Shown one piece after another: positions 1 through 38,557 of a stretch of DNA of 38,557 nt. The first letter of the stretch is position 1. Each line of letters opens with the position of its first letter. The position numbers were made by a program, and so were the translations under genes. The notes beneath the pieces were generated by a model. It worked only from the letters and a program-made list of their open reading frames with translations. It was not told the origin of the DNA and did no database searches. Source of the stretch: Opitutaceae bacterium (GTDB lineage Bacteria; Verrucomicrobiota; Verrucomicrobiia; Opitutales; Opitutaceae); assembly GCA_014376585.1 (NCBI GenBank), contig JACMRG010000274.1:1-38557 (forward strand). The letters are read 5' to 3'.

Positions 1-2
1 GC

Positions 3-815
3 ACGCTCACCATCACCAGCCCCTCCGAAAGTGGCATGGGTGTCCCGCCCACGGGTATCTCCATCCCTCCGCTTGGCACCGGCGTCACGCCCCCGATTCC
101 GTTCTCCGCCCCTGGCTCCACCTTCTCCTTCACCCTCCCGCTGGAGCCCCTCGCCGCCGTTTCGGCGCCCTCCGCCCCCGCCCTCGCCGTCACCGGCTAC
201 ACCGGTCCGCGCCGCCGCCTCCTCGTCGTCGACGACATCGCCGTGAATCGCACTCTCCTCGTCGATCTCCTCACGCCCCTCGGTTTCGAGATCATCGCCG
301 CCTCCTCCGGTCGCCAAGCTCTCGCCTACGTCCCTCAATTCGCGCCCCACCTCATCTTCCTCGATCTGCGCATGCCCGACATGGACGGCCTTACCCTCGC
401 CAAAGAACTCCGCTCCCTCCGCGGCGGCGCCCTCAAACTCATCGCGATGTCCGCCTCCGTCCTCGCCTTCAACCGCGACGACGCCTTCGCCGCCGGCTGC
501 GATGATTTTCTCCCCAAACCCTTCCGCGAGTCCGACCTCGTCGCCCAACTCGCCCTCCACCTCGATCTCACCTGGACCCACCCCGAGCCCTCGGAAATCT
601 CAAATCCTCAAACCCCAACCTCCGCGCCCCGCGCCACGCCCGCAGACCTCGCGCGTCTCCTCGCCGCCGCCGACCACGGCGAACTCTCCGCCCTCCGCCG
701 CCTCCTCGCCGATCTCCGCGCCCGCTTCCCCCAAGACCCCCACCTCCTCGAACTCGACCACCTCGCCCAATCCTATCAACTCGACCAACTCCGCTCCTTC
801 CTCTCCCCGAAGTGA
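3..815 (+). CDS. Hybrid sensor histidine kinase, C-terminal part (5' end outside window)
   Basis: The frame is open from the window edge, so only the C-terminal part is present. The first codons read as the end of a HATPase_c domain, whose closing motif GSTFSFTLPL lies at about 114-143. A receiver domain follows, with the acidic pair VVDD, the phospho-acceptor Asp at codon 363 (FLDLRMPDMDG), MSAS as the Ser/Thr switch, and the lysine in FLPKPF. About 85 residues rich in Ala, Leu and Arg come after it, with no recognised domain. By family knowledge this is the relay end of a membrane or soluble two-component kinase; its sensor input is not visible. The ATPase end carries an in-frame insertion of roughly 25 residues (SESGMGVPPTG... 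up to PFSA) made of a dispersed DNA repeat. The LuxR-type regulator downstream is a likely partner. Confidence 0.85.
   Translation, partial: TLTITSPSESGMGVPPTGISIPPLGTGVTPPIPFSAPGSTFSFTLPLEPLAAVSAPSAPALAVTGYTGPRRRLLVVDDIAVNRTLLVDLLTPLGFEIIAASSGRQALAYVPQFAPHLIFLDLRMPDMDGLTLAKELRSLRGGALKLIAMSASVLAFNRDDAFAAGCDDFLPKPFRESDLVAQLALHLDLTWTHPEPSEISNPQTPTSAPRATPADLARLLAAADHGELSALRRLLADLRARFPQDPHLLELDHLAQSYQLDQLRSFLSPK
25..54 (+). repeat. Dispersed REP-like repeat, copy A, inside the kinase gene
   Basis: It begins CCGAAAGTGG and continues into a short hairpin (TGGG, loop, CCCA). The same ten-base start followed by a hairpin occurs at 2116 and 14601. Here it is translated in frame as SESGMGVPP and is followed by two more GxxxPP-like units (GISIPP, GTGVTPP), suggesting several repeat units were absorbed into the protein. 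Confidence 0.7.
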
Positions 816-1181
816 GGTCGTAGAAATCCAGAACCGCGCGCTCCTTTACCCGACTTCTTGGTCTCAGAATTAATCCCCTCCTTCTCCTCCTCCTTTCGTG
901 TGTTTCGTGGTCACTCACTCCCGTTCTTCTGCCCGGCTTCCTAGGTTCTGATTTCATCTCTCCCGCTCTGTTTTCTCCTTTGCCTCCCTTTTCTGTGTTT
1001 TCCATGTCTTCCGTGGGCCCCCTCCGTTCTCCGCCCTCCGCCTTTCGTGTGTTTCGTTTTTTTCGTGGTTACCCTCTCTTCTCCTAGTTCTCGTTCTCAT
1101 TTTCCGCATCTCCGCCATTTGCGTCCTTCCGCGTGATTCGCGGGCCATATCCTCCTTCTCCCTATTTTTTCCCCGCCCCTC
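816..1181 (+). repeat. Non-coding spacer made of pyrimidine-rich CGTGTGTTTCGTGG-type repeats
   Basis: No gene is seen. The spacer is strongly pyrimidine-rich on the plus strand and holds several degenerate copies of one motif: TTTCGTGTGTTTCGTGGT at 894-911, a variant near 992-1018 ending TTCCGTGGG, TTTCGTGTGTTTCG then TTTCGTGGTTA at 1043-1071, and a degenerate copy around 1121-1145. Related copies lie upstream of pyrC, thiL, thrS and the TPR gene at 30136. The last bases (tttttccccgcccctc) lead directly to the start codon of the response regulator, with no clear Shine-Dalgarno. Confidence 0.6.
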
Positions 1182-2090
1182 ATGCCTCCCCCCTCCAAAG
1201 TCCTCGTCGTCGATGACACCCTCGCCAACGTCTCCCTCCTCCTCGACGCCCTCTCCGACGCCGGTTACGAACTCTTCGTCGCCGCCAACGGCCGCGCCGC
1301 CCTCGACCTCGTCGCGCGCACGCCTCCCGACCTCGTCCTCCTCGACGTGATGATGCCCGTCCTCGACGGCTTCGCCGCCTGCTCCGAACTCAAAGCCGCC
1401 CCCCGCCACCGCGACCTCCCGGTCATCTTCATGACCGCCCTCTCCGAACCCGACGAAAAAGTCCGCGCCTTCGCCGCCGGCGCCGTCGACTACATCGTCA
1501 AACCCTTTTACCTCCCCGAAGTCCTCGCCCGCGTCAGCGCCCACCTGCAGATCCGCGCCCTCCAAAAATCCGTCGAGGAAGAACTCGCGATGCGCCTCGA
1601 AGCCGAGGACCAGCTCAGCGCCTCCCTCGACCGCGCCGTCGTCGTCGTCGTCGCCGCCCCCGCCGGCCGCATCCTCTTCTGCACCCGCCCCGCCACTGCG
1701 CTCCTATACCGCCACTTTCCCGCCTTCGCCCCCGGCCAACTTCCCGCCGCGCTGCTCGCGCCCAACACTTCCGCCGAACTCACCACCGCCACCGGCCAGC
1801 TCACCGTCCGCCGTTTCATCGAACCCGGCCGCGACGATTTCATCATTCTCCACCTCGAGGAAAAAATCGCGATCACCCCTGACGCCCTCCGTCGTCTCGG
1901 CCTAACCGCCCGCGAAGCGGAAGTGCTCTTCTGGATCGCGCAGGGTAAGAGCAACCCCGACGTCGCCACGATCCTTACCTTGGGCGTCCGCACCGTGCAC
2001 AAACACGTCGAACACATCTTCGAAAAACTCGGCTGCGAAACCCGCGCTGCCGCCGCCCTCACCGCCGCCGAAATCCTGCGCACGAAGTAG
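1182..2090 (+). CDS. Response regulator, REC - PAS-like linker - LuxR HTH
   Basis: This is a 302-residue DNA-binding response regulator. Residues about 5-120 are a receiver domain with acidic residues D11 and D12, phospho-acceptor D55 in LLLDVMMP, switch T85 and K107 in YIVKPF. A short helix (about 120-145) leads to a middle segment (about 148-225) that resembles a degenerate PAS fold; this is inference. The C-terminal 65 residues are a LuxR/GerE helix-turn-helix (LTAREAEVLFWIAQGKSN, then TVHKHVEHIFEKLG). Family knowledge says phosphorylation of the Asp controls DNA binding and transcription. It follows the hybrid kinase on the same strand after a 366-bp repeat-filled spacer, so the two probably form one signalling pathway, though not necessarily one transcript. 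The target genes are unknown. Confidence 0.9.
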   Translation: MPPPSKVLVVDDTLANVSLLLDALSDAGYELFVAANGRAALDLVARTPPDLVLLDVMMPVLDGFAACSELKAAPRHRDLPVIFMTALSEPDEKVRAFAAGAVDYIVKPFYLPEVLARVSAHLQIRALQKSVEEELAMRLEAEDQLSASLDRAVVVVVAAPAGRILFCTRPATALLYRHFPAFAPGQLPAALLAPNTSAELTTATGQLTVRRFIEPGRDDFIILHLEEKIAITPDALRRLGLTAREAEVLFWIAQGKSNPDVATILTLGVRTVHKHVEHIFEKLGCETRAAAALTAAEILRTK

Positions 2091-2115
2091 CGCCCCACGG
2101 GCGCGCCGCCCGCCT

Positions 2116-2144
2116 CCGAAAGTGGTATCGGCATCCCACCGATG
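2116..2144 (+). repeat. Dispersed REP-like repeat, copy B
   Basis: CCGAAAGTGG is followed by the hairpin ATCGG/CCGAT with a seven-base loop. It has the same architecture as the copies at 25 and 14601, with the stem bases co-varying between copies. It lies 25 bases after the stop codon of the response regulator. Confidence 0.7.
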
Positions 2145-2921
2145 TTCCGAATCCGCCGTAGGGCTGCCGCTCGTCGGCACTCCGCAAATCACAGCTCGCG
2201 GAACAGATCTTCCCTCGTAAAAGAATCCTGAATCGCAGCAGGTTACCCCACTTCCTCATGCAAATGCGCACCACAAAATTTGGGCTTTACGCTGAGGCTG
2301 AGTTACGCCGCTAGGCTTCAATATTAAGAAGATCCACATGACGCCACCCGAGATCCGCGTGCTGCCAATGTCCACAGGTGGATTTTCGGGGCGCTGCGCG
2401 TCTCAATTGCAGGAAGATTTCTTCCTTAATGATCTTCCATACCGCCCAAATGCACGATTTCTCTACCACACTTTTGGACTCAAGTGAGAGCCTAGTGCAT
2501 GGGTTCTTTTTCAGTATCGCGCATCAATTATCGCTGCGGCGACTTTCGTAGGCGCGCAGCGCTTCGATAAGCCTGAACACGACTATCGAGGAGCATTGTA
2601 TTTCGAACCAAGACCCATAAGCGTTTTGTCGCCTCTTGATTTTTTCGCGATAGCCAAAATTTGGCCAAATTTTTCCGGTTTCGGTCGTTCCAAGCATCGA
2701 CTTGATCCAAGTCGGTTCTCCGTTTTTTGTGCAGCCCTTAAAAATGTCAGACGACCGAAAGCCTAAGCGGACGCCAAATTCCACGGCCTTGAGCAGTCGT
2801 ATGTCACCGGAAACCTCTGGGCAAATTATGAAAGCTGAAAACAATCTCGAACATCTGTTGCTCAGCTGTTGCTGCTCGTGCGGCTGATCATTCTGCTGGA
2901 TTGCATTCTCGTCAGCAGAAA
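2145..2921. other. Gene-poor spacer between the response regulator and the IS630 remnant
   Basis: Visibly more AT-rich than the flanking housekeeping DNA and without the codon pattern (G/C in third positions) of real genes here. I see no RNA gene or obvious promoter. One weak reading frame on the minus strand is listed separately. The base composition and the adjoining transposase suggest acquired or decaying DNA. Confidence 0.5.
2524..2844 (-). CDS. Possible hypothetical protein (weak)
   Basis: A 106-residue open frame with an ATG start. I recognise no domain, and the composition is mixed (Ser, Arg, Ile, Lys) with no signal peptide or membrane segment. Codon use lacks the strong G/C third-position bias of the neighbouring genes, so it is either foreign DNA, a gene fragment or a chance frame. 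It lies just downstream of the decayed IS630 transposase on the same strand. No function can be proposed. Confidence 0.2.
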   Translation of the reverse strand: MFSAFIICPEVSGDIRLLKAVEFGVRLGFRSSDIFKGCTKNGEPTWIKSMLGTTETGKIWPNFGYREKIKRRQNAYGSWFEIQCSSIVVFRLIEALRAYESRRSDN

Positions 2922-2970
2922 TCAGTCAGGGGAAAGTCGCGAGCGAGAGGAGGCAATAAGCCAAGCCGAG

Positions 2971-4060
2971 CTAGTGTCCTGAGCGATTAATCCGTGAGCA
3001 AAGTGGCTGGACCTTTCCAAGGATGAGGTCGGCGGAGGCAGTCCAGACGAAGGGCGTTGGATTTTGGTTTCAAGATATTGACGGATGGCTTTTTCCAGTT
3101 CGTCCACGGAGTGGAAGGCACTGCGGCGCAGTCGCTGCTCGGCGATCTTGGCAAACCAGCGTTCGATTTGGTTGCGCCACGAAGCGCCGGTGGGCGTGAA
3201 GTGCTGATGGTAGCGCGGCCGGCGCTTGAACCAAGCGGCCACCTTTGGGGCTTTGTGGGTGCCGTAGTTGTCCAAGACCAGATGCGCGTCGAGGCCGGCG
3301 GGCACCGTCTGCTCGATCTGTTGCAGGGAGCGCAGGAACTCCTGCTGGCGGTGACGTGCGTGGCAGCGCCCGATGGCTTTGCCGGTGGCGATGTCCAACG
3401 CCGCAAACAGCGAGGTGGTGCCGTGTCGGAAGTAATCGTGCGTGCGACGCTCCACTTGGCCCGGGCGCAGCGGCCGGATGGGCTGGCTGCGATCCAGCGC
3501 CTGAATCTGGCTCTTCTCGTCGATGCACAGCACCATCGCACGGGTCTTTTCCGGCGGATTGGGGTAAAGCCCCACGATGTCGCGCACCTTCTCCACGAAG
3601 AACGGATCGCTCGAAAGCTTGAAGTTCTCCTGCAGGTGCGGCTTCAGCCGGAACGCTCGCCAGATGCGCACGATGGCGTTTTGGGTCGGGCCGCTGGCCT
3701 TGGCCATCGAGCGAGTGCTCCCGTGCTTCGCGCCCGCCGGCTTTTTTTCCAGCGTGCGGGTGACCACGGCTTCGATCGTGGCATCCGTGATCTTCCTGGG
3801 TTGCCCCGGCCGCGGTGCATCCCCCAGACCACCCAGCCGGTCGGTCACGAAACGTTGCCGCCACTTACCCACCGTCGCCAGCGTGACCTCGTGCCGGGCG
3901 GCGACCGCCGTGTTGCTCATCCCGCTCGCGCAATCCAACACGATCCGCGCGCGCGCGACGCCGTGCGCTGATCCGACTTCGGGCGCGTCGCCATCGTCGC
4001 AAGCTTCACCGCTTCATCCGCACTCAACTTCAGTTCCACCATCGGTCGTCCAACGGGCAT
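2971..4060 (-). pseudogene. IS630-family transposase, inactivated by two indels
   Basis: The central part (about 3060-3941) encodes a clear IS630/Tc1-mariner type transposase: an N-terminal helix-turn-helix (TVGKWRQRF), the first catalytic Asp in [14 protein letters not shown], the second in [10 protein letters not shown], and a C-terminal Glu region ([10 protein letters not shown]). Both ends are out of frame. At the 5' end the expected start ([19 protein letters not shown] at 4042 or 4060) joins the body only if one CG is removed from the CG run near 3947-3957. At the 3' end, restoring one A in the A4 run near 3067-3070 brings back a typical IS630 tail ([16 protein letters not shown]... SRINRSGH) ending at a stop at 2971-2973. 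The uninterrupted frame runs only from 3941 to 2922. No terminal inverted repeats matching both sides were found, so this is probably a decayed copy; sequencing error at the two runs is possible. Confidence 0.8.
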
Positions 4061-4077
4061 GATCCCGGAAATCAGCG

Positions 4078-4210
4078 TAGCAGTCTGTCGGACTTAGGCG
4101 TCAGTTCAATAGAGCCCTGTCTGTAGCCTCATATTCTCAATTCGATACGACCGTGAAGTCGTATACGCGGCTATAAACGCTTTGGACGTCCTAAGTCCGA
4201 CAGGCTGCTA
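4078..4210. mobile_element. MITE-like element, 129 bp, with TA target duplication
   Basis: Left terminal repeat 4080-4102 (starting GCAGTCTGTCGGACTTAGG) and right terminal repeat 4185-4208 are near-perfect inverted copies, differing by one substitution and one inserted base. TA dinucleotides stand outside both ends (4078-4079 and 4209-4210), the duplication expected of IS630/Tc1-mariner transposition. Inside is a perfect 7-bp hairpin, ATACGAC at 4145-4151 and GTCGTAT at 4158-4164. There is no coding capacity. It begins 18 bp upstream of the IS630 start codon, but its termini were not found at the far side of that transposase. Confidence 0.75.
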
Positions 4211-4338
4211 GCTGACTTATTACACGCTTTAATCACTCAGGACCCTAGCCGCGTAGGGCCATAATCGGGCGACCTTCGGCCCTATCCGTTTCGCGATTCC
4301 CATTGCTACGAGATTTTCCCGCCGGCAGAAACGCGCGC

Positions 4339-5088
4339 ATGATCGACACCGGTTTGCAAATCGCCCCGCCCGCGCCGTCGCGTGGTGAATTTGCCCAGAC
4401 CCAGTGGAGCACGGTGCGTGACGCGCGCACCGATCACGCCCGGCGTCGCGAGGCGCTCGAGGCGCTGTGTCGCACCTACTGGCGCCCCGTCTACAGTTAC
4501 CTGCGCCGACGCGGCCATTCGCCCGCCGACGCGGAGGACACCACGCAGGAATTTTTCGCGCACCTCCTCGCGGGCGATTTTTTTGATCGGCCGGATCCGG
4601 CGCGCGGGCGCTTCCGCGGCTATCTGGTCGGCGCGCTCCGCCAGTTCGTCGGCCACGCGCGCGCGACGGCGGGCGCGCTCAAGCGCGGCGGCGGCGCGAC
4701 CTTCGTCGATTGGGCCGAGCCCGACGCCGAGCGAGACTGCGCCGCCGCCGATCGCGCGCAACTCGACCCGAGCGAGGCCTACGAGCTGTCGTGGGCCGTC
4801 ACTCTCCTCGGTGTCGCGATGCGCCGCCTCGAGGCCGAACTGCGCGCCGCCGGCCGCGCCGCCGCTTTCACCGCGCTGCGGCCGATGCTGCACTCGCCGC
4901 CGGCGCCCGGCGACTACGAGCGTGCCGCCATCACGCTCGACACCTCACGCGCCACGGTGGCCGTCTGGCTCCACCGTCTCACGTGTCGGCTCGCCGAGCT
5001 GGTGAAACTCGAGGTCACGGCCACGCTCGCCGATCCCGCCGAGGCCGACGCCGAGCTGCGGCACCTCCTCGCCGTCCTCCGCCGCTGA
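4339..5088 (+). CDS. ECF-type RNA polymerase sigma factor
   Basis: About 249 residues from the ATG at 4339; an upstream TTG at 4303 is in frame but less likely. The segment EALEALCRTYWRPVYSYLRRRGHSPADAEDTTQEFF is sigma region 2 (core binding and -10 recognition). The C-terminal part (YERAAITLDTSRATVAVWLHRLTCRL) is the region 4 helix-turn-helix, followed by a conserved acidic tail (LADPAEADAELRHLLAVL). This subclass, in my knowledge of Verrucomicrobia and Planctomycetes, is regularly encoded beside a Ser/Thr kinase rather than a classical anti-sigma factor. That holds here: the kinase start lies 11 bp after the stop, so the two are probably cotranscribed. It probably directs RNA polymerase to a small regulon under kinase control (inference). 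Confidence 0.88.
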   Translation: MIDTGLQIAPPAPSRGEFAQTQWSTVRDARTDHARRREALEALCRTYWRPVYSYLRRRGHSPADAEDTTQEFFAHLLAGDFFDRPDPARGRFRGYLVGALRQFVGHARATAGALKRGGGATFVDWAEPDAERDCAAADRAQLDPSEAYELSWAVTLLGVAMRRLEAELRAAGRAAAFTALRPMLHSPPAPGDYERAAITLDTSRATVAVWLHRLTCRLAELVKLEVTATLADPAEADAELRHLLAVLRR

Positions 5089-5099
5089 AGCCATCCGGC

Positions 5100-7790
5100 A
5101 TGAATCCGTCCCCGCCGTCGCCCTGCCCGCGCTGTGGCCGTCCCGCGGCCGTCGCGTTCGATGCCACCGGGGTCTGCGCGCGTTGCGCGGGCGCGCGGAT
5201 TTTTTCCCTCGCGCTGGTCGATCAGCCTGGCTCGACGCCGCCGATGCCGACGACGGGGAATTCCGCCGAGCGCCGGCGCATCGGCCCCTACGCGATTGTC
5301 GGCGAACTCGGCCGCGGGGGCATGGGCGTGGTCTATCTGGCGCAGCACGCGCAACTCGGCCGCATCGTCGCGGTGAAGGTCCTCGCCGACGGAGGCGGGG
5401 CGGCACCGGAACTCGAACTGCGTTTCCTGCGCGAGGCGCAAACCGTCGCGCGGCTCAACCACCCCGGCATCGTGGCAGTGCACGATGCGGGCCGCGAGGA
5501 CGGGCGGGCGTATTTCGCAATGGACTATTTCGAGGAGGGCGACCTCGCACGGCGGCTGCGCGCGCGGGCGTTTGCGCCGCGAGAGGTGGCGGACTTCATG
5601 CGCAAGGTGGCCGAGGCGATCGCCCACAGTCACGCCGCCGGCGTGCTCCACCGCGACCTCAAGCCCTCGAATATTTTGCTTTCGGGCGACACTCCGCACG
5701 TCGCCGATTTCGGGCTCGCCGCCGAACTCGACAGCAGCGGCGGGCTCACCGCCCGCACCGCCGTCCTCGGCACGCCGCACTACCTCGCGCCCGAAGCCCT
5801 GAGCCGCGGCAGCGCCGCGCAGGGCGTGCCCTCCGACATTTATTCGCTCGGCATCATCCTCCACGAGATGCTCACCGGCCGCACGCCGTTCGCCGGCGCC
5901 TCGCCCGCGGAACTCCCCGGCCTCCTCGCCCGCGGCGAGGCGCCCGACCTGCGCGTCCTCGCCCCGCACGTGCCGCGCGATCTCGCGACCGTTTGCGCCA
6001 AGTGCCTCGAATTCCATCCCGCCCGCCGCTACGCGACCGCTGCCGCGCTCGCTGAGGATTTGCGCCGTTTCCTCGCCGGCGAGCCCATCGCCGCGCGCCC
6101 CGTTTCCTCGGCCGGTCAGCTCCTCCGCTGGACGCGCCGCCGCCCCGCGCTCGCCGCGACCTGGATTCTCTCGATTCTGCTCGCCGCCGGTTCGCTCACC
6201 GCCGCCCTGCTCATCAATCGCGAGCGACTCCGCGCCGACGCCGAGGCGGCCCATGCCGCGACCGCCCTCCGCCACACGACCGCCGTGCTCGATTTCCTCA
6301 AGGACGATCTGCTCTCCCAAGCCTCTCTCGCGCAAGGCACCGATCCCGAGGTGAAACTCCGCACCGTGCTCGACCGCGCCGCCGGGATTCTCGACCGGCG
6401 TTTCCCCGATCAGCCCGACGTCGAGCTCGCGCTCCGCGACGCGCTCGGCACCACCTACCTCGGAGTGGGTGCCTATCAGCTCACCTACGACCAACTCACC
6501 CGCGCCCTCGCGCTCGCCCGCGCGCGCCGCGGCCCGGAAGACGCCGTTACGCTCGGTATCGAGGATCGTCTCGGTTCCGCCCTCACGGGCCTCCGTCGCA
6601 ACGCCGAATCCGAAGCGATCAAGCGCCGCCTCCTCGCCATCCAGCTCCGCCGCCTCGGTCCCGACGACCGGGTGACGCTCAATCTCCAAGACGGCCTCGC
6701 CACCGTGCTCGTTTACTCGGGCAAGGAGGCCGAGGCCGAGCCCCTCTTCCGCGCCACCGCCGAGCGCCAGGCCCGCGTGCTCGGCGCCGATGATCCCACG
6801 ACCCTCAACACGCTCGGCGGCCTCGGCGTCGCGCTCACCCGGCTCGGCCGCATGCCCGAAGCCAAGGCCGTCGCGACGGATGTGCTCACGCGCGCCCGCG
6901 CGAAACTCGGCCCCGACGCCAGCATCACCCTTAACGCGATGACGAGCCTCGCCAGCATCCACGGTCGCCTCGGCGAACTCGCTCCCGCCATCGCGCTGCT
7001 CGCGGACGGCATCCCCCGCTCGAAGACCACCCGCGGTGCCGATCACCCCGATACGCTCAATATGATGAACTCGCTTTCGGTCTGGTATCTCCGCCAGCGC
7101 CGCTTGCCCGAGGCGTCCGCCTTGCTCGACGAAGTCCTCGCCGCGCGCCTTCGCACCCTCGGCTCCGATCACGCCCAGACCATTTCCACGCAATCCAGCA
7201 TCGCCGGCCTCTATCGCGAACAGGGTCGTTACGACGATGCCGTGCGCCTCCTCGAGAAGGTCATCGGAAAACGCACGCAGCTCATGGGCGCCGAGCACCC
7301 CGACACGTTGCGCGCGGTGAACCTCATGGGCTCGTGCTATCTTGAGCAAGACCGCCGCGCGGAGGCTATCGCCGTTTTCACTCGCGTGCTCGCAGCGCGT
7401 CGCACCGCCCTCGGCGACACGCATCCGGAGACGCTCGATACCAGCCGCCTCCTCGCCATCGGCCTGCTGCGCACCGGCGACCTGGCGGGCGCCGAGCGCG
7501 TGCTCCGCGCCGCGATCCCGTGGCACGACCGCGGCCAGCCCGGCACCTGGCAAACCGCTTTCGTCCGCTGCCAACTCGGCTCCGCCCTCGCGCGCCTTGG
7601 CCACCTCGACGAGGCCGGCCCGCTGCTGCGCGAGGGCTACGACGGCTTGGAGCGCGAAGAGGCGCGCATCCCGCCGGTGGATCGGAAAAGGATCTTCGCC
7701 GAGGCGGCGGGCTATTTCGCGGACTACCACACCGCCGCCGGGCGGTTCGTGGAAGCCGACGAATGGCGGGCGAAAATCACAGCGCCGTAG
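5100..7790 (+). CDS. Transmembrane Ser/Thr protein kinase with TPR repeats
   Basis: 896 residues from the ATG at 5100, 11 bp after the sigma factor gene. It opens with a zinc-ribbon-like pair of CxxC motifs (Cys 9/12 and 26/29). A PknB-type kinase domain covers about 61-325: glycine loop GRGGMG, catalytic Lys near 92 (VAVKVL), HRDLKPSN near 184, DFGLA near 203 and GTPHYLAPE. All key residues are present, so it should be active. One membrane segment lies near 348-372. The rest (about 400-880) is a long series of TPR units of the kind with (H/D)P-x-TL motifs, probably extracytoplasmic and used for protein contacts. By context it likely phosphorylates the neighbouring sigma factor or its partner in response to a signal sensed by the TPR part; this is inference. 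Open frame extends upstream of 5100 but overlaps the sigma gene. Confidence 0.9.
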   Translation: MNPSPPSPCPRCGRPAAVAFDATGVCARCAGARIFSLALVDQPGSTPPMPTTGNSAERRRIGPYAIVGELGRGGMGVVYLAQHAQLGRIVAVKVLADGGGAAPELELRFLREAQTVARLNHPGIVAVHDAGREDGRAYFAMDYFEEGDLARRLRARAFAPREVADFMRKVAEAIAHSHAAGVLHRDLKPSNILLSGDTPHVADFGLAAELDSSGGLTARTAVLGTPHYLAPEALSRGSAAQGVPSDIYSLGIILHEMLTGRTPFAGASPAELPGLLARGEAPDLRVLAPHVPRDLATVCAKCLEFHPARRYATAAALAEDLRRFLAGEPIAARPVSSAGQLLRWTRRRPALAATWILSILLAAGSLTAALLINRERLRADAEAAHAATALRHTTAVLDFLKDDLLSQASLAQGTDPEVKLRTVLDRAAGILDRRFPDQPDVELALRDALGTTYLGVGAYQLTYDQLTRALALARARRGPEDAVTLGIEDRLGSALTGLRRNAESEAIKRRLLAIQLRRLGPDDRVTLNLQDGLATVLVYSGKEAEAEPLFRATAERQARVLGADDPTTLNTLGGLGVALTRLGRMPEAKAVATDVLTRARAKLGPDASITLNAMTSLASIHGRLGELAPAIALLADGIPRSKTTRGADHPDTLNMMNSLSVWYLRQRRLPEASALLDEVLAARLRTLGSDHAQTISTQSSIAGLYREQGRYDDAVRLLEKVIGKRTQLMGAEHPDTLRAVNLMGSCYLEQDRRAEAIAVFTRVLAARRTALGDTHPETLDTSRLLAIGLLRTGDLAGAERVLRAAIPWHDRGQPGTWQTAFVRCQLGSALARLGHLDEAGPLLREGYDGLEREEARIPPVDRKRIFAEAAGYFADYHTAAGRFVEADEWRAKITAP

Positions 7791-7900
7791 TCGGGCTCCG
7801 CCCGCCTCGAAAAAAATAGTTTCCGCGGCCTGTAATATTCGACGGCGGTTTGGCTAATCCCGTGGGCCGGAGGTTTTCCGGCGTTCAAATTATCCATCCC

Positions 7901-10087
7901 ATGTCTCCCATTCGCTCCCTCCGCCTCCTCGGCGTCGCGCTGCTCGCCGCCGCCGCCGCCCGTGCCGCAACCTACGACGTCGGCCTCCCCGCCGCCCCGC
8001 TCCAGAAACTCGCCGATGTGCCCTGGGCCGCGCTCCAGCCCGGCGACATCGTCAACATCAACGCCAAGCCCGGTGGCTACCACGAGATCATCCAGATCTC
8101 GGAACCGGGCACCGCCGCCCAGCCCATCCTCATCCGCGGCATCCCCGATCCCATTACCGGCGCGCTCCCGGTCTTGGACGGCACCGCCGCCGTCGAGGAT
8201 CCCCGCTCCGACTTCCGCTCCACCGGCGCCAGCACGGTCAACGGCGTCACCACCTTCCAGTATGGTTTCCATCGCTTCGGCCTCCTGATCGTCACGCCCC
8301 GCGCGAAAAATTATCTCTACGGCCAAAAATGGCCCGCCTACATCACCATCGAGTCGCTCGATATTCGCAACGCCCTCTACGACCCGACGGGCGCGATCAA
8401 GTGGACCGACAAAAACGGCATCACCGACGTCTATGACCCGTTCGCCTGCGGCATCTACGTCGAGTTCGCCCGGAATCTCACCATCCGCGGCTGCGAGCTC
8501 AGCTTCAACGGCAACGGCCTCTTCGTAAACTCGAAGAACGGCCCGGCGCAGAGCAGCGCAAATCTCCTCGTCGAGAAAAACTACCTCCACGACAACGGCC
8601 AGCCCGTGCTCAGCAACCAGCCGCTCTTCAATGGCGTGCGGTATTCCAGCAACGGCTATGGCATTCACCACATCTACAGCGAGTCCGTCGGTGCCGTTTT
8701 TCAGTATAACCGCTTCGGGCCGCTCCGCTATGGCTGCCACGGCTGCATGATCAAGGACCGTTCCTCGGGCACCGTCATCCGCTACAACAGCATCGTGAAC
8801 ACCGAGGGCTCCGCCATCTTCAACATCCTCGAACCCTCCGGCGGCCTTGGTTATATCAACCTCCAACCCGACTACCCCGACGTTTTTATCTACGGCAACA
8901 CCATCACCCAGCAGACGGCCCCCAACTGGCTTGGCACAACGATCGTGAACTTCTCCAACGACGGCGGCGCCTCCCAATATGCGACCGGCCACCGCGGCAC
9001 GCTCCATTTTTACCACAATACCGTCGTCAACCACCTCGCCAGTGTCACGGCGTTCACCCTCACCTACGCCGGTTACGCGGGCGCACCGGCAATCTTCGAA
9101 CAGGTCGATTGCCGCAACAACGTCTTCTTCACCGACACCGCCCTGCAGGCCGATATTTACCATGACTTCCGCCTCTTCGCGACCGACGCGACGACCACCG
9201 TCTCCCTCGGCCTGAACTGGGTCAGCCCCGGGACCAAGATCAATCCCTATGGCCATCCCTTCGCCGGCACGATCAACGGCTGGAGCAACCTCATCGTCGG
9301 CGACTACGCCGGGAAAAATAATCCCGGCTTCGTCTCCGCCGCCGCGCTCAACTACCGCCCGCTCGGCGCCTCCGACGCCCTCGACGCCGCCGGTCCGCTC
9401 TCGGCCGCCGCCCTCGCGAAAGGCTACACCGTTGACCAAGAATACCTCGCCCCCCAGTCCGCCGCCGCTCGCGTCACCCTCGGCAACGGCCCCGACCTCG
9501 GCGCCCTTGAATCCAGCGCCGCCTACCTGCCGCCGCCCAACAATCACGTCCCCGTCGCCGCCGCCCAGTCGCTCAACCTCGTCAACTCCGTCGCGACCGC
9601 GCTCACCCTCGTCGGCACCGATGCCGACGGCGACGCCCTTACCTACGCGATCACGACCCCGCCCGCCGGCGGCACCCTCACCGGCAACGCCCCCAATCTC
9701 CTCTACACGCCCCCCGCCGTCGGTGGCTCCTTCATCATCGCCTACACCGTGAGCGACGGCTACTCCGTCTCGAAACCCGGCTACGTTTTCGTCGCCTACA
9801 ACGCCTCCGGCAACCCGCCGCCCGTCGTCGCGCTCACCTCGCCCGCCGCCCCCGTCACGCTCAACGCCCCCGGCTCGCTCATGCTCACCGCCACCGCCTC
9901 CGACGCCGATGGCATCAAGAAAGTCGATTTCTTCGACGGCCCCACGCTCCTCGGCACCGTCACCACCGCCCCCTACGTCCTCGCCGTGAACAACCTCACC
10001 CCCGGCATCCACCACCTCGTCGCCAAGGCCTTCGACACCCTGAACGCCCGCACTTACTCCGCCCCCGTCGCCGTGACGGTGCCGTAA
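7901..10087 (+). CDS. Secreted right-handed beta-helix protein with two Ig-like C-terminal domains
   Basis: 728 residues from the ATG at 7901. A Sec signal peptide is clear (SLRLLGVALLAAAAARA, cut near residue 22). The mature part starts with a region (about 23-120) typical of secreted beta-helix proteins (PGDIVNI... G.YHEIIQI, ILIRG.P). Asn-rich parallel beta-helix coils follow to about 540 (LTIRGCELSFNGNGLFV, YGNTITQ, YHNTVVN). Residues about 545-645 resemble a cadherin-like/Big_9 domain (DADGDALTY...YTVSDGY) and about 650-728 a Big_17-like Ig domain (SDADGIKKVDFFDG, KAFD). Such proteins are often polysaccharide lyases or surface glycan binders. I see no catalytic signature that fixes an activity. 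It stands about 110 bp after the kinase gene and may have its own promoter. Confidence 0.8.
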   Translation: MSPIRSLRLLGVALLAAAAARAATYDVGLPAAPLQKLADVPWAALQPGDIVNINAKPGGYHEIIQISEPGTAAQPILIRGIPDPITGALPVLDGTAAVEDPRSDFRSTGASTVNGVTTFQYGFHRFGLLIVTPRAKNYLYGQKWPAYITIESLDIRNALYDPTGAIKWTDKNGITDVYDPFACGIYVEFARNLTIRGCELSFNGNGLFVNSKNGPAQSSANLLVEKNYLHDNGQPVLSNQPLFNGVRYSSNGYGIHHIYSESVGAVFQYNRFGPLRYGCHGCMIKDRSSGTVIRYNSIVNTEGSAIFNILEPSGGLGYINLQPDYPDVFIYGNTITQQTAPNWLGTTIVNFSNDGGASQYATGHRGTLHFYHNTVVNHLASVTAFTLTYAGYAGAPAIFEQVDCRNNVFFTDTALQADIYHDFRLFATDATTTVSLGLNWVSPGTKINPYGHPFAGTINGWSNLIVGDYAGKNNPGFVSAAALNYRPLGASDALDAAGPLSAAALAKGYTVDQEYLAPQSAAARVTLGNGPDLGALESSAAYLPPPNNHVPVAAAQSLNLVNSVATALTLVGTDADGDALTYAITTPPAGGTLTGNAPNLLYTPPAVGGSFIIAYTVSDGYSVSKPGYVFVAYNASGNPPPVVALTSPAAPVTLNAPGSLMLTATASDADGIKKVDFFDGPTLLGTVTTAPYVLAVNNLTPGIHHLVAKAFDTLNARTYSAPVAVTVP

Positions 10088-10421
10088 GTTTCCGCAGCCG
10101 CGGCGGGCTTGGAAATTTTCCGTCCTTTCCTCGCCCGCCGCGCGCGTATCGGCTCGCGATGGTTGAACGCTCCGCGGTGCGTCAGTTTGAATTTTGCCGC
10201 CATGACGCGGAGGGCGGCGAGGACTCGTCCCGTCGCAGCCGGGCGAAAGCGGAAGCAATCCGACTGAATGTCCGCCCCCACCAGGCGGGCTCGCGACGAA
10301 AATTCAAACGGAGCCGTCGCGCGCGGCTCAATCCCCTCGACTGTGTCCGCGCGTTTGCTCCCCTCGTTTTCATCCGCCAGCGGTCGCGGAAAAATTCAAC
10401 GCCGAAAAAATCACCCTCCCC
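10088..10421. other. Spacer without recognisable gene
   Basis: GC-rich DNA with open frames on both strands that are Arg/Ser-rich and lack any domain or credible start. It probably contains the former promoter region of the GMC oxidoreductase whose N-terminus follows, but no promoter could be identified. Confidence 0.5.
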
Positions 10422-10493
10422 ATGGCGACGATACAAGGCGCAGGCACGAAACAAAACACCTATGACGCTATCGTGATCGGCTCGGGGGTATGA
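10422..10493 (+). pseudogene. GMC oxidoreductase, N-terminal fragment cut off by an IS481-type element
   Basis: The ATG at 10422 opens a 23-codon frame ending NTYDAIVIGSGV and then TGA. This is the start of the FAD-binding beta-alpha-beta fold (IVIGSG) seen at the N-terminus of GMC-type FAD oxidoreductases, where SGG and the rest of the dinucleotide fold would follow. The homology stops at GSG, where the DNA changes to a repeat-like end (GATCCGGGGAGATAGG...) and a transposase start. No remainder of the oxidoreductase is found within the window, so the gene is truncated and not merely interrupted. Confidence 0.65.
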
Positions 10494-10768
10494 TCCGGGG
10501 AGATAGGTGACACCTAATCCGGGATGATAGGTAACAGTCCGGGGCCTATGCCCTGGCAAACCTAACGCCCATTGAAGAGATCAACCGGTTCGTCGTATTG
10601 GCGCAGAGCGGACGCTTCAGCGTCACGGATCTGTGCGAGCAGTTCGGGATCAACCGTAAGACCGGCTACAAGCATCTGGAGCGCTACGCCGAGCTCGGTC
10701 TGGCGGGCCTGCAACCGCGCAGCCACCGGCCGCACCGCTTTCCGCAACGCACGGACGAGGACGAAAAA
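10490..10768 (+). mobile_element. Remnant of an IS481-family element, transposase N-terminus only
   Basis: The left end carries two imperfect copies of a short unit (AGATAGGTGACA... and GATAGGTAACAGTCCGGGG), consistent with an IS481-type terminal repeat. The ATG near 10547 starts MPWQT, and after a one-base deletion the frame resumes as LTPIEEINRFVVLAQSGRFS, then VTDLCEQFGINRKTGYKHLERY. That is the N-terminal helix-turn-helix of an IS481 transposase. Homology ends at about 10766; the DDE catalytic domain and the right end are missing. It is therefore inactive. Confidence 0.7.
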
Positions 10769-10776
10769 AGGACGAC

Positions 10777-10801
10777 AAAAAAAGGGGTCAACCTTTGCAC
10801 T
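10777..10801 (+). repeat. Short A-rich and GGGGTCAACCTTTGCACTC fragment
   Basis: An A-run followed by GGGGTCAACCTTTGCACTC, a sequence I associate with the flanks of REP-type (Y1/RAYT) transposase genes in other genomes. That association is from memory and unverified. It sits directly after the IS481 remnant and may be the edge of another lost element. Confidence 0.35.
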
Positions 10802-11076
10802 CGCCGATCCAGACTCAACCAGCCCGGGCTGGGCACAGATTTCCGTCTCCACTGCGGACAATTTCGCTTCGTGCGGCGGTCACTCGCGTCCTCCGAGCCG
10901 GTCCGGATTGCGGGGCCTCCCTTCTACCCATCATGGAAAACCGTCAGCTTTCGCTACAACTCTCCCGACGGGCGGATTTCTCGCTGAACCCCACTTTGTT
11001 TGCGCCTGCAGATCTCTTCGCGTCGCCTTTCCAAAAAAGCCTTCCCTCGCCCAACCCCAACCGTCTCAATCTCGCT

Positions 11077-11622
11077 GTGGCTACGCCCAAAACTATCGGC
11101 GCCGATGATATCCACGCCGCCATCACGCAAATTGCCGAGTCCATCGCCGCGCGCCACCGCGCTGGCGGTCGCCTCATTCTTCTCGGCATCGCCAACGGCG
11201 GCATCCTCCTCGCCCAGCGCCTCGCCCTCCGCATCTCCAGCCTGAGCCCCAAACTCTCGGCCCGCACCGGCACCATCGACATCTCGTTTCACCGCGACGA
11301 CATCGGCCGCAACCCGATCCCCAAGGAGTTCACGCCCACCGTCCTCCCCGCCGACGTCAACGGCGCCCTCGTCATCCTCGTGGACGACGTCCTTTTCTCC
11401 GGCCGCACTGTCAAAGCCGCCCTCGACGAACTCTTCGACCACGGCCGTCCCGCCAAGGTCGAACTCGCCGTCCTCGTGGACCGCGGCCACCACCTCATGC
11501 CCGTCGCCGCCGACTACATCGGCCTCAACGTCACGACCGCCGCCACCGAGAAAGTAGTCGTCGCCCTCGACGAACAAAACCCCACCCGCGACCGCGTCAC
11601 CGTCCGCCCCGCGCTCGCCTGA
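11077..11622 (+). CDS. pyrR: PyrR-type uracil phosphoribosyltransferase / pyr regulator
   Basis: 181 residues from the GTG at 11077, the usual length of PyrR. The frame is open upstream (ATG at 10933), but that extension has no family resemblance and runs into element debris. The phosphoribosyl-pyrophosphate binding loop is clear (VILVDDVLFSGRTVKAAL), with further family motifs LLGIANGGILLAQRLA, DISFHRDDI and VLVDRGHHLMPVAADYIG. PyrR proteins convert uracil and PRPP to UMP, and in Firmicutes they also bind pyr mRNA to attenuate it. Whether RNA binding occurs here is not shown by the sequence. pyrB follows after 37 bp, so this heads the pyr gene cluster. Confidence 0.9.
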   Translation: MATPKTIGADDIHAAITQIAESIAARHRAGGRLILLGIANGGILLAQRLALRISSLSPKLSARTGTIDISFHRDDIGRNPIPKEFTPTVLPADVNGALVILVDDVLFSGRTVKAALDELFDHGRPAKVELAVLVDRGHHLMPVAADYIGLNVTTAATEKVVVALDEQNPTRDRVTVRPALA

Positions 11623-11627
11623 AATCC

Positions 11628-11654
11628 AAAATCGAAAATTTAAAATCGAAAATT
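11628..11654 (+). repeat. Tandem AAAATCGAAAATT repeat before pyrB
   Basis: Two perfect 13-bp copies (11628-11640 and 11642-11654), preceded by a partial copy (AAATCC). It fills most of the 37-bp gap between pyrR and pyrB. The AT-rich tract contrasts sharply with the surroundings and takes the place where a ribosome binding site for pyrB would be expected. Confidence 0.6.
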
Positions 11655-11659
11655 CCACC

Positions 11660-12607
11660 ATGCCCTGGACCCGACGCCACCTCCTCACCATCGAGGAACT
11701 TTCCCTCGCCGAGATCGGCCAGATTCACGTCACCGCCACCGCGTTTAAAAAAATCCTCGGCCGCAGCGTTAAAAAAGTCCCCGCTCTCCGCGGCAAGACG
11801 ATCGTCAATCTCTTCCTTGAGCCCAGCACGCGCACGCGCATGGCCTTCGACATGGCCGCCAAGCGCCTCAGCGCCGATGTCATTTCCCTCGACGGCGCCA
11901 GCAGCAGCACGACGAAGGGCGAAACCCTCCGCGACACCGCTGAAAACATCCGCGCGCTCGGCGCCGACATGATCATCCTGCGCCACGCCGCCGCCGGCTC
12001 GCCGCTCTATCTCTCCAAGTTTCTCGACATCCCCGTGATCAACGCCGGCGACGGCGCGCACGAGCATCCCACGCAGGGCCTTCTTGATACGTTCACGATG
12101 CTTGAGCACCTCCGCTCCCTGAAAGGCCGCAAAGTCGTCATCCTCGGCGACATTCTTTTCAGCCGCGTCGCCCGCTCCAACATCCACGCACCCACCAAGC
12201 TCGGCGCCGCCGTCACGCTCGTCGGCCCTTCGACGCTCGTGCCGCACTGGTTCACCGATCTCGGCGTCAAAGTTTCCCACGATCTCCGCAGCGCCCTCGC
12301 CGACGCCGAGGTCGTCATGCTTCTCCGCATCCAGCACGAGCGTCAGTCGAGCGGCCATTTCCCCTCGCTCGGCGAATACACCAGCATGTTCGGCCTCAAC
12401 AAAACCCGCGCCGGCTGGCTCAATCCCAAGGCCATCATCATGCACCCCGGCCCGATCAACCGCGGCGTCGAAATCGACAGCGAGCTCGCCGACGGCCCCC
12501 GCAGCGTGATCTTGGAACAAGTCACCAACGGCATCGCCGTCCGCATGGCCGTCCTCTTCCTCTGCGCCGGCGGCCAACCCGAGTCCGTAATGCCGACAGA
12601 GTGGTGA
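11660..12607 (+). CDS. pyrB: Aspartate carbamoyltransferase catalytic subunit
   Basis: 315 residues, normal length for the family. It carries the carbamoyl-phosphate loop FLEPSTRTRMAF, the SLDGASSSTTKGETLRDTAENI segment that supplies a catalytic Lys, ILRHAAAGSP, the HEHPTQGLLDTFTM motif and the C-terminal HPGPINRGVEI. It catalyses carbamoyl phosphate plus aspartate to carbamoyl aspartate, the committed step of pyrimidine synthesis, in the cytoplasm. No pyrI regulatory subunit is seen, which fits the class that works with a dihydroorotase or alone. pyrR lies just upstream and pyrC downstream, separated from pyrB by the inserted GxxExxY cassette. Confidence 0.97.
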   Translation: MPWTRRHLLTIEELSLAEIGQIHVTATAFKKILGRSVKKVPALRGKTIVNLFLEPSTRTRMAFDMAAKRLSADVISLDGASSSTTKGETLRDTAENIRALGADMIILRHAAAGSPLYLSKFLDIPVINAGDGAHEHPTQGLLDTFTMLEHLRSLKGRKVVILGDILFSRVARSNIHAPTKLGAAVTLVGPSTLVPHWFTDLGVKVSHDLRSALADAEVVMLLRIQHERQSSGHFPSLGEYTSMFGLNKTRAGWLNPKAIIMHPGPINRGVEIDSELADGPRSVILEQVTNGIAVRMAVLFLCAGGQPESVMPTEW

Positions 12608-12617
12608 CCGGTTTTTA

Positions 12618-13078
12618 GCCACAAAAAACACGGGAAGTCACAAAAAAGGGAGCCGCATGAAATTCGATCATATCAATCAACTCTGCGACATCGTCCGAGA
12701 AACCAGTTTCGCGCTCCACTGGTATCATCGAAACGGACATATGGAGAAGGTTTATGAGAACGGTCTCCGCCACCGTCTGCGCAAAATCGGCTTGGACGTG
12801 AGCCGGCAACACCCGCCTCAAGTCTACGACGAAGATGGCACGCTCATCGGTGAATTCTTCGCCGATCCCTACTTCGAGAACCAACTCATTGTTGAACTGA
12901 AAGCCGCTCGCGCCGTCGTCCACGAACACATCGCCCAACTCCTCGGCTACCTAAAATTAGGCCGCGTCGAAACGGGCATGCTGATCAATTTCGGTTCACC
13001 CATCTTGCACGCGAAAAAATATTTCATGACCGATCCAAATCCAGTCTGATTTTTGCGACTTCTCGTGCTTTTTGTGGC
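12618..13078 (+). mobile_element. Putative GxxExxY cassette flanked by 29-bp inverted repeats, inside the pyr cluster
   Basis: The left arm (12618-12646, starting GCCACAAAAAACACGGGAAG) and the right arm (13050-13078) are inverted copies matching at 26 of 29 positions. The gene fills nearly all the space between: its start lies 10 bp after the left arm and its stop abuts the right arm. Thus the unit is gene plus arms and nothing else, placed between pyrB and pyrC. The arms belong to the same style of repeat as the CGTGTGTTTCGTGG family elsewhere in the window. No target duplication was identified. Confidence 0.6.
12657..13049 (+). CDS. GxxExxY protein (PDDEXK_3-like)
   Basis: 130 residues from the ATG at 12657, with a weak GGGAG stretch upstream. 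The signature heptad GHMEKVY (GxxExxY) is at about 27-33, followed by ENGLRHRL. A PD-(D/E)xK-like core follows: a conserved Asp in EFFADPYFENQ and the ELKA motif in LIVELKAARAV. The C-terminal QLLGYLKLGRVETGMLINFG is also typical. The family is placed among PD-(D/E)xK nuclease-like proteins, but I know of no established function; members are often multicopy in Verrucomicrobia and Planctomycetes (from memory). Key residues look intact, so it may be active. It has no evident link to pyrimidine synthesis, and the inverted repeats that frame it point to insertion. Confidence 0.9.
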   Translation: MKFDHINQLCDIVRETSFALHWYHRNGHMEKVYENGLRHRLRKIGLDVSRQHPPQVYDEDGTLIGEFFADPYFENQLIVELKAARAVVHEHIAQLLGYLKLGRVETGMLINFGSPILHAKKYFMTDPNPV

Positions 13079-13103
13079 CATCCCTCCGTTCCTCCGACCT
13101 CCG

Positions 13104-14405
13104 ATGCCTTCCCTTCACATCCAAAACGCCCGCGTCATCGATCCCGCCGCCAAGCGCGACGCCCTCGGCGACGTCTTCGTCGTTGACGGCAAATTCGCCC
13201 CGTCGCTCTCCGCCGCCGAGAAAAAGCGCGCGAAAAAAATTGACGCCACCGGCCTCGTCGCCTGCCCCGGCCTGATCGATATCCACGTCCACTTCCGCGA
13301 GCCCGGCCAGACGCACAAGGAGACCATCGCCACCGGTTCCCGCGCCGCCGCCGCCGGTGGTTTCACGACCGTCGTGTGCATGCCCAACACCTCCCCCGTC
13401 GCCGACAACGCCGGCACCATCCAGTTCATCAACGACGCCATCCGCCGCGACGCCGTCGTCCGCGTCCTTCCCACCGGCTGCATCACCGTCGGCATGAAGG
13501 GCGAGGCCCTCGCGCCCATCGGCTCGCTCAAACGCGCCGGCGTCATCGCCATCACCGACGACGGCGATTGCATCCAGTCCAACGAACTCATGCGCCGCGC
13601 CTGCGAATACGCGAAGATGTTCGACCTCCCGATCATGGACCACTGCCAGGATCATTCCATGACTGTCGGCGCCGTCATGAACGAGGGCGTCATGTCCACC
13701 CGCCTCGGCCTCCGCGGTTGGCCCAACGCCGCCGAAGATCTCATCGTCGCGCGCAATGCCATCCTCTCCGAGCACACCGGCGCGCACATCCACCTCCAGC
13801 ACATTTCCTCGCGCCACTCGGTGGACATCATCCGCCGCGCGAAAGCCCGCGGCGTGAAAATCACCGCCGAGGCCACGCCGCACCATATCGCCCTCACCGA
13901 CGAATCGCTCGCGACCTACGATACCAATTTCAAGATGAACCCGCCGCTGCGCACCGAGGAGGACCGCCGCGCCATCATCGCCGGCCTGCGCGACGGCACC
14001 ATCGACATCATCGCGACCGATCATGCGCCGCACACCGACTACGAGAAGGACAAGGAATTCGACTTCGCACCCAACGGCATCCTGGGCCTTGAAACCGCCC
14101 TCGCCGTCACCCTCGGCGTCCTCGTGCGCCAGCAGAAATTCAAACTCCCCTTCGTCATCGACCTCATGACGCGCCGCCCCGCCGAACTTCTCGGCCTTCC
14201 CGGCGGCACGCTCGCGGAGGGCGCTCCCGCCGATCTCTGCCTTTTCAATCCCGATGAAGAATGGCTCTACGAGGCCAAATCCGGCTTCAGCAAATCCACC
14301 AACTCCCCGTGGAACGGCGCCGCCCTCATCGGCCGCGTCAAAAACACCCTCGTCGCCGGCAAGATCGTCTTCGCCGACGGCAAAATCCTCCGAGAGCGCG
14401 TTTAA
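13104..14405 (+). CDS. pyrC: Dihydroorotase
   Basis: 433 residues from the ATG at 13104; the frame is open to 13053, but that part is repeat DNA. It is a class I dihydroorotase of the amidohydrolase superfamily: metal ligands in DIHVHFREPG, then MDHCQD, LQHISS and the catalytic Asp in ATDHAPH, and substrate contacts in the FKMNPPLR segment. All key residues are present, so it is likely catalytic, unlike the inactive PyrC' paralogues. It closes carbamoyl aspartate to dihydroorotate. The last four codons and the stop lie within an inverted-repeat element (14393-14518) that may also terminate transcription. Confidence 0.97.
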   Translation: MPSLHIQNARVIDPAAKRDALGDVFVVDGKFAPSLSAAEKKRAKKIDATGLVACPGLIDIHVHFREPGQTHKETIATGSRAAAAGGFTTVVCMPNTSPVADNAGTIQFINDAIRRDAVVRVLPTGCITVGMKGEALAPIGSLKRAGVIAITDDGDCIQSNELMRRACEYAKMFDLPIMDHCQDHSMTVGAVMNEGVMSTRLGLRGWPNAAEDLIVARNAILSEHTGAHIHLQHISSRHSVDIIRRAKARGVKITAEATPHHIALTDESLATYDTNFKMNPPLRTEEDRRAIIAGLRDGTIDIIATDHAPHTDYEKDKEFDFAPNGILGLETALAVTLGVLVRQQKFKLPFVIDLMTRRPAELLGLPGGTLAEGAPADLCLFNPDEEWLYEAKSGFSKSTNSPWNGAALIGRVKNTLVAGKIVFADGKILRERV

Positions 14406-14518
14406 AAAGGTCCGGCGCGACCGCCGGGCTCGCTTCGGGAAAGTCTCCGATCCCCTCGGAAAACAAGGCGGTCCCGGCGGTCGCGCCCCACTGTTTCGAG
14501 CCTTTTTAGACGCGCTCT
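14393..14518. repeat. Nested inverted-repeat element overlapping the pyrC 3' end
   Basis: Outer arms 14393-14410 and 14501-14518 match at 17 of 18 positions (starting AGAGCGCGT). Inner arms 14414-14428 (GGCGCGACCGCCGGG) and 14473-14487 are perfect. The 44-base centre contains a small hairpin, CCGA-TCCC-TCGG. The transcript would fold into one long stem. Because T-runs lie at the base of both arms, it could also act as a terminator, but the size and internal symmetry look more like a repeat element. It supplies the pyrC stop codon. Confidence 0.65.
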
Positions 14519-14600
14519 GAGGCGCGTTATCCCTAACGCGCCGCTTCGTCTCTCCCCGCCTCGCCCGCTTTGAACCCGCAAGCGCAGGCACTCACCTGTT

Positions 14601-14629
14601 CCGAAAGTGGCTGCGGCATCCTGCCGCAG
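14601..14629 (+). repeat. Dispersed REP-like repeat, copy C
   Basis: CCGAAAGTGG followed by a seven-pair hairpin, CTGCGGC and GCCGCAG around a five-base loop. It is the best-formed of the three copies and lies in the spacer before the CPBP protease gene. Confidence 0.75.
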
Positions 14630-14741
14630 TTCCCCTTCCGTCCCTTCGCCCGCTCCACGCCCGCTCGACGCCCCGCTCCTCGTCAGCTTCACGCCCCGCG
14701 CGCTTGCGCGCGGCTGGAAAATCCCCCGCACTCCTCCGCGC

Positions 14742-15557
14742 ATGTCTGAACTTCCCGCCCAGATCGCCATCGGTCTCGAACTCGCGCTTATCCTCAACGG
14801 CGCGTGGCTTCTCTGGCGCGTCGTCTTCAGCCCATCCGCCCGCGCTGAACGCCCCGCTCCCCGCCTTAACCCGTGGAGCATCTCCGGCACCCATTTCCTC
14901 CTCTTCCTTTGGTGCGTCGTCATCGGCGGCCTCATTTTTCAACTGGGTCTCAGCCAACTCCTGAAACACGCCTCACTTACCACCACCGAGCGCCTCATCT
15001 TCGTCGGCGGCGCTTTCCAGTTCGGCATGCTCGGGGGCATCGCTTTCTTCCGTCTCATTCTCCAACGCAATGCTCCCATTGATCCGCCGTTGGTCACGCT
15101 CCATCCCGCGCTCAGCGGTATCGCCACGTTTCTCATTTCCCTCCCCCTTCTGAACCTCGTCAGCATCGTCTGGCAATCCCTGCTCCAGCTCTGCGGCCTT
15201 CCGGCCGAGAAACAGGACCTCATCGATATCTTCGCCAACGCGAAGTCCCCGGGCCTCCTCACCTACATGATCGCCCTCGCGACCCTGATCGCCCCGCTCA
15301 CTGAGGAACTCCTCTTCCGCGCCGGTATCTTCCGCTATGCGCGCACCCGGCTCCCCCGCTGGGCCGCCCTCCTTGTGCCCGCCCTGCTCTTCGGGGCGCT
15401 CCACGCCAACCTCGCCAGCTTTGCCCCGCTCGTCGCCCTCGGCATTATTTTTTCCCTCGCCTACGAGCGCACCGGCCGCATCGGCACCACGATCATCGCC
15501 CACGGCCTCTTCAACCTTAACACGATCGCACTCATCCTCTGCGGCGTGACCGCCTGA
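14742..15557 (+). CDS. CPBP-family intramembrane metalloprotease
   Basis: 271 residues from the ATG at 14742; the open frame extends upstream through repeat DNA, which is not likely to be coding. The protein is hydrophobic throughout, with about seven to eight membrane segments. The C-terminal third has the CPBP (Rce1-like, formerly CAAX protease) motifs: the Glu pair in APLTEELLFRAGIF, the FGALHAN histidine and the final HGLFNLN histidine/asparagine. In the family these residues form a metal-binding active site in the membrane; the substrates of most bacterial members are unknown. It follows pyrC on the same strand after a repeat-rich 336-bp spacer and is probably transcribed separately. Confidence 0.85.
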   Translation: MSELPAQIAIGLELALILNGAWLLWRVVFSPSARAERPAPRLNPWSISGTHFLLFLWCVVIGGLIFQLGLSQLLKHASLTTTERLIFVGGAFQFGMLGGIAFFRLILQRNAPIDPPLVTLHPALSGIATFLISLPLLNLVSIVWQSLLQLCGLPAEKQDLIDIFANAKSPGLLTYMIALATLIAPLTEELLFRAGIFRYARTRLPRWAALLVPALLFGALHANLASFAPLVALGIIFSLAYERTGRIGTTIIAHGLFNLNTIALILCGVTA

Positions 15558-15705
15558 TCTCTCTCAAAATTTCTCCGCGTCCGCCCCGCTTCAAAAGATC
15601 CGTTTCCTGATTCCCTGAGTTCCAGATTCATCTTCCTTCGTTACTCTGCTTCCACGCCTCCGAATTTCTCCGTGTATTCCGTATGTTCCGTGGGCACCTC
15701 CGGCC
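15558..15705 (+). repeat. Spacer with a CGTGTATTCCGTATGTTCCGTGGG-type repeat before thiL
   Basis: The stretch 15669-15692 (starting CTCCGTGTATTCCG and ending TTCCGTGGG) is another copy of the CGTGTGTTTCGTGG family. It lies 13 bp from the thiL start codon. No other feature is seen. Confidence 0.5.
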
Positions 15706-16635
15706 TTGAATCCCTTCGCTAAAAAAATCGCCGACTCCGTCGCCGACCTCGGCGAAGAAAAACTCATCGCCGCCATCCGCCGCTGGTTGGGCAACGCTTC
15801 CCCTCGCGCCCCGTTCGGCATCGGCGACGACTGCGCGGTCCTGCCTCCTTCCCGCGGCCCCCAACTCATCACCGTCGATCCCGTGATCTACGGCCGCCAC
15901 TTCGACGCCTCGATTCCGCCCCGCGCCGTCGGCGCCAAACTCCTCAAGCGCAACCTCAGTGACCTCGCCGCGATGGGCGGTCGCCCCACCGCCGCCGTGC
16001 TGGCGCTCACTCTCGATTCACGCACCGACCTCGCGTGGCTGGAGCGGTTCTACCGCGGCCTCGCCGCCTGCGCCCGCCGCTACCGCGTGCCCATCGTCGG
16101 CGGCGACATTGCCCAGGCCGACGGCATCCTCGCCGCCAGCCTCACGCTCCTCGGCACCGCCACCGGCCCCCGCGTCGTCACCCGCACCGGCGCCCGCCTC
16201 GGCGACTCGATCTACGTCACCGGCGCACTTGGTCGCAGCCTCCCCTCCGGCCATCATTTCAAATTTTCCCCGCGCCTCGCCGAGGGCGCTTGGCTCGCCC
16301 GCCAACCCGCCGTCCGCGCCATGATGGACGTGAGTGACGGTCTCGCCAAAGACCTCCACGCCCTCACTCCGCGCGGCGCCACCCCCGCCCTCGACGCCGC
16401 CACGCTTCCGCTCCGCCGCGACGCCGATCTCCGCGCCGCCCTTACCGATGGCGAAGACTACGAACTCGTCTTCGCCCTCTCCGCCCGCGCCGACGATACC
16501 GCCTTCATCCGCGTATGGAGCCGCGCCTTTCCGCGCACCCGCCTCACCCGCATCGGCCACTTCGCCCGCGCCGGCGCTATGCCTCCAACCGCGCTCAACC
16601 TCGGCACTTTCTCCGGCTATGAGCATCTACGCTAA
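15706..16635 (+). CDS. thiL: Thiamine-monophosphate kinase
   Basis: 309 residues from a TTG start at 15706, which gives the normal N-terminus ([11 protein letters not shown]). The ATP/Mg-binding motif [10 protein letters not shown] is at about 38-47. Further family motifs are [12 protein letters not shown], the AIR synthase-like segment [33 protein letters not shown] and [10 protein letters not shown]. ThiL phosphorylates thiamine monophosphate to the cofactor thiamine pyrophosphate in the cytoplasm. The stop overlaps the start of tsaE by 17 bases, so the two are translationally coupled. A TPP riboswitch was looked for upstream and not found. Confidence 0.95.
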
Positions 16636-17053
16636 ACTTCGCGCCGGCCTCACCACCGCCTCCGCCGCCGAATCGCGCACGGTCGCTATGCAGTTCGCAA
16701 TGAATCTTCCGCCCACCTGCACCCTCGCGCTGCACGGCGACCTTGGCGTCGGCAAAACGACCTTTGTCCAGGGCCTCGCCCGTGGCTTCGGCATCACCGC
16801 GCAGGTCACCAGTCCCACCTTCAACATTTACACCGTTCATCGGGGATCATTTCGCACCCTTGTCCACCTCGACGCCTACCGGCTCGAAACCGCCGCGCAA
16901 ATCGAGTCACTCCTCCTCGAAGATTTTCTCAATCCGCCCTGGTGCCTCGCCGTTGAGTGGCCCGAGAAAATCTCCGCGTGGATTCCACCCGACACGCTTC
17001 ATCTCGACCTCGGCATCACCGCCGCGGAGCGCCACACCATCCGCCTGCGCTAG
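16619..17053 (+). CDS. tsaE: tRNA t6A-modification ATPase TsaE
   Basis: 144 residues from the ATG at 16619, which overlaps the 3' end of thiL by 17 bases. It has the Walker A motif [10 protein letters not shown], the family motif [18 protein letters not shown] (Walker B-like) and AVEWPEKI. TsaE is the ATPase partner of TsaB and TsaD in making N6-threonylcarbamoyladenosine at position 37 of tRNAs reading ANN codons; it is essential in many bacteria. The thiL-tsaE pair is a frequently seen arrangement. The stop codon sits at the foot of a hairpin that probably ends the transcript. Confidence 0.95.
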
Positions 17054-17098
17054 GTCCCGCGCTGCCTGGAGAAAATAAACCGGGTAGCAGCGGGACCT
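17052..17098. terminator. Long hairpin after tsaE
   Basis: Arms 17052-17069 (starting AGGTCCCGCGCTGCC) and 17080-17098 pair almost fully around an AT-rich ten-base loop. There is no T-run after the stem, so it may work by stopping transcription from both converging genes, or be a repeat element. It lies in the gap between the converging tsaE and thioesterase-like genes. Confidence 0.5.
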
Positions 17099-17166
17099 CC
17101 GGGCCCGCTGGACCTTGCAGAGTGCGGAACTTCGGCCCGGCGTCGGCCCGTGGCTCTACCTGCCGC

Positions 17167-17679
17167 TCACGCCCCGCTCCCCGGCACCGGCTCCAACCGC
17201 ACCGCCACATAGTCCCCTTTAAACGTCGCGGCCTTCACCCCCGCACACGTCAACACCGCCACCACCGTGATGCGCGCCTTCCCGTGCCGCCGGAGCATCT
17301 TCACAAAACGCTCCAACTCTTGCGCAGTCATCGCCGCGCATTCGCCTTCAAAATCCGCCGTGATCGGCGCGAGATAATCGATGGTGTTACTCTGAATCAC
17401 CAGCCGCGCGAAGACGTCCGTGCTCCGCAGGACGAAATATAAATAAGTCCACGCCGCGAGGATCGCCACCGCCGACGCGCTGCCGCCAAACACCGTCGCG
17501 CGATGATTGATGTTCGCCGCCAGCGGTGCCGTCAGTCGCACGCCACGCTCATTGCAACTCACCACCCGCACGCCCATCGCCGATGAAATCGGGATGTGAT
17601 CGTGCAGGTAGCGTTCGACTTCTTCGCGCGTGAGATCGGCCGCGGCCACAGTAATTCCCGTGAACGCAGCCCTATCCAC
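17167..17679 (-). CDS. YiiD_C-type thioesterase-like (hotdog) protein
   Basis: 170 residues from a GTG start at 17679, directly adjacent to the stop codon of the upstream gene (TGA then GTG), which indicates coupled translation. The fold pattern is hotdog: HDHIPISSAMGVRVV, then LTAPLAANINHRATVFGGSASAVAILAAWTYLYF, the typical N-H-x-TVFGGS helix of this family, and strands NTIDYLAPITADFEG and KARITVVAVL. It resembles the C-terminal domain of YiiD and small thioesterase-domain proteins, usually thought to hydrolyse acyl thioesters; the substrate is unknown. The in-frame position of the family start is fairly certain, but a later ATG (MGVRVV) is possible. Confidence 0.75.
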   Translation of the reverse strand: MDRAAFTGITVAAADLTREEVERYLHDHIPISSAMGVRVVSCNERGVRLTAPLAANINHRATVFGGSASAVAILAAWTYLYFVLRSTDVFARLVIQSNTIDYLAPITADFEGECAAMTAQELERFVKMLRRHGKARITVVAVLTCAGVKAATFKGDYVAVRLEPVPGSGA

Positions 17680-19617
17680 TCAAACCGTCGGTGCGGCTGG
17701 TGGCTCCGTCTTGGGGTCTTCAACCGCAGGCGTCGACTCGTCCGCCGGGGCGGCTTCCGCTGCCGGAGCTGGAGCAGATTCCGCTGCAACAGCGGGAGTC
17801 TCGCTGACCGGTTCAGTCGCCGGGGCCGCCGATTTTAGGGGAGCGGGCGCGGTGGCGGTGGGAGCCGGGGCCTCCGGAAAATTTTCCGGATCGTGCTCAG
17901 CGGCTTCGACCGCACGTTTGCGGGACTCGGCCATTGCGAGCGGCGCGTAAAGCGCACCGTCGATGAATTCGGTGACATAGCCCTCGCGCACCAACCACGG
18001 CAGATCGCTCTGCATGCGTGCGAGTTTGTCGCGCTGCTCGACTGTCAGTGCATGTTCCGCCGGGGCCTCCGCGGGCGCGCCCTCGGCCGGGGCTTCCACG
18101 GTTGGCGGTGGCGCGATGTTGAGGAATTTCTTTCCGAGTTCGCCGGCCTTCACCATCGGATGCGCCTCGATGAATGCGATGAGCGCCCCGATGCTATCGG
18201 AGAACGTCTGGCCCGGGACGCGGAATTTACGCTTCACCGCGCACACGTAGCTCACGCCCTTTGAGCCCTTCTTAAAGATCGTGAAATGCTCGCGACGCAA
18301 ACGGCCGCGGAGCGCATTGGCGGTATCGAGCGGGAAACGGCGCTGCCGCTCGAGCGATCCTTCGACCGCGCGGCGAATTTCACCCTCTGGCAGCAGTTCC
18401 AAATTTTTACCGTGCAAACGCGCCTGCTCCACGGAGCGCACGACCTTGTCGCGCACGGTCGTGAGCAGATAGGCCTTGGCCTCGTCGAAAGAATCAAACG
18501 TCACTGCCGCCGGAGCCGCGGGGGCTTCGACCGCGGGCGCCGAAACTTCGGCCGGAGCAACTTCCGCCGCTGGCTCACCGGATGCACCTTCCACCGCAAC
18601 CGCCACGGGCGCAGTCGCCGCAGCACCGGGCTGTTTCCACGTGTAGCGCGTGGCCTTCTTCATCTTGTCGAGCCAGGCTTGGATCGCCTCGGGCTCGCGC
18701 ACCGACTCGATCCTCGCCTTGAACGCCTCGAACGGCATGCGCGAAACTTTCGCCGCGTAATGCTGCTGCACGAGGTGATTGTAGAGATGGTAATTGGGCG
18801 GCCCGAGCAATTCCCCCGTCACGCCGCAGCGGTTCACCACTTGGAAATTCCCCTTGGGCGGATCGATTTCGACCTCGGCCGTATCAAAGAAATTGCCCAG
18901 ATGCTTACACAATACGTGCGCCAGCGCCGCCTCCTCGTTTTCGAACGGCAGACCGTCCGGGACGGAAATCACAAAACCGGTGGGAGCACTGCCCGTCGCT
19001 GCACCGGGCTCGCCCGCTTGCCGGCGCGCCAGCACGACCACGAAGCGGTCGGACTTCGCCACCACCGTGCGCGCGACCTCAAAGAGTTCGATCGTGCGGC
19101 AGGATTTGCGGATAGTCTGCACGAGCGTGTTGAAGCTCGTGTCCTCGGGGTAAAACGTCGCCGTGAAATACGGGCTGTCGTAAGGACCGCGATCCACCGG
19201 CTCGCCGCGTCCGCCAAAGCGGCCACCGCCACCGGGACCATCATGACGCGGACCACCGCGGAACTCACCCTGACCCTGGCCATCGCGCTGATAGGGCGGA
19301 CGCTCGCCGGAAAAGTCGCGACGCTCCGCCGCACCGCCACCGGGGCCTGCACCTTGATAACCGCTCGGAGCGCCTGCACCCGCGCCCGGACCGGGACCAC
19401 CGGCCGGCCGGTTGAAGGAACGACGATCACGCCGCTCGGGTGCGCCGCCGCCGTCACGCCGCGGACGATCATCGCCGCCTTCGCGGCTACGCCGCTCGTT
19501 GGGCGTAGATTTGTCCTGCACCCACGAGGTGCCGAAGCTGAAGCTGTTCAAAGCACTCAGATCGATTTTATTCAGGTCTGCGGGCGGAGATTTCTTCTGG
19601 GGAGCGTTGTCGTCCAT
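17680..19617 (-). CDS. Conserved Arg/Gly-rich protein, possibly nucleic-acid binding
   Basis: 645 residues from the ATG at 19617. I do not recognise a named family. The N-terminal 140 residues are disordered and rich in Arg, Gly, Pro and Asp (RGG/RRD-type stretches such as GRFGGRGEP), a composition common in RNA-binding proteins. Two ordered blocks follow, about 140-330 (YFTATFYPEDTSFNTLVQTI, then FVVVLARRQ, CGVTGELLGPPNYHLYN) and about 370-560 (FDEAKAYLLTTVRDKVV, then LRREHFTIFKKGSKG). The C-terminal 90 residues are Ala/Pro/Glu-rich. No signal peptide or membrane segment is seen. It lies upstream of and coupled to the thioesterase-like gene. A role in RNA metabolism is only suggested by composition. 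Confidence 0.75.
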   Translation of the reverse strand: MDDNAPQKKSPPADLNKIDLSALNSFSFGTSWVQDKSTPNERRSREGGDDRPRRDGGGAPERRDRRSFNRPAGGPGPGAGAGAPSGYQGAGPGGGAAERRDFSGERPPYQRDGQGQGEFRGGPRHDGPGGGGRFGGRGEPVDRGPYDSPYFTATFYPEDTSFNTLVQTIRKSCRTIELFEVARTVVAKSDRFVVVLARRQAGEPGAATGSAPTGFVISVPDGLPFENEEAALAHVLCKHLGNFFDTAEVEIDPPKGNFQVVNRCGVTGELLGPPNYHLYNHLVQQHYAAKVSRMPFEAFKARIESVREPEAIQAWLDKMKKATRYTWKQPGAAATAPVAVAVEGASGEPAAEVAPAEVSAPAVEAPAAPAAVTFDSFDEAKAYLLTTVRDKVVRSVEQARLHGKNLELLPEGEIRRAVEGSLERQRRFPLDTANALRGRLRREHFTIFKKGSKGVSYVCAVKRKFRVPGQTFSDSIGALIAFIEAHPMVKAGELGKKFLNIAPPPTVEAPAEGAPAEAPAEHALTVEQRDKLARMQSDLPWLVREGYVTEFIDGALYAPLAMAESRKRAVEAAEHDPENFPEAPAPTATAPAPLKSAAPATEPVSETPAVAAESAPAPAAEAAPADESTPAVEDPKTEPPAAPTV

Positions 19618-19770
19618 GGTATCTGAAAAGCGGGCAGTAAACCCGCGGAGGTTGGCTGGGTGGCGCGAAGGCGATTGCGTTCGCGGCCAGAGTCCAAGCG
19701 CGCCCCGGGCAGAGGCAAGCGGTTTCCGTGGGGGAATGCGGCTTTGCCGCTCTCGACCCCAAATCTAAAA

Positions 19771-19855
19771 TGGTGCTCGGGACAGGACTCGAACCTGCAC
19801 GCCTTACGGCACACGCCCCTCAAACGTGTGTGTCTACCAATTCCACCACCCGAGC
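19771..19855 (-). tRNA. tRNA-Leu (anticodon GAG)
   Basis: Read on the minus strand: acceptor stem GCTCGGG/CCCGAGC, D-arm with AATTGGTAGAC, anticodon loop TTGAGGG giving anticodon GAG (plus-strand 19819-19821), a long variable arm as expected for a class II tRNA, TTCGAGT in the T-loop, and an encoded ACCA end (19771-19774). It reads CUC and CUU leucine codons. It lies between the Arg/Gly-rich protein gene and cysE. Confidence 0.95.
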
Positions 19856-19981
19856 AAAAATGAACAGAGGAAGGCGGAATAAGTGAAATCTGGCCGGCCT
19901 TGTAAAGCCCCGAAAATAGAAAGACCGAAATTGGCTTTCACGGTCTTGCCGGCGCCCAAAACCTCCGCATGGCTTCTCGCC

Positions 19982-20917
19982 ATGTCACTTGACGCCGTCC
20001 AAGCCGCCCTCCTCGCCTCCTACGAGGCCGACGGCGGCATCAACCACTTGGATGGGGTGAATCTACCCGCGCAGGAATCCGTCAACACCCTCGCGCGTGA
20101 TGTGATGCATCTGCTGTTTCCGGGCTACTTTGAGGAGATCGCTTTGGAGAAAAGCGCCGTGCCTGCACACGTGGGCCGTCTTCTTGCCGGCATTGAGCGC
20201 CGTCTCACCGCCGAGATCGAAAAGTGCCTCCGCTTCGCCCGGCGCGCCGACGCCGCCACGCGCGCCCCGGCCATCGCCACGCAGGCCCTCGGGCAGTTTC
20301 CGGAGCTCCGTCGCATCATTCAGACCGACGTCACCGCCGCTTACGAGGGCGACCCCGCCGCCCGCAGTGTCGAGGAGATCATCCTCTCCTACCCCTGCGT
20401 GCTGGTAATTTCGCTCCAGCGCTTCGCCCATGTGCTCTACCATCTCGGCGTGCCGCTGCTCCCGCGCATGCTGACTGAATACGCCCACGAACGCACCGGC
20501 ACCGATATCCACCCCGGCGCCCGCATCGGCACCCACTTCTTTATCGACCACGCCACCGGCGTTGTCATCGGCGAGTCCTGCACCATCGGCAACCACGTCA
20601 AAATTTATCAGGGCGTCACTCTCGGTGCAAAATCCTTCGAGGTGGATAACAACGGCCACCCCATCAAGGGCGTGAAACGTCATCCCGACATCGAGGATCA
20701 CGTCACGATTTACGCGCACGCCACCATCCTCGGGGGCGACACGCGCATCGGCGCCCACTCCATCGTCGGCGGCAACGTCTGGCTTCTCCAATCCGTCCCC
20801 GCGCACAGCATCGTCCAACAAAAGGGCGACAATCTACTCGTCCGCGCGCGCCGCAAAAAAGAACCCTCCGTCGCCGCCCCCGCCCAAGCGGGCGCCGCCG
20901 ACGATTGGGTGATTTAA
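19982..20917 (+). CDS. cysE: Serine O-acetyltransferase
   Basis: 311 residues from the ATG at 19982 (the frame is open to 19883, across the tRNA flank). The N-terminal helical domain is followed by a left-handed beta-helix of hexapeptide repeats: DIHPGARIGTHFFIDHATGVVIGE and IGNHVKIYQGVTLGA, then HPDIEDHVTIYAHATILGG and IGAHSIVGGNVWL. The HATGVVIG segment supplies the active-site His. It makes O-acetylserine from serine and acetyl-CoA, feeding cysteine synthesis. At 311 residues it is of the longer type with an extended N-terminus (like EpsC). It converges on pyrD with only 14 bp between the stops. Confidence 0.92.
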   Translation: MSLDAVQAALLASYEADGGINHLDGVNLPAQESVNTLARDVMHLLFPGYFEEIALEKSAVPAHVGRLLAGIERRLTAEIEKCLRFARRADAATRAPAIATQALGQFPELRRIIQTDVTAAYEGDPAARSVEEIILSYPCVLVISLQRFAHVLYHLGVPLLPRMLTEYAHERTGTDIHPGARIGTHFFIDHATGVVIGESCTIGNHVKIYQGVTLGAKSFEVDNNGHPIKGVKRHPDIEDHVTIYAHATILGGDTRIGAHSIVGGNVWLLQSVPAHSIVQQKGDNLLVRARRKKEPSVAAPAQAGAADDWVI

Positions 20918-20931
20918 TCACCCGCGTTTTT

Positions 20932-21981
20932 TCAGCGCCGATCCCGCGCCCCCACGCCCCGCGCCAACTCCGCCGCAAAAAACGGGCCCCGGTAAATCAT
21001 CCCGGTGTAAACCTGCACGAGCGCCGCGCCCGCATCGAGCTTCTCCGCCGCGCCGATCACATCCGTGATTCCGCCCACACCGATGATCGGCAGCTTCCCG
21101 CCGGTTATTTTTGAAATATAGCCCACGACCTGCGTGGAGCGTCGCCGCACCGGTGCACCGCTCAACCCGCCCGCCTCGTTCACGCCCGAGAAAAAACCCG
21201 GCCGCGCCAGCGTCGTGTTCGTCGCGATCACCCCATCAAGCGCATACTCCGCAATCACCCCGAGCACCGCGTCGATCTGCGGCCACGTCAGGTCCGGCGC
21301 GATCTTCAACAACACCGGCACGCGCACGGCCCGCGCGCGATTCGCGCCCGTGATCGCGCCCAAAAGTTCGCGCAACCGCGACTCATCCTGCAGTTGTCGC
21401 AAACCCGGCGTATTCGGACTCGAGACGTTCAGCACCAGATAATCCGCGAAATCCGCCAACTGCGCGAAACTCGCGAGGTAATCCTCCGTCGCGCGCCCGA
21501 TGTCCGTGATCTTCGATTTACCCAGATTTATCCCGAGCGGAATTTTCCGCGCGCCCCGCCCCGGCTGTTTCGCCAGTCGTTTCGCCACTGCCGCGGCACC
21601 CTGATTGTTAAAACCCATGCGGTTGATCACCGCCTCATGCGAGGGATAACGAAACATCCGCGGCCGCGGATTTCCGTCCTGCGCGTGCGCCGTGACCGTG
21701 CCGATCTCCACATGGCCGAATCCCAGCGCCGCCGCCGCCGGCCAGGCCCGGGCATTCTTGTCGAAGCCCGCCGCCAGCCCCACGCGATTGGGAAACTCCA
21801 GCCCCAGCACGCTCACCGGCGCATATTTCGCCGGCTCCAAGCGCGTGAACGCCTCCAACGCCGCCCGCAACGGTGGCAGCGCCGCCAGCAAAGCCAGCGC
21901 ATCTAGGCCCAACTCGTGTGCGCGTTCAGAATCCTGCCGGAACAGCAGCGGCCGGATCATTTTTTCATAGACCATGCTCAT
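20932..21981 (-). CDS. pyrD: Dihydroorotate dehydrogenase (quinone), class 2
   Basis: About 349 residues from the ATG at 21981 (MSMVYEKMIRPLLF); a longer frame to 22017 exists but lacks family resemblance. The N-terminal amphipathic helix region (RPLLFRQDSERAHEL) is that of membrane-associated class 2 enzymes. NRVGLAAGFDKN binds FMN, the catalytic Ser is in NVSSPNTPGLRQLQ, and VLLKIAPDL, IATNTTLARPG and IIGVGGI complete the barrel. It oxidises dihydroorotate to orotate, passing electrons to quinone at the membrane. It is the fourth pyr gene of the window and lies away from the pyrRBC cluster, on the other strand. Confidence 0.95.
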   Translation of the reverse strand: MSMVYEKMIRPLLFRQDSERAHELGLDALALLAALPPLRAALEAFTRLEPAKYAPVSVLGLEFPNRVGLAAGFDKNARAWPAAAALGFGHVEIGTVTAHAQDGNPRPRMFRYPSHEAVINRMGFNNQGAAAVAKRLAKQPGRGARKIPLGINLGKSKITDIGRATEDYLASFAQLADFADYLVLNVSSPNTPGLRQLQDESRLRELLGAITGANRARAVRVPVLLKIAPDLTWPQIDAVLGVIAEYALDGVIATNTTLARPGFFSGVNEAGGLSGAPVRRRSTQVVGYISKITGGKLPIIGVGGITDVIGAAEKLDAGAALVQVYTGMIYRGPFFAAELARGVGARDRR

Positions 21982-22154
21982 GGCGCGCGAACGTGAAAGC
22001 CCGGTGACAAAATGCAAGAGCCTCTCCCGCTCACCGCCCTCGCCGGGTATTTTTCCAGAGGGAAAACACCCCTGTCACCGCCACGCACGGTTCCTTCCGT
22101 TTTGTGCTTGTTTTTTGAAACACCCCTCGCACGCTGCGAAAAATTTCCGCTCTC

Positions 22155-22970
22155 ATGGCCAAAGCAACTTCTACTCTCAGCTGGTGTAACGTGCGTCTCG
22201 GTGAAGACCATAATTGGTGGGTCAACGAGACCAGCGATCCCGTCCGCTGGGACGTCGACGGCCTCAGCATTATCGACCCCCGCCAAGTCACGCACCTCAT
22301 CGAGCTTGTCGATCCCCTCCGCGACTACGGTTTCGACCAAGACATGTTCGACGCCGCCTTCATCCCCTTCCGCATCGAGAAGGATCTCGGCAACGGGAAG
22401 GTCCGCCTGAAGCGCGTCAAAGAATCCATCGTCGAGTCCGACGACAAACTCTTCGCCCTAGCCGACACCCTCGACGAAGAAAACGGCCCCTACGCCGACC
22501 TCCTCGATCACCTCACCCGCTGCCGCGTGAAGATGCTCAACGACCTCTTCAAGTTCGAGTCCAAGCTCTCCGTCGACGAAGTCGAGGACGAGATCCGCGA
22601 AGACCAGAACAGCCACTTCATCGAGGGCAAAGCCGTCCACACCTTCGAAGAACTCACCGCCATTCTCGACTTCATGCCCGCCGGTTACGATGCCGATGAC
22701 GAGGCCCCCGCCAAAGACGCCGAAGACGAAGCCGATGATGCCGATCTTCCCGAGATCGACGCTGCCGAGGAGGAGAAACTCAAGAACGACGAATCCCTCA
22801 AGTGGGACGAAGACGACGAGGATTCCGACGATGAAGACGGCGCCAAAAAGAAAAAAGGCGAAGACGACGAGGATGCCGAGGATGACGAAGACGCTCCGAA
22901 AAAATCCAAGGGCGACGACGACAAAGAAGAAGCGCCCAAAAAGACCCCTCGCAGCTCCAAGAAAAAATAA
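22155..22970 (+). CDS. Conserved hypothetical protein with acidic, Lys-rich tail
   Basis: 271 residues from the ATG at 22155. I do not recognise the family. The N-terminal 180 residues look folded (LSWCNVRLGEDHNWWVNE, PVRWDVDGLSIIDP, DLLDHLTRCRVKMLNDLFKFE). The last 90 residues are a disordered run of Asp/Glu and Lys, ending KTPRSSKKK. No signal peptide or membrane segment is seen. Such acidic tails often mediate contact with basic proteins or nucleic-acid-binding partners (inference). It is followed by a strong rho-independent terminator and is probably a single-gene unit. The 137-bp gap before it, facing the divergent pyrD, should hold its promoter, which I cannot identify. Confidence 0.8.
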   Translation: MAKATSTLSWCNVRLGEDHNWWVNETSDPVRWDVDGLSIIDPRQVTHLIELVDPLRDYGFDQDMFDAAFIPFRIEKDLGNGKVRLKRVKESIVESDDKLFALADTLDEENGPYADLLDHLTRCRVKMLNDLFKFESKLSVDEVEDEIREDQNSHFIEGKAVHTFEELTAILDFMPAGYDADDEAPAKDAEDEADDADLPEIDAAEEEKLKNDESLKWDEDDEDSDDEDGAKKKKGEDDEDAEDDEDAPKKSKGDDDKEEAPKKTPRSSKKK

Positions 22971-22989
22971 TCGTCACTACCACTTCCTG

Positions 22990-23018
22990 GCGGCGGCTCC
23001 CGAGACCGCCGCTTTTTT
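22990..23018 (+). terminator. Rho-independent terminator
   Basis: Perfect seven-pair stem GCGGCGG (22990-22996) with CCGCCGC (23006-23012), loop of nine bases, followed by six T. It lies 20 bp after the stop of the acidic-tailed protein gene. Confidence 0.85.
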
Positions 23019-23038
23019 ATGCCCGTCTCCGTCGTAAC

Positions 23039-23055
23039 GCCGGCTTCCAGCCGGC
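23039..23055. repeat. GCCGGCT hairpin repeat
   Basis: GCCGGCT, loop TCC, AGCCGGC: a perfect seven-pair hairpin just after GTAAC. I associate the unit GTAACGCCGGCTTCCAGCC with dispersed REP-like repeats in GC-rich genomes; only one copy is seen here. Confidence 0.45.
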
Positions 23056-23121
23056 TCCGAGGTGGTCGGTGCACTCCGCCGCGCGGCCAATTTAGTCTTT
23101 GGATATCAACCCCGACGCCCG

Positions 23122-23152
23122 TCATTGCAGGAGCGCAGCGACGCGGCAATCC
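23122..23152 (+). repeat. CATTGC...GACGCGGCAATCC-type dispersed repeat
   Basis: CATTGCAGGAGCGCAGCGAC followed by GCGGCAATCC. The ends TTGC and GCAA are inverted, forming an imperfect hairpin. This closely resembles the palindromic family known from many bacteria, with core attgcgaggagcgaagcgac (from memory). It lies in the 245-bp leader of the export lipoprotein gene. Confidence 0.6.
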
Positions 23153-23264
23153 AGCTCACCTCTCTCAGCGCGGTGCGCACCAAACACCCGGAAGTTTCCG
23201 CTCCGCCCCACGTCCCCGACACCGCCATTGCCTTCCCCGTCTCCATCTCCCACCAGATGGACCC

Positions 23265-23858
23265 ATGCTATTTTCATCGCGCCCCTGCCTCCTTGCACTC
23301 GGCGCCGCCGTGCTCGCCCTCATTCCCGGTTGTGCGACCGACACGATTAAAGACACCAACCCCGTCATCCCTGCCGCCACGACGACCGCTCAGCTCCGCC
23401 CCGGCGACAGCCTGACCATCGCCCTCCAAGGCGTGCCGGATCCCTCCACCAATACCGTTCAAATCGACGACCAGGGCCTCATCACGCTACCCTTTATCGG
23501 CCCCCACCCCGCCGCCGGTGTGAGCACCGCCAACCTCTCCACTCACATCCGCGAGACCTACATCGCCAAGAAAATCTACAACACCGTCGATGTCTCTGTG
23601 AGCGTCACCGAACGCTACGTTTACGTCGGCGGCGAAGTCGCCAAACCCGGCCGCATTATCTGGACCCCCGACCTCACCGTTACCAAAGCCGTCCAAGCCG
23701 CCGGCGGTTTTTCCCTCTACGCCAAAGAAGGCAAAGTCACGCTCGTGCGCGACCAACACGCCTACGAACTCAACGCCCGCCTCGCACAGCAAAATCCCGC
23801 TCAAGACCCGCGCCTCATGCCCGGCGACTCCCTTCAGGTGCCGCGCTCGGCGTTCTGA
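23265..23858 (+). CDS. Polysaccharide-export (Wza-like) lipoprotein
   Basis: 197 residues from the ATG at 23265. A lipoprotein signal peptide is present with lipobox ALIPGC (Cys near residue 24). The mature part has the polysaccharide biosynthesis/export domain (LRPGDSLTIALQGVPDPS, then QIDDQGLITLPFIG and ISTHIRE-like helix) followed by a SLBB-like segment (VYVGGEVAKPGRIIWTPDLTVTKAVQAAGG). It ends at LMPGDSLQV. Such proteins form or gate an outer-membrane channel for capsule or exopolysaccharide. At 197 residues it is short, lacking the extra SLBB and C-terminal helix of Wza. No partner export genes are nearby. Its 3' end overlaps the converging gene by 25 bp. Confidence 0.85.
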   Translation: MLFSSRPCLLALGAAVLALIPGCATDTIKDTNPVIPAATTTAQLRPGDSLTIALQGVPDPSTNTVQIDDQGLITLPFIGPHPAAGVSTANLSTHIRETYIAKKIYNTVDVSVSVTERYVYVGGEVAKPGRIIWTPDLTVTKAVQAAGGFSLYAKEGKVTLVRDQHAYELNARLAQQNPAQDPRLMPGDSLQVPRSAF

Positions 23859-24118
23859 GCCGGCTCGGCTGGTTCTTCCCTGTCGGTCTCTCGCGGCATG
23901 AAATACGCCACCGCCGCGATGCCGCCGCACACCACTACGTAGATCGCCGCCCAGATCGTCATCGCCTTAAAGTTGGTGTCACCCTCGACGATGTGCCGCA
24001 GCCACTTGTAGCCGAACTGCACCGTCCGAAAAAGAAACGCCGCGCTGAGCAGACCAAAAATAATCGTTACGACCCACTGGCCGATGCTGCGGGGAGGCTG
24101 ATTGGGCGAAGTGCTCAT
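23834..24118 (-). CDS. Small two-span membrane protein, unknown function
   Basis: 94 residues from the ATG at 24118. Two hydrophobic segments are clear (VVTIIFGLLSAAFLF and IWAAIYVVVCGGIAAVAYF), joined by a charged stretch. The C-terminal tail is Glu/Arg-rich. It lies just after hemB on the same strand (29 bp away) and converges with the export lipoprotein gene, overlapping it by 25 bp. I do not recognise the family. Confidence 0.7.
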   Translation of the reverse strand: MSTSPNQPPRSIGQWVVTIIFGLLSAAFLFRTVQFGYKWLRHIVEGDTNFKAMTIWAAIYVVVCGGIAAVAYFMPRETDREEPAEPAQNAERGT

Positions 24119-24146
24119 AAGTTGGAGTAAAATCTAGAACCGGTTT

Positions 24147-25157
24147 TCAACGCAGCGCCAGCGCCATGTCTTTGGCAAAATAAGTCAGGATCATGTCTGC
24201 CCCGGCGCGCTTGATCGCGAGCAGCGACTCATGCCGGCACCTCGCCAGATCGAGCCACCCGAGCTGCGCCGCCGCGTGGATCTGCGCGTATTCACCCGAG
24301 ATCTGATACGCCGCCACCGGCCGCTGTGTCGCCTCCCGCACGTCACGGATGATGTCCAGATAAAGCCCCGCCGGCTTCACCATCACGATGTCAGCGCCCT
24401 CGGCCTCATCGAGCGCGAGCTCGACCAGGGCCTCGCGGCGGTTCGCCGGATTCAGCTGATACGTCGCCTTGCTGAGCAACTTCGCCCCCGCCGCCTTCGC
24501 GCTCCCGACTGCATCGCGAAACGGTCCGTAATAGGCCGAGGCAAACTTCACCGAGTAAGCCATGATCCCGGTCTGAGAAAACCCCGCCGCATCCAGCGCA
24601 CGCCGGATCGCGCCGATGCGTCCGTCCATCATATCGCTCGGTGCCACCAAATCTACACCCGCCCTCGCGTGCAGCACCGCCATCCTCGCCAAAATCTCCA
24701 CCGTGCGATCATTCGCCACGTCGAGTCCGTCCACCGTCAACACCCCGTCGTGCCCGTGTGTCGTGTAGGGATCGAGCGCGATATCCGTGATGACCGTGAT
24801 CCCCGGCACCGCCTTCTTGACCGCGCGCACCGCGCGCAAAATCAGCGCGTCCTCGTGCAGCGCCGCACTGCCCTCCTCGTCCTTAAACTTCGCGTCCAAC
24901 TTCGGGAACAACGCCACCGCCGGCACCCCGAGTTTCGCCAACGCTCGGCATTCTTTCACGAGGTCCGCCACATCCAGCCGCATCACTCCCGGCATCGAGC
25001 CGATGGGTTCCGGCGCCTCCTTGCCGTCCACCACAAACAGCGGCGCGATAAAATCCTGCGGCCGCAACACCGTCTCCTCGATCAACGCCCGCAGGCTGGC
25101 GGTGCGACGCAACCGCCGCGGACGTTGGGTCAGTTCCAGTTTAAAGGAGTCGGCCAT
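24147..25157 (-). CDS. hemB: Porphobilinogen synthase (delta-aminolevulinate dehydratase)
   Basis: About 336 residues from the ATG at about 25157; a GTG seven codons upstream is also in frame. The two Schiff-base lysines lie in MAYSVKFASAYYGPF and IVMVKPAGLYLD. The metal loop reads DIALDPYTTHGHDGVL: the Cys residues of zinc-dependent enzymes are replaced by Asp/Ala, so this is the Mg-type enzyme by family knowledge. It joins two 5-aminolevulinate molecules to porphobilinogen in heme synthesis. The downstream small membrane protein is on the same strand and may be cotranscribed. My base count around the start differed by one from the frame, so the exact start is uncertain by a base. Confidence 0.95.
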   Translation of the reverse strand: MADSFKLELTQRPRRLRRTASLRALIEETVLRPQDFIAPLFVVDGKEAPEPIGSMPGVMRLDVADLVKECRALAKLGVPAVALFPKLDAKFKDEEGSAALHEDALILRAVRAVKKAVPGITVITDIALDPYTTHGHDGVLTVDGLDVANDRTVEILARMAVLHARAGVDLVAPSDMMDGRIGAIRRALDAAGFSQTGIMAYSVKFASAYYGPFRDAVGSAKAAGAKLLSKATYQLNPANRREALVELALDEAEGADIVMVKPAGLYLDIIRDVREATQRPVAAYQISGEYAQIHAAAQLGWLDLARCRHESLLAIKRAGADMILTYFAKDMALALR

Positions 25158-25205
25158 AGAAGAGTCCGAGGGAAGCACAACTGCCCCGCCGCGGCCAAAT
25201 GTTTT

Positions 25206-26006
25206 TCATGATGCCAGCGGAGCCGCATCCACGGCGGCATGCGTCGCCACCAACTGCAACGTCAGCACCGGTCCCTTGCCGTCGGGGGCCCCGGCCGCGA
25301 GGCCGATTACGCCTGCGCTCGTCTGAAACGGCGGCCGCGGGTCGATCACCGCCAGCTGACAGAGCAACGACGACTTCCCGGCGATACGTGGCTCCAGCAG
25401 AAGCGCGAAAATCTTGGTCGCGAGCGGCAGCGACCAGCGCTCACCCGTGATTTCCTTTTCAAAAGGTATCGTGCGCAGATCAATGTTAGGCTTCAGGCCT
25501 GAATTCAAAATCGACCAAAACGGCACATCGATCACGCTTTTCAACATGTCAGTCAGTCCCGGTGTCGCGGTGATTAGGCTAAAAAACTGCATCAGCGTCG
25601 GTCCGGTGCCCGCAAGGGCGCGTTCGTCACTTTCAGTGATGCCGAATAACGCCGCCGTCTGCCGGTCAGCCTCGATCTGGTCTTCTGGAAAGGGCTTCGG
25701 TCGCACGCTGATGTTCACCGTTTTGATCTTGGCTGCCGGATTCATCTGCATCCCCCGCATCTTTAAACCTATAATCGGCAATCCGTTGAGCCCCGCCGCT
25801 AGCAGTTCTTCCGTAATCATGACCTGCTTCCGCTTGATCTCTGCTTTTTCCTGGTCAGGCGCTTTGAAAGGCCCGAGCACATAAATCCGCACGCCCGCTT
25901 TGTTTTCGGTAGAATGAAAAATGTGGCCGGTATTGCTATAAGAGATTTTCTCCGCTTGCCGCTCGCCCCGCAGCTTTTCGGGCAGAACCGCGACTTTTAA
26001 CGTCAC
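25206..26006 (-). CDS. Unknown protein; likely 3' part of a frameshifted secreted-protein gene
   Basis: 266 residues from a GTG at 26006, overlapping the gene upstream by four bases (GTGA). No domain is recognised. It contains VRIYVLGPF, MQMNPAAKIKTVNISVRPKP and LLLEPRIAGKSSLLCQLAVIDP, and has no signal peptide. The upstream gene does have one and ends with GDSATFLASLTDGKNWL. If one base is restored in the junction (AACTGGCTCAGTGGATCG), the two read through as NWLQWIVTLKVAVLPEK. That would give a single secreted protein of about 370 residues. Either the gene is broken, the sequence has an error, or the two really are coupled genes. Confidence 0.6.
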   Translation of the reverse strand: MTLKVAVLPEKLRGERQAEKISYSNTGHIFHSTENKAGVRIYVLGPFKAPDQEKAEIKRKQVMITEELLAAGLNGLPIIGLKMRGMQMNPAAKIKTVNISVRPKPFPEDQIEADRQTAALFGITESDERALAGTGPTLMQFFSLITATPGLTDMLKSVIDVPFWSILNSGLKPNIDLRTIPFEKEITGERWSLPLATKIFALLLEPRIAGKSSLLCQLAVIDPRPPFQTSAGVIGLAAGAPDGKGPVLTLQLVATHAAVDAAPLAS

Positions 26007-26314
26007 GATCCACTGAGCCAGTTTTTCCCGTCAGTCAGACTTGCAAGAAACGTGGCTGAGTCGCCAGGTTGCATCCTAGCCCGAGTTGCAGGCGCCGAAA
26101 TACCTTCAAGCGCGATCCCCGCCACCTTCGCCGCAACCTGCATACTCGGCATCGCGGCCACCTGTCTGGACTGCGGCCACGGCGGCTCGACGGTTTTAGA
26201 CGCTTTGTCAGCCGCGAGCGCCCGCGCGTTAGATAAACAGAACAACGAGAGGACCACCGGCAAGAGGCGGAAATCGAGCTTGAATCCAATAGGCATAACG
26301 GTGTCTTGGGACAT
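26003..26314 (-). CDS. Signal-peptide-bearing N-terminal part of the same probable frameshifted gene
   Basis: 103 residues from the ATG at 26314; the second Met (MPIGFK) may be the true start. The signal peptide is clear (LLPVVLSLFCLSNARALAA). The rest (MQVAAKVAGIALEGISAP, then PGDSATFLASLTDGKNW) looks like the beginning of a larger periplasmic or secreted domain and stops abruptly after GS. The following frame lacks its own export signal and continues the sequence pattern, so I favour one frameshifted gene spanning 25206-26314. No function can be named. Confidence 0.6.
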   Translation of the reverse strand: MSQDTVMPIGFKLDFRLLPVVLSLFCLSNARALAADKASKTVEPPWPQSRQVAAMPSMQVAAKVAGIALEGISAPATRARMQPGDSATFLASLTDGKNWLSGS

Positions 26315-26524
26315 CTACCGTGAAGCAAGTTACGCTCACTTCTTTTTGCAATCTCGCGCCTTTGTCGGCCCCCGCGGCGCGAACTATCGGCTGCGGTTGT
26401 TGAACCCAACCGCCAGCGCCTCCGCGCGCCGTTAGGCAAAAACCCCGTCGGTCACCGACCGACAAAAAGAACGTTCCGCTCTCGCGGAGTTTCCGTTAGT
26501 CCACTTCCCTCTCCATTTCCCTTC

Positions 26525-27907
26525 ATGGCCATCAAGCTCTTCGACTCGCTCACGCGGGAGATCCGCGAACTTCGCAAACCGGATCCCGCCCATCCGCAGG
26601 ATATCTTCAGTTTCTACAACTGCGGCCCCACCGTTTACGCCCCCGCGCACATCGGCAACTTCCGCACCTTCGTCATCAACGACGTCCTCCGCCGCCTCCT
26701 CGAACTTGAGTTCGGCGCCGGCAAGGTGAAGCACGTCCGCAACCTCACCGACGTCGATGACAAGACCATCCGCCGCGCCCGCGAGGAAGGCCGCCCCCTC
26801 GTTGACGTCACCAAGCAGTGGACCGCCAAATTCCACGCCGACTGCGCCGCGCTCAACTGCCTTCCGCCCCACGTCGAGCCCACCGCCACCGGCTACATCA
26901 AGGAACAGGTCAACATGATCGAGGTGTTGATGGAGAAAGGTAACGCCTACCGCGCGCCCGACGGCTCCGTGTATTTCAAAGTCTCCTCCTTCGAAAACTA
27001 CGGCCGTCTCTCCCGCGTGAAGGAACGCGAACTGCAACCCGGTTCCGCGCTCGCCGGCAAAGTCACCGCCGCCGACGCCGACGAAAAGGAAGACGTCAGC
27101 GACTTCGCCCTCTGGAAATCCCACAAACCCGACGACGGCGACAACGCCTGGGAGAGCCCCTGGGGCCGCGGCCGCCCGGGCTGGCACATCGAGTGCAGCG
27201 CCATGAGCAAGGCCATCCTCGGCGACACCATCGACCTCCACACCGGCGGCGAAGACCTGGAGTTTCCCCACCACGACAACGAGATCGCCCAAAGCGAATG
27301 CTGCAACGGCGTGACGTTCGCCCGTCACTGGTTTCACAGCAAACACCTCCTCGTGGACGGCAAGAAGATGAGCAAGAGCCTCGGCAATCTCTACACGCTC
27401 GACGACCTCGTCGCAAAGGGCTTTTCGCCCATGGCCCTCCGCTACGCCCTGCTCACCGCCCACCCGCGCAAGCAGCTCAACTTCACCCTCGATTCGCTGC
27501 ACGCGGCGGAGAGCGCGTTAGCTAGCCTGCGCGCCCACCGTGCGTCGCTGGCTTCTTCGCCGGCCGCCCACGATACGTTCGCCCCGGTGATCACCGCCTT
27601 GCAGGACGATCTCAACATACCCGGCGCACTCGGCGCGTTGTTCACCATCATCAATCGCAAAACCGGCGAACCCGATCTCGCGTCGTTTGATCGCGCTCTG
27701 TTTGTGCTGGGTCTCGATCTCACCGTCGCCGCTGCGCCCAAGGCCGATATTCCCGCCGACATCACCGCCCTCGCCGAGAAACGCTGGGCCGCCAAACAAG
27801 CCAAAGACTTCGCCGCCGCCGATGCCCTCCGCAAAGAACTCGCCGCCGCCGGCTGGTCGATGCTCGACAGCAAAACCGACTACAAACTCGAACCCGTTAA
27901 GAAATAA
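26525..27907 (+). CDS. cysS: Cysteinyl-tRNA synthetase
   Basis: 460 residues from the ATG at 26525, standard length. It has the zinc ligand and HIGH-type motif in [25 protein letters not shown] (here [12 protein letters not shown]), the second zinc ligand in [30 protein letters not shown], and the KMSKS motif in [10 protein letters not shown]. The C-terminal helical domain and the anticodon-binding tail ([19 protein letters not shown]) are complete. It charges tRNA-Cys in the cytoplasm. thrS follows on the same strand after a 117-bp gap filled by an inverted repeat. Confidence 0.97.
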
Positions 27908-27922
27908 ATCCTCAACGCCTCA

Positions 27923-28004
27923 CCACAGAGGCACAGCGACACGAAGTCGGAATTCCGATTCCCTCTCCTTTGATTCCGATCTCCGTGTCGCTGTGCCTCT
28001 GTGG
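27923..28004. repeat. Perfect 21-bp inverted repeat between cysS and thrS
   Basis: The left arm 27923-27943 (CCACAGAGGCACAGCGACACG) and the right arm 27984-28004 are exact inverted copies; inside them CGGAAT (27948-27953) and ATTCCG (27973-27978) extend the symmetry. The loop also contains the palindrome TCGGAATTCCGA. It starts 15 bp after the cysS stop and ends 20 bp before the thrS start. This motif style (CTGTGCCTCTGTGG) is a common intergenic repeat in many genomes, from memory. It could form a long hairpin and may affect readthrough into thrS. Confidence 0.85.
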
Positions 28005-28024
28005 TTAAAACTCATTTCCCGCCC

Positions 28025-29980
28025 ATGTCCCACGTCATGTCCCCGCTCGAAGAACTCCGCCACTCGGCCTCGCACATCCTCGCGACGGCTGTCCTCCGTC
28101 TTTTCCCCGACGCTAAACTCGACATCGGCCCGCCCACCGACACGGGCTTCTACTACGACTTCGACCTCGACCACAAATTCACTGCCGACGATGTCGTCAA
28201 AATCGAGGCCGAGATGAAGAAAGTCGCCGGCGAAAACCAGCCGTTCTACCGCAAGGAAATCTCCCGCGAAGAAGCCACTGCCCTCATCATCTCCCGCGGT
28301 CAGGAACGCTACAAACTCGGCCGTCTCGCCGATATTCCCGCCGACGAAAAAATCTCCTTCTACCAGAACGGCGAGTTCATGGACCTCTGCGCCGGCACGC
28401 ACGTGCGCTACTCGTCGAAGCTCAAAGCCTTCAAGCTCCTCTCCATCGCCGGTGCCTATCACCGTGGCGACGAGAAGAACAAGCAGCTCCAGCGCATCTA
28501 CGGAACCGCCTTCCCCACGCGCGAGGAACTTGACCAGCACATGGAGCGCCTCGATCAGGCCAAGGCCCGCGACCACCGCAAACTCGGCCGCGACCTGAAG
28601 CTATTCCACATCGACGAAGACGTCGGCCAGGGCCTCATCCTCTGGACGCCCAACGGCTCCATCATCCGCCAGGAATTGCAGGACTTCATCGGCGCCGAAC
28701 TCCGCAAGCAGGGTTATTCGCAGGTCTTCACCCCCCACATCGGCAAGCTCGAGCTCTACAAAACCTCCGGCCACTTCCCCTACTACAAAGAGTCGCAGTT
28801 TACGCCCGTCCTCGAAAACGAGTCGCTCGCGCGCGTTCTCAGCGAAGGCTGTTCCTGCGCCGAAGCCTACGCGCGCCTCGATGCCGTCTCCGCCTCCCTC
28901 GCCAGTCAGGTCAACCAGCGCACGGGCAAAGAGACCATCACGCCCGACCGCGTCCGCCCCGACGACCAGCTCCTCAACGGTTTCATGCTGAAACCGATGA
29001 ATTGCCCGCACCACATCAAGATCTTCGCCTCACAGCCGCACAGCTACCGCGATCTCCCCGTGCGCCTCGCCGAATTCGGCACCGTTTACCGCTGGGAACA
29101 GTCCGGCGAGCTCAACGGCATGACGCGCGTCCGCGGCTTCACGCAGGACGACGCCCACCTGTTCTGCTCCGAGGAGCAAGTCGCCGCTGAAGTCCTCGGC
29201 TGTCTCGCCCTCGTGAAAACCGTCCTCACCACGCTCGGCATGGCCGACTACCGCGTGCGCGTCGGCCTCCGCGATCCCGACTCCAACAAATACACCGGCG
29301 AAGCCGCCAACTGGGACAAAGCCGAAAGCGCCTGCCGCGAAGCCGCGAAAACCCTCGGCGTCCCCTTCACCGAAGAACCCGGTGAGGCCGCCTTCTACGG
29401 CCCGAAGATCGACTTCGTCATCAAAGACGTGATTGGCCGCGAGTGGCAGCTGGGCACCGTGCAGGTGGACTACAATCTCCCCGTGCGCTTCGACCTCCAC
29501 TACATGGGCGCCGACAACCAGTCGCATCGCCCCGTCATGATCCACCGCGCGCCCTTCGGCTCGATGGAACGTTTCGTCGGTGTGCTCATCGAGCACTTCG
29601 GCGGCGATTTCCCCGTGTGGCTCGCCCCTGAGCAAGTCCGCCTCGTGCCCATCACGGATCGCGTCAACGAATACGGCGCGCAACTCCTCGAGCGGCTCAA
29701 AGCCGTCGGCATCCGCGCCAAGCTCGACGAACAAAGCGACAAGCTCGGCGCAAAAATCCGACGCGCCGAAATCGACAAGGTCCCCTACACCCTCGTCCTC
29801 GGCGGCAAGGAAGCTGAGACGCAGTCGATCAGCGTCCGCAGCCGCGCCAAAGGCGACGAAGGCGTCATGCCTTTCGCCGACTACCTCGCCCGCCTCAAAG
29901 TCGAAGTCGCCACCCGCGCCCTCGCTGTAAAAACCGCGAAACCCGTCGCGCCCGCGCCGCCAATAGCACCCTCGGCCTAA
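28025..29980 (+). CDS. thrS: Threonyl-tRNA synthetase without TGS domain
   Basis: 651 residues from the ATG at 28025. The usual N-terminal TGS domain (about 60 residues) is absent; the protein starts at the editing domain. Editing-site residues are present: HSASH (13-17) and CAGTHV (Cys122, His126). The class II catalytic core has motif 2 (FGTVYRWEQSGELNGMTRVRGFTQDDAHLF), the zinc ligand Cys in MLKPMNCPHH, and motif 3 (HRAPFGSMERFVGVLIEH). The anticodon domain (LVPITDRVNEYGAQL) and a short Ala/Pro tail complete it. Between FPYYKESQF and FMLKPMNC there is an insert of about 55 residues compared with E. coli ThrRS. It charges tRNA-Thr and edits Ser-tRNA-Thr. Confidence 0.96.
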   Translation: MSHVMSPLEELRHSASHILATAVLRLFPDAKLDIGPPTDTGFYYDFDLDHKFTADDVVKIEAEMKKVAGENQPFYRKEISREEATALIISRGQERYKLGRLADIPADEKISFYQNGEFMDLCAGTHVRYSSKLKAFKLLSIAGAYHRGDEKNKQLQRIYGTAFPTREELDQHMERLDQAKARDHRKLGRDLKLFHIDEDVGQGLILWTPNGSIIRQELQDFIGAELRKQGYSQVFTPHIGKLELYKTSGHFPYYKESQFTPVLENESLARVLSEGCSCAEAYARLDAVSASLASQVNQRTGKETITPDRVRPDDQLLNGFMLKPMNCPHHIKIFASQPHSYRDLPVRLAEFGTVYRWEQSGELNGMTRVRGFTQDDAHLFCSEEQVAAEVLGCLALVKTVLTTLGMADYRVRVGLRDPDSNKYTGEAANWDKAESACREAAKTLGVPFTEEPGEAAFYGPKIDFVIKDVIGREWQLGTVQVDYNLPVRFDLHYMGADNQSHRPVMIHRAPFGSMERFVGVLIEHFGGDFPVWLAPEQVRLVPITDRVNEYGAQLLERLKAVGIRAKLDEQSDKLGAKIRRAEIDKVPYTLVLGGKEAETQSISVRSRAKGDEGVMPFADYLARLKVEVATRALAVKTAKPVAPAPPIAPSA

Positions 29981-30135
29981 AGACGCTTCATTTTTCCTGT
30001 TGCGGAACGCCTGAACATTTCTCGTGCGCGACGCACGAAAGTCATGACGGCTTCCGCTGCTCGAAACACATCTTTGGTTTGTCCAGCATCTGGCTCACTC
30101 CCCTCTGTGCTCCCTGTGCATCCTCTGTGATCTCC

Positions 30136-30630
30136 GTGTCCCTCTCCGAATCCCCAGCCTGGAAGCCCGAGCTCGACGCCATCATCGGCGCGCGCCACGG
30201 CGGGCAAATAGATCACGTCCTCGGCCTCCTCCAAAAACTCGACGGGCGCTTCCCCCGCGTCCCCGAGATCGCCTACCAACTCGCGTGGACCAGCGACATC
30301 CTCGGCCGCGAGGCCGAGGCCGTCCCACATTACGACCGTGCCATCGCCCTCGGCCTCGCGCCCAATGAACTCGCCGGCGCCCTCCTCGGCCTCGGCTCCA
30401 CCCTCCGCCACACCGGCCAACTCGCCCGCTCCGCCGAGGTCCTCCGCTCCGGCCGCGCCCAATTCCCGGACAATCGCGAGTTTGATGTTTTTCTCGCGCT
30501 CACCCTGCACGCTCTCGGCCAATCCGCCGACGCGATGAAACTTCTTCTCCTCACCCTCGCCGACACCAGCGAGGACCCGGCCATTATCGCCTACCAGCGC
30601 GCGATCCGCTATCAGGCCAACCGGCTCTAA
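30136..30630 (+). CDS. Tetratricopeptide (TPR_5-type) protein
   Basis: 164 residues from a GTG at 30136; the open frame reaches back to 30079 through repeat DNA. The sequence consists of helical TPR-like units: AIIGARHGGQIDHVLGLLQKL, PEIAYQLAWTSDILGREAEAV, ELAGALLGLGSTLRHTGQLARS and DVFLALTLHALGQSADAM. This matches the small TPR_5 proteins of about 120-160 residues. They are cytoplasmic and thought to bind other proteins; the function is unknown. The start codon sits inside a CTGTG...CCGTG-type repeat tract (30097-30140). The stop codon is directly followed by an inverted-repeat element. Confidence 0.78.
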   Translation: MSLSESPAWKPELDAIIGARHGGQIDHVLGLLQKLDGRFPRVPEIAYQLAWTSDILGREAEAVPHYDRAIALGLAPNELAGALLGLGSTLRHTGQLARSAEVLRSGRAQFPDNREFDVFLALTLHALGQSADAMKLLLLTLADTSEDPAIIAYQRAIRYQANRL

Positions 30631-30769
30631 ACCGGAACGATGCAGGTATAGGAGCGAGTTTACTCGCGATTTTTGAGCTGAAACCTCCTGCAAGCAGACC
30701 CCTACGGCTACCACCTAGACCGTTGCGGCAACTACGAGCGAAATGGTGCTTCAACTGCATCGTTCCGGT
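30631..30769. mobile_element. MITE-like element of 139 bp with 15-bp perfect inverted ends
   Basis: Ends ACCGGAACGATGCAG (30631-30645) and its exact inverse (30755-30769). Inside is the hairpin GCGAGTTTACTCGC near 30653-30667, a core that resembles dispersed repeats known from other genomes (from memory), and an imperfect hairpin near 30720-30730. No coding capacity. It begins directly after the TPR gene stop codon. No clear target duplication was found. Confidence 0.65.
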
Positions 30770-30965
30770 CAACGCCGGCAGCCGCAACGCTCACAATTTT
30801 GCAGCCGCGAAACCCTCGCGCCTCCGCTTTGGCCTCCGTCTCTTTTTGTCGTTGAACCGCGTGTTGACTAAATTAGGACACGTGTCGCTTCGATCATTCC
30901 GATTCCGTTAAATACTTTCCGGACGATCCCCTAACTCCTCGGACCCTCGAACCTATCCAACTACC
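30770..30965 (+). promoter_or_regulatory. Upstream region of the TonB-dependent receptor gene
   Basis: No gene is present. A possible -35 element TTGACT is at 30864-30869, followed by AAATTAGG and the palindrome GACACGTGTC (30877-30886), which may be an operator. A -10 box is not clear. The AT content rises toward 30914 (TTAAATACTTTCC). The receptor gene starts at 30966. Confidence 0.35.
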
Positions 30966-33900
30966 ATGAACCCCACCCCACGCCCCCGCGCTTCCGGCGC
31001 GTTTTTGCTGCTCGTCTCAGCGTCCCTCGCCTGGGCGCAGTCTGCATCACCCGCCACTGAAACCACGACCCCGTCTCCACGGGCTCCGATCCCGGTCACA
31101 TCTGCGCCGGCCGCGGCCAAACCCGCCGGAGAGACCATCGTGCTCACCCCCTTCGAAGTCGCCGGCGATACCAAGGGTTACTACGCCTCGAACACGATGT
31201 CCGGCACGCGCTTCAACTCGAAGCTCGAGGACCTCGCCTCATCGATCTCGGTGATGACGAAGGAGCAGATGTCCGATTTCGCGATGCTCGATATCAACGA
31301 CGTGTTTCTCTATACGAACGGCGCGGAAGGCAGCGGCACCTACACCGACTACGTGATGGATCGTAACGGCCAGCTCACCGATAACGTGCAGGGCAGCCCC
31401 ACGACCGCCAACCGCCTGCGCGGCATCAGCTCCGCCAACGTCTCCTACGGCAACTACGAGACCCAAAGCCGCATGCCGATCGACCCGTTGATTGTCGAAG
31501 GCGTCGAAGTCAGCCGCGGGCCCAACGCCAACGTCTTCGGTCTCGGCAACTCCTCCGGCACCGTCAACCAAGTGCCCGTATCCGCCAATCTCACGCGCAA
31601 TATCTCCCGCGCTGACTTCCGCGCCGATAGTTACGACGGCTGGCGCACCTCCCTCGATCTCAACCGTGTGCTGATCCGCAACAAACTCGCCATCCGCATC
31701 AACGGCGGGCTCCAGCACGAAGGCTTCGTCCGCAAACCCTCGGGTGTGGACGCCGAGCGCTACAACGCGCTCATCAAATACCAGCCGTTCCGCAACACCC
31801 GCATCAGCGCCGGTTACCTCCACTACCGCATGACCGGCAACCGCCCCAATTTCACCCCGCCCCGCGACTACGTCTCCGATTGGCTCGCCGCCGGCCGGCC
31901 GGGCTGGGACCCGATTCTTCAAGTCGTCCACGTCGGTAACCAGACCATCGGCAACGGCGGCCCCGGCACCACCACTCCGATCACCGCCGACGCCAACGTC
32001 CCGGCTTACTTCACGCGCGCCGGCACGATCCAGTCGCGCAGCAACGTCTACGTTGACCAAAACGGGATCAGCTACTGGTCGGCGCCCAGCTCCACCAATC
32101 CCGCCTCCGTTCCCCTCACCCCTGCCGCCAACGGCCAGACCATCCGCCTCATGCAGTCCGGCGTGAACCTCGGCACCGCCGGCGCCGCCCTCGGCCGCTA
32201 CACCAATCAGCCGCTCTTCACCACCACCCCCAGCGTATCCGGCAAATCCATCTACGATTGGTCCGATGTAAATCTCTCCTCGGTCAACCGTCTCATCGAC
32301 AAGACCGACACCTACAACGTCGAGCTCGACCAACTGTTCTTCAACACTCCGCGCCAGATGCTCGCCGCCCAGCTCGGCTTCTTCCGCGAAGACTCCGAGC
32401 GCTACCAGCGCACGCCCATCGGCAACTCCGGCACCAGCGGTCAGAGCGGCCAGCTCTTCGTCGACGTCAACGAGCGCAATATCGACGGCACCGTAAACCC
32501 GTTTTTCGGCCGCCCCTACATCGGCGTCACCGAACCCATCGTCCGCTACCTCCCCGCGAAATGGGACACCTACCGCGCCCAGCTCGCCTACAAACTCGAC
32601 CTCCGCCAGGAGTCCGGCTGGCTCAAGTGGCTCGGCGTTCAGCAGCTCTCCGGCTACAACGAATATAAATACCGCATCAACCGCGCCTACGCCTACCGCG
32701 ACGCGCTCACCTCCGACCACTCTTGGACCGCCCCCGGTCCCACCGGCTTCGCCGCCAACACCGCGCGCGGCGTCCAGAGCAACGTCACCGGCGGCCCGCA
32801 AGCCGGCGCCAACATCGTTCGCCAATATTACCGCTACTACGTCGGCGACGCCAACGGCGGCAATGTCGACTACGCGCCGAGCACCTTCAAATACGGCGCC
32901 TATCCTTTCAACTGGGGCGGCTACACCATTGGGGGCGGCGTGCCCGTCGCCGGTAGCGGCCGTTTCGTCAGCGAGCCCGCGACACTCGCCCAAGTCGCCA
33001 CGACCGACTCCACCGGCGGCAACAACAACCTCAAGCAGATCATCAAGACCTCCGGCGCCGTCCTCCAAAGCCATTTCCTCGAAGGCGCGCTTGTCACCAC
33101 CTTCGGCCTCCGCGAAGACAAAGTTTATTCCAAGAACGGTCTGAACCCCGTCCTCCTCAGCGGCAACGAGCACAACTTCACCAACAACAACCACTGGGCC
33201 GCCGGCGACTACCGTTTCAACAGCGGCAAAACCAAGACGGGGGGCGCTGTCCTCCGCCCTTTCCGCGATCTCGCTTTCGTCAACCGCAAGGCCGAGCAGA
33301 GCACCGGCGTCACCCGCTTCCTCGCCGAAGCCGCGCGCGGCCTCACCCTCACCTACAACCAGTCCGACAACTTCATCCCGCAGGCCCCCGCCGTGGACCT
33401 TTTCCTCAAGCCGCTGCCAAACATTACGGGCAAGGGCAAGGACTACGGCTTCTGGCTTAACCTCCCCGGCAGCTTCGTCCTTCGCCTCAACCGCTGGACC
33501 ACCAATCAGCTCAACGCGCGTGATGGCGACGCCAACACCGTCGCCCAACGCGTGCTCCGCCTCGACCTCGACATCTCCGCCGACGCCTACCAGCTCTACG
33601 ACCGCGCCGATGGCTGGTTCCGCGCGCTCAATCCCGGCTGGACCGACGGCCAGGTCCGCCAGGCCGTCGCCGACCAGACGAAGATTCCAATCCCGCTCTA
33701 CGACTCCCTGCTGGCCAATTTCCGCGCCGGCACCATCGCCGCGACCAACGACGTCACCGCCAAGGGCACCGAAGTGGAGTTGACCTTCAACCCCACCAAG
33801 TATTGGACTCTCACCGGCTCCGCCAACGAGACCCAGTCGATCAGCCGCAACGTCTCCTCCGCTGTCCAGCAGTGGATCGACCAGCGCTTACCCGTATGGA

Positions 33901-34511
33901 CCAGCATCGTTGATCCCAACACCGATCCCGCCGTCGGCATCGGCCAGAGCCAAGGCTGGACCGCCGACGCCGCCAATCCCAGTCATCTCTGGTGGATCCA
34001 CAACTACGGCGGCTCGCAGACCGCCTCGCAAAACTACGCTACCTTCGTCGATGCGCCCTACCGCGTCATCAAGCAGCAGGAGGGCAAGTCGAAGCCCAGC
34101 ATCCGCAAATACGCCTTCAAACTCAGCACCAGCTACCAACTCGCCGGCATTACCGACAATAAGATCCTCAAGGGTTTCAAGATCGGCGGCGCCGTCCGCT
34201 GGGAAGACAAGGGCGCCATCGGCTACTACGGCAAAAACTACGCCGCGCTCATCGCCACCAACCAGCCGATCACCGAACTCGATCCCCACAATCCCGTCTG
34301 GGACAAAGCGCACTGGTATTTCGACGCCTTCCTCAGCTACCGCACGCGACTCTGGAAAAACCGCATCGGCACCACCTTCCAACTCAACGTCCGCAACCTT
34401 CAGGAGGACGGACGCCTTCAGGCCATCGGCGCCTTCCCCGACGGCAAACCCAACGCCTACCGAATAGTGGACCCGAGACAGTTTATCCTGAGCGCATCGT
34501 TCGACCTCTAG
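30966..34511 (+). CDS. TonB-dependent outer-membrane receptor
   Basis: 1181 residues from the ATG at 30966. A Sec signal peptide is present (FLLLVSASLAWAQ, cut near residue 25). A possible TonB box and linker follow (ETIVLTPFEV), then the plug domain (GYYASNTMSGTRF, KLEDLASSISVMTKEQM, VEGVEVSRGPNANVFGLGNSSGTVNQV), all typical of the large receptor family in Opitutaceae. The remainder is the 22-strand barrel (ending ILSASFDL). Such receptors use TonB energy to import large ligands; in this group they are often linked to carbohydrate or iron uptake. The plug and barrel appear complete, but the ligand cannot be read from the sequence. It stands alone, with no TonB or glycan-degradation genes beside it, and is followed by a strong terminator. 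Confidence 0.92.
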   Translation: MNPTPRPRASGAFLLLVSASLAWAQSASPATETTTPSPRAPIPVTSAPAAAKPAGETIVLTPFEVAGDTKGYYASNTMSGTRFNSKLEDLASSISVMTKEQMSDFAMLDINDVFLYTNGAEGSGTYTDYVMDRNGQLTDNVQGSPTTANRLRGISSANVSYGNYETQSRMPIDPLIVEGVEVSRGPNANVFGLGNSSGTVNQVPVSANLTRNISRADFRADSYDGWRTSLDLNRVLIRNKLAIRINGGLQHEGFVRKPSGVDAERYNALIKYQPFRNTRISAGYLHYRMTGNRPNFTPPRDYVSDWLAAGRPGWDPILQVVHVGNQTIGNGGPGTTTPITADANVPAYFTRAGTIQSRSNVYVDQNGISYWSAPSSTNPASVPLTPAANGQTIRLMQSGVNLGTAGAALGRYTNQPLFTTTPSVSGKSIYDWSDVNLSSVNRLIDKTDTYNVELDQLFFNTPRQMLAAQLGFFREDSERYQRTPIGNSGTSGQSGQLFVDVNERNIDGTVNPFFGRPYIGVTEPIVRYLPAKWDTYRAQLAYKLDLRQESGWLKWLGVQQLSGYNEYKYRINRAYAYRDALTSDHSWTAPGPTGFAANTARGVQSNVTGGPQAGANIVRQYYRYYVGDANGGNVDYAPSTFKYGAYPFNWGGYTIGGGVPVAGSGRFVSEPATLAQVATTDSTGGNNNLKQIIKTSGAVLQSHFLEGALVTTFGLREDKVYSKNGLNPVLLSGNEHNFTNNNHWAAGDYRFNSGKTKTGGAVLRPFRDLAFVNRKAEQSTGVTRFLAEAARGLTLTYNQSDNFIPQAPAVDLFLKPLPNITGKGKDYGFWLNLPGSFVLRLNRWTTNQLNARDGDANTVAQRVLRLDLDISADAYQLYDRADGWFRALNPGWTDGQVRQAVADQTKIPIPLYDSLLANFRAGTIAATNDVTAKGTEVELTFNPTKYWTLTGSANETQSISRNVSSAVQQWIDQRLPVWTSIVDPNTDPAVGIGQSQGWTADAANPSHLWWIHNYGGSQTASQNYATFVDAPYRVIKQQEGKSKPSIRKYAFKLSTSYQLAGITDNKILKGFKIGGAVRWEDKGAIGYYGKNYAALIATNQPITELDPHNPVWDKAHWYFDAFLSYRTRLWKNRIGTTFQLNVRNLQEDGRLQAIGAFPDGKPNAYRIVDPRQFILSASFDL

Positions 34512-34534
34512 CGCCCGTTCAGTCCCACTCCTGA

Positions 34535-34562
34535 GCGCCGGTCCCGCGACCGGCGCTTTTTT
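34535..34562 (+). terminator. Rho-independent terminator of the receptor gene
   Basis: Perfect eight-pair stem, GCGCCGGT (34535-34542) and ACCGGCGC (34549-34556), loop of six, followed by TTTTTT. It lies 24 bp after the receptor stop codon. Confidence 0.9.
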
Positions 34563-34603
34563 GTGGAGCGCCGACCGCTCGCCCCGTCAACTCTCCCGCC
34601 ACC

Positions 34604-36034
34604 GTGGAAACCAGCCCCTCCCGCGAGCGACTCTTCCGCTGGCTCCTCGCCCTCGGCTGCTTCACGCTTGTTCTCGTCTGTTTCAGTCCCGCGTGGTCCG
34701 CGTTTTCCCTCTGGTCCCGCGTCCCCGAAATGGGTTTTCAAATAGAGGTCCGCCGTGGCGTCAGCGTCCTCGAACAAGTCGCCCACCCCGGCAACGCCCT
34801 CACCGATCCCCTCCACCGCGCCATCCAGTGGCGCCTCCTCTTTCCCCTCATCGGCCACCTGCTCCCGCTCCCGCCCGCCGCCTTCTTCGCCCTCGCCCAT
34901 CTCGGCTGCCTGCTCGTCATCGCCTATCTTATCACGCTGTTCCGTCGCGCCCGCTTCACGTGGGCAGACACCGCCTTCACCGCCGTAACCCTCGGCGCGG
35001 CCTCATGGTTTTTTACCTCTACGGGCTGGCTCGGCTATTTCGATTCCTGGCTCGCCCTCGCGCTCCTCGCCGTCGCCTTCGCCCCGACCCGCTGGCCCGT
35101 CTCGACCGCGTGCCTCCTCGCGCCGTGGATCGACGAACGCTTCGTCATCGCCGCCCCGCTCGCCTTCTACTGCCGCTCCGTTTTCCAACCGACAAAACCT
35201 CCCGCCCTCCTCGTTCCCGCCGCGCTGCTTGTCGTCTTCCTCATCATCCGTCTCAGCGTGTTGCCCCACTATTCCGCCGCCGGCGCCACCGTCGCCGGCT
35301 ACTTTGGCGGCAAAGACTATCTGGACGCGCCCCTCTCCCGCATCGCACTGGGCATGTGGGAAGGCCTTCGCGGCGGCTGGATCGGTGTCGCCCTCGCTGT
35401 GATGGCGCTTCGTGGCCCGCGCCGCGTAGCCCTGGGACTCGCCACCTTGGCGTTGCTCGCCGTGGGCCTCGCTACCGCGCAGGACTACAGCCGCTCGATG
35501 ACGATGCTTCTTCCCGTCGCCGCGCTTGGCCTCCTGCTCGCCCCGGTTGCCCCTTGGCGCCGCATTCTGCTCCGGTGCTGCGCCGGCGCTGCACTGCTCC
35601 TTCCGGCCCATCACGTGATGAACGACGCCGTGCGCCCCATCTTTTACCTCCACCACGAGATCGCCGCCTTCGAGAATCCTCCACCCGGCGCCCACTCCGA
35701 TTTCTACGAACTGCGCGCCATCCACGCGATGGAGCAAGGAGATTTCGTTTCAGCCGAGTCCGACCTCGACCTCGCCATCAAACTCGCCGCCAACCCCGCC
35801 TCGCCCGCCAAACAACGCGGCATCCTCCGCGCGAGCCAAGGCCGCTGGGGCGACGCCCTCCGCGATTTCTCCACGCTCGCCAAACACGATCCGAAAAATC
35901 CCGACGCCTGGTTCATGCGCGCCCAAGCCCAACTCGCCCTCGGCCAACCCGCCGCCGCCCGCACCCTCGCTCCCGCCGAATGGATCACGCGCCCCGATGT
36001 CGCCTGCTTTGTCGCCAAGCTAAACGCCCGATGA
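34604..36034 (+). CDS. Multi-span membrane protein with C-terminal TPR-like repeats
   Basis: 476 residues from a GTG at 34604. About ten hydrophobic segments fill residues 12-350 (LLALGCFTLVLVCF, FFALAHLGCLLVIAYLITLF, IGVALAVMALRG, LLPVAALGLLLAP). A TPR-like soluble part follows (FYELRAIHAMEQGDFVSAESDLDLAIKL, GRWGDALRDFSTLAKHDPKNPDAWFMRAQAQLALGQ). The arrangement of a hydrophobic part plus TPRs resembles the neighbouring TMTC-like protein, but I do not recognise a glycosyltransferase motif. It overlaps the following gene by four bases (ATGA), indicating coupled translation and a shared task. The function is unknown. Confidence 0.75.
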   Translation: METSPSRERLFRWLLALGCFTLVLVCFSPAWSAFSLWSRVPEMGFQIEVRRGVSVLEQVAHPGNALTDPLHRAIQWRLLFPLIGHLLPLPPAAFFALAHLGCLLVIAYLITLFRRARFTWADTAFTAVTLGAASWFFTSTGWLGYFDSWLALALLAVAFAPTRWPVSTACLLAPWIDERFVIAAPLAFYCRSVFQPTKPPALLVPAALLVVFLIIRLSVLPHYSAAGATVAGYFGGKDYLDAPLSRIALGMWEGLRGGWIGVALAVMALRGPRRVALGLATLALLAVGLATAQDYSRSMTMLLPVAALGLLLAPVAPWRRILLRCCAGAALLLPAHHVMNDAVRPIFYLHHEIAAFENPPPGAHSDFYELRAIHAMEQGDFVSAESDLDLAIKLAANPASPAKQRGILRASQGRWGDALRDFSTLAKHDPKNPDAWFMRAQAQLALGQPAAARTLAPAEWITRPDVACFVAKLNAR

Positions 36035-37968
36035 GCACCCGGCCGACCCCACCCGCCGCGGCTCGCAAGGCGTTTCTCTCCCCGCCGTGGACCTATGCCT
36101 TCATCATAGTCATCACCCTTCTCGCCTATCTGCCCGCGCTTTCCTCCGGATATATTTGGGATGACGACGGCCACATCACCCGCGCCGACTTGCGGTCCTT
36201 CAGCGGCCTTGCCCGCATCTGGTTCGAACCCGGCGCCACCCAGCAATACTATCCGCTGCTCCACTCTGCATTCTGGCTCGAGCACCGCCTCTGGGGCGAC
36301 GCTCCCTTCGGCTATCATCTGCTCAACGTCCTTCTCCACGCCGCCAACGCCTGTCTCTTCGCCACCCTCCTCCGCCGCCTCGCCATCCCCGGCGCCTGGC
36401 TCGCCGCCCTGCTCTTCGCCCTCCACCCCGTCGCCGTCGAATCCGTCGCGTGGATCACCGAGCAGAAAAACACGTTCTCCACCCTCTTCTACCTCTTCGC
36501 CGCGCTCACCTATGTCCGCTTCGCCACCACGCGCCACACCGCCACCTACGCGCTCGCCACCGCGTTCTTCCTCGCCGCCCTCCTTTCCAAATCGGTCACC
36601 GCCACGCTTCCCGCTGCGCTTCTCGTCCTCCTGTGGTGGCAACACGGCCGCCCCTCCCTCCGCCGCGACGTCCTCCCGCTGCTCCCTTGGTTTGCCCTGA
36701 GCGCAACCGCCGCGCTGGTCACCGCGCGCTTCGAGCACACCTTCATCGGCGCTCAAGGCGCCGACTTCGCGTTTACTTTCAGCGACCGTCTCCTCGTCGC
36801 CGGACGCGCCCCGTGGTTCTACGCCGCGAAGCTACTCTGGCCCCTCGATCTCGCGTTCATCTACCCGCGCTGGACGCTCGATTCTTCCTCGCTCCCACAG
36901 TGGCTTTTTCCCGTCGCCACGCTGGGCCTCCTCGCCGCCCTCGCCTTGGTCGCCCGTCGATCTCGCGCACCTCTGGCCACCGCGCTGCTCTTCGGCGGAA
37001 CACTCTTTCCCGCGCTCGGCTTCGTTAATGTTTACCCATTCCTTTTTTCCTTTGTCGCCGATCATTTCCAATACCTCGCCTGCCTCGCTCCCATCGCGCT
37101 CGCCGCCGCCAGCTTCAGCGGACTGGTCGCCCGTCAGTCGCGTCGGATGCGCGCTCTGATCTTTGGCGGACTCTTCGCCACGCTGTCCGCCGTCACCTGG
37201 ACCCAAAGCGCAATCTACGAAAACGTCTTCACGCTCTACCGCGCCACGCTCGCCGCCAACCCCGCCTCTTGGCTCGCGCACCACAACCTCGCCAGCGCTC
37301 TCGTGGAAGCCGGCCAGAGCGATGAGGCCATCCCCCACTTCGAAAAAGCCCTCGCCCTCCGCCCACACTACCCCGAAGCCGAAAACAATCTGGGCGACGC
37401 GCTCACTCGGCTGGGCCGACCCACGGAAGCGCTCGCCCATCTCTCCCGCGCGCTCGAACTCCAGCCCGCCTACGCCGAAGCCCACAACAACCGCGGCGCC
37501 GCTCTCATGGCCCTCGGTCGCACCCCCGAGGGCCGCGCCGCTTTTGCGGAGGCCCTCCGCCTCAAACCTGCCTACGCCGTCGCGCACAATAACCTCGGTC
37601 TGGCCCTCGCCAGCGCCGGACAAACTGCCCTCGGCCTCGTTCACTTCCAGACCGCCGCCGCCCTTCGTCCTTCCTACGCCCCCGCCCACCTCAACGGGGC
37701 GCTCGCGCTGGCCACGTTAAAACGCTTTCCCGAAGCCGAGCCTTATTTCCAGCGGGCGCTGGCCCTCGACCCCCGGTCACCCGCCGCGCATCACAGCTAC
37801 GCCCGCGCCCTCGCGGAAGTCGGCCGGCTCGACGACGCGGTTGCCGCCGACCGCCATGCGCTTGATCTCGATCCTGATTTTTCCGCAGCGCGCACCCACC
37901 TCGCGACGCAACTGCGTCGCCTCGGCCGGCTCGACGAGGCCGCACGGCTGGAAGCCGTTCGCGATTAG
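36031..37968 (+). CDS. TMTC-like membrane protein (possible O-mannosyltransferase) with TPRs
   Basis: 645 residues from the ATG at 36031, which overlaps the previous stop (ATGA). The open frame extends far upstream but only through the other gene. The N-terminal 380 residues hold about ten membrane spans with the pattern of GT-C glycosyltransferases, including the acidic loop YIWDDDGHI near residue 42 and FALHPVAVESVAWITEQKN, both typical of TMTC and related bacterial proteins. Six or so TPR units follow from about 405 (NPASWLAHHNLASALVEAGQSDEAI, PHYPEAENNLGDALTRLGR, PAYAEAHNNRGAAL). Eukaryotic TMTCs are protein O-mannosyltransferases; a similar role here is inference. The two coupled genes probably act together at the membrane. 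Confidence 0.82.
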   Translation: MSTRPTPPAAARKAFLSPPWTYAFIIVITLLAYLPALSSGYIWDDDGHITRADLRSFSGLARIWFEPGATQQYYPLLHSAFWLEHRLWGDAPFGYHLLNVLLHAANACLFATLLRRLAIPGAWLAALLFALHPVAVESVAWITEQKNTFSTLFYLFAALTYVRFATTRHTATYALATAFFLAALLSKSVTATLPAALLVLLWWQHGRPSLRRDVLPLLPWFALSATAALVTARFEHTFIGAQGADFAFTFSDRLLVAGRAPWFYAAKLLWPLDLAFIYPRWTLDSSSLPQWLFPVATLGLLAALALVARRSRAPLATALLFGGTLFPALGFVNVYPFLFSFVADHFQYLACLAPIALAAASFSGLVARQSRRMRALIFGGLFATLSAVTWTQSAIYENVFTLYRATLAANPASWLAHHNLASALVEAGQSDEAIPHFEKALALRPHYPEAENNLGDALTRLGRPTEALAHLSRALELQPAYAEAHNNRGAALMALGRTPEGRAAFAEALRLKPAYAVAHNNLGLALASAGQTALGLVHFQTAAALRPSYAPAHLNGALALATLKRFPEAEPYFQRALALDPRSPAAHHSYARALAEVGRLDDAVAADRHALDLDPDFSAARTHLATQLRRLGRLDEAARLEAVRD

Positions 37969-37972
37969 CCCC

Positions 37973-38003
37973 AAAAAAGCCGGCGCCCCTGAGGGGCGCC
38001 GGC
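37973..38003 (-). terminator. Terminator for glnB/glnK (minus strand)
   Basis: Eleven-pair perfect stem, 37979-37989 and 37993-38003 (GCCGGCGCCCC with its inverse), loop TGA, with AAAAAA at 37973-37978, which reads as TTTTTT on the minus strand after the stem. It lies 35 bp beyond the PII stop codon and may also hold transcription of the converging TMTC-like gene. Confidence 0.85.
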
Positions 38004-38038
38004 CGGATATCTTTTCGCAACAGCGCGAGCGACGCGGT

Positions 38039-38557
<519 letters not shown>

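Follow-up and report, generated by a model that had tools for sequence, protein, structure and literature searches.

A GxxExxY gene between word-specific inverted arms points to an undescribed class of self-spreading chromosomal element

The REP-associated tyrosine transposases, or RAYTs, and their REPINs (Bertels and Rainey 2011, PMC3116915) would be the nearest working model for the element that we describe here. As in REPIN/RAYT, a chromosomal gene lies beside copies of a short repeat, gene-less inverted pairs capable of forming hairpins are numerous, and the repeat type is tied to a particular gene copy of the same genome. However, the enzyme here is PD-(D/E)xK-like, while RAYTs belong to the HUH/Y1 type; the arms here are tandem words about 10 bp apart, while a REP is a single palindrome with a GTAG or CGTC tag (PMC3733652); and having Y1_Tnp does not account for the arms of our genomes. 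By analogy, the cassette would work like REPIN/RAYT without being one.

The ends of the intervening sequences (IVSs) of 23S rRNA pair as a stem. One with an S23 open reading frame, that of Coxiella, is selfish and measures about 430 nt, with one small ORF (PMC4990558). Our cassette is likewise a small element of the selfish type with one small ORF, and the S23 protein family is flanked by arms here too. In contrast to the IVS, the cassette protein has another fold, the cassette is not in rRNA, its arms are built of words repeated about every 10 bp, and gene-less copies are dispersed. The Rpn, or YhgA-like, recombination-promoting nucleases are of the PD-(D/E)xK type that they share with our protein and are linked to DNA mobility (PMC5350276); Rpn proteins are not known to lie between word-specific repeat arms, and no sequence link between GxxExxY and these proteins was found in this analysis. 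Insertion sequences with their MITE derivatives share with the cassette a gene within terminal inverted repeats and gene-less derivatives. Unlike insertion sequences, the cassette has no recognised transposase and no target duplication (90 loci), and its arm words change along with the protein from one copy to the next. Judged against the open-access literature, in which two papers name GxxExxY without dealing with its function and nothing relevant was found on the arm words or on GxxExxY with repeats, the system is undescribed.

The window, by which we mean the whole 38,557-nucleotide stretch of Opitutaceae DNA analysed here, contains a 461-bp cassette at 12618-13078 that consists of a 29-bp arm, a GxxExxY gene and the inverted arm. 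The host gene on its 5' side is pyrB (aspartate carbamoyltransferase; 11660-12607, + strand), and the one on its 3' side is pyrC (dihydroorotase, named by sequence and context; 13104-14405, + strand). The two arms, at 12618-12646 and 13050-13078, are 29 nt each, 26/29 complementary and 403 nt apart. The left arm (+ strand) reads GCCACAAAAAACACGGGAAGTCACAAAAA and is made of the units CACAAAAA / CACGGGAAG / CACAAAAA at spacings of 9 and 10 bp, and the right arm (- strand) is its inverted copy, with spacings of 9 and 10 as well. This composition of each arm from three units of about 10 bp had been missed in the earlier, sequence-only reading, whose description of inverted arms tightly bounding the gene was otherwise accurate. 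The gene itself (12657-13049, + strand) encodes 130 aa of the PD-(D/E)xK nuclease superfamily; its ATG lies 10 bp from the left arm and its stop codon 0 bp from the right arm. Outside the cassette, 10 bp separate the pyrB stop codon from the left arm, and 25 bp separate the right arm from the likely pyrC ATG (13104), picked by alignment with relatives that have an empty site. The upstream and downstream arms align with a score of 23, compared with 8-12 for shifted control windows of the same locus.

Elsewhere in the window the same repeat style recurs, as had been remarked from the sequence. A well-preserved, gene-less inverted arm pair (ACCACAGAGGCACAGCGACACGAAG...; 27922-28005), which the earlier reading does not name, lies between two ORFs and is a non-autonomous copy of the style of the cassette arms. 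In addition, there are a decayed, partnerless lone arm (CTCTGTGCTCCCTGTGCATCCTCTGTGATCTCCGTG; 30103-30140, - strand) and a cluster of decayed single arms (CTTTCGTGTGTTTCGTGG; TTTCGTGTGTTTCGTTTTTTTCGTGGTT; CTTCCGCGTGATTCGCGGGC; 897-1160, - strand).

PyrB is 93-98% identical in 12 of 13 genus genomes, the match in G005 being partial, and in six genomes of the genus pyrB and pyrC are separated by a spacer of 36-40 bp with no cassette; this count leaves out G001, G004 and G008, which have other sequence 3' of pyrB. Since the filled site has 35 bp beyond its arms (10 bp on the pyrB side, 25 bp on the pyrC side), the cassette accounts for the entire extra length, and the proposal that gene and arms form the whole insert is confirmed. 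An orthologous gene, 65% identical, occupies the pyr slot of G006 between diverged arms. Their spacing is 10,10 in both arms compared with 9,10 in the window's genome (G000), so the two arms changed together. With two occupied genomes, this slot fits both insertion in two lineages and loss elsewhere. Homing of the cassette into an existing solo arm was rejected, as the empty pyr spacers hold no arm.

Arms of this kind accompany GxxExxY genes in general. We started from all 7 GxxExxY genes of the window's genome and those of 6 other genomes of the genus, and widened the set to the bacterial family and the phylum, reaching 186 unique loci; the 220 bp upstream of each gene were aligned to the reverse complement of the 220 bp downstream. 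The first 86 loci had a median arm score of 22, compared with a median of 10 and a 99% point of 16 in 493 shifted control windows. Inverted arms above the 99% control flank the gene in 155 of 185 loci (72 of 86 in the earlier set), and thus the arms are present beside other members of the family. Under a strict test, which takes six 7-mers at a spacing of 9-11, three in each arm, 52% of the 186 loci score, compared with 0.7% of 564 control windows. A Bacteroides record and a viral contig each have a GxxExxY gene with matching arms; only the upstream arm accompanies the copy from Sphingomonas, and no arms were found beside a Fusobacteria copy. At one locus from Hydrogenedentes (L012), the gene has a complete inverted arm pair with CGCAAAG-type words both upstream and downstream, so that it seems to be enclosed by two gene-less pairs.

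The usual arm consists of three 7-bp words at a spacing of 9-11 bp, and GxxExxY arms are autocorrelated at lag 9-10. Taken from loci in which all three words of each arm are clear, the word is, with few exceptions, C-R-C-D-R-A-D, that is, C-[A/G]-C-[A/G/T]-[G/A]-A-[G/T/A]; the commonest words are CACAGAG, CACGGAG, CACGAAG and CACGAAA. Word and spacing match across both arms of a locus and vary among the loci of one genome. The spacing pair is the same upstream and downstream in 80 of 97 loci, whereas shuffling gave 30 on average and 46 at most. In six multi-copy genomes all loci of the same genome were compared, and 32 of 36 upstream arms had their own downstream arm as the single best partner; the match is thus not a product of genome-wide homogenisation.

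The word also follows the protein. Protein identity and word identity are correlated across 90 loci (Mantel r 0.45; maximum 0.17 in 2,000 permutations), and the share of pairs with the same word rises with protein identity, from about 1% of those at 30-40% to 74% of those at 70-90%. Nearest neighbours agree at word position 7 in 98% of cases, compared with 37% when shuffled; all 48 loci with a G at this position have His at alignment column 12 of the protein, and all 14 with an A have Tyr there. The whole word has changed at least 37 times along the protein tree, and common descent contributes a part of the association. In a phylogeny-aware test of one column, 5.1 pairs pointed one way and 0 the other (p about 0.06); a specificity residue sought by such independent contrasts thus pointed the right way, with too few independent changes to be retained. 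Taken as a whole, these sequence patterns argue strongly that the GxxExxY protein recognises the arm words.

The protein scores 89.7 bits with the TIGR04256 (GxxExxY) profile (cut-off 35) and 80.4 bits with PDDEXK_3 of Pfam (cut-off 22), and no Y1_Tnp match was found in the window's gene. D70, E80 and K82 are invariant within its subfamily (A1), which supports a predicted catalytic D...ExK core of the PD-(D/E)xK superfamily. No solved structure was found by sequence search. The AF2 model (pLDDT 82) has the Cas4-like chain SSO0001 as its top match (Z 8.7), with restriction-like folds and Hjc resolvases at Z 5-7. This comparison, whose best Z is 8.7, backs membership of the superfamily, as first suggested from the sequence, and not any particular relative. 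Among described anti-phage defence families, PADLOC returned a weak, partial match only (PDC-M36A, E 2e-4, 46 residues). GxxExxY is carried by 85% of the sampled genomes in this bacterial family and by 57% across the phylum, and reaches 13 copies per genome.

Arms are far from confined to the flanks of these genes. A 400-kb part of one genome, G081, has 12 exact triple words spaced 9-11, all arm-style, and none spaced 12-14. Many of its arms form gene-less inverted pairs, some of them nested or interleaved, and the three gene-less pairs checked for folding gave hairpins with z of -3.6 to -5.6. At G081:C1:3045574-3045740 and 2923720-2923895, gene-less pairs of two words lie interleaved or nested in each other, the interleaved order being CACTAAT+, CACGGAT+, CACTAAT-, CACGGAT-. 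The solo-pair words CACTAAT, CACGGAT, CGCGGAT and CACAGAG match resident GxxExxY genes, and the spacings largely agree; CACTAAT is borne by 1 of 85 canonical-word genes, namely that of G081. For a CACAAAA-type solo pair at 3050720, no resident gene with that word could be assigned.

Across 150 genomes of the family, the arm pattern, limited to CAC-type words, has 6,573 matches, compared with about 15 for the reversed pattern. The median is 38 arms in the 128 gene-bearing genomes and 0 in the 22 without the gene (Fisher p 1e-14; Spearman 0.53). No arms were counted in six genomes that have the gene, which may reflect the restriction of the pattern to CAC-type words, and four genomes without the gene still hold 5-20 arms, explicable by past gene loss. 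Y1_Tnp genes occur in 135 of the 150 genomes. Genomes with GxxExxY and without Y1_Tnp have many arms (G040 105, G029 75 and G153 18), while most genomes with Y1_Tnp and without GxxExxY have 0 or 1.

When the flanks of eight loci were searched across the genus, slots that were empty or otherwise occupied turned up; empty sites are found at six slots overall, the pyr slot and five others with empty relatives, all in comparisons between species and many in draft genomes. The gene is thus not fixed at its locations. One slot holds a GxxExxY cassette in G002, a gene-less CACAGAG-style pair in the window's genome and, in G001, 104 bp of inserted sequence with a gene-less CGCGAAT pair, while five genomes have a clear empty spacer. 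G001 yielded a single GxxExxY gene, at another slot, and CGCGAAT is its word too. The gatA-gatB slot holds the gene in G004 and the window's genome and a gene-less CGCGAAA-type pair in G005, and in three more of the genomes examined the stop and start codons overlap. This junction carries GxxExxY cassettes in many genera of the family (L025, L016, L176 and others), some with four-word arms. Two genomes carry GxxExxY at a third slot; in G004 that slot is taken by an S23 four-helix-bundle gene between its own arms. Other tenants were also seen: a gene-less inverted pair of units of about 6 bp (GTTCTC/TTTCTC) at the L029 slot (L311, G008:C30), possibly a third arm style, and, at the L023 slot (L320, G005:C512), apparently two unrelated small ORFs that may resemble a toxin-antitoxin pair.

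No target duplication, which the sequence-only reading had suggested looking for along with an empty site, was found in 90 loci: direct repeats of 3-8 bp are not enriched at the flanks. This agrees better with a route through single strands or recombination than with cut-and-paste. Between-species comparisons yielded no transposition intermediate and no strain-level new insertion. By neighbour direction called from the longest open frame, 126 of 149 GxxExxY genes lie between co-directional neighbours and point the same way, and 1 is antisense to both; this bias may reflect selection for uninterrupted operons or insertion tied to the direction of transcription or replication. Among viral contigs, a search with the window's subfamily confirmed 0 relatives and one with a broader alignment gave 1 locus, and 8 of 72,556 plasmid records matched. 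Carriage by phages or plasmids was rejected on these counts, and with such scarce matches the element looks chromosomal.

An unrelated family shares the layout. S23/TIGR02436 four-helix-bundle genes also lie between inverted arms (L144-L173, L319:292-657), in which 7-bp words such as GTAGCGA, GTTGAAA and GGAGTCA stand in tandem. The arms score above control at 22 of 30 S23 loci, with an autocorrelation of 0.67 at lag 7, a period of exactly 7. Because these proteins lack a nuclease fold and have the same architecture, the nuclease may not be the mobilising step. The S23 result thus enlarges the finding, yet weakens the claim that the nuclease moves the arms.

On balance, we favour, with reasonable though not high confidence, the reading that a mobile chromosomal cassette, of which the insert would be one copy, has a nuclease that reads and spreads word-specific arms. 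Each arm would usually offer a tandem of three 7-bp words, spaced by about one turn of the DNA helix, and the GxxExxY protein would recognise its own word and spacing in both arms. The arm pairs would then be cut or processed, probably as hairpins in single-stranded or cruciform DNA, and this would propagate the cassette of the protein itself as well as, in trans, gene-less pairs that carry the same word. Landing sites would mostly be short gaps between co-directional genes, entered without target duplication. The original suggestion was that the protein recognises or moves repeats of this family. Its first half is well served by the protein-word association and by the dependence of the arms on the gene, whereas active movement is the best reading, though neither a target duplication nor an intermediate was seen. 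We accordingly grade mobilisation of the arms by the protein below recognition, and direct binding, cutting and the transposition chemistry are predictions.

It is tempting to consider that the arms themselves are what is mobile, with some other enzyme moving them, for instance a Y1 transposase of the RAYT type or host repair, and that GxxExxY is a passenger captured by some arm pairs. The nuclease-free S23 cassettes, the slot that two genomes fill with a GxxExxY cassette and a third with an S23 one, and the large excess of gene-less over gene copies would all fit. However, the sequence of a passenger would not predict the arm word, and Y1_Tnp, present in 135 of 150 genomes, does not track the arms, on which ground a RAYT was rejected as mobiliser; we regard this explanation as unlikely. 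Less credible still is that the arms are regulatory or RNA hairpins, or the protein's own operator sites, spread by ordinary duplication, with the protein serving defence, DNA repair or the like. Hairpin folding (z -3.6 to -5.6) and the 126 of 149 co-directional genes, which imply that transcription through the cassette matters, speak for such a role, but dozens to hundreds of arms per genome away from any GxxExxY gene, gene-less pairs nested or interleaved with one another, and pairs present in one genome and absent from the same slot of relatives do not suit it, and the Padloc match is only weak and partial.

We give very little weight to an ancestral occupation of the pyr site by a vertical, non-mobile gene, with loss of the cassette in relatives. 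The orthologous cassette in the same slot of G006 and the filling of gatA-gatB in many genera would agree with it, but the pyr slot is empty in most genus genomes with a readable junction, the spacing of G000 and G006 differs in both arms together (9,10 and 10,10), and loss alone is insufficient where the same slots elsewhere hold gene-less pairs of different words or an S23 cassette. Short repeats are common by chance, but the scores of 86 loci against 493 control windows, the strict six-unit test and the 6,573 arm-pattern matches, where the reversed pattern has about 15, make a chance inverted repeat or composition artefact barely conceivable; it was rejected by the shifted-window, shuffled, reversed-pattern and cross-locus controls.

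The mobile cassette that we favour points to an undescribed class of self-spreading element. We could speculate, with slightly more doubt than conviction, that the GxxExxY cassettes, with words 9-11 bp apart, and the S23 cassettes, with words 7 bp apart, are two branches of one undescribed class of chromosomal element. In such a class a small protein would read an array of short words, word and protein would co-evolve as a key does with its lock, and gene-less arms, up to hundreds in a genome, would spread in trans. If the proposed reading is true, the widespread GxxExxY family, which has no described role, would gain a function, the dispersed ACCACGGAT/CACAGAG-style repeats would gain an owner, and dozens of protein-word pairs would offer a natural protein-DNA word code that can be tested.
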